Source of the DNA: Myxococcota bacterium
Lineage (GTDB): Bacteria; Myxococcota; B64-G9
Direction of reading: 5' to 3'
Assembly: GCA_022710975.1 (NCBI GenBank)
Contig: JAKLGA010000019.1
Span: 62,001 to 126,000 of the forward strand
Length of the DNA: 64,000 nt
Every line of letters begins with the position of its first letter. The first letter of the stretch is position 1. A model generated the notes under the pieces. The model was not told where the DNA came from and searched no databases. It saw only the letters and a program-made list of their open reading frames with translations. Made by a program: the position numbers and the translations under genes. Of the stretch, positions 1 to 64,000 are shown piece after piece.

Positions 1-184
1 CGTCCAGATCGGGGAGCTGCCGGTCGAGCAGCACCAGCTCGCAGGCCTGCGCGCGGAAGGACCGCAGCGCCGAGCCCCCGTCCACGGCCAGCTCGCAGGT
101 GTATCCGAGCCGGGCGAGCATCACCCGCAGCAGCTCGCGGCTGACCGGGTCGTCATCGACCACCAGGATCCGCAGGCCCGCCAT
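1..184 (-). CDS. Response regulator receiver domain (partial, runs off the left edge)
   Basis: Only the first 61 codons are in the window. They begin MAGLRILVVDDDPVSREL and carry the acidic pair of a receiver domain (VDDD, residues 9-12) and the phospho-acceptor Asp in LLDRQLPDLD (about residue 54), so this is a CheY-like receiver domain of a two-component system. The output domain, if any, lies outside the window. The ATG at 184-182 overlaps the 3' end of the VKOR-DsbA gene by 32 nt, so the two are probably co-transcribed. Family call is strong; function is unknown. Confidence 0.8.
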   Translation of the reverse strand, partial: MAGLRILVVDDDPVSRELLRVMLARLGYTCELAVDGGSALRSFRAQACELVLLDRQLPDLD

Positions 185-1586
185 CCTTCGCACCCTCCCC
201 GGCCCGGTGTCTGCGCACAGCCTCCAGCCACCAGGCTCGATCCTTCTGCCCCAGCACCTTCTCGTCCCCCAGCAGGAACGCGGGGGTCCCGCGGAACTGC
301 TGCGCCAGGCCCGCCTCGATGTCGCGCTGCACGAGTCCGGGAGCGTCCGCGCCGCGCATGCACTCGCGGAAGCGCTCCACGTCCAGGCCCAGCTCTCCGG
401 CCAGCATGCTCAGGCCGCCTGCGTCCAGGCCGCCCCGGCGCGCGAACAGGGCGTCGTTCATCTTCCAGAAGGCATCCTGCCGGTCCGCGCACACCGCCGC
501 CAGGGCGCTGTCGCAGGCGTGCAGGTGGAAGGGGCGCTTCAGCATGCGGTTGCACCTGCGGTCCAGGGGGAAGTGCAGGTGCACCAGCCTGACCCAATCG
601 CGGTTCTCGCGCACCACCTGGCGCACGCTCTCGTGGGCCCGGCCGCAGAACGGGCACTCGTAGTCCGAGAACTCGACGATGGTCACCTCGGGCTCGGCCG
701 CGCCGATCCAGGCGTGGCCCTCGGGCGTGCGGCCGGTGGCCATGCCCTCGAGCCCCCCGGCCAGCGCTGCCGGCCCGCGCGGGTACAGGCGCGGGACCAG
801 CACCAGCACCGCGGCGACCGCGCCCGCGGCCAGCAGGCACAGGCCGAGCCCCAGCGCGCGACGCCGGAAGGGGAAGGCCAGATCGTGGGCCAGGCTGCCC
901 GCCCAGGCCCGCGCGCCGGCCAGCGGAGCCCGGGCGAGGAACGCGAGCAGCAGGGCGAGCGCCGGCAGCCCCAGGCCGAGCATCCACGGCCAGGCGTCCA
1001 CCAGCGCCTCGGGCGCGTGCAGGCTGAAGGCGGCCAGGCCGGCCAGCAGGCCCAGCAGCGGCAGGCTGGCCGCCGCGCGACCCGGCACGCCGGTCTGCCG
1101 CAGGCCCAGCGCGCACGCCACGGCGCCGAGGGCGTTGACCAGGTAGAGCAGCGCGCAGAACAGGCACAGGGACTGGATGATGGCATGGCTGACGAGCCCC
1201 AGGAAGGCGGACACGCCCACCGAGGCCGCGTTGAGCGCCGACAGGATCCCCCAGGGCCAGGGCGGCCGCCTTGCCAGGAGCCCCCACCCGAGCAGGACGA
1301 GGAGCAGGCCGTAGAACAGGATGCCCCAGGTGGCCACCGGCACCCCGGCCACCCGGCTGTAGGAGCTCATGGCCGCCGTGTCGCAGTTCACGTGCTCGCT
1401 CAGCGCGCAGAAGGACACATGGCCCGGCTGGTTGTGCACCTGCCAGTGCAGCACCGCGAGGTACACGGCGGCCCCCAGGCCCACCAGGCACAGGGCCATC
1501 AGCACCAGGGACCAGCGCCGGGCAGGGCGCGCCGCCGGCGCGGCCGCGGACTTCGGTGCGGGGCTCGGGGGAGCGCGACGGGGCAT
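153..1586 (-). CDS. VKOR-DsbA fusion, disulfide-bond forming membrane protein
   Basis: 477 aa. The N-terminal half is a vitamin K epoxide reductase domain with about five transmembrane helices, a periplasmic-loop Cys pair (C60, C68) and the quinone-side pair C141-x-x-C144 (CLFC). Further helices follow, then a DsbA/thioredoxin_4 domain with active site CPFC (311-314) and the cis-Pro loop GTPAF (about 433-437). Bacterial VKOR fusions couple periplasmic disulfide formation to quinone reduction and replace DsbB plus DsbA. The start was set at the ATG (1586) that begins MPRRAPPSP, because upstream codons read low-complexity sequence out of frame with the preceding gene. It sits 22 nt after the coiled-coil gene. 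It supplies oxidising power in the compartment where the DUF1573 lipoproteins of this window would act. Confidence 0.88.
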   Translation of the reverse strand: MPRRAPPSPAPKSAAAPAARPARRWSLVLMALCLVGLGAAVYLAVLHWQVHNQPGHVSFCALSEHVNCDTAAMSSYSRVAGVPVATWGILFYGLLLVLLGWGLLARRPPWPWGILSALNAASVGVSAFLGLVSHAIIQSLCLFCALLYLVNALGAVACALGLRQTGVPGRAAASLPLLGLLAGLAAFSLHAPEALVDAWPWMLGLGLPALALLLAFLARAPLAGARAWAGSLAHDLAFPFRRRALGLGLCLLAAGAVAAVLVLVPRLYPRGPAALAGGLEGMATGRTPEGHAWIGAAEPEVTIVEFSDYECPFCGRAHESVRQVVRENRDWVRLVHLHFPLDRRCNRMLKRPFHLHACDSALAAVCADRQDAFWKMNDALFARRGGLDAGGLSMLAGELGLDVERFRECMRGADAPGLVQRDIEAGLAQQFRGTPAFLLGDEKVLGQKDRAWWLEAVRRHRAGEGAKDGGPADPGGR

Positions 1587-1608
1587 GCGGTTCTCCGCGC
1601 CGGGAACG

Positions 1609-4095
1609 TCAGGGCAGCTTCTGCAGCAGCTGCTTGATCGCCGGGGTGCGCCGGTCCTTCGGCTTGAGCTCGACGAACTTCTGCAGGGCCGCGCGGCCGC
1701 GCTCCTTGTCCTTGAGGTGCAGGTAGACGCCGCCCAGCTCGTAGTAGGCATCGGCGTAGGCGGGATCGAGCTCCGTCGCCCTCTCCAGCGCGAGCGCCGC
1801 GTCCTGGGGCTTCTTCAGGTAGAACAGCGTGCGGCCGTGCAGGTAGTGCAGCACGGGGTCCCTCGGGGCGCGCTTGACCCACGGCGCGAGGTGCGCCAGG
1901 GCCGGGGCGTACCTCTTCTTCTGCAGCAGCTTGAGGCCGTGCTCCTCGGCGGCCCGCGTGGCCGCGTCCGCCTTGAACCTGGGCGGCGGCGGCTGGTCGG
2001 CAGGATCGGCGTCGGCCACCGCCGGCGGCGGGGCGTCCTCGCCCTGGTCCGCGTCCGCGCTGGCGACCGCGCCGGCGTCCGGTGCGTCCGCAGGGGCGGC
2101 CGGGCCCGCGTCGGGCTGCTCGGCCAGGCCGGCGTCGGGCTGCCCGGCCGGGCCGGCGTCCGCGCCCTCCGCGACCGCGACCCGATCGGCGCCGTCCGCC
2201 GGGCTGGGCGCGCCGGCGTCCAGGCTGGGCGGCTCGCCCTCGACCTGGGTCCCGAACCAGCGGGGGAAGAAGTGCCAGGCGCCCAGGACCAGCAGCGCGG
2301 CGAGCGCCAGCCCGCCGCCCGCCAGGGCGAAGGTCTTCCAGCCACCGCCCGACCGCCGCGGGGCGGGCGGGTTCACCCTGGGCTTGGCCAGCGGCTTGCC
2401 CTTCAGCTCGGTGGGATCCGCGCGGGACGGGGCCGGGCTCGCGGCCGGGGCGGCGTCAGGCGCCGCGCCGGCCGCGTCCGCCGCGGGAGGCTCCTGCGCG
2501 ACCTCCGGCAGGATCTGGCCCAGGGACACCTCGCGCGTGACGGCCTCGAGGTTGTACTCCCCGGTGCGCGACAGGGGCGACCTGGGGGGCTCGACCTCCG
2601 GCGAGAGGGGCTCCAGGGAATCGATGGGCTCGAGCCGCTCCTCCACCGGCGCGCCGCCGGCGTCGGGGCTGACCTGCAGCTCGGGGTCGCCCAGGAACTC
2701 GGGCAGGGTGTCGGGCGAGGCGCTGGCGCCCTGCGCCGTGGCGCCCCGGGCGAAGGAGGCGCTGCGGGCCGCGCGCGCTTCGGGGCTGACCGGCTCGGCC
2801 TGGCCGAACTCCTGGCCGGCCTCACCGGGCGCGGCCACCAGCTCGCCCGGCACCACCGGCAGCGACGAACCGGCGTCCACGGGCGGCGGCGGCGGGCCGC
2901 CCGGGGTGGCGCGCGGCTGCGTGTTGTCCTCGCTGCCCGCGCGGCTTACCACGGCGCCCATGGGGACGCGCACCGTCTTGACGTCGAAGGGATCGCCGAC
3001 GGCCGTCGACTCGCGCGAGCGCACCTTGTGCAGCTCGGCCACGGCCTGATCGCACTCCAGGCGCAGCACGCTGACCTCGCGCTCCAGGCGCGTGCGCACG
3101 CGCTCGAGCTCGGCGCGCAGGCCGTCGGCCTGACCGCGCGCCTCCGTCCGCTCGGCCTCGACGCTCTTCAGCGAGCTCTTCAGCCGCTCCACCTCGCGAT
3201 CGCGGTGATCGGCGATCTGCCCGGAGGCCATGCGCGTCTGGGCCAGCTCGGCCTTCAGGCTGGTCAGCTCGCTCTCCAGGCGCGTCACCTGGGTGCGCTC
3301 GCCCTTCACCTCGCCGGAGCTGGCGGCCTTGCGCGCCTGGCCGAGCTCGCGCTCGAGGCTGGCCACCCGATCGCAGGTCGAGTCGAGCTCCCGGGCCAGC
3401 GCGTCCCGCTCCGCGGCCAGCGCGTCCCGCTCGGCCTGCAGCCCCTCGATCTTGTGCAGCTGGTCGCTGAGCTCGCGCACCCGGGCCTGGCTGGCCTCCA
3501 GGTGGGACTGCCGCTCCTTCAGCTCCGCCTCCAGGCGGGTGAGATCGGCCCGGAGCTGGAGGCCCTCCCCGCCCTGCTCGGCCTTGCGCGCCTGCTGGCG
3601 GGTGGACTCCAGGTCGCGGCGCGCGTCCGCGAGCTGCCGCTTGAGCTCGGCCGCCTCCCGGCCCTGCTCCTCGGCCCGGGTGAGCGCGCGGCGCCCGTCC
3701 TCGAGCTCGCGCTGGGCGGCGCGCAGCTCCTTGCGCAACCCGTCCCGCTCCTTCTCCGCGGCCTCCGCCCGCTGCACCAGCAGCGGGTTGTCGCGCGGCG
3801 CGGGGCTCAGGGAGGGCTGGTTGCGGGCGCGCTGGACCTCCTGCTGCAGCTCGGCCACCTTGCGCTCGGCCAGCAAGGCCCGCTGGGTCAGCGCCTCGAC
3901 CTCGCGGCCCACCGCCCCCGGCGGCGCGCTGGCGTGGCGCAGGCGGGCGATCTCCTCCTCGAGCTTCTTGATGGTGGCCTCGGACGCCTCCCGGGCGGCC
4001 TTGAGATCCCACTCGAAGTCATCGCGCTCTTCCCGGAGCTGCTGCTCGAGCTCCGCCACCTTCGTCTGAAGCGCCTGGACGTCGTTGTCGGCCAT
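1609..4095 (-). CDS. Coiled-coil protein with a transmembrane segment and C-terminal TPRs
   Basis: 828 aa. Residues 1 to about 340 are almost continuous heptad coiled coil rich in Glu, Arg, Leu and Ala, with no signal peptide. A Pro/Ala/Asp-rich linker follows, then one membrane segment near residues 590-610 (FALAGGGLALAALLVLGAW), an Ala/Asp/Gly-rich spacer, and two or three TPR-like repeats in the last 120 residues (RYAPALAHLAPWV, PQDAALALERATELDP, DKERGRAALQKFVEL). Topology suggests a cytoplasmic coiled coil and periplasmic TPRs. It begins MADNDVQAL at ATG 4095, 19 nt after the acyl-CoA dehydrogenase. I do not recognise a specific family; a scaffold for envelope or motility machinery is only a guess. 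Confidence 0.8.
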   Translation of the reverse strand: MADNDVQALQTKVAELEQQLREERDDFEWDLKAAREASEATIKKLEEEIARLRHASAPPGAVGREVEALTQRALLAERKVAELQQEVQRARNQPSLSPAPRDNPLLVQRAEAAEKERDGLRKELRAAQRELEDGRRALTRAEEQGREAAELKRQLADARRDLESTRQQARKAEQGGEGLQLRADLTRLEAELKERQSHLEASQARVRELSDQLHKIEGLQAERDALAAERDALARELDSTCDRVASLERELGQARKAASSGEVKGERTQVTRLESELTSLKAELAQTRMASGQIADHRDREVERLKSSLKSVEAERTEARGQADGLRAELERVRTRLEREVSVLRLECDQAVAELHKVRSRESTAVGDPFDVKTVRVPMGAVVSRAGSEDNTQPRATPGGPPPPPVDAGSSLPVVPGELVAAPGEAGQEFGQAEPVSPEARAARSASFARGATAQGASASPDTLPEFLGDPELQVSPDAGGAPVEERLEPIDSLEPLSPEVEPPRSPLSRTGEYNLEAVTREVSLGQILPEVAQEPPAADAAGAAPDAAPAASPAPSRADPTELKGKPLAKPRVNPPAPRRSGGGWKTFALAGGGLALAALLVLGAWHFFPRWFGTQVEGEPPSLDAGAPSPADGADRVAVAEGADAGPAGQPDAGLAEQPDAGPAAPADAPDAGAVASADADQGEDAPPPAVADADPADQPPPPRFKADAATRAAEEHGLKLLQKKRYAPALAHLAPWVKRAPRDPVLHYLHGRTLFYLKKPQDAALALERATELDPAYADAYYELGGVYLHLKDKERGRAALQKFVELKPKDRRTPAIKQLLQKLP

Positions 4096-4114
4096 CGGCT
4101 CCCTCGCCTGCCCC

Positions 4115-5341
4115 CTAGCGGAACACCTTCTCGCCCGCCTGCTCCGGGTTCAGCGCGTCGGCCTCCACGTCCCGCCCGGCGGGCCCGTCGCGCAGCAGCT
4201 CCCGGTAGTACTCGTGCTGGATGAGCATGCTCATGATCTCGTTGGTGCCGGTCCAGATGAGGGACAGGCGCGCGTCGCGCATCAGCCGCTCGATGGGGTA
4301 GACGTCCGTGTAGCCGATGCCGCCCATCACCTGCATGGCGTCGTTGACCGTGTCCCAGGCCGCCTGGGTGCAGAAGCGCTTGGCCTCGGACACCAGCCGG
4401 CGCGGGTCCTGGTCGCCGTCCGCCTGGCGCGCGGCCGCGTACAGCAGCGCCCGCGCCGCGTCCAGGCGGGTGACCGAATCGGCCACGCGGAAGTTCACCC
4501 CCTGGAAGGCGCGGATCTTCTGGCCGAAGGCCTCGCGCTGATCGCTGTAGCGCGCGGCCACCTCCAGGGCGGCCCGTCCCAGGCCCACCGCGCCGGCCGC
4601 GGAGGTCAGCCGCTCGGGCACCATCATGCGGTTGAAGACCGTGGCGCCGCCATGCAGCGGTCCCACCAGGTTCCCGGCCGGCACCCGCGCGTCGTCGAAC
4701 AGCAGCCTGGCCGTGCCCCCGCCCCGGGTGCCCATCAGGCCGTAGAGGTACTCCACCTTGACCCGCTCGCTGCGCTCGACCAGGAAGGCGGACAGGGCCT
4801 TGTGGCCGGGCGCCTCCGGATCGGTGCGGGCGTAGACCAGGAACACGTCCGCGCCCTCGCCGCCCACGATGAAGCGTTTCTGGCCTCGCAGGACGAACAC
4901 GTCCCCGTCGCGCCGGGCGGTGCAGGTGGCGCCGAAGAAGTCGCTCCCGCCGCGCGGCTCGGTCAGGGCCTCGGCCGCGAACAGCTCGGCCCGCACGATG
5001 GCCGCCAGGTACTTCTTCTTCTGCGCCTCGCTGCCGAAGGCCGCCAGGGCCTCGCCGACGATGGAGGGCATCACGTAGTTGCAGCCCAGCGCCGTGCCCA
5101 GGACGCCGATCTCCTCGATGGCGGCCACCTCCGCGGTCCAGGGCACGCCGCGACCCCCGTACTCGGGCGAGAAGCGCAGCCCCAGCAGCCCGCGCCGGGC
5201 GGCGGCCCGGATGAAGTCCTTGGCGAAGCGGACCTCCTCACGGTCCATGCGCCGCAGCAGGTCGGCCGGGACGTCCTCGCGGACGAAGCGGCGCGCCTCC
5301 TCCACCAGCTTCCGGGTGGCCTCGTCCCAGAGCGCTTGCAT
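4115..5341 (-). CDS. Acyl-CoA dehydrogenase family protein
   Basis: 408 aa, normal length for the FAD-dependent acyl-CoA dehydrogenase family, which introduces an alpha-beta double bond into acyl-CoA and passes electrons to ETF. Family landmarks are the central FAD/substrate region (AEALTEPRGGSDF), the helix-G region (REAFGQKIRAFQGV) and the C-terminal region (QVMGGIGYTDVYPIERLMRD). The usual catalytic Glu of the C-terminal motif (IYEGTxEIQ in MCAD) is Thr364 here (IWTGTNEIM). Glu243 (MVPERLTSA) sits where isovaleryl- and long-chain enzymes keep their base, so catalysis is probably intact but of that subtype. Start ATG 5341 has an AAGGAG Shine-Dalgarno. It heads the leftward operon. Confidence 0.92.
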   Translation of the reverse strand: MQALWDEATRKLVEEARRFVREDVPADLLRRMDREEVRFAKDFIRAAARRGLLGLRFSPEYGGRGVPWTAEVAAIEEIGVLGTALGCNYVMPSIVGEALAAFGSEAQKKKYLAAIVRAELFAAEALTEPRGGSDFFGATCTARRDGDVFVLRGQKRFIVGGEGADVFLVYARTDPEAPGHKALSAFLVERSERVKVEYLYGLMGTRGGGTARLLFDDARVPAGNLVGPLHGGATVFNRMMVPERLTSAAGAVGLGRAALEVAARYSDQREAFGQKIRAFQGVNFRVADSVTRLDAARALLYAAARQADGDQDPRRLVSEAKRFCTQAAWDTVNDAMQVMGGIGYTDVYPIERLMRDARLSLIWTGTNEIMSMLIQHEYYRELLRDGPAGRDVEADALNPEQAGEKVFR

Positions 5342-5379
5342 GCCCGCTCCTTCGTGGGTTGGAACTGCCCGCAGGCACG

Positions 5380-5408
5380 AGGGTAACGGACGGGTTGGGG
5401 GGTGTCAA
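5380..5408 (-). promoter_or_regulatory. Promoter of the acyl-CoA dehydrogenase operon
   Basis: On the minus strand: -35 TTGACA (5408-5403), 17-nt spacer, -10 TACCCT (5385-5380). The predicted transcript start is about 39 nt before ATG 5341. It is arranged divergently to the promoter of the 5495 operon. Confidence 0.6.
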
Positions 5409-5436
5409 ATCGGCGGCGGCGCGCGGCGCGCCCGGT

Positions 5437-5466
5437 TTGACTAGGGCGGCCTCCATTTGGTACACC
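5437..5466 (+). promoter_or_regulatory. Promoter of the lipoprotein-ABC transporter operon
   Basis: -35 TTGACT (5437-5442), 18-nt spacer, -10 TACACC (5461-5466) preceded by GG. The same TTGAC(A/T)-N18-TACACC arrangement precedes the DUF47 gene. The leader holds AAGGAGAG ahead of ATG 5495. Confidence 0.6.
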
Positions 5467-5494
5467 GGAGGCGACCTCGAAAGGAGAGAACCCA

Positions 5495-7162
5495 ATGAAG
5501 CGGCTCTGGACGAAGCTCCTGGTGACGGCGCTCGTGGTGCTCGGGCTCCTGGGCGCGGCCTGCTCGAGCTGTGGGGAGAAGAGCTCGGACCTGCTCAGGC
5601 TGGTCCCCGCGGACGTGGCCGGCGTGGTGCTGATGCCGGATCTGGCCACCACCGCCACGGGGCTGAAGGGGCTGATGCAGAAGTTCTCCGTGGGCCCGCT
5701 GGCCAGCTTCATCAACCAGGGGCACATCGAGCTCAAGCGCGCGCTCGGCTTCGATCCGCTGGAGCAGGAGGAGCTGCGGAAGCTGGGCCTGGAGCCCTCG
5801 CTCGGGCTGGCGGTCGTGCCCCAGCCCGGCGGCTCCCTGATCGTGGTGGGCGTGGCCGATCCGAAGCAGCTCGAGGGCGAGCTGCGGGCGCGGCTCAAGC
5901 AGCTCGCCGCGGCCGAGGACGTCTCCAGCGAGGAGGTGGACGGGCTCACGGTGATCACCCTGTCCGCCCCGGCCGGCAGCCAGAAGACGCCCGTGCTGCG
6001 CTACGCCTTCAGCGGCAAGTTCGTGCTGCTGACCGAGGGCAACGCGCCGGCCGCGTCGCTCGCCCGCCTGCCCAAGCTCAAGCCCGAGGAGAGCCTGGCG
6101 GGGGCGCCCTGGTTCCAGTCGCTGCGCGGCCGCACCCAGCAGCGGGCGGACCTCATCGTCGTGGTCAACGGCGCCAAGGCCGAGGCCATGGCCGCCGAGG
6201 CCAAGCAGCTCGGGCTGGGCGAGGGCCTGGTGGTCGCCGTGGGCCTGGACAAGGCGGGCCTGGACGCCCAGGTCTTCCTGGGCCTCGAGCCGGCCTCGGC
6301 CAAGCGCTTCTCCGACTGGACCGAGGGCGTCCAGGACGTGCACCTGGAGCGCTACCTGCCGGCGGACAGCGTCTTCGCCCTGAAGGCGCGGGTCAACATC
6401 GAGCGCGTCCTGCAGACCGCGTTCTCCATGGAGCCCGGGTTCAAGGCCGAGTACGACCAGGCCCTGCAGGAGGCCGACAAGGCGCTGGGCGCCGGCGTGG
6501 AGGGCAAGACGGTCAAGAACCTGACTGGCAACTTCGCGCTCGGCGTGCGCTTCGGCCAGGCCGACCAGGTCAACCAGCTCATCGATCAGCTCCGCCGCAT
6601 GGGCGAGCGGGTCGAGGCGCAGCCCGACGCCCCGATCACCCAGGCCCTGCAGGTCTTCTACTGGGCTCAGATCCGCGACGCGTCCGCCTGGGCGCAGCTG
6701 GTCGAGAAGGTGCTCCCGCTGCTCACCGGCGAGGCCAAGCTGACCGTCGACAGGCAGTCCCAGGGCTCGCTCACCACCATCCGCCTGGCCGGCGGCGAGC
6801 TGCGCTACGACGTGTTCCTGCTGCACGGCAAGGACGTGGTCGGCGGCTGCCTGGGCACGGGCTGCGCCGAGCTGGCGGCCCAGCTCGTGGACGGCAAGGC
6901 GGACGGGCTGCCCAGCAAGGTCTCCCAGTCGGCCCGCGCGCTGCTCGAGGAGCCCTCCCTGGCGGTCGGCTTCCTCGGCTTCGAGCGGGTGCTGGCCGTG
7001 CTGAAGGGCCTCGACGCCGACGTCTTCGGCGAGGGCGGCATGCTGGCCAAGATGGCGGTCGATCTGGCCACCACGGCCGTGCAGAACCTGCGCGAGCTCA
7101 CCGCGGTGGTGCGCTTCCTGCCCGAGGGCGTGCACTTCGCCGGGCACCTCGAGATCCAGTGA
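5495..7162 (+). CDS. Exported lipoprotein resembling DUF3352
   Basis: 555 aa. A signal peptide ends in a lipobox (LLGAAC, Cys22), so this should be a lipid-anchored periplasmic protein. The repeated alpha/beta pattern, starting with LLRLVPADVAGVVLMPDL, resembles DUF3352-type proteins of Myxococcota and Cyanobacteria, whose function is not established. No catalytic motif is visible. ATG 5495 follows AAGGAGAG. The gene overlaps the ABC ATPase gene by 4 nt, so the three genes from 5495 to 9203 form one operon and the lipoprotein is likely the partner or cargo of that transporter (inference). Confidence 0.75.
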   Translation: MKRLWTKLLVTALVVLGLLGAACSSCGEKSSDLLRLVPADVAGVVLMPDLATTATGLKGLMQKFSVGPLASFINQGHIELKRALGFDPLEQEELRKLGLEPSLGLAVVPQPGGSLIVVGVADPKQLEGELRARLKQLAAAEDVSSEEVDGLTVITLSAPAGSQKTPVLRYAFSGKFVLLTEGNAPAASLARLPKLKPEESLAGAPWFQSLRGRTQQRADLIVVVNGAKAEAMAAEAKQLGLGEGLVVAVGLDKAGLDAQVFLGLEPASAKRFSDWTEGVQDVHLERYLPADSVFALKARVNIERVLQTAFSMEPGFKAEYDQALQEADKALGAGVEGKTVKNLTGNFALGVRFGQADQVNQLIDQLRRMGERVEAQPDAPITQALQVFYWAQIRDASAWAQLVEKVLPLLTGEAKLTVDRQSQGSLTTIRLAGGELRYDVFLLHGKDVVGGCLGTGCAELAAQLVDGKADGLPSKVSQSARALLEEPSLAVGFLGFERVLAVLKGLDADVFGEGGMLAKMAVDLATTAVQNLRELTAVVRFLPEGVHFAGHLEIQ

Positions 7163-7848
7163 TCCGGCTCGAGCACATCTCCCGGATCTACGGGCAGGGC
7201 GAGGCGGCCACCCGGGCCCTGGACGACGTGTCCCTGGAGGTGCCCGACGGGGCCTTCGTGGTGGTGGTGGGCACCTCGGGCTCGGGCAAAACCACGCTGC
7301 TGAACATCCTGGGCGGGCTGGACTCGGGCTACACTGGCCTGGCCCAGGTGGAGGGGCGGGATCTGCGCGGCCTCAGCGACCGGGAGCTGTCACGCTTCCG
7401 CAACCAGACGGTCGGCTTCGTCTTCCAGCACTTCCACCTGCTCGACCACCTGGACGCGCTGCACAACGTGACCCTGCCGGCCTTCTTCTGCGACCAGGAG
7501 GACGCCCAGGCCCTGGCGCGGGCCGAGGAGGTGTTGGTCCGGGTGGGGTTGAAGGACAAGCTGCGCTCGCTGCCCGGCCAGCTCTCCGGCGGCCAGAAGC
7601 AGCGCGTGGCCATCGCCCGCGCCCTGTTCACCCGGCCGCGGCTGTTCCTGTGCGACGAGCCGACCGGCAACCTGGACACCACCACCGGCGCCCAGATCAT
7701 CTCCCTGTTCGAGACCCTGAACCGGGAGGAGGGCATCAGCGTGCTGGTGGTGACCCACGAGGACTTCCTGTTCAAGAACGCCACCTGCGTCGTGCGCCTG
7801 GAGGACGGGCGGCAGGTCGGCGGCCCGGGCGGGAGGGCCGCGCCATGA
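7159..7848 (+). CDS. ABC transporter ATP-binding protein, MacB/LolD type
   Basis: 229 aa, the typical LolD/MacB ATPase length. It has Walker A (GTSGSGKTTLL, about residues 37-47), the Q-loop (FVFQHFHLLDHL), signature LSGGQKQRVAIARAL and Walker B with the D-loop (LFLCDEPTGNLD), then the switch His (VVTHE). The GTG start lies within GTGA, overlapping the stop of the preceding lipoprotein gene; its own stop overlaps the permease ATG (ATGA). Such ATPases drive MacB/LolCDE-family mechanotransmission permeases rather than classical import. Confidence 0.92.
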   Translation: MIRLEHISRIYGQGEAATRALDDVSLEVPDGAFVVVVGTSGSGKTTLLNILGGLDSGYTGLAQVEGRDLRGLSDRELSRFRNQTVGFVFQHFHLLDHLDALHNVTLPAFFCDQEDAQALARAEEVLVRVGLKDKLRSLPGQLSGGQKQRVAIARALFTRPRLFLCDEPTGNLDTTTGAQIISLFETLNREEGISVLVVTHEDFLFKNATCVVRLEDGRQVGGPGGRAAP

Positions 7849-9203
7849 GGTTCCGCAGCCTCGCCCGGCTGGTGCGCCAGAACGTCCGCCGCAACTTCAA
7901 GAACCTGGCCTTCTCGGCCGTGGGCATCGTGGTCGGCATCGCCAGCTTCTTCTTCTTCCTGTCGCTCGGCGCCGGGGTCAAGGACGTGGTGGCCACCGAG
8001 ATCTTCCCCATGGACGCCAACCGCATCATGGTGGTGCCGCGCACGGCCCAGTTCGGGGCCCTGGCGGGCGGACGGCAGCTCGACGACGGCGCGCTGGCCG
8101 AGCTCGAGCGGCTGCCGGGCGTGCAGGCCGTCTACCCGCGCCTGCCGCTGCGCTTCCTGGCCACCACCGCCGTGGACGGCCGCGAGATCTCGCCGGCCAC
8201 CCTGGCGCTCCTGGAGAAGGTGCCGGGCCTCTCGCCCGGCGCGGTGCGGGCGGTGCGCGACGTGCGCCTGTGGCTGGAGATCATGGGCAACGGCATCGAC
8301 CCCCGCCTCGTCCAGCCCGACCTGGTGGCGGGCGAGTTCCGCGATCCGGGCGAGGGCGGCGGGCCGATCCCGGTGCTGCTGTCCGAGCGTATGGTCGAGA
8401 TCTACAACGCCTCGTTCGCCGAGGCGCGCGGGCTGCCCAAGGTGGACCGCCGGCTGCTGCCCTTCCTGCCGGCCCTGCCGCTGACCCTCAACCACTCGTT
8501 CATCTCGCGGCAGACGGCGGGCCCGAGCCTGCGCACCCAGATGAAGGTCGTGGGCCTGAGCCGGCACGCGCTCATGGGCGGGGTCACCGTCCCGCTGGAG
8601 ACGGCCCGGCGCACCAACCGCCTGTTCGTGGGCGAGGAGGCGGCCCACCAGTACGACGCGGCCATCGTCGAGGTCGTGTCCTCCGACCTGCTGAGCCCCG
8701 TCCAGGAGGCGGTCGGCGCGCTGGGCTTCGATCTCGATGTCAGCGAGAAGCGCATGGCCGAGAGCGTGGGCCTGGCGGTCATGCTGGTCACCCTGGGCTT
8801 CAGCCTGATCAGCCTGATCATCGTGGGCATCGCCGCCGTCAACATCGCGCACACCTTCTTCATGGTCATCTCCGAGCGCAAGCGGGAGCTGGGGCTGCTG
8901 CGCGCGCTCGGCGCCAGCCGGGCCGATCTGCGCGGCATCATCCTGGGCGAGGCGAGCGTGATCGGCGTGGTGGGCGGCGGCCTCGGGCTGCTGTTCGGCC
9001 TGGGCGCCTGCGGCCTGGTCGACGTCCTGATCAACCGGGTGCTGCCCGACTTCCCCTTCAAGCCCGACAGCCTGTTCCGCTACCCCTGGTGGCTGTTCGT
9101 GGGCTCGCTGCTGTTCGCGGTGCTGTTCTGCTGGCTCGGGGCCCTGTGGCCGGCCAACCGGGCCGCCCGCCTCGATCCCGCCTCCGCGCTCACGGCGCGC
9201 TGA
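7845..9203 (+). CDS. ABC transporter permease, FtsX/MacB family
   Basis: 452 aa. The topology is that of MacB/LolC permeases: one N-terminal helix (FSAVGIVVGIASFFFFLSL), a large periplasmic domain (about residues 45-300), then three C-terminal helices (LAVMLVTLGFSLISLIIVG, IIGVVGGGLGLLFGLGACG region, LFVGSLLFAVLFCWLG) and the family ending NRAARLDPASAL. It is coupled to the ATPase by a 4-nt ATGA overlap. No membrane-fusion partner (MacA) is present; the lipoprotein at the head of the operon occupies that place. Substrate unknown. Confidence 0.88.
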   Translation: MRFRSLARLVRQNVRRNFKNLAFSAVGIVVGIASFFFFLSLGAGVKDVVATEIFPMDANRIMVVPRTAQFGALAGGRQLDDGALAELERLPGVQAVYPRLPLRFLATTAVDGREISPATLALLEKVPGLSPGAVRAVRDVRLWLEIMGNGIDPRLVQPDLVAGEFRDPGEGGGPIPVLLSERMVEIYNASFAEARGLPKVDRRLLPFLPALPLTLNHSFISRQTAGPSLRTQMKVVGLSRHALMGGVTVPLETARRTNRLFVGEEAAHQYDAAIVEVVSSDLLSPVQEAVGALGFDLDVSEKRMAESVGLAVMLVTLGFSLISLIIVGIAAVNIAHTFFMVISERKRELGLLRALGASRADLRGIILGEASVIGVVGGGLGLLFGLGACGLVDVLINRVLPDFPFKPDSLFRYPWWLFVGSLLFAVLFCWLGALWPANRAARLDPASALTAR

Positions 9204-9232
9204 TCCCGGCCGGCCCGGCCTCCGTAAAACAT

Positions 9233-9261
9233 TTGACTCCCGTGGGGTTCCTTGGAATCAT
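9233..9261 (+). promoter_or_regulatory. Possible promoter of the PEGA kinase
   Basis: -35 TTGACT (9233-9238), 17-nt spacer, -10 AATCAT (9256-9261; 4 of 6 consensus). It places the transcript start near 9268 and supports the downstream TTG start at 9315 over starts at 9252 or 9264. Confidence 0.45.
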
Positions 9262-9314
9262 TCATGATTGCCTGGGATCCGTGCGCGCCACGCCGGCCCG
9301 CGGCTAGGAAAACG

Positions 9315-12218
<2,904 letters not shown>

Positions 12219-12249
12219 GGTGGGCCGCGAGGCGCCGGCGGATCTCGCC

Positions 12250-12265
12250 CGGGCCACCCGGCCCG
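12250..12265. terminator. Short GC hairpin between convergent genes
   Basis: CGGGCC-ACCC-GGCCCG forms a 6-bp stem with a 4-nt loop in the 73-bp gap between the convergent kinase and PEGA-protein genes. There is no T-tract, so a terminator role is only possible. Confidence 0.3.
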
Positions 12266-12291
12266 CGGCCTCGCTGCGGCGGGGGTGACGG

Positions 12292-13779
12292 CTACCAGTC
12301 CTCGGTGCCGTCGGTGTCGTCCAGGGGGTCGTCGCTGTCCGAGTTCTGCTTCTTGCCCTCTTCGCGGGCGAAGTCGTCGCGGTGCTCCCGGCGGGTGTCG
12401 CTCTCGTCCCGGTTCCATTCCTCGGTGCCCTGGCGGCTGGCCAGCGGATCGCCCTTCTCGCGGTAGTCCCTGAGCGCCTTCAGGCTCTTCTCGAGGAAGC
12501 GCTGGGAGAACCGGCGCACCTCCTCCTCCTGGCCATAGTCACCGCCCTCCAGCGTCAGCTTCTCCTCGAACAACGACTCGGCCCGGGCCAGGTCGACCAT
12601 GAACAGGCGCAAGGTCACGTCGGGATCCTCGTGGTAGAGCTGGCCCAGGATGACCCAGTCCATGCCCACCGCTTGTCCCAGGCTGAGCACCTCGCCCCGG
12701 GCGTTGCCGTCGCCGGCGTTCTTGCAGGCGCGCTCCACCAGCTTGAGGAAGCCGCCCCCGGCCTTGCCCTGCTCCAGCTTCTCGTTGAGCGAGGTGAGCT
12801 CGCCCGCCTCGACCGTGACCACCTTGCCGAAGCTGACGTAGCCGGGCTGCTGGACCACCACCAGGTGCCGCCCGGCGATCAGCCCGTCCAGGCTGTCGGG
12901 CGTCACGCCGCGCAGCGTCCCGTCCAGGTACAGGCTGCCGCCCGGGGGGTTGGTCTTCACCGACAGGCTGCCCCGCGGCTGGCTGTCGAGCGATTCACGC
13001 ACCTTGTTCAGCTGCTCGACCACGAAGGCCTCGTAGTTGGCCTTGGGCAGCGACATGTGCGGATCCATGATCAGCAAGTCCAGGAAGGCGGCCTGGGCCT
13101 TGGCCTGATCGCCCTGCATGGCCGAGGCGACCGCGAGGAGCAGCAGCGCCTCCTTGTAGCGCTCGATCGGCTCCAGGTAACCGCCCATCTTCTCGAAGGC
13201 GTCGCGGGCCAGCCGCGCGTTCTCCTCGACCTTGGGGTACTCCATCTCCAGGAAAGCGGCCTTGGCCGTCTTGAGCGCCTCGCGGGCCTCGTTCTGGAAC
13301 TCGCGCGTCTTGGCCGGCGGCTCGGCCTTCAGCCGGTCGCCCAGGTCGAGCAGGGTGACGCCCTTCATCCCGCGCATGACCCCCCGCACGACGTTGGTGA
13401 TCTGGCCCGCCTGATGCCTGAGATCGTCGCTCGCGCCGGCCACGAAGGCCTGGGCGCGGTTGGGGTCATTGGGCTTCGAGTCCTTGGCCCGATCGCCGCC
13501 GTGCTCGTCCGCCTCCTCGCCGCCCTTGAGGGTCTTGTGCTCGATGATCGGCGGCGCGGGCTCGTCCGGCGGCGGAGCCTTCTTGGGCTTCTTGGGCTCC
13601 CGGGCCTTCCTGCGGATGACCTCCTCGTTGATCTCCTCCTCGTCGGAGAAGTCCACCTCGTCGCCGCTCTCGTCGTCCTCGGCGGCCAGCAGGATGCCCT
13701 GGGGCGCCGCGACCGGCGCGACCGGCGCGTCCGGGCCGAGCGTCCAGAGCCCCAGGCCGATCAGAATGAAAGCATGCAT
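12292..13779 (-). CDS. Exported TPR/PEGA protein (paralogue 1 of a tandem family)
   Basis: 495 aa. Signal sequence (MHAFILIGLGLWTLGPDAP), a charged acidic/Lys linker, helical repeats, one PEGA domain (TNPPGGSLYLDGTLRGVTPD, about 285-345) and a hydrophilic acidic tail (DDPLDDTDGTEDW). It shares order with the next three genes: helical repeat region, then 'PRGSLSV..TNPPGGSLYLDG', then a region with 'GMDWVILGQL'. Unlike those it lacks the C-terminal transmembrane helix and terminal Phe. Start ATG 13779 was preferred to GTG 13791 because GAGGTGG precedes it. It is the last gene of the leftward PEGA operon. Function unknown. Confidence 0.8.
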   Translation of the reverse strand: MHAFILIGLGLWTLGPDAPVAPVAAPQGILLAAEDDESGDEVDFSDEEEINEEVIRRKAREPKKPKKAPPPDEPAPPIIEHKTLKGGEEADEHGGDRAKDSKPNDPNRAQAFVAGASDDLRHQAGQITNVVRGVMRGMKGVTLLDLGDRLKAEPPAKTREFQNEAREALKTAKAAFLEMEYPKVEENARLARDAFEKMGGYLEPIERYKEALLLLAVASAMQGDQAKAQAAFLDLLIMDPHMSLPKANYEAFVVEQLNKVRESLDSQPRGSLSVKTNPPGGSLYLDGTLRGVTPDSLDGLIAGRHLVVVQQPGYVSFGKVVTVEAGELTSLNEKLEQGKAGGGFLKLVERACKNAGDGNARGEVLSLGQAVGMDWVILGQLYHEDPDVTLRLFMVDLARAESLFEEKLTLEGGDYGQEEEVRRFSQRFLEKSLKALRDYREKGDPLASRQGTEEWNRDESDTRREHRDDFAREEGKKQNSDSDDPLDDTDGTEDW

Positions 13780-13801
13780 GCTCCACCTCACCTGGCTTCG
13801 G

Positions 13802-15121
13802 TCAGAAGCTGAACACCACCTCGGCGCCGGACGGGGACGACTCCCCGGGCAGGCCCAGCGCCAGCCCGGCGGCCAGCCCGCCCACCACCACCACTCCGAT
13901 GCAGGTCCACAGCCACCAAGAGCTCCACACGCTGTCCTCGCCCTCCGGCTCCTCGGGCGCCGGCTCCACCGCCAGGTCGGCCACCGGGGGCAGCACCGGC
14001 ACGTCGTGCGCCGTCTCCGCGGAGCCGTGGGCCACGACCGTCGGCTCCTCGAGCAGGGAGGCGAGGAACAGCCCCAGCCGCTCCGCGAAGCCCTCCGGCG
14101 TCGCGTCGAGCTCCTCCACCACCTCCCTCAGCCGCAGGTGGCTCGAGCCGTCGTAGGTGAAGGCCTGCACCCGCAGGCGTGGCGCCGCGCCGCCCACCCG
14201 CAGGAAGAACAGCCGATCGGCGCCGAACCAGCCCAGCAGCTCGTCCACCACCTGCGGGTAGGTGCTCTCGGGGGCCTCGTCGCCCAGCCGCCGGACGAGC
14301 TCGCGCAGGCGCGCGCCGCTGCCCGGGATCAGGTCCAGCTCGGCCTGGTGGCGGGTCTCGGCCCGAGCGCGGACCCTCACCCAGGCCCCGTACGGACGGT
14401 ACCCCGGCCGGCGCAGCTGCACCAGGTGCGCGCCGCTCACCAGCTCCGCCACCCGGGCCGGGGCGACGCCCTGCGCCACCCCGTCCACCCACAGCTCGGC
14501 CCCGGCGGGCGAGGGCTCGATCCGCAGCGAGCCCTTCGGCGCACGCCGCACCTCCGCGGCCACCCGCCTGAACACCTCGCCCAGGTTGGGCGGGAAGACC
14601 ACCGGATCCAGCTCGGCGCGCGGGTTGCACAGCAGCAGGCGCCGGAAGGCGTCCTTGGCCTGCCGGGAGCGCTCGAGCAGCACCAGGCTCGCCCCGAGGT
14701 AGGTCAGGATCTTCTCGTAGGTGGCGCGCTCCACGGCGTCCGGCGAGGCCTCGAGGGTGGCGGCGGCCCGGCCGAGGAGCTGCGCCGCCTGCTCGAGCTC
14801 GAGGGTGTCGTAGGCGCGCTTGCCCTGGGAGAAGAGCGCCTCGGCCCGGGCGGCGGGTCCGTCGTCGGACGGCCGCGGGTCCACCACGGCCTCGAGCGGA
14901 GCGAGCCGCAGCGTCCGCTCCTGGCGCAGCTGCTCCGACAGCAGCCGGTACAGGCGGATCGCCTCGCGCTCGGCGCCGGAGTCCAGGGCCTGCACCACCA
15001 GGCTGGCGCGCGGGCGGGTGTCCGCGGCTCGTCCGGGGCCGGGCGCGAGCAGCGCGCACACCAGCGCCCCGCCCAGCCAGGGCGCTCGACGTCGCGACGC
15101 GGGGTGGCGCACGAAACTCAA
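13802..15121 (-). CDS. TPR/PEGA membrane-anchored protein (paralogue 2)
   Basis: 439 aa. Signal peptide cleaving near GPGRAADT, helical TPR-like region (FSQGKRAYDTLELEQAAQLL), the family motif LDPVVFPPNLGEVFRRV, one PEGA domain (PSPAGAELWVDGVAQGVAP), a region predicted to be alpha/beta (FGADRLFFLRV), an acidic Pro/Glu stretch, and one C-terminal transmembrane helix (LWTCIGVVVVGGLAAGLAL) followed by a short tail ending VVFSF. The TTG start (15121) has GAGAGG about 5 nt upstream. The gap to the next gene is 22 nt. I do not recognise a named family beyond PEGA. Confidence 0.82.
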   Translation of the reverse strand: MSFVRHPASRRRAPWLGGALVCALLAPGPGRAADTRPRASLVVQALDSGAEREAIRLYRLLSEQLRQERTLRLAPLEAVVDPRPSDDGPAARAEALFSQGKRAYDTLELEQAAQLLGRAAATLEASPDAVERATYEKILTYLGASLVLLERSRQAKDAFRRLLLCNPRAELDPVVFPPNLGEVFRRVAAEVRRAPKGSLRIEPSPAGAELWVDGVAQGVAPARVAELVSGAHLVQLRRPGYRPYGAWVRVRARAETRHQAELDLIPGSGARLRELVRRLGDEAPESTYPQVVDELLGWFGADRLFFLRVGGAAPRLRVQAFTYDGSSHLRLREVVEELDATPEGFAERLGLFLASLLEEPTVVAHGSAETAHDVPVLPPVADLAVEPAPEEPEGEDSVWSSWWLWTCIGVVVVGGLAAGLALGLPGESSPSGAEVVFSF

Positions 15122-15155
15122 GCTCTCCTCTCGCCGCGCGCCCGCGGGGCCATGC

Positions 15156-16532
15156 TCAGAAGGTGAACTCGATGGCGCCCTGCTCGGGCAGCGTGAAGTA
15201 CCAGATCAGCACGCCCGCGCCGGCCAGCACGGCGGCGCCGCCACCGAGGGCCAGCCAGAACCACCACTTCTCGTACACGTGCTCGCCCTCGGGCGCCTCC
15301 GGGATGCAGCGGTTCGAGCCCGTGTCGCACATCTCGCCCGAGGCGCAGTCGGAGTCCGAGTTGCAGCTCGTGGTGACCACCTTGGGCCCCTCGCTCTTGC
15401 GGCCGCCGCCCTCCTCGGGCGGAATGACGGCGCTGGCGTTGTACAGCGAGGTGAAGAAGGCGTCCGCACGGGCCAGGAAGTTCGACGCCACGATGCGGAA
15501 CCCCGCCGAGCGGAAGGCCAGCTTCTTGGCCGGGGCGTCCTGGATGAGCACGGCCTGGGCCTCGACGCTGTCGCCCCGCTGCCTCGCCTCCACCACCACC
15601 AGCCGTTCGACGCCGAGCCACTGCGCGAACTTCACCAGCTCGGCCTTGGGCTCGTCCTCGTCCAGATCGCCCAGCAGCCCCTTGATGTTCGCCTTCCAGG
15701 TGCCCGCGTTGGGGGAGTCCTTGAGCGTGGCCTCCACGGTCTCCTCGTGGGCGGCGAAGAACTCGACCCGCTGGCCCCAGGGCAGGAGGCCGTCCTTCTC
15801 CAGCTCGAGGAAGTGGTTGCCCTCGGGCACCTTCGTCAGGCTCAACGGGGTGATGCCCTTGTACACCCCGTTCAGGAAGACCTCGCAGGCGGGCGGGTTG
15901 CTCTTGAGCTGGATCGAACCCGTCGGGCCCTGGGTGACCGCGTCGCGGGACTGGTTGAAGATCTCGATCATCGAGGGCGGGAACAGCTTGGGATCGAGCG
16001 CGATGCGCTTGTCGTACATGGCGACCTCGCGGAACGCCTCGCTGCCCCGATCGGCGTCGCCGGACAGGATGTAGGCCGCGCCGAGGTACAGCAGGGTGTC
16101 CACGTACTCGCGCCCGGAGCGCAGCTGCCCGACGGCCTTGTGAAACTCCTCGCGGGCCTTGGTCAGCTTCTCCACGGCCGTGTCGAGCTCCAGGTTGTCG
16201 TACTGCTCCTTGCCCTCCGCGAGCAGCTTCTTGCCCCGCTCCAGCGCGTCCAGGCGGTTGTCCGCGGCGCCCTTGGTCAGCACGTCGCGCATCTCGATCA
16301 GGCTGAAGCCAGGCGCCCGGCGGAAGTTCTCGCGCAGCACGTGGTTCAAGATGGCGGCGGCCTTCTGCGAGAACTCGTCTGCGGGCAGCGCCAGGGCCGC
16401 CGTGCGCTTGCCCTCGCCGGCCCCGGCCCACGCCACCAACCCGTGGCCGCGACCGAGCTGGCCGCCGAAGGTCAGCGCGGTCAGCGCGGTGAAGCAGGCA
16501 GTCAGGAGGATGCCGTTGGATCGCTGACTCAT
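15156..16532 (-). CDS. TPR/PEGA membrane-anchored protein with a Cys motif (paralogue 3)
   Basis: 458 aa. N-terminal signal, helical region with KEQYDNLELDTAVEKLTKA, motif LDPKLFPPSMIEIFNQSR, PEGA unit (SNPPACEVFLNGVYKG), an alpha/beta region (LGVERLVVVEA) and a four-Cys insert CNSDSDCASGEMC...RC (about residues 395-415). This insert type is common in exported myxobacterial proteins and should be disulfide-bonded. It is followed by a transmembrane helix (WFWLALGGGAAVLAGAGVL) and the tail ending AIEFTF. ATG 16532 follows GAGGAAGGG. It is in the same operon as its paralogues. Confidence 0.82.
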   Translation of the reverse strand: MSQRSNGILLTACFTALTALTFGGQLGRGHGLVAWAGAGEGKRTAALALPADEFSQKAAAILNHVLRENFRRAPGFSLIEMRDVLTKGAADNRLDALERGKKLLAEGKEQYDNLELDTAVEKLTKAREEFHKAVGQLRSGREYVDTLLYLGAAYILSGDADRGSEAFREVAMYDKRIALDPKLFPPSMIEIFNQSRDAVTQGPTGSIQLKSNPPACEVFLNGVYKGITPLSLTKVPEGNHFLELEKDGLLPWGQRVEFFAAHEETVEATLKDSPNAGTWKANIKGLLGDLDEDEPKAELVKFAQWLGVERLVVVEARQRGDSVEAQAVLIQDAPAKKLAFRSAGFRIVASNFLARADAFFTSLYNASAVIPPEEGGGRKSEGPKVVTTSCNSDSDCASGEMCDTGSNRCIPEAPEGEHVYEKWWFWLALGGGAAVLAGAGVLIWYFTLPEQGAIEFTF

Positions 16533-16562
16533 CGTTCACCCTTCCTCGAGACGTCCGGCGTC

Positions 16563-17834
16563 TCAGAACTCCAGCACGATCTGGCTGCCAGGCCCATCGT
16601 CACCCGCGAGCAGCACCCCCAGCACGATGGCGCCGGCCACCACCACCAGGCCCGCGCCGATGCCGGTCCACACCTCCCACCGCTTCCACCAGGGGCGCTC
16701 CTGCTCCTGGAAGCGGGCCTCGTCCTGCAGCTCGACCTGCCCGGGCAGCGCCGCCTCGGGTGGGAGGGATTCTAGCACACCCCCCTCGCGAGAGAGGAGA
16801 GAAGAGAGCAGCGCCCGGAGATCGGCCGAACCGGCCGCCGGCACCGCCGCCAGGCCCGCCTGGCGCGCCCCGAGGAAACGCCCGCTGCCCACCTCCAGCC
16901 ACGCGGTCTGCAGGGCGAAGCCGGCGCCGGCCTGCGACAGCCGCCCCACCAGCACCCAGCGCAGGCCTTGCCGGGCGGCCCAGGCGGTCAGGGCCCGGGC
17001 TCCGCCGAGCGGCAGCGCGCGGACGGCCTCGTCCAGCGCGTCCGCCAGCTCCACCGCGCCCGGGGCCGGCGCGAGGCGCAGCGACCACTCGGCCCGCGCG
17101 CCGCCCTCCACCTCCACCAGGCCGCCGGCGCCCGCGTGGCCCAGGCGCCGCAGCCACACCTGGTGCGGCCCGGCCACCAGCCCGCCGACCTCGCACGGGG
17201 TCACGCCCTGGAACCGGCCGTCCACCCAGACCCGGGCCAGGTCCGGGGTGGTGAACACCGACAGGCTGCCCCGCGGCCGGGCCGCGACCCCTGCGCGCAC
17301 GGTGGAGAAGGCGTGCACCAGCTCCGGCGGGAAGGTGGCCGCATCGAGCGCGGCGCCCGGCTCGTACACCAGCGCACGGGCGAAGGTCGCCTGGCCACGG
17401 GCCGGATCGCCGCCCAGCGTCTCGACCGCGCCCAGGGTGAGCAGGCCGTCCAGGAAGGCCGGGCGCCCGCTCTGGACCAAGGTGTCGCCGGCCTGGAGCA
17501 TGAGGTCGAGTGCCTGCCGCAGGCGGGCTGCGGCGGGCTCGGGCTCCATGTCGAGGTAGGCCTCGCGGCCGGCCTCGAGCTCCTGCAGCGCCTGGCGCCA
17601 GCGCGGATCGCCCTCGGGTCGATCGAGCGGCACGAGCCGCAACCCGGGCGCCGCGGACAGGCCGGGCTCCAGTCGCTCCGCGAGCTCCTCGGCCGGCCGC
17701 CGGCTGAAGGCGTCCACGCCCAGGAGGACCAGGGCGACCGGCTCCCGCTCCGCGGCGACCGCGGCGCCGGGGGCCGGCGCGCCGCAGGCCAGGACCAGGC
17801 TCCATAGGCCCGTGATTCTTCGCCAACTCAGCAT
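16563..17834 (-). CDS. TPR/PEGA membrane-anchored protein (paralogue 4, first of operon)
   Basis: 423 aa. Signal sequence (GLWSLVLACGAPAPG), alpha/beta start (VALVLLGVDAFS), helical repeat (EAGREAYLDMEPEPAAARL), family motif LDAATFPPELVHAFSTVRAG, PEGA-like unit (TTPDLARVWVDGRFQGVTP), second alpha/beta region (QGLRWVLVGRL), transmembrane helix (IGAGLVVVAGAIVLGVLLAG) and tail ending QIVLEF. Start ATG 17834 (MLSWRRITG) leaves the signal peptide intact; codons further upstream read through the promoter region. No Shine-Dalgarno is evident, so it may be leaderless. Together the four paralogues probably form one envelope assembly (inference). Confidence 0.8.
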   Translation of the reverse strand: MLSWRRITGLWSLVLACGAPAPGAAVAAEREPVALVLLGVDAFSRRPAEELAERLEPGLSAAPGLRLVPLDRPEGDPRWRQALQELEAGREAYLDMEPEPAAARLRQALDLMLQAGDTLVQSGRPAFLDGLLTLGAVETLGGDPARGQATFARALVYEPGAALDAATFPPELVHAFSTVRAGVAARPRGSLSVFTTPDLARVWVDGRFQGVTPCEVGGLVAGPHQVWLRRLGHAGAGGLVEVEGGARAEWSLRLAPAPGAVELADALDEAVRALPLGGARALTAWAARQGLRWVLVGRLSQAGAGFALQTAWLEVGSGRFLGARQAGLAAVPAAGSADLRALLSSLLSREGGVLESLPPEAALPGQVELQDEARFQEQERPWWKRWEVWTGIGAGLVVVAGAIVLGVLLAGDDGPGSQIVLEF

Positions 17835-17844
17835 GGCAACGACG

Positions 17845-17872
17845 ATTTTTTCACGTCCAGGCCGGAAGTCAA
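17845..17872 (-). promoter_or_regulatory. Possible promoter of the PEGA operon
   Basis: Minus strand: -35 TTGACT (17872-17867), 16-nt spacer, -10 AAAAAT (17850-17845). Spacing is shorter than for other promoters here, so support is modest. It would place the transcript start about 4 nt before ATG 17834. Confidence 0.35.
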
Positions 17873-17880
17873 GCGCGTCT

Positions 17881-18903
17881 TCAGGGCGCGGCCGGCGCAA
17901 GCCACTCCACCAGCCGCGCCTCTGGCAGGCGGCCCGAGAGGACGGCGCGCAGGCTGCCTTCCAGCCGGACGCGCAACCCCTCGCGGAGACCCGGGAAACG
18001 CTGCTCCAGGGCGGCCGATAGCTGAGGTCCGGGGAGCGCGGCGGGATCCGCGGGCGCCGCGGGCAGCCGGCCGGCCAGGGCCGAGCCTGGAGCGGCCTCC
18101 AGGGCGAGCGACCAGTCGAGGGCGCCGTCGGCCAGCTCCGCCTGGAGCTCGAGCCAGGCGCACTCGGTCAGCAGCCGGACCGCGGCGTCGAACCAGGCAG
18201 ACCGGTCCGGGCTGTCCGGCCCGAGCAGGCCCCCCAGGGCGTCTGCCAGGCCCGCCCCGTCCCCGGCCCACCGGCCGAGGCCGGCCGGCGCCAGTCCCAC
18301 CCGCAGCACGGCTCCGCCCTGGGCGCGCGCGCGGGCCTCGACCTCCTCGGCCTGGGAGAGCCCCCAGGCCACCTCGGCGTCCTCCACGCCCTGGCCGAGC
18401 AGCGCCGCGGACGTCCCCCCGCGGGAGACCAGCGCGAGATCGGGCTCGTCGGCGGCGTCCCGGGCCTCCTCGTCCACGCCGGGCAGCGCCCGCGAGCCGA
18501 GGGAGTAGATGGCGTGCGGGCTGGCCGCGGCCCGGCGCACCAGGGCGCGCCCGCCCGCGCGGCTCACCACCCGACCCCGGGAGCGCATCCAGCCGAGCAG
18601 CGCCTCCGGGTCCGGCGCGGCCAGGAGCGCGAGGCTGGGGCTCTGCTCGTGGCGGGAGAGCTGCGCGAAACCGAGCAGGGTCACCAGGCCTTGGCCGGTG
18701 GGATCGCGCCAGCCCCGGGACGGCGCGAGGCCCGCGGGCCCGCCCAGCCGCGCCAGGGCCTGATCGACCTCGGGTCCGCCCGACAGGACGACCGCCAGCG
18801 CCAGGTCCGTCGGGCGCGGGGCCGAAGCCTCGGGCGCCGCCGGGCGGCAGCCCGCCAGGGCCAGCAGGCCCGCGCCGAGGATCGTGGGCAGCGAGGCTCT
18901 CAC
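17881..18903 (-). CDS. Lipoprotein of unknown function
   Basis: 340 aa. Signal peptide with lipobox LALAGC (Cys19) and then a Pro/Ala spacer. The body is Ala/Leu/Gly-rich alpha/beta sequence without catalytic motifs; it weakly recalls the lipoprotein at 5495 in style (repeated 'value over protein' domains) but I cannot align them by eye. The GTG start at 18903 lies exactly where a promoter at 18939-18910 would begin transcription, so the mRNA is probably leaderless. Divergent from the BRCT gene. Function unknown. Confidence 0.75.
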   Translation of the reverse strand: MRASLPTILGAGLLALAGCRPAAPEASAPRPTDLALAVVLSGGPEVDQALARLGGPAGLAPSRGWRDPTGQGLVTLLGFAQLSRHEQSPSLALLAAPDPEALLGWMRSRGRVVSRAGGRALVRRAAASPHAIYSLGSRALPGVDEEARDAADEPDLALVSRGGTSAALLGQGVEDAEVAWGLSQAEEVEARARAQGGAVLRVGLAPAGLGRWAGDGAGLADALGGLLGPDSPDRSAWFDAAVRLLTECAWLELQAELADGALDWSLALEAAPGSALAGRLPAAPADPAALPGPQLSAALEQRFPGLREGLRVRLEGSLRAVLSGRLPEARLVEWLAPAAP

Positions 18904-18909
18904 GCCGCC

Positions 18910-18939
18910 AGACTACCGCCGCGTGTCCGGCCCGGACAA
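18910..18939 (-). promoter_or_regulatory. Promoter giving a leaderless lipoprotein mRNA
   Basis: Minus strand: -35 TTGTCC (18939-18934), 18-nt spacer, -10 TAGTCT (18915-18910). Six bases separate the -10 from the GTG start codon at 18903, so +1 and the start codon coincide. Confidence 0.55.
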
Positions 18940-18948
18940 GCCCCCGAG

Positions 18949-18977
18949 TTGACGGATCGGCCCGGCGCGCATACATT
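18949..18977 (+). promoter_or_regulatory. Promoter of the BRCT gene
   Basis: -35 TTGACG (18949-18954), 17-nt spacer, -10 TACATT (18972-18977). Transcript start is expected near 18984, leaving a leader of about 41 nt containing GGAGG. Confidence 0.6.
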
Positions 18978-19024
18978 GATCCTGTGAGGGATCGGCAGAT
19001 GGCTCTTTGACGCGGAGGTGCCGG

Positions 19025-19390
19025 ATGTCGTCGTTCCCCCAGGGGACCCAATTCCTGTTCGTCGGCAAGCTCGAGGCCATGACCCGAGAGCAGGCGCGCG
19101 CGCTGGTGGAGGCTGGCGGTGGCCTGTGCCCGTCCGCGGTGAGCGAGGATCTGGACTACCTGGTGGTGGGCAACGAGAACTCGCCCATGTACGGCGGCGA
19201 GAAGAAGCCCAAGCAGCTCAAGGCCGAGGCGCTGATCGAGGCCGGCGCGCCGATCGCGGTGATCACCGAGGACGAGTTCCTGACCTTGCTGGGCGTCGAG
19301 CCCAGCGTCCCGCTGGAGCCCCACGCGAGCGAGGAGGACGAGCTCAACCTGTCCCCGTCCGAAGAGGAGGCAGGGGGAGCCGAGGAGTAG
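19025..19390 (+). CDS. Stand-alone BRCT-domain protein
   Basis: 121 aa. Residues 6-90 match a BRCT domain: TQFLFVGKLEAMTREQAR (the strand-turn-helix with conserved Gly), then DLDYLVVGN (the 'T/D.LV.G' core strand), KAEALIEAGAPIAVITEDEF (Trp position replaced). BRCT domains bind phosphopeptides or DNA ends and usually sit in NAD-dependent ligase or exonuclease proteins; here the domain stands alone with a short acidic tail. ATG 19025 has GGAGG 6 nt upstream. The last 47 nt overlap the convergent hydrolase gene. Its target is unknown. Confidence 0.82.
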   Translation: MSSFPQGTQFLFVGKLEAMTREQARALVEAGGGLCPSAVSEDLDYLVVGNENSPMYGGEKKPKQLKAEALIEAGAPIAVITEDEFLTLLGVEPSVPLEPHASEEDELNLSPSEEEAGGAEE

Positions 19391-20384
19391 CGCTGCAGCC
19401 GGCCTCCACCGCCCGCAGCCACGCCAGCACGATCGGGTAGACCTCGACGGGCGCGTTCCGCCCGATGATCAGATCCCCGTGGCCGTAGTCGGCCGAGAAC
19501 CCGTTCGCCCGCGACAGGACGATGCGCTGCACGTCCTGGCTCCCCAGGCGCGGCAGGTGCCGCGCGCTGGCCTGGAGGGGCGCCATCAGATCCTCCCGCC
19601 CGCACACCATCAGCACCGGCCGGTGCACCCGGGCGAGGTGCTGGGTGAAGGAGAAGGAGCGATCGGCGGTGCGGAACTCGCCGGCGCGCACCCAGTCGGC
19701 GAACTGCAGGATGAGGGCGGGCGCCTCGTTGGTCACCAGGTGGCCGAAGATGTCCGCCGTGGTCTCGAGGTCCACGTTGTCCGGGTTGGCCAGGAAGCGC
19801 AGGAAGGGGCGCAGCGCCCTGGGGATGCGACGCACCACCGGCACCAGCCGGCGGCCCCAGGCCTCCTGGTCCAGGGTGGGCAGGAAGCGCTGGAGCTGCA
19901 CCACCAGGCTCCAGGCCTGCAGGCCGAGCTGCCCCCGGGCGAACGCGAGCGGCGTGCCGAACAGGCTCAGCGAGCGGAGCTGCTCCTCGCCATGGCGCAC
20001 AGCCCAGGCCAGCCCGAGCATGCCGCCCATGCTGTGGCCCACCCAGTGCACCGGCTGGCCCGTCTCCCGGGCCACGAGCTCCATGACCACGGGCAGGTCG
20101 CGCTCGAGGAAGTCGTCGAAGCACCAGTTCGCCCGGACGCCCGGGGGCGGCTGGCTGCGCCCGCGGCCGCGCAGCTCGACCACGAAGGCGTCGAAGCCGG
20201 ACCGGCTGGCGTCCCGGGCCAGGGAGTGGCGCGCGTTGAGATCGAAGTTGTGGCGGTTGGCGCCCATGCCGTGGACGAACAGCGCCGGGCCGCGCCCGGT
20301 CGGCGCGCCGGCGGGCGGGCGATACCGCACCACGTGCAGCGCCCAGCCGTCCGCGCAGCGCAGCAGGTAGTCCTGGGGATTCAT
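19344..20384 (-). CDS. Alpha/beta hydrolase
   Basis: 346 aa. Oxyanion region FVHGMGANRHNFD, nucleophile elbow GHSMGG (GxSxG), an acid candidate in VLMVCGREDLMAP and a His near YGHGDLIIG complete an alpha/beta-hydrolase triad. This fold covers lipases, esterases and acyltransferases; the lid-like helical insert between the nucleophile and acid suggests a lipophilic substrate, without further proof. No signal peptide. ATG 20384 (MNPQDYLLR) lies 9 nt after a predicted -10 and lacks a Shine-Dalgarno, so it seems leaderless. The 3' end overlaps the BRCT gene by 47 nt. Confidence 0.85.
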   Translation of the reverse strand: MNPQDYLLRCADGWALHVVRYRPPAGAPTGRGPALFVHGMGANRHNFDLNARHSLARDASRSGFDAFVVELRGRGRSQPPPGVRANWCFDDFLERDLPVVMELVARETGQPVHWVGHSMGGMLGLAWAVRHGEEQLRSLSLFGTPLAFARGQLGLQAWSLVVQLQRFLPTLDQEAWGRRLVPVVRRIPRALRPFLRFLANPDNVDLETTADIFGHLVTNEAPALILQFADWVRAGEFRTADRSFSFTQHLARVHRPVLMVCGREDLMAPLQASARHLPRLGSQDVQRIVLSRANGFSADYGHGDLIIGRNAPVEVYPIVLAWLRAVEAGCSATPRLPLPPLRTGTG

Positions 20385-20393
20385 TCGCCGCCG

Positions 20394-20423
20394 AGCATAG
20401 CCTCGCCCGGTCCCCAAGTCCAC
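20394..20423 (-). promoter_or_regulatory. Promoter of the hydrolase gene (leaderless)
   Basis: Minus strand: -35 GTGGAC (20423-20418), 18-nt spacer, -10 TATGCT (20399-20394). The start codon at 20384 would be about 3 nt into the transcript. Confidence 0.45.
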
Positions 20424-20442
20424 GCCGGCCCAGGTGCGGCGC

Positions 20443-20472
20443 TTGAAGCACAGACCGGGTTGAGGCTAGGCT
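20443..20472 (+). promoter_or_regulatory. Promoter of the exported barrel-like protein
   Basis: -35 TTGAAG (20443-20448), 18-nt spacer, -10 TAGGCT (20467-20472). The same TTGAA(G/C)-N18-TAGGCT precedes the selenoprotein gene at 50747. Confidence 0.55.
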
Positions 20473-20506
20473 GGGTCCTGCGGGGGAGAACGGCACGGGA
20501 GGAGAG

Positions 20507-21994
20507 ATGGCTTCCGGGGTACGCGGCTGGGCCCAGGCCCTGGGCGCGGCGTGTGGACTGTGCCTGCTCGTGTCACTCGCACGCGCAGGGGAGCCGTTCG
20601 CGGCCGATCTCACCTTCCTGCTCGCGGACTGGGATCTGCTCACCGCGCCCGACGGGGCGGACACCTCCAGGGGTTGCGCGCCCTCGGAGCAAGGGCCCTG
20701 GCCCTGCGCCCACGAGCCGGGCGACTCACGGCTGGGGCTGGTCGCGCGGCTGGCCGGGCTCGCGCGCTTCGAGGATCTGGCCGGCGGGCTGGACCTCGAG
20801 CTCGGCCTGCGCGGCTGGCTCGTCCCCATCCAGCAAGACGGCGAGGGGCTGCTGCGCGACGCGGGCTCCTACCTCGGCCTGGCCTGGCGGCTCGCGGCCA
20901 CCCCGGCCGGGCCGAGCCGCCTCTCCTTGCAGCTCTTCCCGCTCGACGCCGAGCCCGTGCGCATGGGCTACGCCTGGGGCATGACCTGGGGCGGCGAGGG
21001 CGTGTTCCCCTTCAGCGAGGAGGACTGGCCGCTCGTCCCGGGCCTGCTGCTGCGCGCGGACCTGGGCCCCGGCCACCTCGTCGCCGGCTTCAAGGGCGCG
21101 GCCGTGAGCCATCCCCACGGCGAGGACGAGCCCGCGCTCCCGGCCGAGGCGGCGCTCGGGGGCGTGCTGGGCGGCGGGCTCGAGCTCGAGGGCTGGGTGT
21201 TCGGGGCCAAGCTGGGGGCCTTCCAGACCGACCCCCACGAGGATCGGCTGCTGATCGGGGGTTCCTACCAGCTAGGCTACCGCAGCGGGCAACCCATCGG
21301 CCCGCCCCTCGATCTCCACGGCCGGCGCAACGATCACGCCCTCGTGGACATGCTCGCGACCGAGGAGCCGAGAGATGGGTTCTCCTTCTCGGTGATGCAC
21401 GAGGGCAGCCTGCTCGCGGTCCAGGGCGAGGAGGGTCTGCTGTGGACGTTCGGGCTCCAGGCCGCGCTGCAGGTCGAGGCCTTCCGGGTCTTCCTCGAGG
21501 GGTGGGTGACCTCCGGGACCTTCGCCATGCAGCAAGTCTACAGGACCCACTACTTCGAGGACGACCCCGGTTACGCGCTCGCGCTGGCGCTCGGGTTCGA
21601 CCACGCCTTCGCCGAGACCGGACTGACCGCCGGAATGCATTGCAGCCTGCGCCGGCAGTTGGTGGACATCGGACCGCTATGGGTTGACGACGATCCCTCG
21701 AACGGAGTCACCTGGGGCGGCCGCATCGCCGACGAGAACGGCAGGCACCTCCTCATGGGTCGAGCGCCAGCCACGCCCTGGGTGCCAGGTCTCGCGCTCG
21801 ACCTCCGCTGGGTGCCCTCGGGTCTCGTGGCCCTGCTGCTGGAGCTCTCCTACAGCCACGACCCCCTTCGCTGCGGCACCAGACACCATGGAAGTGGCCC
21901 AGGGTTCAACATCCTCTCGTATTCCATGATCTGCCTCCCGCCATCCGAGCCCCACAGGCTGGGGCTCGCCCTGGCGGCCCAGGCGCGCTTCTAA
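20507..21994 (+). CDS. Exported, probable outer-membrane beta-barrel protein
   Basis: 495 aa. Signal peptide (LGAACGLCLLVSLARAGE, cleavage near residue 27). The rest alternates amphipathic strands with Gly/aromatic turns (LDLELGLRGWLVPI, LVAGFKGAAV, LELEGWVFGAKLGAF, FRVFLEGWVTSG) and ends LALAAQARF, a terminal Phe as expected for insertion by BAM. ATG 20507 is preceded by GGGAGGAG. No family recognised. The barrel call rests on pattern only. Confidence 0.72.
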   Translation: MASGVRGWAQALGAACGLCLLVSLARAGEPFAADLTFLLADWDLLTAPDGADTSRGCAPSEQGPWPCAHEPGDSRLGLVARLAGLARFEDLAGGLDLELGLRGWLVPIQQDGEGLLRDAGSYLGLAWRLAATPAGPSRLSLQLFPLDAEPVRMGYAWGMTWGGEGVFPFSEEDWPLVPGLLLRADLGPGHLVAGFKGAAVSHPHGEDEPALPAEAALGGVLGGGLELEGWVFGAKLGAFQTDPHEDRLLIGGSYQLGYRSGQPIGPPLDLHGRRNDHALVDMLATEEPRDGFSFSVMHEGSLLAVQGEEGLLWTFGLQAALQVEAFRVFLEGWVTSGTFAMQQVYRTHYFEDDPGYALALALGFDHAFAETGLTAGMHCSLRRQLVDIGPLWVDDDPSNGVTWGGRIADENGRHLLMGRAPATPWVPGLALDLRWVPSGLVALLLELSYSHDPLRCGTRHHGSGPGFNILSYSMICLPPSEPHRLGLALAAQARF

Positions 21995-22000
21995 GTGTTG

Positions 22001-22030
22001 TTGCCGGGGACACGAGCCGGGGGGTAGCAT
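22001..22030 (+). promoter_or_regulatory. Promoter of the YggS-PAP2 pair (leaderless)
   Basis: -35 TTGCCG (22001-22006), 18-nt spacer, -10 TAGCAT (22025-22030). The -10 overlaps an in-frame ATG at 22029, which therefore cannot be the start; ATG 22038 is at about +2. Confidence 0.55.
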
Positions 22031-22037
22031 GCCGGCC

Positions 22038-22739
22038 ATGGCAGGCCCCGCGCCCCACGCCCCGCTCGATCTGGACGGCATCCGCCGCCGCACGTCCGCG
22101 CTCCTGGCCGAGCTGCCGCCCGGCGTCGAGCTGCTGCTGGCCGCCAAGACCCGCGCGCCCGAGGAGGTGCGGGCCGCGCTCGAGGCGGCGGACGCAGCCG
22201 GCCGGCCGGCGCGGGTCGGCCACAACTACGTGCAGGAGGCCGAGCGCATGCGGGCCGGGCTCGGGCGGCCCGCGCCCTGGCACCTGATCGGCCACCTGCA
22301 GCGCAACAAGGCGAAGAAGGCCGTCGAGCTCTTCGACCAGCTCGAGAGCCTGGACAGCCAGCGGCTGGCCGACGCCCTGCAGGCGGCCGCGGCGGCGGCC
22401 GGGAAGACGCTGGCCGTGCTGCTCGAGGTGAACTCGGCCGGCGAGGCGCAGAAGGACGGCGCGCTGCCCGCGGACGTGCCCGCGCTCGCCCGGCACGTGC
22501 GCGAGCGCTGCCCGCGGCTCGCGCTCCAGGGGCTGATGACCATGGGCCCGCTGGTGGACGAGGCCGAGGCGTTGCGGCCGAGCTTCCGCCTGGCCCGGGA
22601 GCTCCGCGACGAGCTCCGCCAGCGCGGCCTGGGCGCGCTCCCCACCCTCAGCATGGGCATGTCCAGCTCCTTCCGGGTGGCGCTCGAGGAGGGCGCCACC
22701 CGGGTGCGGCTGGGCACGCTCGTGTTCGGGCCGAGGTGA
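22038..22739 (+). CDS. yggS: YggS/PLPBP-family PLP homeostasis protein
   Basis: 233 aa. A pyridoxal-phosphate-binding TIM-barrel protein that buffers PLP and affects amino-acid metabolism. Family motifs are the PLP Lys37 in LLAAKTRA, GHNYVQEA (normally GENYVQE, so Glu is His here), WHLIGHLQRNK, and LSMGMSSSF with ATRVRLGTLVFG. The alternative ATG at 22029 lies inside the -10 element, which favours 22038. It overlaps the PAP2 gene by 4 nt (GTGA). Confidence 0.9.
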   Translation: MAGPAPHAPLDLDGIRRRTSALLAELPPGVELLLAAKTRAPEEVRAALEAADAAGRPARVGHNYVQEAERMRAGLGRPAPWHLIGHLQRNKAKKAVELFDQLESLDSQRLADALQAAAAAAGKTLAVLLEVNSAGEAQKDGALPADVPALARHVRERCPRLALQGLMTMGPLVDEAEALRPSFRLARELRDELRQRGLGALPTLSMGMSSSFRVALEEGATRVRLGTLVFGPR

Positions 22740-23398
22740 GCCCGGTGTCCCCGGCCCGGCGCTTCTGGCTCGCGTGGGGAGCGGCCGCGGCGGCCTGGGC
22801 CGCGGGCCTGGCGCTGCTCGCCCCGCACGACCTGGCGCTCACCCGGGCCTGGATGGATCGCAGCCACCCGTTCGGCCAGGCGGTCTTCCACTTCGGCGAG
22901 GCCCCCGGCTGGCTGGCGGTGGTGGCGGCGCTGTGCGTGCTGGCCGTGGCCCAGGCGCGGCCCAAGGGGCGGCTGCCCCGGTCGCTGGCCTGGCACGTGC
23001 TGTTCCAGGCGCTCGCCCACCCGCTGCTCCTCACCCAGGCGCTCAAGCTCCTGTGGGGTCGGGTGCGGCCGCTCCACTGCGGGCCGGACTTCGCGGCCTT
23101 CACCCCCTTCTGGCAACCGGCCGGGCCCGGGGCGGGCGCGTCGTTCCCCTCGGGCCACGTGGCCATGGCGCTCGTGGCCGCGCCGCTCGCCTTCTGGCTG
23201 TGGCGCGCGGGCCGGCGGGGCGCGGCCCTGGCGACGGCCGCCGCCCTGGTGGCCCTGGGCCTTACCGTGGGCGCGGGCCGGGTGGTGTCCGGCAGCCACT
23301 TCGCCACCGACGCCTGGTTCTCGTTCGGCTCGGCCTTCCTGGTGGCGGCGCTGTGGGGGCGCGGGCCGGCTCAGCCGAGCTGGGTGGGGAAGCTGTAG
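22736..23398 (+). CDS. PAP2-family membrane phosphatase
   Basis: 220 aa with five or six transmembrane helices. All three PAP2 motifs are present: KLLWGRVRP (Kx6RP), SFPSGHVAM (PSGH) and RVVSGSHFATD (SRx5H..D with the first Ser as Val-Val-Ser). These enzymes dephosphorylate phosphatidate, undecaprenyl pyrophosphate or similar lipids at the outer face of the membrane. GTG start overlaps the stop of yggS (GTGA). Its last 28 nt overlap the convergent SDR gene. Substrate not determinable from sequence. Confidence 0.88.
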   Translation: MSPVSPARRFWLAWGAAAAAWAAGLALLAPHDLALTRAWMDRSHPFGQAVFHFGEAPGWLAVVAALCVLAVAQARPKGRLPRSLAWHVLFQALAHPLLLTQALKLLWGRVRPLHCGPDFAAFTPFWQPAGPGAGASFPSGHVAMALVAAPLAFWLWRAGRRGAALATAAALVALGLTVGAGRVVSGSHFATDAWFSFGSAFLVAALWGRGPAQPSWVGKL

Positions 23399-24339
23399 CG
23401 CGCGCCGAGCACCCGGAGCATGTCGGCGGTCATGCGGGCCAGATCCCACACGGGCTTCCAGCCCCACTCCGCGCGCGCGGCGCTGTCGTCCATGTGCCGC
23501 GGCCAGGAGTCGGCGATGGCCTGGCGGACCGGATCGATCTGGTACCCCATCTGGAAGTCGGGGATGTGCTTCTGGATGGCCGCGCAGATGTCCTCCGGGG
23601 CGAAGCTCATGGCGGACACGTTGAAGGCGTTGCGGTGCTTGAGCCGGGCGGGATCGGCCTCCATCAGGTCGATGGCCGCCTTGATGGCGTCGGGCATGTA
23701 CATCATGTCCAGGAACGAGCCCGGCTTGAGGAAGCAGGTGAAGCGCCGTTTGCGCACCGCCTCGTAGTAGATGGAGACCGCGTAGTCGGTGGTGCCGCCG
23801 CCGGGCAACGTCTGGTGGGAGATGATGCCCGGGAAACGCACCCCGCGCACGTCCACCCCGAAGCGGCGGTGGTAGTAGTCGCACAAGAGCTCGCCGGAGA
23901 CCTTGGTCACGCCGTACATGGTGTTGGGCCGCTGGATGGTGTCCTGCGGGGTGTCGTCGCGGGGCGTGCCCGGGCCGAAGGCGCCGATCGAGGAGGGCAC
24001 GAACAGCGCGCACTTGCGCTCGCGCGCCACCTCCAGCGCCTCCATCAGCCCGCCCATGTTGAGGTGCCAGGCGCGCTGGGGCTGGGCCTCGGCCACGGCG
24101 GACAGCAGGGCCGGCAGGTGGTAGATGCTGTCGATCCGGTACTTCTCCACCAGCGAGGCCAGCAGCTTGCCGTCGGTGCAGTCGAGCACCTCGACCGGGC
24201 CCGAGTCGCGCATCTCCTGGGAACACTCGGGCCGGATGTCGGCGGCCACCACGTTGGCGTTGCCGTACACCTGACGCAGCGCCAGGGTGAGCTCGGATCC
24301 GATCTGCCCGAACGCGCCCGACACCAGGATGCGCTTCAT
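23371..24339 (-). CDS. NAD-dependent epimerase/dehydratase, L-threonine 3-dehydrogenase-like
   Basis: 322 aa extended SDR. N-terminal Rossmann motif VSGAFGQIGSEL (GxxGxxG), catalytic PSSIGAFGP (Ser) and YGVTK (YxxxK). The sequence MMYMPDAIKAAIDLM, RFPGIISHQTLPGGGTTDYAV and NAFNVSAMSFAPEDI match SDR-type L-threonine 3-dehydrogenases, which make 2-amino-3-ketobutyrate from threonine; I am fairly but not fully sure of the substrate. Start ATG 24339, with CGGAGGCGGAG upstream. No adjacent kbl gene in this window. Confidence 0.82.
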   Translation of the reverse strand: MKRILVSGAFGQIGSELTLALRQVYGNANVVAADIRPECSQEMRDSGPVEVLDCTDGKLLASLVEKYRIDSIYHLPALLSAVAEAQPQRAWHLNMGGLMEALEVARERKCALFVPSSIGAFGPGTPRDDTPQDTIQRPNTMYGVTKVSGELLCDYYHRRFGVDVRGVRFPGIISHQTLPGGGTTDYAVSIYYEAVRKRRFTCFLKPGSFLDMMYMPDAIKAAIDLMEADPARLKHRNAFNVSAMSFAPEDICAAIQKHIPDFQMGYQIDPVRQAIADSWPRHMDDSAARAEWGWKPVWDLARMTADMLRVLGARYSFPTQLG

Positions 24340-24393
24340 TTCAGCTCCGCCTCCGGGTTCCTGCCGTCCTCGCCGCCCCCGCCCTGTGCCCCG

Positions 24394-24422
24394 AGCAAAT
24401 CACCCCGATCCTGGCTTGTCAA
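24394..24422 (-). promoter_or_regulatory. Promoter of the SDR gene
   Basis: Minus strand: -35 TTGACA (24422-24417), 17-nt spacer, -10 TTTGCT (24399-24394). The -35 overlaps the last codons of the upstream membrane-protein gene. Confidence 0.5.
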
Positions 24423-26773
24423 TCGGCGGCGGGCGGCTCCGGGAGGCGCTCGAAGACCGGGGCCGGCTCCCCGAACAGGGTCCGGTGCATGCGGTCCACG
24501 CGCCGCTCGAGCTCCTCGGCCGGCAGCGCCGCCAGGCGCCGCGCGAGCGCCGTCCGGCAGTCGGGCTCCTGGCACAGATCGTCGCCCAGCAGGTGACTGA
24601 CCAGGAACTCCCGCGCCCAGCCGTGCGCGCCCGCGTCGCCCTCCTCGTCGTCCAGCTCGTCCAGCATCCAGGCCAGGCGCAGCCGCGCGTAGACCCCGTC
24701 CAGCCGGAGCTCGCCCAGGTAGGCCCCCAGCTCCGCGGTCACCCCGCGCACGGCCTCCTCGGGGTAGGCCGCCAGCAGGCGCCACACCAGGAGCGGCGGC
24801 TCGGGCTCCACCCCGGCCAGCCGGTGGTGCAGCTCGTGCCGCGCCAGCCCCTCCACGACGCGCTCCCCGAGCGGCCCGGTCAGGTCCGGCTCGGCGTCCG
24901 CGGGCAGGCCCAGCTCCTCGAAGGCGCGCCGCAGCGCGTCCCCCACCGGCCCGAAGCGCTGGGCGGCCGAGCCCAGGCGCGCGCCCGCGTAGTCCGCCAG
25001 CCGGTCGAGGTAGACGGTCACGAAGGCCTCCGCCTCCTCGGTCATGCCCATGTAACCCTCGATCACGTTGAGGCGGTCGGCGCGCCTGAGGTGCAGCACG
25101 CTGAACACCCGCCCGTCGTCGAGCAGGCGGTAGCGCGGGTTGGCCACCACCCGGTAGACCATCAGGTAGAACAGCCCGCCGCCGTCGCCGTCCACCGGCG
25201 ACCAGCGCACCCGGGCGCTCACGTAGAAGGGCAGCCCGGCGGTCTGCAGCAGGGTGTTGAGCCGATCGCGGTCGCGCCGCACGCTCAGCGTGCGCCGGGC
25301 GCCGCGCCGGCCAGCCTCCAGCAGCTCGGTCAGGGCGCGCGTCAGGCCCGGCGCCTGGCGCTCCGAGCCGGCCAGGGCCGCGGCCAGCGCGGGCCAGCCC
25401 GGCAGGCGCTCGAGCGGCTGCGGGGCGCGGCTCATGTCCAGCACCACCTCGGGCAGCCGGAGCGTGAGGGCCTCCTCCGCCGCAGCCTCCGCCGGCCGGA
25501 GCGGCCAGGGCCGGCCAGGGTCGGGGCGCCGGCCGACCGCCCAGGCGGCCAGCCCCAGCCCGACCAGCAACGCGAGCGCGAGCACGGCGGGCCAGACCGA
25601 GCGCAGCGCCCAGGGCCAGTCCGGCCGCGGCCCGGCCCCCTGCGCGCCGCTCATCCGCTCCTCCTGCCAGCGCCGCTCCAGGCAGCAGATCACCCCAGAC
25701 AGGTCGGCCGGGGCCGCGCCCGGCACCTCGGCCGCGGCGGCCTGCCACAGCCTGAGCCGCCGCCGCACGAAGGGCCGGCCCCAGGGCGCGAGCCGCGCCA
25801 GGCCCGCCGCCAGGCCCACGGCCGGGTCGGGCGCGGACAGGGCCACGGCCAGCACCACGTCCACCCGTCCGAGCCGCCCGAGCAGCCAGGGGATCTCGAA
25901 CCAGGCCCCGCGCACGGCCGCCGGCAGCGCCACGCCCAGCACCAGCAGCAGGCAGGTCAGCACCAGGGCCGAGCGGACGTGGACCAGCGCCAGGGCCGGA
26001 TCGAGCGCCAGGGAGCGCAGGCCCACCAGCAAACCAAGCGCCGGCAGGTACAGCATGGCCAGCATGGGTAGCGCCCCGCCGCGCTCGCGCGCGGGCCACA
26101 CCAGCCGCGGCAGCGCGGCCAGCGCCAGCAGGAGCGGGCCCAGGGACAGCACCTGGCCGGCCAGCAGGGCCAGCTCCTCGGCTCCCTCCAGCCCCCCCAC
26201 GAGCCCAGCGATGGCGACCGAGAGCGACGCGAGCGGCACCTCGCCCCGCTGGGGCAGGAGGTAGGTCAGCAGTACGCCGGCCAGGCCGAGCGCGCTGAGC
26301 ACGCGCGCGACCGGCCAGGGATCGGCCAGCGGACGGCGGCCGTCGAGCGGCTCGAGGAACCCGCGCGCCCCCAGCCTGAGTCCCGCGGCCAGCAGCCCCA
26401 GGCCGCACACCAGCACGCCCAGCCGGTTGCCGAACAGCGCCGGGAGGCCCAGCCCCAGGTGGGCGTAGCTCGGCAGGGGGTGGGGGGTCAGGCTGGCCAG
26501 CCAGCCCACGGCCCAGGCCAGGGCCGCCGCCCCCAGCAGCCAGGCCGCGAGCGCTGCCTTGCCGGGGGAGCGCCAGGCGAGCAAGGCGCAGGCGAGCGCC
26601 CCGGCCGCCGGCAGGAGGAGCGCGAGCACGTGCAGCGGGCCGCCGTCCGCCAGGCCCCACCAGGGCCAGACCGGCTGCCCGCCCAGGCGATCGAAGGGCA
26701 GGAGCGCCGCCAGCAACCCCAGGCAGGCCGCCACCCGCGCCACTCCCAGCACTGCCTGCCGCTCCGTGTCCAC
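24419..26773 (-). CDS. Polytopic membrane protein with C-terminal HExxH domain
   Basis: 784 aa. Eight transmembrane helices fill about residues 1-320 and one more sits near 405-425 (VWPAVLALALLVGLGLAAW). The C-terminal third (about 430-784) is soluble and contains RHELHHRLAG, an HExxH zinc-site motif with His646, Glu647 and His650; Glu681 (VTAELGAYL) is a candidate third ligand. The pattern suggests a membrane-embedded protein with a zinc-metallopeptidase-like domain, but no family is recognised and the domain could be structural. The GTG start (26773) was chosen because GGAGGG lies 9 nt upstream and a promoter is 36 nt upstream. Monocistronic. Confidence 0.72.
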   Translation of the reverse strand: MDTERQAVLGVARVAACLGLLAALLPFDRLGGQPVWPWWGLADGGPLHVLALLLPAAGALACALLAWRSPGKAALAAWLLGAAALAWAVGWLASLTPHPLPSYAHLGLGLPALFGNRLGVLVCGLGLLAAGLRLGARGFLEPLDGRRPLADPWPVARVLSALGLAGVLLTYLLPQRGEVPLASLSVAIAGLVGGLEGAEELALLAGQVLSLGPLLLALAALPRLVWPARERGGALPMLAMLYLPALGLLVGLRSLALDPALALVHVRSALVLTCLLLVLGVALPAAVRGAWFEIPWLLGRLGRVDVVLAVALSAPDPAVGLAAGLARLAPWGRPFVRRRLRLWQAAAAEVPGAAPADLSGVICCLERRWQEERMSGAQGAGPRPDWPWALRSVWPAVLALALLVGLGLAAWAVGRRPDPGRPWPLRPAEAAAEEALTLRLPEVVLDMSRAPQPLERLPGWPALAAALAGSERQAPGLTRALTELLEAGRRGARRTLSVRRDRDRLNTLLQTAGLPFYVSARVRWSPVDGDGGGLFYLMVYRVVANPRYRLLDDGRVFSVLHLRRADRLNVIEGYMGMTEEAEAFVTVYLDRLADYAGARLGSAAQRFGPVGDALRRAFEELGLPADAEPDLTGPLGERVVEGLARHELHHRLAGVEPEPPLLVWRLLAAYPEEAVRGVTAELGAYLGELRLDGVYARLRLAWMLDELDDEEGDAGAHGWAREFLVSHLLGDDLCQEPDCRTALARRLAALPAEELERRVDRMHRTLFGEPAPVFERLPEPPAAD

Positions 26774-26808
26774 CCTGGACCGCCCTCCATTCGGGCCCCC
26801 GGCCCGAC

Positions 26809-26838
26809 AGGGTAGCACGGGCCTCCGCCCGCGGACCA
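26809..26838 (-). promoter_or_regulatory. Promoter of the HExxH membrane protein
   Basis: Minus strand: -35 TGGTCC (26838-26833), 18-nt spacer, -10 TACCCT (26814-26809). It supports the GTG start at 26773 with a leader of about 29 nt. Confidence 0.45.
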
Positions 26839-26851
26839 TGCTCGGCCGAGC

Positions 26852-26880
26852 TTGACTCCCCCGCCGCGCTGGAGCAGCCT
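26852..26880 (+). promoter_or_regulatory. Weak candidate promoter of the GAF-GGEEF gene
   Basis: -35 TTGACT (26852-26857), 17-nt spacer, -10 CAGCCT (26875-26880). The -35 is good and the -10 poor. Confidence 0.3.
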
Positions 26881-26907
26881 CGGTCCCGTCCGTCGGAGGT
26901 GGCAGCC

Positions 26908-27963
26908 ATGCCCACGCGTAGCAAGCAGAGGCGCCGCGGCGATCCGGCCACCGACGCGCCCCCGGCCGTCCGCCGCGGCCTCGACCAGGTCGCCCAGGCC
27001 TGCCTGGCGCTGGGAGAGAGCCTGCGCAAGAGCCGGGCGCTCGAGTCCACCCTGGCCGCGGTGACCGACACCGCGGTGGCCCTGACCCGCTCCTTCCAGG
27101 CCACCCTGCGGCTCCTGGACGACAGCGGCAAGCGCCTGCTGACCAGCGCGCGCAGCGGGCCCTCGGTCCACCGCCGGGGCAACACCCCCTTCCGCCTCGG
27201 GGAGGGCTTCATCGGCTGGGTGGCGGTGCACCAGAAGCCGGCCATGATCAACCGCGTCGGGCGCGATCCTCGGTTCGTGCACCGGCCCGGCCAGCTCTGG
27301 ACGCCCACCGCCCTCCTGGCCGCTCCGCTGCTGACCCCGCGCGGCTGCATCGGGGTGCTGTCGGTGGCCCGGCGCGGCGGGGCGCCCTTCACCAACCGGG
27401 ATCTCGCCCTGCTCCGGCTGGTGGTGCAGGTGTCGGAGCCTTACCTGGAGATCGCCCGCCTGCAGCGCATCAACGAGAGCGACCCACTCACCCTGCTGCA
27501 CAACCGGCGCCACCTGCAGGAACGCCTGCCGGAGGAGATCGGCCGGGCGGCCCGCCGGCGGCGGCCGCTGGCGGCGGCCCTGCTGGATCTCGACCGTTTC
27601 AAGCGGGTCAACGACGGCCACGGCCACGAGGTGGGCGACGAGGTGCTGGTCGAGTTCGCCGAGCGCCTGAGGGCCTCCAGCCGCGCGACCGATGTGCTGG
27701 CCCGCTGGGGCGGCGAGGAGTTCGTGGTGCTGCTGCCGCGGACCACCCTGGCCCAGGCGAGCATGGTGGCCGAGCGCATGCGCCGGGCGGTGGCCGACCA
27801 GCCCTTCCAGACCTCGGCCGGCAAGCTGTGGGTGACCCTCAGCGCCGGCGTGGTCGCCTGGCGGCGGGGGGAGGGCGACGCCTCCCTCCTGCGGCGCGCG
27901 GATCAGGCCATGTACGCGGCCAAGGAGGCGGGCCGCAACCGCGTCGAGACCGCCCGGGGCTGA
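26908..27963 (+). CDS. GAF-GGDEF diguanylate cyclase
   Basis: 351 aa, cytoplasmic. GAF domain about residues 35-170 (ALTRSFQATLRLLDDSGKRLL ... LGEGFIGWVAVHQKP), then GGDEF domain about 180-350 with DLDRFKRVNDGHGHEVGD, catalytic GGEEF at 268-272 (RWGGEEFVVLLP) and an RxxD product-inhibition site (RATD 259-262), five residues upstream as in active, feedback-inhibited cyclases. It should make c-di-GMP in response to a GAF ligand. ATG 26908 follows GGAGGT by 7 nt; the GTG at 26899 sits inside the Shine-Dalgarno. It lies directly upstream of a c-di-GMP-degrading type regulator. Confidence 0.93.
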   Translation: MPTRSKQRRRGDPATDAPPAVRRGLDQVAQACLALGESLRKSRALESTLAAVTDTAVALTRSFQATLRLLDDSGKRLLTSARSGPSVHRRGNTPFRLGEGFIGWVAVHQKPAMINRVGRDPRFVHRPGQLWTPTALLAAPLLTPRGCIGVLSVARRGGAPFTNRDLALLRLVVQVSEPYLEIARLQRINESDPLTLLHNRRHLQERLPEEIGRAARRRRPLAAALLDLDRFKRVNDGHGHEVGDEVLVEFAERLRASSRATDVLARWGGEEFVVLLPRTTLAQASMVAERMRRAVADQPFQTSAGKLWVTLSAGVVAWRRGEGDASLLRRADQAMYAAKEAGRNRVETARG

Positions 27964-27993
27964 GCAAAAAACCGTGACAGACCGATGGGTTGA

Positions 27994-28023
27994 TTGACAG
28001 CCAGCGGCCCCGCGTGGTACACG
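27994..28023 (+). promoter_or_regulatory. Promoter of the HD-GYP regulator
   Basis: -35 TTGACA (27994-27999), 18-nt spacer, -10 TACACG (28018-28023) preceded by GG, the same design as at 5437 and 51995. It argues against starting translation at the in-frame codon 27994. Confidence 0.5.
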
Positions 28024-28083
28024 CATGGAGCGTGTCCGCGGCCCGGGGGCGGGGCGTGGCCGAGGGAAGAGGGACGGGCGAGC

Positions 28084-29604
<1,521 letters not shown>

Positions 29605-29611
29605 AGGCCGC

Positions 29612-29908
29612 TCAACCCCGGGCCGGCCGGCGGCAGGCCCGCGCGGCCAGGGCGCGCACCAGGCGGTGGCGCAGGTGGCGCCGGCACAGCTCGAGATCGC
29701 CCGGGGCGGCCGGCAGCCAGGGGCACTCCTCGGCGGCGCGCAGCGCGCCCATCTCCACCACCCGCTCGAGCCGGCCCGCGTCCAGCCGGAACCCGGGTCC
29801 GTCGGGCTCGGCCTGGGCGAAGTAGTCGGCCCCCAGCTGGCGCAGGAGATCGTCCGCGATGCGCCGCGCCGCCAGGAGCGGAGAGAGGTTGACGAGCTGG
29901 GGATCCAC
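29612..29908 (-). CDS. Small hypothetical protein
   Basis: 98 aa, soluble, Arg/Ala/Leu-rich, beginning MDPQLVNLSPLLAARRIADD and with Cys residues in a C-terminal helical half (LELCRRHLRHRLVR). No homology recognised. Support for a real gene is a promoter whose transcript start falls about 4 nt before the GTG, so it would be leaderless, and convergent placement that keeps it clear of the HD-GYP gene by 7 nt. The promoter is back to back with that of the kinase at 29990. Confidence 0.5.
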   Translation of the reverse strand: MDPQLVNLSPLLAARRIADDLLRQLGADYFAQAEPDGPGFRLDAGRLERVVEMGALRAAEECPWLPAAPGDLELCRRHLRHRLVRALAARACRRPARG

Positions 29909-29918
29909 GTTGGACCGG

Positions 29919-29948
29919 AAGGTAGCACGCGCGGCGGGCGGGGTCCAT
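29919..29948 (-). promoter_or_regulatory. Promoter of the small hypothetical gene (leaderless)
   Basis: Minus strand: -35 ATGGAC (29948-29943), 18-nt spacer, -10 TACCTT (29924-29919). The GTG at 29908 would be about +5. Confidence 0.4.
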
Positions 29949-29951
29949 TTT

Positions 29952-29981
29952 TTGGTCGCGGCGCGGGCTCCGTGCTAACCT
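29952..29981 (+). promoter_or_regulatory. Promoter of the second kinase (leaderless)
   Basis: -35 TTGGTC (29952-29957), 18-nt spacer, -10 TAACCT (29976-29981) preceded by TGC. The GTG start at 29990 would be at about +3. Confidence 0.45.
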
Positions 29982-29989
29982 CGTTGCGC

Positions 29990-31591
29990 GTGGAGACCCT
30001 GCCCAGAAAGCTCGGGCGTTACGTGCTCGAGGAGCTGTTGGCCACCGGGGGGATGGCCGAGATCTACCGCGCGCTCCTGCCCGCCCCGGTCGAGGAGGCC
30101 TCCAAGATCCTGGTGATCAAGCGGGTGCTGCCCCACCTGGCGCGCAACCGCGAGTTCATCGATCTGTTCCTGGACGAGGCGCGCATCAGCGTGCCACTCA
30201 GCCACGGCAACATCGTGCAGATGTTCGAGCTGGGCGAGGAGGACGGCGACTATTTCTTGGCCATGGAGTACGTGCGCGGCCGGGATCTGGACAGCGCGCT
30301 GCAGCGCCTGCGCGCGAAGGGCGAGGTCATGCCGCTGGCGCTCGCCCTGCACATCGCCGCCGGGGTGGCCGACGGGCTGGACTACGCCCACACCTTCAGG
30401 GACGCCGCCGACCGACCCGCCGGCATCGTTCACCGGGACGTGAGCCCGCACAACATCCTGCTGGGCTACCAGGGCGAGGTGAAGATCACCGACTTCGGCA
30501 TCGCCAAGGCCCGCAGTCGCCTGCACCAGACCTCCCAGGGCATCATCCGCGGCAAGGCCTGCTACCTGTCCCCCGAGCAGGCCGAGAGCCGCCCGCTGGA
30601 CGGCCGCTCGGACCAGTTCAGCCTCGGGGCGGTGCTGTGGGAGCTGCTCACCGGCCGGCGCGCCTTCGAGGGCGACAGCGAGGTGGCCAGCCTGGAGCGG
30701 GTGCGCGCGGCCGAGGCGCCGCCGCCCTCCCGGCTCCGGCCGGAGCTGCCCCCGGCTGTGGACGGGATCGTGGCCCGGGCCCTCGCGCGCGCGCCCGAGG
30801 AGCGCTTCCCCTCCTGCCGGGCGCTGGCGGTCGAGCTGCGCAGGGTCCAGGCGCAGGTGGAGGCGGCCGCGCCCTCGCAGGGCCTGGGGGACTTCCTGCG
30901 CGGGCTGTTCGCGGCCGAAATCACCCGGGAGATCCGCACCCGCGGCGCGCGCGAGCAGCTCCTCGAGCGCCTGGCGCCCGCCCAGCGCCTGGCCGCCACC
31001 AGCCTCAGCACCGACGAGATCCTGCGCATGGGCACGGTCGACATGCAGGCGCCGGTGGCGCGGGAGGTTCCCCCGCCGCGCAAGCTCGGCCACCGCCTGC
31101 TGCCCGCCGTGGGCGTCTTCGGCGGGCTGCTCGCCCTGCTCGCGCTGGCCCTGCGCTGGATCGGGTGGCCGCCCCCGACGGATCTCACCCAGGACGCCGG
31201 AGCGCCGCTCGCCCAGGACGCGGGTGCGCCGCTCGCCGAGGACGCGGGCGCGCCGCTCGCCGAGGACGCGGGCGCGCCGGACGCCGGACCGGCCGAGCGA
31301 ACGGACGCGGCGGCCCCCACCCCTGGCGACCCGGCCCCGTCACCCGCCGACGCGGGCGCGGCCATCGAGGAGCCGCCGGGCTTCCTCAACCTGAACGCCA
31401 GCCCGTGGGCCTTCGTGGAGCTGGACGGGCAGCGCTTGCCCGGGGAGACCCCGCTCTTCCGCGTGCGCGTGGCGCCCGGTCCGCACCGGTTGCGCTTTTT
31501 CAACCCCAAGCTTAGGATCGAGCGCACGCAGGCGATCACCGTGCGCTCCGGCCAGACCCAGACGGTGAGCGTCGAGCTGCTCGGGCCCTGA
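29990..31591 (+). CDS. Membrane Ser/Thr protein kinase with PEGA-like tail
   Basis: 533 aa. Kinase domain about residues 6-275: ATP-site Lys in [11 protein letters not shown] in [14 protein letters not shown] in ITDFGIAKA, and [11 protein letters not shown] transmembrane helix follows ([19 protein letters not shown], about 365-385), then a repeated DAGAPLAE linker, and a single PEGA-like domain at the C-terminus ([20 protein letters not shown]). Its architecture is a shorter version of the kinase at 9315. It has GTG (29990) without a Shine-Dalgarno, and the promoter places +1 within 3 nt, so the mRNA looks leaderless. The lipoprotein gene follows after 32 nt. Confidence 0.9.
31193..31285 (+). 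repeat. 24-bp tandem repeat coding for DAGAPLAE units
   Basis: Three full copies and one partial copy of a 24-bp unit (31193-31216, 31217-31240, 31241-31264, 31265-31285), encoding DAGAPLA(Q/E). It lies in the extracytoplasmic linker of the second kinase. Confidence 0.8.
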
Positions 31592-31623
31592 GGACGCGAG
31601 CTCGTGCGGCAGGAGGAGAATCG

Positions 31624-32985
<1,362 letters not shown>

Positions 32986-33000
32986 GCGCCCCCGCGGCTG

Positions 33001-34593
33001 CTACGGATTGAAGAGCTCGTAGTCCTCGATGGCGGGCTGGCCGTTGGCGCCCTGGCCTCCGACCAGGAGCACCATGCCGTTTCGCAGCAGGTGGGCCGTG
33101 TGGCCAGCGCGCTTGGCGACCATGTCCTTGCGCACCGTCACCCGTCCACCCAGCGGATCGAGGATCTGCGCGTTGTTGTACGCGGAGGCGGGCCCGTCGT
33201 CGTTGAACCCACCCGCGATGAGCACGCGTCCGTCGTCCAGCAGCGTGGCCGTGTGCCGGTAGCGCGGCAGGACCCTGGAGGACTCCGCGCTCGCGCCGGT
33301 GGCCGGATCGACGAGCTCGCAGGAGTCCAGCGCGTCCCCGGGTCCGGGCAGGCCGCCGCACACGAACACCCGGGCGCCCTCGCCCTGATCGGGCAGCAGC
33401 ACGGCGCTGGCCTCGGCCCGGGCGTGCAGCAGGCTGCCGAGGCTCTCCACGCGCGGCCCACCGTCGAAGGTGATGCGATCGATGCGCGCGCTGGCCGTCC
33501 GGTCCTCGGCCTGCTCGACCGGCCACTCCCGGAAGGTGGTCCAGCCGCCGATCACCAGCACCCCCTCGGGGGTGGCCACCATGGCCGGGGCGACCCGCGC
33601 CTCGCCGAGCGCGCCGACCTCGCTGAAGGTGCCCAGGCTGGCGTCGAACACCTCGACCGAGGCGAGCGGCACGCCCGCGGCGTCCAGCCCGCCGGCGACC
33701 ACCACGGCCTGCGTGGGCTCGGGCAGGGTCACCTGGCCGGCGCGGGTCCGGGGCCTGGCCAGCCCGACCCGGGCCGGGAAGAAGTGGACGTCCTCGGGCT
33801 CGAAGGTCTCGGCGGCGAACTCGGAGTCGACCGGCTCCCCGCCCACGGCCAGGTAGGTGTCGCGCCCGACCAGCCGATCCAGGGAGAAGAAGGCCCGCCC
33901 CGCGCTCAGGCACAGCCGCTCGTCCGCGACGCACTCGGGCCAGGACGAGTCCAGCAGGAAGGCCCCCGCGGTGGGGTCGAAGCGCTCGGCGCTCCGCAGG
34001 GCCACGCTCGCGTCCCGCCGGGCCAGCGGGTCGTCCTGCGCCTCGGCCCCCACCCCGCCGGCCAGCAGCACCAGGCCATCGGGCAGCTCGGCCCCGGCGT
34101 GGAAGGCGCGCCCCTCCCCGGTGCGGCTGCTGGTGCGGAAGCGGTCGGCGAACCCCGGCGCGCTCACCTCGGTGGCCGAGGGCGGCCCCGAGAACATCCC
34201 CACCAGGCTCAGGTACAGGTACAGGGTCTGATCTCCCGCCCGCACCTCGAAGGGCCTCGACAGCCCCCGCGACTGCACGTAGCCGCTGCCGTTCAGCCCC
34301 TCCACCCTGACCTGCACGACCTGCCCGACCGGCAGGGCCGAGAAGGCCTGGGCCGAGGAGGCCGAGGCGTCCACCTCCGCGACCCGCGGGGACATCCCCT
34401 CGCCATCCACGCGCACGCGCAGCCAGCGGATGTCCTCGAGCGGGTTCTGCCCCTCGCGGGCGGTGTGCACGAGCTGGATGTCCAGCCGACCCACGTCCCA
34501 CTGGCAGCCCGCGCCGGGCGCGGCTGCCAGGAGCAGGCCGAGCAGGCGCAGCGTTTGCGCCAGTCGCCACCTAGTGGATGCGCACGCGCACAT
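33001..34593 (-). CDS. Kelch-repeat lipoprotein
   Basis: 530 aa. N-terminal signal with Cys after PGAG (PGAGCQWD, about residue 30), then repeats with the kelch pattern: GGxxxxG blades such as VLLAGGVGAEAQ, VVVAGGLDAAGVPLASVEVFD, VLVIGGWTTFREW, VFVCGGLPGPG, VLIAGGFNDDGPASAYNNAQIL, VLLVGGQGANGQPAIEDYELF. It forms a beta-propeller at the cell envelope, with unknown partner. The ATG start (34593) overlaps the upstream gene by 23 nt and has no clear Shine-Dalgarno, so translation may be coupled. The start is uncertain. Confidence 0.82.
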   Translation of the reverse strand: MCACASTRWRLAQTLRLLGLLLAAAPGAGCQWDVGRLDIQLVHTAREGQNPLEDIRWLRVRVDGEGMSPRVAEVDASASSAQAFSALPVGQVVQVRVEGLNGSGYVQSRGLSRPFEVRAGDQTLYLYLSLVGMFSGPPSATEVSAPGFADRFRTSSRTGEGRAFHAGAELPDGLVLLAGGVGAEAQDDPLARRDASVALRSAERFDPTAGAFLLDSSWPECVADERLCLSAGRAFFSLDRLVGRDTYLAVGGEPVDSEFAAETFEPEDVHFFPARVGLARPRTRAGQVTLPEPTQAVVVAGGLDAAGVPLASVEVFDASLGTFSEVGALGEARVAPAMVATPEGVLVIGGWTTFREWPVEQAEDRTASARIDRITFDGGPRVESLGSLLHARAEASAVLLPDQGEGARVFVCGGLPGPGDALDSCELVDPATGASAESSRVLPRYRHTATLLDDGRVLIAGGFNDDGPASAYNNAQILDPLGGRVTVRKDMVAKRAGHTAHLLRNGMVLLVGGQGANGQPAIEDYELFNP

Positions 34594-35713
34594 CGACCAC
34601 GTCCTCGCGAAACACGGTCAGCGGCAACGCGATGGCCACCCCGAGCACCGCGGCCGCCACCGGCCAGATCCACCAGTGCTGCACGTACCAGGCGGGTGGC
34701 TCCTCCTCCAGGGGCGGAGGCCCCCCATCCGGAGGCAGGATCGCCAGGGGCTCTTCCGATCCGATCGATCCGACCGATCCGTCGGATCCGTCCACTTCAT
34801 CCACACCGCCGTCCACGCCGCCGTCCACGCTTCCGTCCACTTCGTCCACTTCGTCCACTCCGTCCACCTGATCCGACCCGTCTGCCCCATCCTCTGGAAT
34901 TCCAGCCAGCACCCGGGCCTGGGGCCACAGCCGCTCGGCGAGCAGGGCCCCGCCATCCCCGACCTCGGCCTCGTCGAGCATGGAGTTCTCCAGCGCCACG
35001 AAGCGGGCGCGGGTGGCGTCGAACAGCGCCAGGCGCAGGACGGGCCTGTCGCCGACGCGCTCGGAGGAGACCACCACCAGCCCTCGCAATCCGGCCGCCT
35101 GGCACATGCGCAGCAACTCCTCCGGGCGCGGGCTGCCCGGGGAGAGCGGCCCCAGCCGCTCGCGGGCGGCCAGGAAGGCGGCGCGCACGCCAGGGCTGTA
35201 GTAGCCCTCGTCGAGCTCCAGGCCCGGGGCCAGGGCGGCCGCGCGCATGAAGGCCTTCTCGGCCTCGGCCCGGTGCCCGGCCTGGTGCTCGGCCACGCCG
35301 ATCTGCAGCACCGGCTCGGCCAGCCGGCCGGGCTCGTAGAAGCGCACGCAGCCCTCCTCGAGCAGGGCCACCGCCTGGCGGTAACGCTCGAGCGCCTCGG
35401 GCAGCTTGAGCCCCAGGTGGAGCTGGCGGCCCTCGGCCAGCAGCCGGCCGGCCGCCTGCACCCGGCCCGCGGCCAGATCCGCCGCGCGCAGCCGGCCGAG
35501 CAGCTCCTCGCTCCCGAGCAGCGGCAGGCCGCGGGTCCCGAGCGCCTCGCGGGCGGCCAGCGCCGCCGGGCCGGCCGCGCCGGGGCCGGGCGGCAGGATC
35601 TCGAGCCAGCCGATCGGCTCCGCGGCCGGCGCCGCGACAGGCAGGCCGAGCGCCAGCCCGAGCAGGGCGGCCACCCAGCGGGCGCGGACGAGCCGTGGGA
35701 CGGGGATGCGCAT
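34571..35713 (-). CDS. TPR membrane-anchored protein (fifth paralogue, lacks PEGA)
   Basis: 380 aa. Signal peptide (WVAALLGLALGLPVAAPAAE), helical region (AEGRQLHLGLKLPEALERYRQ...) and a LDEGYYSPGVRAAFLAARERL motif corresponding to LDPxxFPP in the 12292-17834 family, then an alpha/beta segment (AGLRGLVVVSSERVG). It continues with a low-complexity Val-Asp-Gly stretch and a C-terminal transmembrane helix (IWPVAAAVLGVAIALPLTVF) and a short tail (VDVRVRIH). It lacks the PEGA unit, so it looks like a divergent member of that family. ATG 35713 has no Shine-Dalgarno and follows a promoter by 2 nt. It heads an operon with the kelch lipoprotein. Confidence 0.78.
   Translation of the reverse strand: MRIPVPRLVRARWVAALLGLALGLPVAAPAAEPIGWLEILPPGPGAAGPAALAAREALGTRGLPLLGSEELLGRLRAADLAAGRVQAAGRLLAEGRQLHLGLKLPEALERYRQAVALLEEGCVRFYEPGRLAEPVLQIGVAEHQAGHRAEAEKAFMRAAALAPGLELDEGYYSPGVRAAFLAARERLGPLSPGSPRPEELLRMCQAAGLRGLVVVSSERVGDRPVLRLALFDATRARFVALENSMLDEAEVGDGGALLAERLWPQARVLAGIPEDGADGSDQVDGVDEVDEVDGSVDGGVDGGVDEVDGSDGSVGSIGSEEPLAILPPDGGPPPLEEEPPAWYVQHWWIWPVAAAVLGVAIALPLTVFREDVVDVRVRIH
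34745..34885 (-). repeat. Low-complexity GTCGAC/GGATCG-rich repeat (VDG stretch)
   Basis: Irregular 6-12-bp units of TCCAC, TCCGAT and related triplets encode the minus-strand sequence of Val-Asp-Gly/Glu repeats (VDGVDEVDEVDGSVDGGVDG). Repeat copies are imperfect, so a slippage-prone microsatellite in the linker of the TPR protein is the simplest reading. Confidence 0.7.
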
Positions 35714-35721
35714 CGCGCTGC

Positions 35722-35750
35722 AGCCTAGCATCCGCGGGGAGCGCGGACAA
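35722..35750 (-). promoter_or_regulatory. Promoter of the TPR-kelch operon (leaderless)
   Basis: Minus strand: -35 TTGTCC (35750-35745), 17-nt spacer, -10 TAGGCT (35727-35722) preceded by TGC. ATG 35713 would be at about +3. Confidence 0.55.
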
Positions 35751-35765
35751 GCCGCGCGGGGGCCG

Positions 35766-38700
35766 TCAGGGAGCGCGGAAGGCGCGCGCGAACAGCGCCA
35801 TGAAATGCCGGAGCTGGCGTGCCCGGAGCTGCTCCCCCGCGCTGGCCGCCGCCGCGAGCGGGCTGCCGCCGATGCGGGCCGAGGACAGGGGCGCCGAGCG
35901 CCCGGCCAGGGGCCCGTGCGCCCAGGCCGGCTCGGGGTGCGGCGCGCTGTAGCGCCCGTCACCGTCCGCGTCGAGGAACACCGGGTTGGCCACGGCGTAG
36001 GGGTAGACCCGGAACACGCGCGGGACGGCGGCCGAGTCGATCTCCATCGGCAGCGGCACGCTGGTCAGCGCGCGGCTGAGGATGTCGCCGATCTCCAGCT
36101 TGAGGTAGGGGTGCGCGGAGTAGACCGGGCTCAGATCGCGGCCCTCCAGGCCCATGGCCACGACCACGTACCAGGTGTCCTCGGCGCCCACGGGTTCGTC
36201 GAAGACGGCGTCCAGGTTGACCACCCGCGGGTTGGGCACCCGCAGGCCCGAGACGTCCACGCGGCTGTCGGGGTCGAGCTCGTCGCCGGCCCCGGTCAGC
36301 ACGTGCGCCAGGTGGCCCGAGCGGTAGATCTCGACTCGATCCACGTCGAACCAGCCGGGCGACTGCACCCGCACCCGCAGCGGCGCGCTGGTCGCCCCGT
36401 CCGGCGGGGAGTAGGTGCCACCCACCTCCTCGTCCCCCAGCCACACCTGCACGAACGGGCCGTAGGAGGTGACCACCCGCCCGGCGCGGATGGCCCGGGC
36501 CAGGGCGCGCTCGTCGACGGCCGCCGGGCTCTCGGCCTCGAGCCGCACCCAGTTGCGCGGCAGGCCGCCCTCGGTCTGGGTGAACAGCGCGTGGCTGTCC
36601 GAGTCGCCCATGCCGGTGCGCACCACGCCGTAGTCGAGCAGCCGCAACCAGTCGTCGAACACGCCCTCGTGCTTGGTGCAGGGCTGGTCCGCCGGGGTCA
36701 GGGCGGCCACGCAGAAGCCGCCCTGGCAGGCGCGCCCGTCGCAGTCCTCCGGCCCGGCGCAGGGCAGCGCGCAGCGCATGCCCGCCCGGTCGCAGCGCTC
36801 GCCGGTGTCCGGGTCGCAGTCGGAGTCCGCGCTGCAGAAGGTGTAGAGCTCGCAGTCGCCCTCGCCGTCGGCGGCCCACAGGGCCTCCTGCTCGGCCGGG
36901 GTGCGCCGCAGCATCTCCTTGATGTAGGCCCGATCGACGGCGATCAGCTCGGCCTCCAGCACCTCGGTCGACGCGCCCTGGGCGGCCATGGCCTGCACGG
37001 CCTTGCGCGCCAGGTTGTAGTCGCGCACCTCGCCCGCGCTGGGGGTGCGGATCAGCTCGAAGCGCTTGGAGTTGAACAGCTCCAGCGCGTCGAAGGTGCC
37101 GGAGAACTGCTCCGGGGTGCCCAGCGGGTTCACGTGGATGGGCGGGAGGTACTCGAACAGGCTGCCCTCCACCCGGGACGGATCGTAGGCGTTGAGGCCG
37201 TACTGGTCGAAGTAGCCGAAGAAGGCGTCGCGCGGGTGGGCGACCAGCACCACCGTCTCCTCGGGCGGGAAACGGCCGAGCGCGCGCAGCTCCGTGTGCA
37301 GCTGCTCGGGCACCTTGCCGGTCCAGTCGATGGCGCCCTGCTCGCGCACCCGCTCGCCGTCGCGGAACTCCTCGTAGCGCACGGGGAAGGAGACCCAGTG
37401 GCCGATCTCCACGGTGGTCAGCTCGAGCCCCACCTGGGCGTGGACCCACGGCTCCAGGCCCATGTCGCGCGCGTAGGGGGCGAGATCGGTGATGTAGTCG
37501 TGGTCGGAGGTGGACAGGATCTCCACGCCCTCGCCGGCGAAGCCGGCCACGCGGTCGCGGTGCTTGACGGTGGCGTCGTAGGAGTTCACCCCGTGCACGT
37601 GGAAGTCGCCGGACATCCAGCCGGCGGTGTCCACCTCGCGCCGCAGGCGGAAGGTCAGGTGCGTCTCGCGCCCGGGCCGCACCTGCACCTGCTGCCGGTC
37701 CAGGCTGTACTCCATGCCACGGCTGGCCCACACGTCGTAGGCGCCCGCCTCGATCTCGATCACCCCGGCGCCCGTGGGCGCGTATTCGTAGCGGGCGATC
37801 CCCGCCGGGTAGGAGCCCTCCGCCAGGGCGGGCTGCCGGTGCACCCCGGGGGTGCACACGCAGCGGCCCTCGGTCTCGACGGGCGACTTCAGGCAGCGCT
37901 CGGTGAGATCGCACTGGCTGTCCTCGCGGCAGCCCGCGCGCGCCGTGCAGCGGTGGCTGCCGAGATCGCAGGCCCGCCCGGCCGGGCAGGAGTCGATCAG
38001 GCAGCGGCGCGCGCCGCCGGGGGCGTCCTCGCACTTGCCAGAGGCGCACTCCTCGTCCCCGGCGCACTCCTCCTCCAGCCGGCCGGCGCAGTCGGGTAGG
38101 CACTGGCCCAGCAGCAGCTTGGCCGGCACCCGCTGGTTCTGCTCGTCCAGCACCTCGAAGGCCACCCGGGCCGGGGGCTCCAGGGTGAGCAGGGCCTCCG
38201 CGCTCCCGTCGGCCGCCACGTCCACCCGCGCCACCCGGCTGACCGGCCGGCCGTGGGCCTTGGCCAGCAGGTAGTAGCTGCCGGGGGGCAGCAGGCCGTC
38301 GAAGGCCCCGGCCGGCAGATCGGTGGCGCGCCGATCGGTGCGCAGGTGGCTGACCGCGCCCTGGTGGCTGCGCGGCTCCAGGCACAGCGCGACGAAGTCC
38401 TCGGCGCCGAGCGTCCAGGCGGTCAGGGGGCTGCCACCCGGGTGGCACTCGGCCAGGGTGGCCGGCACCGGGTAGACGTGCACCTCGGCGCCGCTGACCG
38501 GCTGGCCATCCCGCCCGTCCACCACCCGCCCGGTGACCCGGCCGAGCGGCACGCCGCGGGCTGCCAGGATGGGCGCGGCCGCGGAGGCCACGTCGCCATC
38601 GCCCACCGCGAACAGACGCTCGAACACGAAGGAGCGGACCTGGCTGCAGTCGACGACCCGGGCGCACTGCTCCGGGGTGCCGCCGCAGGCGCTGGCGCAG

Positions 38701-39833
38701 TGCGCGCCGTGGGTGAAGCCGGCGGTGACCGCGCCCGAGAAGATGGGCAGCAGGTACTTGCCGCCGGCGTCCGCCGAGGCGACGGCGTAGGACACGTGCT
38801 CCCCCACCCCGGCCAGGTAGTCCGCCGCCACGGGGTTGTTGATGGGGTCCGCGCCGATCGCGAACTTCTCGCGCATGTTGCGGTACACATCGAAACCGAT
38901 GCCCGGGGCGAAGATGGACAGGCGATCGCCAAAGTACAGGAAGTCCCCGCCGGCCACGCCCGGATCCATGTCCTCGAGCTCGGTGGGGAAGAAGCGGCTG
39001 CCCAGCAGGATGCCGAACAGCGCCAGCGGCTCGGTCAGGGCCGGCATCTGGACCAGCCGGCCCGCGGGCCTGAGCACACCGCCGTCGATCGGGTTGGCCT
39101 CCGTCAGCATGGTGCGCACGCGCACCACCCGCGAGCCCGGCTCCAGGATGTAGTCGTTGCGGAAGCGGAAGCTCATCTTCACGTTGGCGATGGCCACCAG
39201 CCCGAGCGCCTCCAGGTAGTTGCCGGCCTGGCCCTCCACCCGCACCACGGCCGCCGCCTCGCCGGGGGCGGCCGGGCCGGGTTGGGTAGGATCGGCGGGG
39301 TCGGCGTAGTCGGCGTTCTCGAGCCGCTCCAGGTCGATCTGCCCCCGGCGCTGGGCGCAGTCCTGGCGCCCGCTGCAGGTGCGGCAGGGCGTCTGCCCGT
39401 CGCACAGCACGCGCACGCTGGGCGTCACCCCCTTGGGCAACCGCTCGCAGAACTCGTCGATCTTGCCGGGCCCGGACTGGCACGCGGCCGGGATGGCCAG
39501 GTTGCCGACCGGGAACATCTCGGCGAACTGGTCCAGCCCGCGCCCGGCCCGATGCGCGGGGTCGGAGCGCTGCAGGTCGGCGTCGATCAGGCTGCCGCCG
39601 AACACGCCCGGACCGGTGGAGTTGCCGCGCTTGGGCAGGCCGAGGCGGATCTGGTCGTTCTCCAGGACGAAGTCGCCCACGTCCGTCAGGGCGGACGGGC
39701 CGCCGATGGCCGTGGCGCGATCGCGGATCTCGTAGGCGCGCGCGAAGGGCGCCCCGTCGTTGCAGGCGCCCAGGGCGGCGGCGAGCGCCAGGCTGCCGAG
39801 CAGCCCGGCCAGGCCCGTGTGGCAAAGCCGCAT
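35766..39833 (-). CDS. Very large PHP-domain lipoprotein (CehA/McbA-like metallohydrolase)
   Basis: 1355 aa. Lipobox ALGAC (Cys24). The N-terminal half has all-beta segments, including a carboxypeptidase-regulatory-like unit (RVTGRVVDGRDGQPVSGAEV, about 445-485). A Cys-rich belt (about 585-680) has repeated CxxDxxC-GxC motifs. The PHP metal-dependent hydrolase domain follows: GDFHVHGVNSYD (about 742), STSDHDYITD (about 776), VLVAHPRDAF (about 864), and DSDSHALF (about 1077), all metal-ligand signatures. A second Cys cluster (about 1020-1060) interrupts it. PHP enzymes hydrolyse phosphoesters or glycosidic/amide bonds; substrate unknown. ATG 39833 has AGAGGAG upstream. It is the second gene after the porin. 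Confidence 0.87.
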   Translation of the reverse strand: MRLCHTGLAGLLGSLALAAALGACNDGAPFARAYEIRDRATAIGGPSALTDVGDFVLENDQIRLGLPKRGNSTGPGVFGGSLIDADLQRSDPAHRAGRGLDQFAEMFPVGNLAIPAACQSGPGKIDEFCERLPKGVTPSVRVLCDGQTPCRTCSGRQDCAQRRGQIDLERLENADYADPADPTQPGPAAPGEAAAVVRVEGQAGNYLEALGLVAIANVKMSFRFRNDYILEPGSRVVRVRTMLTEANPIDGGVLRPAGRLVQMPALTEPLALFGILLGSRFFPTELEDMDPGVAGGDFLYFGDRLSIFAPGIGFDVYRNMREKFAIGADPINNPVAADYLAGVGEHVSYAVASADAGGKYLLPIFSGAVTAGFTHGAHCASACGGTPEQCARVVDCSQVRSFVFERLFAVGDGDVASAAAPILAARGVPLGRVTGRVVDGRDGQPVSGAEVHVYPVPATLAECHPGGSPLTAWTLGAEDFVALCLEPRSHQGAVSHLRTDRRATDLPAGAFDGLLPPGSYYLLAKAHGRPVSRVARVDVAADGSAEALLTLEPPARVAFEVLDEQNQRVPAKLLLGQCLPDCAGRLEEECAGDEECASGKCEDAPGGARRCLIDSCPAGRACDLGSHRCTARAGCREDSQCDLTERCLKSPVETEGRCVCTPGVHRQPALAEGSYPAGIARYEYAPTGAGVIEIEAGAYDVWASRGMEYSLDRQQVQVRPGRETHLTFRLRREVDTAGWMSGDFHVHGVNSYDATVKHRDRVAGFAGEGVEILSTSDHDYITDLAPYARDMGLEPWVHAQVGLELTTVEIGHWVSFPVRYEEFRDGERVREQGAIDWTGKVPEQLHTELRALGRFPPEETVVLVAHPRDAFFGYFDQYGLNAYDPSRVEGSLFEYLPPIHVNPLGTPEQFSGTFDALELFNSKRFELIRTPSAGEVRDYNLARKAVQAMAAQGASTEVLEAELIAVDRAYIKEMLRRTPAEQEALWAADGEGDCELYTFCSADSDCDPDTGERCDRAGMRCALPCAGPEDCDGRACQGGFCVAALTPADQPCTKHEGVFDDWLRLLDYGVVRTGMGDSDSHALFTQTEGGLPRNWVRLEAESPAAVDERALARAIRAGRVVTSYGPFVQVWLGDEEVGGTYSPPDGATSAPLRVRVQSPGWFDVDRVEIYRSGHLAHVLTGAGDELDPDSRVDVSGLRVPNPRVVNLDAVFDEPVGAEDTWYVVVAMGLEGRDLSPVYSAHPYLKLEIGDILSRALTSVPLPMEIDSAAVPRVFRVYPYAVANPVFLDADGDGRYSAPHPEPAWAHGPLAGRSAPLSSARIGGSPLAAAASAGEQLRARQLRHFMALFARAFRAP

Positions 39834-39854
39834 GGCTGGCTCCTCTCGCCGGCC

Positions 39855-41075
39855 CTAGAACATGGCCTGCAGCATGAAGGCCACGAGATCGTTGGACAGG
39901 TCCGCGCCGTGCAGCTCCTCGCGGCGCACGTAGTTCACCATGGCCTTGAGGTGGTGCGCGAAGAAGTAGACGTTCACCCCCGCGGTGAGCTCCCAGGTGT
40001 CGCCCTCGTCATCGATGTGCACCTGATCGTCCATGATGGCGAAGCGCAGCGCGACCTCGAGGTCCAAAGCGGACAGGTCGAGCGGCAGCACGTAGCCCGC
40101 CTGGGCGTACATGCCCCAGCGCTCGCTCTCGTCCAGCACGCTCACCACGTCGCCGTCCACGGAGGGGATGGCCTTGGCCCACAGGGCCTCGGCGTGGAAG
40201 GCCAGGCCGTTCCACTTGAGCGACAGGTCGGTGCCAGCGCCGCGTATCTCGGCGGCCGCGTCGTAGTTCAGGTAGCCGTTGATCGCGAAGCGCCAGCGGA
40301 AGTCGCCGCCCTCGAGGTCGGCCTCGCTCGCGCCCAGCTCGCCCATGCCGACGCCCAGGCGGACCAGGTACAGCAGCCCGTCGTTGAGATCGCCCACCGA
40401 GAACCCGCGCCCGCCGTTGTAGACGCCCAGCTCGTAGAAGAACAGGCTGGCCTGGCCGCCCACGCTCAGGCCCACCTGGTGGCCGAGATCGAGCATCAGG
40501 GTCTTGGTGGAGCGCTCCAGGTTCACCCACAGCGGCCGCTCGATGAGCTGCATGCGGCCGCTGGACTGCAGCGACGTGCGGCTGAAGCCCGGCTTGCCGG
40601 CGCCGGCCCGCACCCACACGTACTCGATGGGGGCCCAGGTCACGTTGGCCACGATCAGCGAGCTGCCGCCGTTCTCCTCGTCGACCAGGTCGAGCTCGAG
40701 GGCGAAACGCCAGTCCGCGGCGATCTGCCCGTCCAGGCCCACCCGGGCCCGGCGCAGCCGGAAGCCATCGGCGCTGAGCAGGTCGCCCGCGGCCACGTCG
40801 GCGTCGTCCCCCACCAGGCCGAACAGGGCCTGCACGCGGGCGTGGGCGTCCAGCTCGAAGTCCCCGAGCTTGAACAGGGGGCTGGGGATGAACGGCCGCG
40901 GCTCGGCCCCGGCGGTGGGGGTCGGTGGCACCACCTCGCCCGCTGGCTCCCACTGCTCCGGCGGTGGAGGCGGCGGGGCTTCCTCTCCCTCCCCTGCCCA
41001 GGCGCCGGGCGCGAAGGCGAGGAGCGAGCAGGCCAGGGCGAGGGCGGCCAGGCGGCTGTACACCGGGCGGGTCAT
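39855..41075 (-). CDS. Phosphate-selective porin O/P family outer-membrane protein
   Basis: 406 aa. Signal peptide cleaving after AWAGEGE, a Pro-rich spacer, then amphipathic strands with hallmarks of porin O/P (GFRLRRARVGLDGQIAADWRF, FALELDLVDEENGGSSL, WAPIEYVWVRAGAGKPGFSR) and a C-terminal Phe (FMLQAMF). The barrel likely admits anions or organic anions. ATG 41075 follows AAGGAG. A 13-bp palindrome lies in the leader. It is the first gene of the operon with the PHP lipoprotein. Confidence 0.88.
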   Translation of the reverse strand: MTRPVYSRLAALALACSLLAFAPGAWAGEGEEAPPPPPPEQWEPAGEVVPPTPTAGAEPRPFIPSPLFKLGDFELDAHARVQALFGLVGDDADVAAGDLLSADGFRLRRARVGLDGQIAADWRFALELDLVDEENGGSSLIVANVTWAPIEYVWVRAGAGKPGFSRTSLQSSGRMQLIERPLWVNLERSTKTLMLDLGHQVGLSVGGQASLFFYELGVYNGGRGFSVGDLNDGLLYLVRLGVGMGELGASEADLEGGDFRWRFAINGYLNYDAAAEIRGAGTDLSLKWNGLAFHAEALWAKAIPSVDGDVVSVLDESERWGMYAQAGYVLPLDLSALDLEVALRFAIMDDQVHIDDEGDTWELTAGVNVYFFAHHLKAMVNYVRREELHGADLSNDLVAFMLQAMF

Positions 41076-41095
41076 GCGGGCTCTCCTTGTGTGGT

Positions 41096-41108
41096 CGGGA
41101 CAGTCCCG
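41096..41108. promoter_or_regulatory. Palindrome in the porin leader
   Basis: CGGGAC-A-GTCCCG, perfect 6-bp arms around one base, located between the porin -10 and its Shine-Dalgarno. It may be an operator or RNA hairpin. Confidence 0.4.
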
Positions 41109-41119
41109 ATTCGGCGCTG

Positions 41120-41148
41120 ATGGTACGCCGACCGGGAGGGCGCGGCAA
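41120..41148 (-). promoter_or_regulatory. Promoter of the porin-PHP operon
   Basis: Minus strand: -35 TTGCCG (41148-41143), 17-nt spacer, -10 TACCAT (41125-41120). Divergent to the HflX region. Confidence 0.5.
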
Positions 41149-41161
41149 GCGCGCTGGCGGG

Positions 41162-41191
41162 CTGGCGCAAGCCAGCGGGTGATGGTAGATT
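41162..41191 (+). promoter_or_regulatory. Candidate promoter of hflX
   Basis: -35 CTGGCG (41162-41167), 18-nt spacer, -10 TAGATT (41186-41191). The -35 is poor. It would give a leader of about 18 nt containing GGAGG before the ATC at 41216. Confidence 0.35.
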
Positions 41192-41215
41192 CGCGGCGGG
41201 ACGGGAGGAACGACC

Positions 41216-42892
<1,677 letters not shown>

Positions 42893-42903
42893 GGAGGGAC
42901 GCC

Positions 42904-43257
42904 ATGCAGGGCAAGGAGAAGATCGCCGTCTGCCAGGCCGTGACCCAGCTCGTGCTGGCCGACGGCCAGGTTAGGGACGCCGAGTGGGAGCTGCTGGACA
43001 GGCTGGCCGAACGGCTCGGCCTGAGCCCGGAGGAGCGGAAGCGCGCTCGCCAGGCGGACGCCGGGGGAGACGCGCGCCGGCTGCTCGCCGACCTGGGCGA
43101 CGAGGCCAGGGCGACGTTGCTCGACGAGCTGGCGGCGGCGGCCGTGGTCGACGGCGAGCTCGGCAAGTCCGAGCGGCAGATCCTCACCGAGGTGGCCGAG
43201 GCGCTCGGCCAGGACCAGGCCGCGGTCGAGGCCGCGCTGACCAAGGCCCGGGGCTAG
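42904..43257 (+). CDS. TerB-like domain protein
   Basis: 117 aa, all-helical. The sequence pattern (AVTQLVLADGQVRDAEWELLDRLAERL and ELAAAAVVDGELGKSERQILTEVAEAL) shows two Asp-centred helical loops as in TerB/DjlA-N domains, which bind divalent metal at acidic loops; the function is unknown here. ATG 42904 follows AGGGAGGG. It sits 11 nt after hflX and 14 nt before the acidic protein gene, so these three are one operon. Confidence 0.75.
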   Translation: MQGKEKIAVCQAVTQLVLADGQVRDAEWELLDRLAERLGLSPEERKRARQADAGGDARRLLADLGDEARATLLDELAAAAVVDGELGKSERQILTEVAEALGQDQAAVEAALTKARG

Positions 43258-43271
43258 GGACGGGAGGGCAC

Positions 43272-43667
43272 ATGCCAGGCTGCTACGTAATCCACCTGGA
43301 CACCGAACGGCGCGAGGTGGGCGACGCGGAGCTCGAGCGGCTGGAGGAGGCCGTGGCCGCGCGGGAGCTGGGCGAAGTGGACGCGGTGATGAAGGCCGGC
43401 GGCCTCGAGATCGTGCTGTGGGTGATGGTCCCGGCCGAGACCGAGGCGCTGGCCGAGCGCCAGGTCCGCCCCGGCCTGGAGGGCCTGCTCGAGGAGCTCG
43501 GCCTGGCCCCGATCGCCTCGCTCGAGTGGGTCGAGGACAGCGAGGACGAGGAGGACGACGAGGAGGATCCGGGCGCCGACGACGAGTTCGACGACCTGGG
43601 CGACGATCTCGACGAGGACGACGCCGGGGAGCCCGAGGACCCGGCCGAGGGCGAGGACGAGCCCTAG
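43272..43667 (+). CDS. Small protein with highly acidic tail
   Basis: 131 aa. First 75 residues form an alpha/beta unit (GCYVIHLDTERREVGDAELERL, GGLEIVLWVMVPAE), followed by an Asp/Glu-rich tail (about 90-131). No family recognised. ATG 43272 is preceded by GGGAGGG. Convergent with the membrane protein gene at 43669, whose stop is one nt away. Confidence 0.7.
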   Translation: MPGCYVIHLDTERREVGDAELERLEEAVAARELGEVDAVMKAGGLEIVLWVMVPAETEALAERQVRPGLEGLLEELGLAPIASLEWVEDSEDEEDDEEDPGADDEFDDLGDDLDEDDAGEPEDPAEGEDEP

Positions 43668-43668
43668 C

Positions 43669-44064
43669 TCACGTCGAGATCGCGTCCGCGAGCTGCCACA
43701 GCGGCAGGCGCACGGCCCACTCGACCAGACCCAGGCCCGCCAAGCCCAGCAGGAAGCCCCCCACGATCCAGGCCCGGCGCCAGGCGAGCCCGCGCCCGCG
43801 CGGCAGGAGCGCGAGCCCGAGCGCGGCGAGCGGCAGGCCGGCGGCCAGGAAGGCGAAGGGCGTCCACAGCACCACGCGCGTCAGGCCGGGCAGGGCCGCG
43901 CTGCTGCCGAAGTCCCGGAACATGCCCTCCCAGCTCGGCAGCCACAGCGCGCCCTCGAGCACCAGCCCCCCGGCCGTGAGCAGCGCGATCACCGCCCCGA
44001 TCCAGTCCCCGGCGGTCAGCGCCCCCCACCCTCTGCCCGCCCCTTGATCTCGTTCGGCGACCAT
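43669..44064 (-). CDS. Small three-helix membrane protein
   Basis: 131 aa. Three predicted transmembrane helices (IGAVIALLTAGGLVLEGALW, FAFLAAGLPLAALGLALLP, AWIVGGFLLGLAGLGLVEWAV) and a short C-terminus. No family recognised. The start was set at ATG 44064 (MVAERDQGA), which has GGAGG 4 nt upstream; the upstream in-frame sequence up to 44106 covers a 7-bp repeat array and is probably not translated. Confidence 0.65.
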   Translation of the reverse strand: MVAERDQGAGRGWGALTAGDWIGAVIALLTAGGLVLEGALWLPSWEGMFRDFGSSAALPGLTRVVLWTPFAFLAAGLPLAALGLALLPRGRGLAWRRAWIVGGFLLGLAGLGLVEWAVRLPLWQLADAIST

Positions 44065-44083
44065 GAGGCCTCCGTCCTGTCCA

Positions 44084-44111
44084 ACTCGCCACTCGCCACT
44101 CGACACTCGAT
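44084..44111. repeat. Heptamer tandem repeat
   Basis: Four 7-bp units: ACTCGCC, ACTCGCC, ACTCGAC, ACTCGAT (minus strand ATCGAGT, GTCGAGT, GGCGAGT, GGCGAGT). It lies between the GH5 and membrane-protein genes. Short GAGTGGC-type repeats occur in many GC-rich genomes; origin unknown. Confidence 0.8.
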
Positions 44112-44118
44112 ACCATCG

Positions 44119-45486
44119 TCACGGCCCGCACACCACGCTCACCGTCCCGTCCTGTTCGCAGCGCGCCTCCTCTCGACGCCCCTCGCGGGCGAACGCGGAC
44201 AGGCGCCCTGCCGGCAAGGCCTGGCACGCGCCCGGCGCGCCGTCCGGCCAGCGGATCTCCAGCCGGCGCCCCTGCACGCACCCGAGCTCGAGCGCCAGCG
44301 TCCCCCGCGCGAAGTCCGGCGCGAAGCGGGTCGGTCGCTCGGGCAGCAGGGCGGGCATGGGTGTCCTGACCAGTGCGTCGTAGGCCGGCTTCCGCCTCCC
44401 GGCGGCGTCCAGGAAGGCGAAGCCGCCGTCCGCGGCCGAGTACTCGTACAGGGCCGAGCCGGCGAAGCGGTCGGCGTAGAGCGCGCCCGCGTCCTCGAGG
44501 TAGGTCGCGAAGTTCTCGTTCACCGGCATCCCGCCCCACTCCCCGATCCACAGCGGCAGGCCACCTGCGCCCAGCGGCCCGAGCCGCAGGTCCAGCGCCT
44601 CGGCGAGCGCGGCGCGGTCCCCGGCGTACACCCCGCCGGGATCGTGCACCTCGCGGGGGTAGAAGTGCGGCGCGAGCACGGTGTGGTCGGCGAGCGGCGG
44701 CGGCGGCGCGAGCGGCTCCATCAGCCCCAGCGACTCGCCCAGGGACGGCTCGAGGAACACCAGCCGGCCCGGGCAGGCCGCCTCGATCGCCTGGGCGAGC
44801 CGCAGGTAGAGCGCGAGCAGCGGGCCGTTGTCGAAGCCCGGGTCGCCCAGCGCCGAGGCCGGCCAGGGCTCGTTCAGCAGATCGAAACCCAGCACCCGCT
44901 CCTCCGCGCACACCGCCCCGGCGACAGCCGCCCAGGCCGCGGCCAGCTCGTCCCACAGCGCGGGCGTGGCCCAGAAGCGGTCGAAGCAGCCCATGACCTG
45001 GCGCGAGGTGTAGTTCGCCCACCAGGGCTCGGCGGGCTCGTACCCGGCGCGGACCTCCTCCGGGCAGCTCCAGGGCGGGGCGCCCGGCGAGAACGGGCTG
45101 CCGTAGAGATCCTGGTGCATGTCCACCACCACCCACAGCCCGGCCGCGGCCAGGCGGCGCACCTGCGCGGCGAGACCCGCCAGGTAGGCGGGGTCCACCA
45201 GCCCGGGCCCCGCGGGCATCACGGCCTCCCAGAAGGTGAGCAGGCGCACCGAGTCGAAGCCACCGCCCGCGAGCACCTCCAGATCCGCGTCCTCCAGCGG
45301 GTACAGGTGGCCCTCGATGTACTTCGAGGTGTTCGACAGGTTGATGCCGCGCAGGTAGAGCGCCTCGCCCGTGCGGAGCCGGATGGCCCCGCCCTCGACG
45401 CGGTAGAGCCGGCCCGGCTCCTCTGCCCCGCCGCCGGCTCCGCAGCCCGCCGCGGTCCACAGCACCAGGAGCAGGGCACGCCGCAC
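44119..45486 (-). CDS. Exported glycoside hydrolase family 5 lipoprotein (endoglycoceramidase-like)
   Basis: 455 aa. Lipobox AAGC (Cys15). GH5 hallmarks are LRGINLSNTSKY, WVVVDMHQDLYGS, the acid/base Glu206 (FDLLNEPW), HFYPREV and nucleophile Glu316 (LWIGEWGG). VDMHQDLYG resembles the VDMHQD of endoglycoceramidases, which release sugars from glycolipids, but cellulase-like activity is equally possible by sequence. A C-terminal all-beta region with a disulfide-like pattern follows. GTG start with weak Shine-Dalgarno. It is 7 nt after the PilZ-FHA gene and closes that operon. Confidence 0.85.
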   Translation of the reverse strand: MRRALLLVLWTAAGCGAGGGAEEPGRLYRVEGGAIRLRTGEALYLRGINLSNTSKYIEGHLYPLEDADLEVLAGGGFDSVRLLTFWEAVMPAGPGLVDPAYLAGLAAQVRRLAAAGLWVVVDMHQDLYGSPFSPGAPPWSCPEEVRAGYEPAEPWWANYTSRQVMGCFDRFWATPALWDELAAAWAAVAGAVCAEERVLGFDLLNEPWPASALGDPGFDNGPLLALYLRLAQAIEAACPGRLVFLEPSLGESLGLMEPLAPPPPLADHTVLAPHFYPREVHDPGGVYAGDRAALAEALDLRLGPLGAGGLPLWIGEWGGMPVNENFATYLEDAGALYADRFAGSALYEYSAADGGFAFLDAAGRRKPAYDALVRTPMPALLPERPTRFAPDFARGTLALELGCVQGRRLEIRWPDGAPGACQALPAGRLSAFAREGRREEARCEQDGTVSVVCGP

Positions 45487-45493
45487 GACTGGC

Positions 45494-46246
45494 CTACACC
45501 ACCCGGCTGACCAGGTACTGCACCTCGACCGCGCCGATGCGGAAGATCATGCCGTCCCGGAGCACCAGGCTGCGCACGGGCTTGTTGCGGAAGTGCACGC
45601 CGTTGGTGGAGCTGAGATCGTTGAGCACGTGCCGCCCGTCCTGCAGGTAGACGTGGGCGTGGCGGCGGGAGACCGTGGGGTGGTCGATGACCAGGTCGGC
45701 CAGGGCGGGATCGCGGCCGATCACCCGCTCGGTGGCCCGCAGGCGGAACTCGGTGCCGGCCAGCTCCTTCTGCAGCACCAGCACGCCCTCGCGCACCTGG
45801 GGCGAGGCCTCGACCGCGGGGGGCAGCCGCGGCCGCGCGCCCACCCGGGTGGAAGCGTCGAACAGCTCCAGGTGCTGGCCGAGGGCCGCGCGCGCCTCGG
45901 GGCCGAGCCCCACGAACTCGACCCGCGTGCCCCGGCCGCTCGCGTCCGCGCCGACCACGCGGCCGTCGACCCGGATGCCGCCCTCCTGGCCCGCCAGCCG
46001 GAGGGTCAGGCCCACCTGGGAGCCCAGCCGGAAGGGGATGGGCGCGTGGAAGGCCACGCCTCCCAGGCTGATGTTGGCGGTGCGTCGGTAGGTGCGCTGG
46101 CCGCTGGTCTCCACCTCGACCATGATCTCGGCCGCCACCCGCTCGTGGGTCCGCCGGTCGTCGCGCCGCTCGCGGCGCACCCGGCGGCGCTCGGTGACGA
46201 TGGGCAGGTTGACGCGCCTTCGATCCTTGCGTCTGCGTTCTGCCAT
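45494..46246 (-). CDS. PilZ-FHA protein
   Basis: 250 aa. Basic N-terminal region (about 1-25, Arg-rich), then a PilZ-type beta-barrel (about 30-130: ERVAAEIMVEVETSGQRTYRR, NISLGGVAF as the NxSxxG site, and VGLGPEARAA) and a C-terminal FHA domain (about 165-250: RLRATERVIGRDPALADLVID, VSRRHAHVYLQDG, NDLSSTNGVHF). PilZ binds c-di-GMP, using an RxxxR plus NxSxxG pair; FHA binds phosphothreonine, so this couples c-di-GMP with Ser/Thr kinase signalling. ATG overlaps the stop of gpsA (TGATG). The RxxxR is only partially apparent in the Arg-rich start. Confidence 0.87.
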   Translation of the reverse strand: MAERRRKDRRRVNLPIVTERRRVRRERRDDRRTHERVAAEIMVEVETSGQRTYRRTANISLGGVAFHAPIPFRLGSQVGLTLRLAGQEGGIRVDGRVVGADASGRGTRVEFVGLGPEARAALGQHLELFDASTRVGARPRLPPAVEASPQVREGVLVLQKELAGTEFRLRATERVIGRDPALADLVIDHPTVSRRHAHVYLQDGRHVLNDLSSTNGVHFRNKPVRSLVLRDGMIFRIGAVEVQYLVSRVV

Positions 46247-47250
46247 CAGGCGTAGATCTCCTTCTTCAGGCTGCGGCCCATCAGGCCGATCACGGCCTCC
46301 TGGACCGGCAGATCCTCGTACAGCATCCGGTAGACGTGGGCGCAGATGGGCATGTCGATCTCTTCCCGGGTGGCCAGGCGGTGGGCGGCCCGCGCGGTCA
46401 GGATGCCCTCGGCCACCTGGCGCATGTCGCGCACGATGTCCTCGCGCCGCAGGCCCTGCGCCAGCTTCTGGCCCACCTGGCGGTTCCGGGACAGCGCGCC
46501 GGTGCAGGTCAGCACCAGATCGCCCATGCCCGACAGCCCGGACAGGGTGAGCGGGTTGGCCCCGCGTTTCACCGCCAGGCGGGTGACCTCGGCCAGCCCG
46601 CGGGTGATCAGCGCGGCCACCGCGTTGTGGCCCAGGCCGAGCCCGTCGGCGGCCCCGGCGGCGATGGCGATCACGTTCTTCAGCGCCCCGCCCAGCTCGA
46701 CCCCGACCACGTCGGTGGTGGTGTAGGCGCGGAAGGTGGGCCCGGCCACCTGCTGCTGCACGGCCACGGCCACCCGCTCGTAGCGTGCCGCCACGCTGAC
46801 CGCGGTCGGCCGCAGCAGCGCCACCTCCCGGGCGAAGCTGGGGCCCGACAGGAAGGCCAGCATGGGGTGGTAGACGATGGGCAGCACGTCCTCGAGCACC
46901 TCGCCCACCGTCATCAGGCTGTCGTTCTCGATGCCCTTGGTGGCGCTGACCAGCGGCACGCCGACCGGCAGCAGCGGGGCCAGCCGGCCCATGATCTCGC
47001 GCACCACGTGGGACGGCATCACCGACAGCACCAGCCCGGCCCCGTCCACGGCCTCGCCGAGCGAGGTGGTGCAGCCGAGCGCTGGGTGCAGCTCGATGCC
47101 CGCCAGGTACACCCGGTTCTCGTGGCGCTGGCGGATGTCCTCGGCCACCTCGGGCTCGTAGGCCCACAGCCGGACCTCGTCGCCCTTGCTGGCCAGCAGC
47201 TGGGCCAGCGCCGTGCCCCAGGCGCCCGCGCCGATCACGCCCACCCTCAC
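46246..47250 (-). CDS. gpsA: NAD(P)-dependent glycerol-3-phosphate dehydrogenase (copy 1)
   Basis: 334 aa, standard length. Makes sn-glycerol 3-phosphate from dihydroxyacetone phosphate for phospholipid synthesis. Rossmann motif VGVIGAGAWGTALAQ, SATKGIE, SGPSFAREV, catalytic Lys in GGALKNVIAIAAG and GMGDLVLTCTGALSRNRQVG are all family signatures. GTG start 47250 has GGGAGG upstream. It shares an operon with the AAA ATPase and the PilZ-FHA gene. A second gpsA occurs at 61349. Confidence 0.95.
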   Translation of the reverse strand: MRVGVIGAGAWGTALAQLLASKGDEVRLWAYEPEVAEDIRQRHENRVYLAGIELHPALGCTTSLGEAVDGAGLVLSVMPSHVVREIMGRLAPLLPVGVPLVSATKGIENDSLMTVGEVLEDVLPIVYHPMLAFLSGPSFAREVALLRPTAVSVAARYERVAVAVQQQVAGPTFRAYTTTDVVGVELGGALKNVIAIAAGAADGLGLGHNAVAALITRGLAEVTRLAVKRGANPLTLSGLSGMGDLVLTCTGALSRNRQVGQKLAQGLRREDIVRDMRQVAEGILTARAAHRLATREEIDMPICAHVYRMLYEDLPVQEAVIGLMGRSLKKEIYA

Positions 47251-47262
47251 GGCCGGCCTCCC

Positions 47263-48747
<1,485 letters not shown>

Positions 48748-48775
48748 CGCAGTCCTCCTCGGGTTCGGCGCGGGC

Positions 48776-50572
48776 TCACTCCACGGTGACCCGCATGATC
48801 TCCTCGAAGGTGGTCAGGCCCTGGGCCAGCTTTTTGATGGCCGTCTCGCGCAGCGTCATCATGCCGTCCAGCCGGGCCACCTTCATGATCTCCTTGGTGT
48901 CGGAGCGCTGGTTGATGAGCTTGCAGATCTTGTCGCTGACCGGCATGACCTCGTAGACCGCGGTGCGGCCCACGTAGCCCGTGCCGCGGCAGGCCGGGCA
49001 GCCCTCGCCGTGGTAGATGGGCAGGCGCCGGTTCTGATCCTCGGGCATCTTCATGTGCAGCAGGTTGATCTGGTCCGGGGTGAGGTAGGTCTTGCGCTTG
49101 CACTGGACGCAGATGAGCCGGAGCAGCCGCTGGGCCACGATGCCCACCAGGGTGGAGGACAGCAAGAAGGGCTCCACGCCCAGGTCCAGGATGCGCCCGA
49201 TGGCCGAGCCGGAGTCGTTGGTGTGCAGGGTGGCGAACACCATGTGGCCGGTCAGCGCGGCCTGGACCGCGTTCGAGGCGGTCTCCGCGTCACGCACCTC
49301 GCCCACCATGATCACGTCGGGGTCCTGGCGCAGGATGGTGCGCAGGGCCGAGCCGAAGGTGATGTCGATGTTGGGCTTCACCGCCACCTGGTTGAAGTCC
49401 TCGACCACCATCTCGATCGGGTCCTCGATCGACACGATGTTGATCTCGGGGCTGGCCAGGTACTTGAGCGACGAGTACAGGGTCGTGGTCTTGCCGCTGC
49501 CGGTCGGGCCGGTCACCAGCACCAGCCCGTTGGGCCGCACGATGAACTCCTCGTACAGCTTGAAGTCGCGCGGGTTGAAGCCGAGCGCCGACAGGTCCTG
49601 GAGCAGGACGGTGGGATCGAAGATGCGCAGCACCACCTTCTCGCCGAAGGCCACCGGCATGGTGGACAGGCGCAGCTCGGTCTCGGCCTCGCCGCTGCCC
49701 GTCTTGATGCGCCCGTCCTGCGGCCGGCGCTTCTCGGAGATGTCCATGCGGGCCAGCATCTTCAGGCGTGAGACGGCCGCGTTGTGCACCACCCTGGGCA
49801 GCGTGGTGATGTTGTGCAGCACGCCGTCGATGCGCATGCGCACCAGGCTGTGATCGCGCTTGGGCTCGATGTGGATGTCGGAGGCGCGCTGGTCGAAGGC
49901 GTAGTGGAGCATGTACTCCACCGCCGCCACCACGTGCTTGTCGGTGGCCTCGAGGTCGTCGACCGCCTTCAGCTTGACCAGCTGCTCCAGGTTCCCCAGA
50001 TCCGTCCCCAGCTCCATGCCCTCGGCCGCGGCGTTCACGCTGGAGCGGAAGCCGTACACCTCGGTGATGATGCGCTGGATGTCGAGCTTGGAGGACACCA
50101 CCGGCCGCACCGAGCGGCCGATCAGCCGGCGCAGGTTCTCGACCAGCTCGACGTCGAAGGGATCGGCCACCGCCACCACCACGTCCGGGCCCTCCTGGCG
50201 CAGCACCAGCACCGAGTGGCGCCGGGCGAAGGGCCGCGAGAGCACCTGGGTGATCAGCTTCATGTCGAGCTTGAGCGGGTCGATCTTCTCGTACGGGATC
50301 GCGGACAGCTCGGCCAGGAGCCTGGCCAGGCGATCCTCGTCCAGGACCGCGTTGGGCTCGCCCTTCAGCGGCAGGCGGAAGGAGGCTAGCAGCTCCCAGG
50401 GCAGGATCTCGGCCCGGTGGCGCCCGGAGCGCACCGCGGCCTGCTCCCGCAGCAGCCGCTGGCGCTGGCCGTTCTCCTTGACCAGGACCGAACGGACCTG
50501 CGCGTCGTCCAGCATCCCGCGCTCGACGAGCAGGTCGCAAAGCGACCGCAAATCAGGAGGTTGCATCGCCAT
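48776..50572 (-). CDS. Type II secretion/type IV pilus assembly ATPase (PilB/GspE family)
   Basis: 598 aa, standard for GspE/PilB. N-terminal MshEN-like domain (about 1-170, LRSLCDLLVERGMLDDAQV), a domain able to bind c-di-GMP in relatives. It continues with the Walker A GPTGSGKTTTLYSSL, Asp box region, Walker B DVIMVGEVRDAET, His box (ATLHTNDSGSAIGR) and the zinc Cys motif CVQCKRK...GCPACRGTGYVG. It powers pseudopilus or pilus assembly. ATG 50572 falls 10 nt after a -10 element, so the mRNA is nearly leaderless; ATG 50566 is an alternative start. It heads the leftward operon that runs to the GH5 gene. Confidence 0.93.
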   Translation of the reverse strand: MAMQPPDLRSLCDLLVERGMLDDAQVRSVLVKENGQRQRLLREQAAVRSGRHRAEILPWELLASFRLPLKGEPNAVLDEDRLARLLAELSAIPYEKIDPLKLDMKLITQVLSRPFARRHSVLVLRQEGPDVVVAVADPFDVELVENLRRLIGRSVRPVVSSKLDIQRIITEVYGFRSSVNAAAEGMELGTDLGNLEQLVKLKAVDDLEATDKHVVAAVEYMLHYAFDQRASDIHIEPKRDHSLVRMRIDGVLHNITTLPRVVHNAAVSRLKMLARMDISEKRRPQDGRIKTGSGEAETELRLSTMPVAFGEKVVLRIFDPTVLLQDLSALGFNPRDFKLYEEFIVRPNGLVLVTGPTGSGKTTTLYSSLKYLASPEINIVSIEDPIEMVVEDFNQVAVKPNIDITFGSALRTILRQDPDVIMVGEVRDAETASNAVQAALTGHMVFATLHTNDSGSAIGRILDLGVEPFLLSSTLVGIVAQRLLRLICVQCKRKTYLTPDQINLLHMKMPEDQNRRLPIYHGEGCPACRGTGYVGRTAVYEVMPVSDKICKLINQRSDTKEIMKVARLDGMMTLRETAIKKLAQGLTTFEEIMRVTVE

Positions 50573-50582
50573 GATGGGTATC

Positions 50583-50612
50583 CATGTAGCACGCGGGTGC
50601 GCGGAGTGTCAA
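50583..50612 (-). promoter_or_regulatory. Promoter of the PilB operon (near-leaderless)
   Basis: Minus strand: -35 TTGACA (50612-50607), 18-nt spacer, -10 TACATG (50588-50583) preceded by TGC. The start codon at 50572 would be about +5. Confidence 0.55.
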
Positions 50613-50681
50613 CGCGCGCCGCACGCTCCCCGGGAACCGCGGGCCCAGGCTGCGGGCGCGAGGCGCGCCCCGTCGCGTTCC

Positions 50682-50711
50682 TTGAACCTCCCCCGGGCTC
50701 GGTGCTAGGCT
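50682..50711 (+). promoter_or_regulatory. Promoter of the DUF1573 selenoprotein gene
   Basis: -35 TTGAAC (50682-50687), 18-nt spacer, -10 TAGGCT (50706-50711) preceded by TGC. Transcript start near 50718 leaves a leader of about 29 nt with AGGAGGAG before ATG 50747. Confidence 0.6.
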
Positions 50712-50746
50712 CCCGCGCTGGACCCGAGACCACCTCAGGAGGAGTC

Positions 50747-51955
50747 ATGAAACACGGACCATGGATGCAGGCGGCCGCGCTCGCGCTGGCCGCCACAGCG
50801 ACGCTGGCCGTCTGGGGCTGCCCCAAGACCGGCGCGCCGGAGGCCGGGGACGCAGCCGTCCAGCCGGCCGGGGAGAGCGGCCCGGCGCCGCAGATCGCCT
50901 GCGAGGCGCCCGAGCACGACTTCGGCACCGTCAGCCAGGGGGCCGAGGTGACGCACACCTTCGCCATCAAGAACACCGGCGCGGGCGTGCTGAAGATCGA
51001 GCGCGCCAGGGGTGGCTGAGGCTGCACCGCGGCCGTCGTCTCGGCGGCCGAGCTTCCCCCGGGTGGGGAAGGCAAGATCGAGGTGAAGGTGGCGACCCGC
51101 GGCCGGCAGGGCAAGCTGGAGAAGACCGTGGTGGTGTACTCCAACGACCCGGCCAAGCCGCAGTTCGAGCTCAAGATCCGCGCCAACGTCGAGGTGCTGC
51201 TGAGCCTGGACCCGGACAAGCTGGTCCTGAGGCCCTTGCTCAAGGGTTCCCGCGCCGAGCACACCGTCAAGCTCGCCGGCAAGCTGGCGGAGCAGGCCAA
51301 GATCCTGTCGGTCGAGTCGAACCGGCCGGAGCTCAAGGCCGAGCTGGCCAAGGAACCGGACGGCAAGGTGGTGATCAAGATCGTCTACCAGGCGCCCGAC
51401 AAGCCCGAGCGCTTCAGCGCCAACGTGGCGGTCAAGACCGATCAGGAGGCGGCCAAGGAGCTGAAGTTCTTCTTCTCGGCCGAGGTGACGGGGGATCTCA
51501 TCCTGTCCGCGCCCTTCGTGATGTTCACCGCCTTCGATGCCGGCAAGGCGCCCGAGTCCACTCTCACGGTTCGCTCGCTCGGCGGGAAGCCGTTCAAGAT
51601 CAAGAAGGTCGAAGACTCGAACGGAGCGGTCACGGCCCAGGTCACGGCCCAGGGGGTCGAGCAGCAGCTCAAGCTCACCCTGACCAAGGCGCCCGGGGCG
51701 CCGCGCGGGACGCTCAAGATCCACACCGATCGCGCGGACCAGCCGATCCTCGAGGCGCAGTACAACGTGCGGCCCAAGGGCGCCCCGAACGCCGGCATGC
51801 GGATGCCGCTCGTGCGCGGCGGACCGGCGCCGGTCGGTCCGGGCGCGAAGCCGGGCCAGGCCATCCAGGTGGCCCCGCCCAACAAGCTCCAGAAGGCCCC
51901 TCTCAGGCTGACCCCGACCAGGTCTCCGGAGGCTCCGCCCCCCAAGGCGCCCTGA
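50747..51955 (+). CDS. Candidate selenoprotein: DUF1573 lipoprotein with in-frame TGA (Sec91)
   Basis: 402 aa if TGA 51017-51019 is read as selenocysteine. The N-terminus is a signal peptide with a lipobox-like WGC (Cys25). A DUF1573-type immunoglobulin-like domain spans about 48-150, then repeated beta domains to about 340 and a Pro-rich tail. The family motif (SCGCT in typical DUF1573) reads here GG-U91-G-C93-T; the two downstream paralogues have GCACT and SCGST at the aligned position. Reading continues in frame for 312 codons with clear homology after the TGA. A hairpin at 51030-51050 has SECIS-like spacing, and tRNA-Sec lies at 56118. Cys52 (IACEAPEHDFG) is conserved in all three paralogues. 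The UGC motif is a candidate redox site. Alternative: recent nonsense mutation, judged less likely. Confidence 0.8.
51030..51050 (+). promoter_or_regulatory. Candidate bacterial SECIS hairpin
   Basis: CGGCCGUC pairs with GGCGGCCG (8 bp, one U-G pair) around loop GUCUC. The stem starts 10 nt after the UGA and the loop 18 nt after it, and the loop begins with G. These match the remembered rules for SelB-binding hairpins (loop about 16-37 nt after UGA, G in its first two bases). Not folded by software. Confidence 0.55.
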
Positions 51956-51994
51956 GCCTCTCCTGCGCCTGGCCGAGGCCGATTCGTCACACGG

Positions 51995-52024
51995 TTGACA
52001 CGCACCTGTCACCTCGGGTACACC
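51995..52024 (+). promoter_or_regulatory. Promoter of the DUF47 gene
   Basis: -35 TTGACA (51995-52000), 18-nt spacer, -10 TACACC (52019-52024) preceded by GG. Transcript start near 52031. Confidence 0.6.
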
Positions 52025-52101
52025 TGACGCGAAGGCCCTGCCTGGACGGATGGGCTTTCTCCCGCCCGCGGGATCTGGTTCACCGCCCGAGGAAGAGCAG
52101 C

Positions 52102-52761
52102 GTGCCACTGTTCCACAACCGCTCGCCCCGCCAGGAAGAATGGCTCCCCACGTTCGTCGAGCGGTGCGAGCAATTCCTCGACCGCGTCGAGGAGGCCGTC
52201 GAGACCTTCCTCCTGTCCGGGCAGGGAGAGGCCTTCGAGTCCTCGATCCGCCTGACCCGCGCCGCGGAGGAGGCGGCCCTGGCGGCCCGTCCGCTCCTGG
52301 GCGGCAGGCCCCGTCCGCCCACCACGACGGGCCTGGGCGGTCACCTCACGGGGGTGGCCGACGCCACGGCCGGCATGCTCACCGCCGCTCGCAGCCTGCT
52401 GTACGCGCTGCGCTGTCAGCGGGTGGTGCTGCCGCCGGAGCTGAGCGAGGACTTCGCCCAGCTCCTGGACGTGAACCTGGAGGCGTGCCGGCAGGTGCTG
52501 AAGCGACTCCGATCCCAGGTCGCCCACCCGAACCTGCGCATGTTGGAGGATCAGCGCATGGACGGGCTGGCCAAGGAGAGCGACCGCCTCGCCAAGGCCA
52601 TCGTCTTCCGCGTCTTCGGCGGGCCCTCGGGGGCCGAGCCCGGCGACCAGCTGATGCTCCGGGATGTGGTGCTGATGACCGACGCCCTGTCCGAGCGCGC
52701 CCGCCGGACCGCCGACCTGCTCGACATGCTGACGCCGCTTTCCAGCCGCGCGGGCCGGTGA
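52102..52761 (+). CDS. DUF47/PhoU-like protein
   Basis: 219 aa, all-helical, beginning VPLFHNRSPRQEEWLP like other DUF47 proteins (MGLF...). Helices carry acidic E/D-x-x-x-D pairs such as RLTRAAEEAAL, KESDRLAKAI and RDVVLMTDALSERARRTAD that resemble metal-binding sites in PhoU-type bundles. DUF47 proteins usually pair with a Pit phosphate transporter gene; none is present here. GTG 52102 is preceded by GAGGAAGAG. It lies between DUF1573 paralogues with its own promoter, so its link to them is unknown. Confidence 0.6.
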   Translation: MPLFHNRSPRQEEWLPTFVERCEQFLDRVEEAVETFLLSGQGEAFESSIRLTRAAEEAALAARPLLGGRPRPPTTTGLGGHLTGVADATAGMLTAARSLLYALRCQRVVLPPELSEDFAQLLDVNLEACRQVLKRLRSQVAHPNLRMLEDQRMDGLAKESDRLAKAIVFRVFGGPSGAEPGDQLMLRDVVLMTDALSERARRTADLLDMLTPLSSRAGR

Positions 52762-52764
52762 AAC

Positions 52765-52794
52765 TTGATCCCCGGGTTCCCCTTCGTGTAGTGC
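52765..52794 (+). promoter_or_regulatory. Promoter of the two-gene DUF1573 operon
   Basis: -35 TTGATC (52765-52770), 18-nt spacer, -10 TAGTGC (52789-52794). Transcript start near 52801, leaving a leader of about 26 nt. Confidence 0.5.
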
Positions 52795-52826
52795 TGCAAC
52801 GCGGGCCACACGCCCGCGGGGTGACG

Positions 52827-53942
52827 ATGTCTCGCGCACGAACCAGCCTGCTCGCGCTCGCCTGTCTGGGCGCCGCCCTGCGCCTGGCGGCCTGCCAGGC
52901 CGCGGTGGAGCCCGCGCTGGCCGAGGCCCCGGCGCCGGCGGACGGCGCGCGACCGGAGATCGACTGCGACGGGGCCGAGCACCGTTTCGGCCGCGTCTGG
53001 CAGGGGGCCGAGCTCGAGCACACCTTCCAGGTGATCAACCGCGGCCCGGGCCGGCTGCACCTGGAGCGGTTGCGGGCCGGGTGCGCCTGCACCCGCGCGG
53101 TGCTGCAGGCCTCCGAGCTGGGGCCGGGCGAGCGGGCCGAGGTGGAGGTGACGCTCGCCACGCGAGGCCTGCTGGGCCCGATCGAGCGCCAGGTGGAGGT
53201 GCTGTCCGACGACCCGGACCGGCCGGCCCTGGCGCTCCGGCTGGTGGGCGAGGTGGCCCAGGCGGCGGCCTTCGCCGAGGACCGCCTCGACCTGGGCGCC
53301 GTGCCCCTCGGCGAGCGCAGGCAGGCGGTGGTGGGACTCCGCGGGGAGCTGGCCGAGCGGGTGAGGCTGCACGACCTCGAGCTGGGCGGCAGCGAGGGCT
53401 GGTCCGTCCGGGTCGTGGAACGCGACGACCGGAGCGAGCTCGAGGTCGAGCTGCGGGCGGGGCACACGCCCGGACCGCGCGACGCCCGGCTGAGCGCGCG
53501 CACGGGCCTGGCCGAGGCGCCCCGGATCCACCTGGCGCTCGCGGCCGAGGTCGTGGGCGACCTCGGCCTCGACCGCCCCGCCGTGTCCTTCGATCCCTTC
53601 GACGCCACGGCGCCCGCCAGGCTGGTCAGCGTGCGCTCGGCCCGCGGGCAGGCCTTCCGCCTGCTAGGCGCCGAGGATCCCGCCGGGGCGGTGACCGCCC
53701 GCCTGCGCCCGCGCCCGGCCCGCGCGGGCCAGCCGCAGGGGATCGAGCTGAAGCTCGCCCGCGCGCCGGAGACGCCGCGCGGCCGGTTGAGGATCCGTAC
53801 CGATCGCCCCGACCAGCCCGTGCTGGAGCTTCCGTACGTGGTGCGAGCCTACGCCCGCCCGGAGCCGCCCGCGCCACCGCCCTGCCCCGCCCCTGGACGG
53901 CCCATGCCTCCGCCCGCTGGCGAACCGAAGGAGAAACCATGA
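52827..53942 (+). CDS. DUF1573-type lipoprotein (Cys paralogue)
   Basis: 371 aa. Lipobox LAAC (Cys23). Same domain order as the selenoprotein: conserved Cys47 in IDCDGAEHRFG, DUF1573 motif AGC86-A-C88-T, beta domains up to about 340 and a Pro-rich tail. The Cys pair aligns with Sec91/Cys93 of the first paralogue. ATG 52827 was preferred over GTG 52821; neither has a strong Shine-Dalgarno. The stop overlaps the ATG of the next paralogue (ATGA). Confidence 0.82.
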   Translation: MSRARTSLLALACLGAALRLAACQAAVEPALAEAPAPADGARPEIDCDGAEHRFGRVWQGAELEHTFQVINRGPGRLHLERLRAGCACTRAVLQASELGPGERAEVEVTLATRGLLGPIERQVEVLSDDPDRPALALRLVGEVAQAAAFAEDRLDLGAVPLGERRQAVVGLRGELAERVRLHDLELGGSEGWSVRVVERDDRSELEVELRAGHTPGPRDARLSARTGLAEAPRIHLALAAEVVGDLGLDRPAVSFDPFDATAPARLVSVRSARGQAFRLLGAEDPAGAVTARLRPRPARAGQPQGIELKLARAPETPRGRLRIRTDRPDQPVLELPYVVRAYARPEPPAPPPCPAPGRPMPPPAGEPKEKP

Positions 53943-55072
53943 ACACGCCCCTCCCGCTGCTGTCGACGTGGACCGCGCTCCTGGCCCTGCTCGGCCTGGG
54001 TGCGTCCTGCCAGAAGCCTTCCGAGCCGCCCGTGACCCCGGAGCCGGTCCAGGCCGCCCCGGCCGCCCAGGCCGGCCCGCGAATCGCCTGCGCGGCCCCG
54101 GAGCACGACTTCGGCGCGGTCCTGCAGGGCACGCAGGTCAAGCACAGCTTCAGCCTGCAGAACCAGGGAGACGCGCCGCTCAAGATCAAGCACGTGTCCT
54201 CCTCCTGCGGCTCCACCGTGGGCAAGCCGGCGGCGGGCGAGGTCGCGCCGGGCGGGGAGACGAAGATCGACGTCACCGTCGACACCTCCGGCCGCCAGGG
54301 GGCGCTCGAGAAGAGCGTGTTCGTGTACTCCAACGACACCCCGCGCCGGAGGTTCGAGCTCAAGATATCCGGCACGGTCGAGGTCCAGGTGGGCTTCGAG
54401 CCCCCGCGGCTGAAGCTGCGCAACGTCCTCAAGGGAAGCCGCGCCAGCCAGCAGCTCAAGCTCATCGGCCGCGACCTGGCGAACGCCAAGCTCCAGGTCC
54501 TGCGCACCAGCGATCCGCAGGCCCTCCAGGCCAAGCTGGTCCAGGTGGACGGGCAGCCGGGCCTCGAGGTCGGCTTCCAGGCCGGCCCCAAGCCGGGCCG
54601 CTTCGAGGCGGAGGTGGTGCTGCAGACCGGCCTGCCCGGACAGCCTGAGGCCCGCCTGCCCGTGGTCGTCGACGCGACGGGCGACCTGGTCATCGACCAG
54701 GAGGTGGTGGACTTCGGCCTGGTGTCGCCCACCAAGCCGGTGTCCAGGACGGTGCGCCTGTGGTCCCTGGGCGGCAAGCCCTTCGAGGTGAAGGGGGTAG
54801 AGGATCCAGACGGGCTGGTGGCGGGCAAGGCGCAGAAGTCGGGCAGCGAGTTCACCCTCGTGCTGGACGCCATGCGCAGCGGCGACAAGGGCGCGGGCGA
54901 GGTGATCGTGCGCACGGATCGCAAGGACCAACCCGAGGTGCGCGTGCCCTACCACGTGCGGGTGTTCAAGCGCCGGGCGCCCGCGGTGGCGCCCCTGGGC
55001 CGCGGCGGGCCCGGCCCGGCGCCGCTCAGCCCGACGCCCCTCAAGAAGGTGCCCCCGCCCGCCCCCAGGTGA
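53939..55072 (+). CDS. DUF1573-type lipoprotein (Cys-Ser paralogue)
   Basis: 377 aa. Lipobox GASC (Cys24). IACAAPEHDFG carries the extra conserved Cys51, and the motif is SSSC90-G-S92-T, so only one Cys of the pair remains. The rest (KSVFVYSNDTPRRRFELKIS) is nearly colinear with the selenoprotein (KTVVVYSNDPAKPQFELKI). Translation is coupled to the previous paralogue by a 4-nt overlap, with AAGGAGAAA upstream. Confidence 0.83.
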   Translation: MNTPLPLLSTWTALLALLGLGASCQKPSEPPVTPEPVQAAPAAQAGPRIACAAPEHDFGAVLQGTQVKHSFSLQNQGDAPLKIKHVSSSCGSTVGKPAAGEVAPGGETKIDVTVDTSGRQGALEKSVFVYSNDTPRRRFELKISGTVEVQVGFEPPRLKLRNVLKGSRASQQLKLIGRDLANAKLQVLRTSDPQALQAKLVQVDGQPGLEVGFQAGPKPGRFEAEVVLQTGLPGQPEARLPVVVDATGDLVIDQEVVDFGLVSPTKPVSRTVRLWSLGGKPFEVKGVEDPDGLVAGKAQKSGSEFTLVLDAMRSGDKGAGEVIVRTDRKDQPEVRVPYHVRVFKRRAPAVAPLGRGGPGPAPLSPTPLKKVPPPAPR

Positions 55073-55090
55073 GCGGGCCCCGCCCGCCGC

Positions 55091-56017
55091 TCAGAATCCC
55101 CCCGGATAGAGGCGCTCGACGTACCGCGCGGCGAAGTCCGTGCCGAAGCCGTCCGCGCCCCGCGCGCGCAGATCGTCCAGCGCCTGCCAGGCCCGCGCCA
55201 GCATGTCCTCGCGGGTGGTGGGGTCCTCGCTCACGGCCGCCGCGGCCAGCCAGGGGTCCACGTCGGCGAAGCCGTTCAGGTACAGCCGGACGCCGGCCGG
55301 GTGGAGGATGGCGGCCGCCTCGGCCGCGGTGGCCGGATCGCCGTGGGCCCAGCGCAGCTCCAGGTCGGCCGCCTCCGGCGCGACGAAGGCGCTGAAGTCC
55401 TCGAGCTGCTGCCCGCGCGGCATGACCAGCCCGCCCGGCACCTCGGCCCGGTAGGCCCGCAGGTGCGCGAGGTCCGCGTCGAAGAACAGCACGCGCCCCG
55501 CGGCCCCGGCCGTCCGCACCTCGGCGGCTACCCGGGTCACCTCACCGGCCTTGAAGTCCAGGTCGAGCAGCAACCCGGTCGCCGCCAGCACCTCGCCGAA
55601 GGTGGCCGGGTGGCAGCGCTCGGGCTGGGACTCGGGCGCCTCGGCGCAGCGCGCGTCGTCGATCACCAGGCTCCTGAACTCCTGCAGGCTGAGCTGCGCG
55701 ACCAGGGTGCGGCCGGGGAAGCGCGTCCCGCCGTCCGTGGTACGCGTCACGTCCTCGTCGTGCATCAGCACCACGGCTCCATCGGCGGTCTCGCGGGTGT
55801 CGACCTCCACCATCGGCACACCCAGGCGCTCGCACGAGCGGTAGGCCGCCAGGGTGTTCTCCGGCTCACCGTCGCACAGCCCGCGGTGGGCGGAGACGAG
55901 CGGCCGCGGGCAGTCCGGCTCCGCCAGGCAGCGGGCTGGGGTGAGCGGCGCCTGCCCGGCCCCGCAGCCCGCGCCCAGCCACACCAGCCACAGCCCCACT
56001 CCGATCACGCGTCGCAT
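55091..56017 (-). CDS. Glycerophosphodiester phosphodiesterase-type lipoprotein
   Basis: 308 aa. Lipobox LGAGC (Cys18). GDPD motifs are SAHRGLCDGEPENTLAAY (HR-(x)n-ENT), VEVDTRETADGAVVLMHDE (ExD...HD) and the metal-site His/Glu residues of the TIM barrel. These enzymes release glycerol 3-phosphate from lipid-derived diesters. ATG 56017 has GGGAGGCGG upstream. The 3' end faces the DUF1573 operon with 18 nt between. Confidence 0.88.
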   Translation of the reverse strand: MRRVIGVGLWLVWLGAGCGAGQAPLTPARCLAEPDCPRPLVSAHRGLCDGEPENTLAAYRSCERLGVPMVEVDTRETADGAVVLMHDEDVTRTTDGGTRFPGRTLVAQLSLQEFRSLVIDDARCAEAPESQPERCHPATFGEVLAATGLLLDLDFKAGEVTRVAAEVRTAGAAGRVLFFDADLAHLRAYRAEVPGGLVMPRGQQLEDFSAFVAPEAADLELRWAHGDPATAAEAAAILHPAGVRLYLNGFADVDPWLAAAAVSEDPTTREDMLARAWQALDDLRARGADGFGTDFAARYVERLYPGGF

Positions 56018-56080
56018 GCCGCCTCCCGCGCCAGGGTCACCCGCCAGTCTGCCAGAGTTCCAGCCGGCCGCGAAGGTGCC

Positions 56081-56110
56081 TTGCGCGCAGGCCGGGGGGG
56101 ATGCTAGCTT
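56081..56110 (+). promoter_or_regulatory. Promoter of tRNA-Sec
   Basis: -35 TTGCGC (56081-56086), 18-nt spacer, -10 TAGCTT (56105-56110) preceded by TGC. The expected transcript start is 56117-56118, at or one base before the first tRNA base. Confidence 0.55.
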
Positions 56111-56117
56111 CGTGCGC

Positions 56118-56214
56118 GGAAGTGCCTGGGTCCTGGTGGGCCTCCCGGGCTTCAAACCCGGCGTGGCGCGCGATGAGCGCGTCAGGTGGGTTCGATTCCC
56201 ATGCACTTCCGCCA
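56118..56214 (+). tRNA. selC: tRNA-Sec (anticodon TCA)
   Basis: 97 nt. The 8-bp acceptor stem GGAAGTGC/GCACTTCC, anticodon stem CCGGG/CCCGG with 7-nt loop CTTCAAA (anticodon TCA at 56152-56154), long variable arm (about 56162-56183), T-arm TGGGTTCGATTCCCA and encoded G-CCA end all match bacterial tRNA-Sec, and clearly differ from a suppressor tRNA. It reads UGA codons with SelB. No selA, selB or selD is present in this window. Confidence 0.95.
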
Positions 56215-56225
56215 TTGTCTGCAGC

Positions 56226-56256
56226 GGCCCCATCCCCGCCCGGGGGTGGGGCCTTT
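56226..56256 (+). terminator. Intrinsic terminator after tRNA-Sec
   Basis: 12-bp stem GGCCCCATCCCC/GGGGGTGGGGCC (one T-G pair) with loop GCCC, followed by TTT, beginning 12 nt after the tRNA CCA. It separates the tRNA from the opposing histidine-kinase gene. Confidence 0.75.
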
Positions 56257-56266
56257 GTATGGGTGC

Positions 56267-58987
<2,721 letters not shown>

Positions 58988-58994
58988 GGGCCCC

Positions 58995-59567
58995 CTACGT
59001 CTCGGGCTCGACGACGATCCGCGCCAGGCGAAGCAGCTTGGCGCTGATCTCGAGGCCCGCGCGCCTGGCCGCCTCGAGGTTGATCTCGAAGCGCACGCGA
59101 TCGCCGGACAGGTAGAAGTTCACGTGCACTCCCCGCTCGGCGAAACCCCGGGTGTCGCCGAGCAGCAGGATCGGACGCCGGCCCAGACGCGACGCCACGC
59201 GGGCTAGCCGTCTGCTCTCGGAGCGGGCGATGAACAGGATGCGACAATCGGTCACGTCCTGCAAGCGGGCGAAGCGCACCACCTGGATGGTCTGTCCCGC
59301 GGGGGTGCTGCGCCCGGCCAGCGTGTCGATCGTCCGGCCGAAGGGGTCCTCCCCCAGCACGCCCACCACGAAGTCGCCCTCGGCGTCGGCGTCGCCCGGG
59401 GCGGGCCACTCCACGTAGCGGACCATCTGGAGGATGAAGGCCGCCTTGACCGCGTACTCACGCGCGCTGGCCGACTCCTCCGCCCGGGCCGGCAGGCAGC
59501 CGAAGAGCGCCAGCCCCAGGAGGAACCACGCCACCCCGACCTGGCGCGACAGGCGGTCCAATCCCAC
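58995..59567 (-). CDS. YfiR-like periplasmic protein
   Basis: 190 aa. Signal peptide ([20 protein letters not shown]), then the YfiR/DUF4154 fold: [77 protein letters not shown]. In Pseudomonas YfiR inhibits the diguanylate cyclase YfiN, which has the same kind of sensor domain as the kinase that follows. GTG 59567 is preceded by CGGAG. Confidence 0.85.
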
Positions 59568-59619
59568 GTTTGCTCCGACCCTGCCCCAAATAGGGGCTCC
59601 AGGGCATGAATCGTCCCAA

Positions 59620-59648
59620 TCCCTATGTGGGTTGCCCTCTCCTGTCAA
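59620..59648 (-). promoter_or_regulatory. Promoter of the YfiR-hybrid kinase operon
   Basis: Minus strand: -35 TTGACA (59648-59643), 17-nt spacer, -10 TAGGGA (59625-59620). A 5-bp hairpin CCCC-AAATA-GGGG (59583-59597) lies in the leader. Confidence 0.45.
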
Positions 59649-59698
59649 GGCCGAGCTGCGATCAACACCCTGTCGTGCATGAAAAAAACCAGGATCCC

Positions 59699-59727
59699 TT
59701 GACTCGCGAATCGAATTCGGGTGTCCT
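59699..59727 (+). promoter_or_regulatory. Weak candidate promoter of the PlsB-like operon
   Basis: -35 TTGACT (59699-59704), 17-nt spacer, -10 TGTCCT (59722-59727). Confidence 0.3.
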
Positions 59728-59759
59728 CAGGGCCGAACTGACTCAGGCGGGGTGGAATC

Positions 59760-61352
59760 GTGAGAGCCAAGGACCGCGAGCGGGTGCTGGCGGAGGTGAT
59801 CCAGCGCGTCATCTCCCGGGCGGGCGCGACGCCGCAGCAGCTCGAGCAGGCGCTGTTCGACACCCTGTACGACGAGCGGCGGCGGCTGGAGGTGGAGCGG
59901 CACCGGAGCCCGGCGCGGCGCGAGCTCTCGTTCTACGACCAGCTCCAGACCCGCGCCCTGAAGGCCGGCCCCGACGAGCAGCGCGACATCCTGCGCGAGG
60001 TGGTGGGCCGCTTCGCGGCCGAGGTGGCGGGCCACTTCGATGAACGTATCTACCACCTGACCACCAAGGTCGTGCCGCCCGCGCTCACCTTGCTGTTCAA
60101 CGCCGTCAGCCCGCTGAAGCTGCTGCAGCAGATCCCCTCCGGGCTGTCGCGGCTGGACGACCAGCTCGAGATCTCGGGCGAGACCGGGGCGCTGAAACGC
60201 GCCGTGGCCCAGGGTACCGTGGTCCTGGTGCCCACCCACGCCAGCCACATGGACAGCATCCTGGTGGGCTACATGCTCTACCGGCTCGGCCTGCCGCCCT
60301 TCGTGTACGGCGCCGGCCTGAACCTGTTCCACAACCGGCTGGTCGGCTTCTTCATGCACAACCTCGGGGCCTACAAGGTGGACCGCAAGAAGAAGGCCGC
60401 GATCTACAAGGAGGTCCTCAAGACCTACGCCGGGGTCAGCATCGAGCTCGGCTACCACAACCTGTTCTTCCCCGGCGGCACGCGCAGCCGGTCGGGCGCC
60501 GTCGAGAACCGCCTGAAGCTCGGGTTGCTGGGCATGGGCCTGGACGCCTACGTGCGCTCCCTGCGAGCGGGCAGCCAGCGGCCGGACGTGTTCGTGGTGC
60601 CCTGCACCATCAACTACCAGCTCGTGCTGGAGGCCGAGACGCTGATCGACGACCACCTCAAGGAGGTCGGCAAGAGCCGCTACATCATCGAGGACGACGA
60701 GTTCTCCAGGCCGCGGCGGGTGTTCGAGTTCGTCTCGCGCCTGTTCGACCTCCAGTCGCGCATCCACATCCGCGTGTCGCGGCCGCTGGATCCCTTCGGC
60801 AACCAGGTGGACGAGCAGGGCCGCTCGCTCGACGCCCGCGGCCGCGCGGTCGACCGGCGGCGGTACGTGCTCGCGGGCGAAGAGCCTGGCTTCGACGCCC
60901 AGCGCGATCAGGAGTACACCCGGGAGCTCGCCCGCGCCATCGTGGAGTCCTACCGCCGGGACACGGTCTTCGGCAGCGTGCACCTGGTGGCCTGGGTGGT
61001 GTTCCACTGGCTGCAGGAGCGCAACTGCGGCCTGGATCTCTACCGGCTGCTGCGCACCGGCGGGGCCGAGGCCAGCATGCCGCTCCTGGAGGCCTACCGG
61101 CGCATCGAGCACGTGCGCGAGGCCATGCGTCGCGAGGAGGCCGCCGGCCGCATGCGCCTGGACGCGACCCTGCGGGACGGCGACTCGGTGCAGGTGCTCG
61201 CGGACGCGCTGGCGCACCTGCGCGTGTTCCACGTGAACCCGGCCCTGGAGCGCCGCGGCGACCGGCTGCTGCACATCGACCGCAACCTGCTGCTCTACTA
61301 CCAGAATCGCCTGGCGGACCGCGGCCTGCCCGCCGAGGGGGTGCCGGCATGA
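59760..61352 (+). CDS. PlsB-like glycerol-3-phosphate acyltransferase family protein
   Basis: 530 aa. Contains the acyltransferase motif HASHMDS (Hx4D, His160 and Asp165), GYHNLFFPGGTRSRSG (a variant of PEGTRSR) and VVPCTINY. These are PlsB/PlsC-type motifs for transferring acyl groups to glycerol 3-phosphate; the long N- and C-terminal helical regions fit the larger PlsB-like class. GTG start (59760) follows GGCGGGGTGG. It overlaps gpsA2 by 4 nt, forming a phosphatidic-acid synthesis pair. Confidence 0.8.
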   Translation: MRAKDRERVLAEVIQRVISRAGATPQQLEQALFDTLYDERRRLEVERHRSPARRELSFYDQLQTRALKAGPDEQRDILREVVGRFAAEVAGHFDERIYHLTTKVVPPALTLLFNAVSPLKLLQQIPSGLSRLDDQLEISGETGALKRAVAQGTVVLVPTHASHMDSILVGYMLYRLGLPPFVYGAGLNLFHNRLVGFFMHNLGAYKVDRKKKAAIYKEVLKTYAGVSIELGYHNLFFPGGTRSRSGAVENRLKLGLLGMGLDAYVRSLRAGSQRPDVFVVPCTINYQLVLEAETLIDDHLKEVGKSRYIIEDDEFSRPRRVFEFVSRLFDLQSRIHIRVSRPLDPFGNQVDEQGRSLDARGRAVDRRRYVLAGEEPGFDAQRDQEYTRELARAIVESYRRDTVFGSVHLVAWVVFHWLQERNCGLDLYRLLRTGGAEASMPLLEAYRRIEHVREAMRREEAAGRMRLDATLRDGDSVQVLADALAHLRVFHVNPALERRGDRLLHIDRNLLLYYQNRLADRGLPAEGVPA

Positions 61353-62371
61353 CCCGCGACTCCCTGGACGCGCTGGTGGTGGGCGGGGGCGCCTTCGGCA
61401 CCGCGCTGGCCAGCCAGCTCTCCCGGCTCGGCCGCCGGACGCTGCTGTGGGTGCGCCGACCCGAGCAGGCCGAGGAGATCAACCAGCGCCACACGAACCA
61501 GCGCTACCTGCCCGGCTGCGCGCTGCCCGAGGCGCTGCGGGCCACCAACGATCTGGCCGCTGCGGTGCACGGCGCGCCGTTGCTGCTCGTGGCCGTGCCC
61601 TCGCGCGAGTTCCGCGGGGTGGCCAAGCTGCTCGGGGACTGCGTCGAGGGCGATCACCTGCTGGTGCACGTGGCCAAGGGCATCGAGCGCGGCAGCTTCA
61701 AGCGCATGTCCCAGGTGCTGCGCGAGGAGACCTGCGCCCTCAAGATCGGGGTGCTGTCCGGGCCCAACCTCGCGCCCGAGCTGATGGCGGGCCACCCGGC
61801 CGGGGCCCAGGTGGCCTCCCGCTTCCGGGAGGTGGTCCAGCGCACCCAGGCGCTGTTCGCGGGCGGCCGACTGCGCGTGTACGGCGGCGCGGACGTGGTG
61901 GGCACCGAGGTGGGTGGGGCCTTCAAGAACATCATCGCGCTGGCGGGCGGGGTGGCCGACGGCATGGGCTTCGGCGACAACACCAAGAGCCTGCTGGTCA
62001 CCCGCGGGCTGGGCGAGATGGCCCGCTACGGGGTGGCGGTGGGGGCGGACGTGTTCACCTTCGGCGGCCTGGCCGGGATCGGCGACCTGATGGCAACCTG
62101 CGCGTCCGCGCTGTCGCGCAACCACCAGGTGGGGGAGCGCCTGGGCCGGGGCGAGGCCCTGGACGCCATCCTGGCCAGCATGCCCCACGTGGTCGAGGGG
62201 GTGACCACCACCCAGGCGGTCCACCCCCAGGCCCTGGCGATGAAGCTCGCGCTGCCCATCGTGGGGGCCGTGCACGGCATGCTGTTCGAGGGCTGGTCGC
62301 CCCGCGACGCCGTCGAGCGGCTGATGGCGCTGCCCGTGGGCGACGAGCTTTTCTCGCTGCGCTACCGCTGA
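61349..62371 (+). CDS. gpsA: Glycerol-3-phosphate dehydrogenase family protein (copy 2)
   Basis: 340 aa. Rossmann motif VVGGGAFGTALASQL, HVAKGIERGSF, SGPNLAPELMAG, catalytic Lys in GGAFKNIIALAGG and GIGDLMATCASALSRNHQVG. Coupled to the PlsB-like gene by ATGA, so it supplies glycerol 3-phosphate to that enzyme. It diverges clearly from the other copy, so the two are paralogues rather than a recent duplicate. Confidence 0.93.
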   Translation: MTRDSLDALVVGGGAFGTALASQLSRLGRRTLLWVRRPEQAEEINQRHTNQRYLPGCALPEALRATNDLAAAVHGAPLLLVAVPSREFRGVAKLLGDCVEGDHLLVHVAKGIERGSFKRMSQVLREETCALKIGVLSGPNLAPELMAGHPAGAQVASRFREVVQRTQALFAGGRLRVYGGADVVGTEVGGAFKNIIALAGGVADGMGFGDNTKSLLVTRGLGEMARYGVAVGADVFTFGGLAGIGDLMATCASALSRNHQVGERLGRGEALDAILASMPHVVEGVTTTQAVHPQALAMKLALPIVGAVHGMLFEGWSPRDAVERLMALPVGDELFSLRYR

Positions 62372-62379
62372 GGGGAGCC

Positions 62380-63276
62380 ATGAAACGAAGCGGTTACCCG
62401 CTGTACTTCGACGACCAGCGCACGCTGCCCGAGGGCTTCCGCGGGGACGTGTTCGTCTGGGACATCGACAAGACCTACCTGTCCACGCGCTTCTCCTCCA
62501 TGGGCGGCCTGGCCCGCATCCCCTTCGAGTTCGCCGTAGACAAGAAGGCCATCCCGGGCATGCCCGAGGTGCTGCGCGGGCTCCGGCGCGGCCCGGGCGC
62601 GGAGCCCGCCTGCGCGCCGCTGTACTTCGTCTCCGCCAGCCCGCCCTTCCTGCGCAAGGTGGTGGAGAAGAAGATGCTGCTCGACGGGGTCGAGTTCGAC
62701 GGCATCATCTTCAAGGACTGGGTGACCACCGTGCTGCAGCTGCGCCCTGGCCGCTTGAGGGAGCAGGTGGGCTTCAAGCTGGCCGCGCTGCTGACCGGCC
62801 GGCAGCGGCGGCCCCAGTGCCGGGAGTTCCTGTTCGGCGACGACGTGGAGCGGGACGCCGAGTCGTTCGATGTGTACGCGCGCTTCCTGGAGGGCGAGCT
62901 GGGGGCCGGCGGGCTGGAGGACGAGATGCAGCGGCGCGGCGTGCCGGCCGAGGACCGCAAGCTCATCCACCAGCTCGCGGCCGGCCTGCCCGAGCCGCGG
63001 GGCCGCGTCGGGCGCATCTACATCCACCTCGAGCGCGGGCTCGCGCCCGAGAGCTTCGCCGCCCTCGCGCCCCGGGTGGTGCCCGTCAAGGGCGCCTACC
63101 AGCTCGCGCTGGCGCTGCTCGGCGAGGGGCTGCTCCGCCCGGACGCGGTGCGCGCCGCCCGGGCCGCGGTGCAGAAGCGCCGCCGCCCGCGCAACGGGAC
63201 GCTGGAGGAGCAGGAGACCGACGCGCTGGCCCGCCAGCTCCTCACCCGGGAACAGCTCGCGCGCCTGTCGGCCTGA
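62380..63276 (+). CDS. APP1/LNS2-like phosphatase of the HAD fold
   Basis: 298 aa. Catalytic DxDxT (Asp28, Asp30; VWDIDKTYLS) opens a HAD-like domain of the APP1/LNS2 type, which includes phosphatidate phosphatase of yeast; SASPPFLRKVVEK and FLFGDDVERDAESF supply the later motifs. Located after PlsB-like and GpsA genes, it may convert phosphatidic acid to diacylglycerol (inference). ATG 62380 follows GGGGAG. Confidence 0.78.
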   Translation: MKRSGYPLYFDDQRTLPEGFRGDVFVWDIDKTYLSTRFSSMGGLARIPFEFAVDKKAIPGMPEVLRGLRRGPGAEPACAPLYFVSASPPFLRKVVEKKMLLDGVEFDGIIFKDWVTTVLQLRPGRLREQVGFKLAALLTGRQRRPQCREFLFGDDVERDAESFDVYARFLEGELGAGGLEDEMQRRGVPAEDRKLIHQLAAGLPEPRGRVGRIYIHLERGLAPESFAALAPRVVPVKGAYQLALALLGEGLLRPDAVRAARAAVQKRRRPRNGTLEEQETDALARQLLTREQLARLSA

Positions 63277-63303
63277 CCTGTCCGGGCGCGGGCGGAGGGC
63301 GGC

Positions 63304-63984
63304 ATGGGCGGGCGGCGGATCGAGGCGGTGCTGTTCGACATGGACGGGGTGCTCATCGACTCCGAGCCGCTGTGGGCCCGGGCCGAGGTCGAGGTGTTCG
63401 GCCAGGTGGGCCTGCGGCTGACCCTCGACGAGGCCCGGGACAGCATGGGCCTGCGGACCGAGGAGGTGGTGGCCTTCCGCTTCGCGCGCACGCCCTGGCC
63501 GGGCCCTTCGCCCGCCGAGGTGGGCCAGCGGCTCGACGCGCGCGTGCAGCGCCTCGTGCGGGCCGAGGGTCGGGCCCTGCCCGGGGCGCGCGAGGCGGTC
63601 GCCGCCGTCCGGGCGCGCGGGCTGAAGCTCGCGCTGGCCAGCTCCTCCTCGCACGCCATGATCGACGCGGTGCTCGCGCGGCTGGGGCTCGAGAGGGCCT
63701 TCGACCACCGCCAGTCGGCCGACGGCGAGCCGCTGGGCAAGCCCCACCCGGCCGTGTTCATCGCGGCCGCCGGGGCGCTCGGCGTGCCAGCTTCGGCCTG
63801 CCTGGTGGTGGAGGACAGCCTGCGCGGGCTGGTGGCCGCCAAGGCCGCCTCGATGCGCTGCCTGGTGGTGCCGGACGAGACCGGCCGGGGCGATCCGCGC
63901 TTCGCCCTCGCGGACGCGCGGCTGCCCTCGCTGGCCGCCTGGGACGAGGGGGTATGGGCCGAGCTCGAGGCGGCGGTCTGGTGA
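63304..63984 (+). CDS. HAD phosphatase, HxpB/YniC-like
   Basis: 226 aa. FDMDGVLIDSEPLW (motif I DxDG), LASSSSHAM (motif II), GKPHPAVF (Lys) and VVEDSLRGLVAAKAA (motif IV) follow the order of E. coli YniC, a hexitol and 2-deoxyglucose-6-phosphate phosphatase. Substrate may be different here. ATG 63304 has GGAGGGCGGC upstream. It is 27 nt after the phosphatase gene and may share its operon. Confidence 0.88.
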   Translation: MGGRRIEAVLFDMDGVLIDSEPLWARAEVEVFGQVGLRLTLDEARDSMGLRTEEVVAFRFARTPWPGPSPAEVGQRLDARVQRLVRAEGRALPGAREAVAAVRARGLKLALASSSSHAMIDAVLARLGLERAFDHRQSADGEPLGKPHPAVFIAAAGALGVPASACLVVEDSLRGLVAAKAASMRCLVVPDETGRGDPRFALADARLPSLAAWDEGVWAELEAAVW

Positions 63985-64000
63985 AGGGCGCCAGCCCCGT

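Follow-up and report, generated by a model that had tools for sequence, protein, structure and literature searches.

A tRNA-Sec gene, a nearby DUF1573 selenoprotein gene and two hairpins following its UGA codon in a Myxococcota bacterium

The window, i.e. the whole stretch of 64,000 nucleotides from a Myxococcota bacterium that was analysed here, harbours a selC gene (tRNA-Sec, with encoded CCA) at positions 56118..56214 of the + strand. ARAGORN called it as the sole tRNA of the 64 kb, with the anticodon UCA (TCA in the DNA) at 56152-56154, and the Rfam covariance model RF01852 matched positions 56118-56210 with 76.8 bits (E 5e-14) against a gathering score of 47 bits. The RNA fold (-53.8 kcal/mol, z -4.3) shows an 8-bp acceptor stem, a 6-bp D stem and a long variable arm, and the sequence was aligned with 41 other tRNA-Sec. 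An earlier note, made from the letters alone, had described a full tRNA-Sec with an 8-bp acceptor stem and a TCA anticodon, and had named a model score below cut-off as the outcome that would speak against it; ARAGORN, the fold and an RF01852 score above the cut-off bear this description out. When compared with the bacterial tRNA-Sec of RF01852, the tRNA agrees in its 8-bp acceptor stem, UCA anticodon, long variable arm and CCA, without any difference. selC itself is an ordinary, intact bacterial tRNA-Sec gene, and since the 7.1 Mb genome contains a single RF01852 match above the cut-off, it is present in one copy. Directly 3' of it lies a terminator-like hairpin (56226..56253, +; 12 pairs, then TTT), where the terminator scan gave two overlapping sites compared with 0.1 expected. 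A promoter scan 5' of selC found none, which is weakly informative given the high GC content. selC is a known integration site of genomic islands, a possibility that we dropped for this locus, as the 3' end of the tRNA is not repeated anywhere in the window.

Upstream of selC on the same strand, the gene at 50747..51955 (+) encodes a 402-aa predicted lipoprotein with three Ig-like (ASH/HYDIN-type) domains, as assigned by Pfam and an AF2 model. Its in-frame UGA (51017..51019, +), recognised from the translation and from its conserved position, corresponds to residue 91 in the motif GGUGC (UxC). With the TGA read through, PF07610 (DUF1573) matches residues 52-148 with E 2e-32. In the AF2 model (mean pLDDT 88), which has three Ig-like domains and resembles ASH/HYDIN-like and other Ig folds, Sec sits in the first domain, between two of its strands. 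Since a structure search with this model returned generic Ig-like folds only, we claim no enzymatic function for the protein. Its lipobox-like start suggests a putative lipoprotein of the envelope, and in the open-access literature we found no publication on the function of Sec-DUF1573.

The UGA occurs at the same codon within GGUGC in all nine genomes (genera) of the window's family. When GTDB genomes were scanned for relatives of the DUF1573 part after the UGA, 79 loci were obtained, 75 of which have UGA at the conserved codon and three a Cys codon, while one starts at a contig end and could not be read. The scan used peptide patterns, so that codons were not selected, although the related sequences are not independent of one another. 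By title, the loci belong to Myxococcota, Deltaproteobacteria/Desulfobacterota, CSSED10-310, Zixibacteria and one Gemmatimonadetes MAG. An ordinary tRNA gene has led here to a selenoprotein family that retains one UGA codon across several phyla. Because the same UGA is found in all family members and in 75 of the 79 relatives, the window's DUF1573 gene is, as judged from comparative sequence data, a selenoprotein gene, and UGA 51017 would be decoded as Sec in the cell. That this UGA is a true stop or a sequencing error, the tRNA being unrelated, has nothing in its favour beyond the default reading of UGA and is hardly conceivable in view of its recurrence in those 75 loci and of the open reading frame continuing beyond it.

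DUF1573 is already known as a selenoprotein family, being listed with the motif UGC (PMC9312934, PMC13188914; both credit Zhang and Gladyshev 2007). The listed family (PF07610) and the proteins described here have the UGC motif in a DUF1573 protein in common; they differ in that the latter also occur, besides Desulfobacterota, in the Myxococcota-affiliated family, CSSED10-310, Zixibacteria and the Gemmatimonadetes MAG, in their linkage to selC in two lineages, and in a second conserved hairpin after the UGA. Cys is aligned with Sec in the three Cys homologues (L128, L161, L164) and in two paralogues within the window. The first of these (52827..53942, +; PF07610 E 3e-14) has Cys in place of Sec in AGCAC, and the second (53939..55072, +; PF07610 E 5.5e-25) has Cys in SSCGS; both separate the Sec gene from selC in the window. 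Among the other family loci that were read, an extra DUF1573 paralogue was seen in G004 only (one).

The machinery for Sec synthesis and insertion is encoded elsewhere in the same genome. selA lies at C10:103923-105269, selB at C16:27421-28551 and a Sec-type selD at C7:36890-37807, all on contigs other than that of the window (C11). The search of the genome for sel genes that the earlier note had suggested thus succeeded for all three, and its label of an "orphan" tRNA-Sec is misleading, even though the absence of selA, selB and selD neighbours was correctly noted: we found no sel genes in the 46-64 kb part of the window. The view that missing machinery neighbours are unusual does not hold either. 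selC and selB are on separate contigs in 13 of the 14 genomes of the phylum sample with strong matches to both, and 34 kb apart in the remaining one. As several of the contigs concerned are 170-545 kb long, assembly fragmentation does not explain the separation, and a selC apart from selB is the normal case in this phylum. Some bacteria have selABC operons (PMC5330540), whereas the window's selC stands apart from selA and selB; selC genes embedded in or overlapping selB have also been described (PMC13188914), which are likewise an unusual genomic setting for selC, but here selC is distant from selB and close to a target gene.

The earlier note had spoken of the presumed target cluster of the tRNA; DUF1573 is not the only predicted target. 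selD itself has an in-frame UGA (motif AGUAAKLGPGDL), and so have an fdhA-type gene on C25 (RTUHAPTV) and a second one, L188 (G000:C11:141977-142741; RLUHSPTV). The tRNA would therewith serve at least four selenoprotein genes, namely DUF1573, selD and the two fdhA-type genes; this number is a lower bound, since family searches cover part of the selenoproteome. The earlier note had reasoned that many further selenoprotein genes would make the linkage accidental. This applies in part, in that selD and the fdhA-type pair are further selenoprotein genes; the linkage itself is conserved. L188 is located on the same contig as selC, about 24 kb downstream and outside the window.

selC starts 4.2 kb past the end of the Sec-DUF1573 gene and 5.1 kb past its UGA, in agreement with the earlier estimate of about 5 kb downstream. 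The two genes belong to a block with the order GpsA-AAA-GspE (opposite strand), Sec-DUF1573, optional DUF47-like and PiT genes, optional GDPD, selC, acyltransferase, GpsA and APP1. In the window, the upstream flank of Sec-DUF1573 consists of GpsA, AAA ATPase and GspE-like genes (46246..50572, -), delimited by ORFs and conserved order, the names GspE and AAA being our assumption. The gene at 52102..52761 (+) gave no Pfam match; tblastn to the L077 homologue identified it as the counterpart of a block protein of the relatives, which we take to be PhoU/DUF47-like. A GDPD-family phosphodiesterase gene (55091..56017, -; PF03009 E 1.9e-17) lies between the DUF1573 genes and selC, and a GDPD gene also adjoins selC in G006 and G007. 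Downstream of selC, acyltransferase, GpsA and APP1-like genes (59760..63276, +), recognised by Pfam and conserved order, represent the remainder of the ancestral block; the order selC-acyltransferase-GpsA-APP1 is common to G003, G004, G005, G006 and G008. A hybrid histidine kinase gene and a YfiR-like gene (56267-59648) between selC and the acyltransferase gene were found in the window's genome only.

The block is present in the window's genome (G000) and in G004, G005 and G006. In G003, Sec-DUF1573 is cut off by a contig end, and a further contig starts with the end of a PiT gene, selC and the acyltransferase gene, so this is probably a fifth genome with the block, across the gap between contigs C300 and C571. 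The block is broken in G002, G007 and G008, where selC retains other block members; in G002 and G008, from which DUF1573 is gone, it still stands beside acyltransferase, GpsA or APP1 genes. Across the block genera, whose Sec-DUF1573 proteins are about 40-48% identical to that of the window, selC begins between about 0.2 kb (G005) and 4.2 kb (window) beyond the end of the Sec-DUF1573 gene. The opposite-strand GDPD gene splits the two in G000 and G006. No other block gene intervenes in G004 and G005, and read-through transcription from DUF1573 into selC is possible there. As to the conservation of synteny raised in the earlier note, the linkage is kept in four genera and recurs in CSSED10-310.

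In this second lineage, four genomes (G029, G030, G031, G032) combine a selC match with a close match to the gene of L114. In all of them selC follows Sec-DUF1573 at a distance of about 3-4 kb in the same orientation, with a tRNA-Phe gene in between and intervening genes unrelated to the block of the window. Their selC genes are 65-73% identical to that of the window, compared with 84-89% within the window's family. Since, in addition, the selC sequences of the two lineages are not mutually closest, the arrangement in CSSED10-310 arose separately. A joint transfer of selC and DUF1573 between the two linked lineages was considered and is unsupported by the tRNA identities. By chance, 0.2-0.3 cases of linkage would be expected (68 non-family loci, 0.97 Mb examined), as opposed to two lineages seen; the probability of the two-lineage recurrence is about 0.02-0.03, as calculated post hoc. 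The other lineages with Sec-DUF1573 mostly have no linkage to selC within the flanks examined, bearing in mind that most genomes compared are metagenome assemblies, in which short contigs may hide some linkages. In L153 (Desulfobacterales) selC is nearby on the opposite strand, yet related loci have no selC nearby, and we did not count this case as strong support. tRNA-Phe genes lie about 1-3 kb downstream of Sec-DUF1573 not only in CSSED10-310 but also in several Desulfobacterota (L104, L114, L115, L241; L133, L136, L144, L150, L152), and L162, L163 and L166 have a tRNA-Asn gene just upstream of it.

We regard it as likely that the window contains the single-copy, working selC of a complete but dispersed Sec system, and that its linkage to DUF1573 reflects inherited gene order and not an operon. 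In such a system, SelA would use selenophosphate from SelD to turn the serine-charged selC tRNA into Sec-tRNA, which SelB would bring to UGA codons marked by a SECIS hairpin, i.e. UGA 51017 in DUF1573 and those of selD and the two fdhA-type genes, and selC would have its place near DUF1573 through inherited order in each lineage. In the window, the opposite-strand gene between the two and selC's own terminator point to inherited order over operon membership, as does selC remaining beside block genes even where DUF1573 has left (G002, G008), and we infer that the linkage plays no direct part in regulation. On the other hand, the separate linkage in CSSED10-310 is somewhat above the expectation for a historical accident (the post hoc probability given above), which argues against plain inherited order. 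A functional reason for the linkage is possible, and the recurrent placement of selC beside Sec-DUF1573 may be seen as a weaker hint of joint use. The specific proposal that selC is kept near an abundant or essential selenoprotein gene for joint control by selenium status or transcription appears unlikely: it would account for the same-strand position 0.2-4.2 kb downstream in four genera and for the repetition of separate origin in four of four CSSED10-310 genomes with selC, but not for the opposite-strand gene and the terminator in the window, the loss in G002, G007 and G008, and the unlinked state of most other Sec-DUF1573 lineages within the flanks examined. A chance neighbourhood without history, conceivable in so far as selC could fall near one of several selenoprotein genes, is very improbable for an order common to four or five genera despite protein identities of about 40-48%.

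The sequence following the UGA of Sec-DUF1573 can form two successive hairpins. Hairpin H1 (51030..51050, +; stem CGGCCGUCG / CGGCGGCCG) is SECIS-like and starts 10 nt past the UGA. Across the relatives the H1 region (about +14 to +34) is variable in sequence, but it is far more stable than random sequences with synonymous codons (two sets: 39 genes with a mean z of -2.2, and 38 genes with one of -2.75), and covariation is seen in the form of compensatory changes. Hairpin H2 (51054..51070, +; UUCCCC-CGGGU-GGGGAA) was supported by a codon test, a genome scan and compensatory changes. In the group of genes with the longer spacing it occupies +38 to +54 with the consensus UUCCCC-CGGGN-GGGGAA and a loop 40 nt past the UGA, and 99.6% of cells are paired. 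Its synonymous sites are frozen: compared with expectations from the rest of each gene, ATT is used in 30 of 31 cases (9.5 expected), CCC in 36 of 39 (11.7), CCG in 37 of 39 (15.3), GGG in 38 of 39 (6.8) and GAA in 38 of 39 (18.7), and this excess is gone by codon 20. Compensatory changes were found at loci retrieved without the PPGGEG pattern: in G043 and G031, where the protein reads PPGEEG, CCT is combined with GAG, and in G044, where it reads LPGGEG, CTC is combined with GGA. Each of the nine family genomes has a single copy of the exact H2 sequence, located at Sec-DUF1573 in every case, and 20 further genomes of the phylum have none; no match was obtained with a reversed control pattern. 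The rare Cys homologues L128, L161 and L164 represent a natural control, in that they encode the PPGGEG peptide with other codons and do not have the canonical second hairpin.

For the stretch that follows the UGA in the window, plain shuffling gave no significant result (z -0.25), as expected in a GC-rich region; the claim of a signal is carried by the comparative tests. RNAalifold gave poor structures on mixed sets because H1 lies in different registers in different genes; in its place we used synonymous-codon tests, register classes and a count of named structures. The H1 register classes were chosen from sequences that were later counted, which biases the count in their favour; slid controls, which keep the relatedness of the sequences, are still well below the observed pairing value.

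According to the bSECIS model, the loop of most elements lies 16-37 nt past the UGA and has a G in its first two positions (PMC13188914). We applied a simple version of it (loop 16-37 nt after the UGA and 3-9 nt long, G in loop positions 1-2, stem of at least 4 pairs, energy ≤ -7.5). H1 of the window passes this test, but only 27 of 78 genes do so in the H1 region, versus 12% of synonymous random sequences. As in the model, the hairpins are directly 3' of the UGA, and H2 of the longer-spacing group conforms to it in its loop (5 nt, with G at position 2 and another G next to it) and its stem (6 bp). It departs from the model in that its loop starts at 40 nt, beyond the spacing published for most elements of this kind, and in being one of two successive hairpins. 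Taken together, the two hairpins probably mark the UGA for reading as Sec. How they share this task is a more tentative matter. The most far-reaching reading, to which we give somewhat under an even chance, is that Sec-DUF1573 mRNAs carry a two-hairpin Sec-insertion signal of a new class, in which H2 would be recognised by SelB or otherwise needed and H1 would be a spacer or second element, this form being common to the Myxococcota-affiliated, CSSED10-310, Zixibacteria and Desulfobacterota genomes. It is rather doubtful that H1 alone is the SECIS and that H2 reflects a constraint at the protein or DNA level (the PPGGEG motif or a binding site). H1 does have the usual spacing and the stronger covariation, and the PPGGEG peptide is itself nearly invariant; yet such a constraint would leave unaccounted for third positions of H2 frozen far beyond host codon use, as in GGG and GAA, the return of conservation to background by codon 20, the co-changing bases where the protein differs (PPGEEG, LPGGEG), and the three Cys homologues that have the same peptide without the canonical hairpin sequence.

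Reviews suspect further classes of bacterial SECIS elements (PMC13188914). The two-hairpin signal, of which we found no earlier record in the open-access literature, provides a concrete, testable candidate for one such class, represented by numerous natural variants; searches for such genes could use the frozen synonymous sites of H2 as a marker. A second group of genes, with one codon fewer, has a likely hairpin UCCCUC/GAGGGA in a shifted register with favoured codons of its own.
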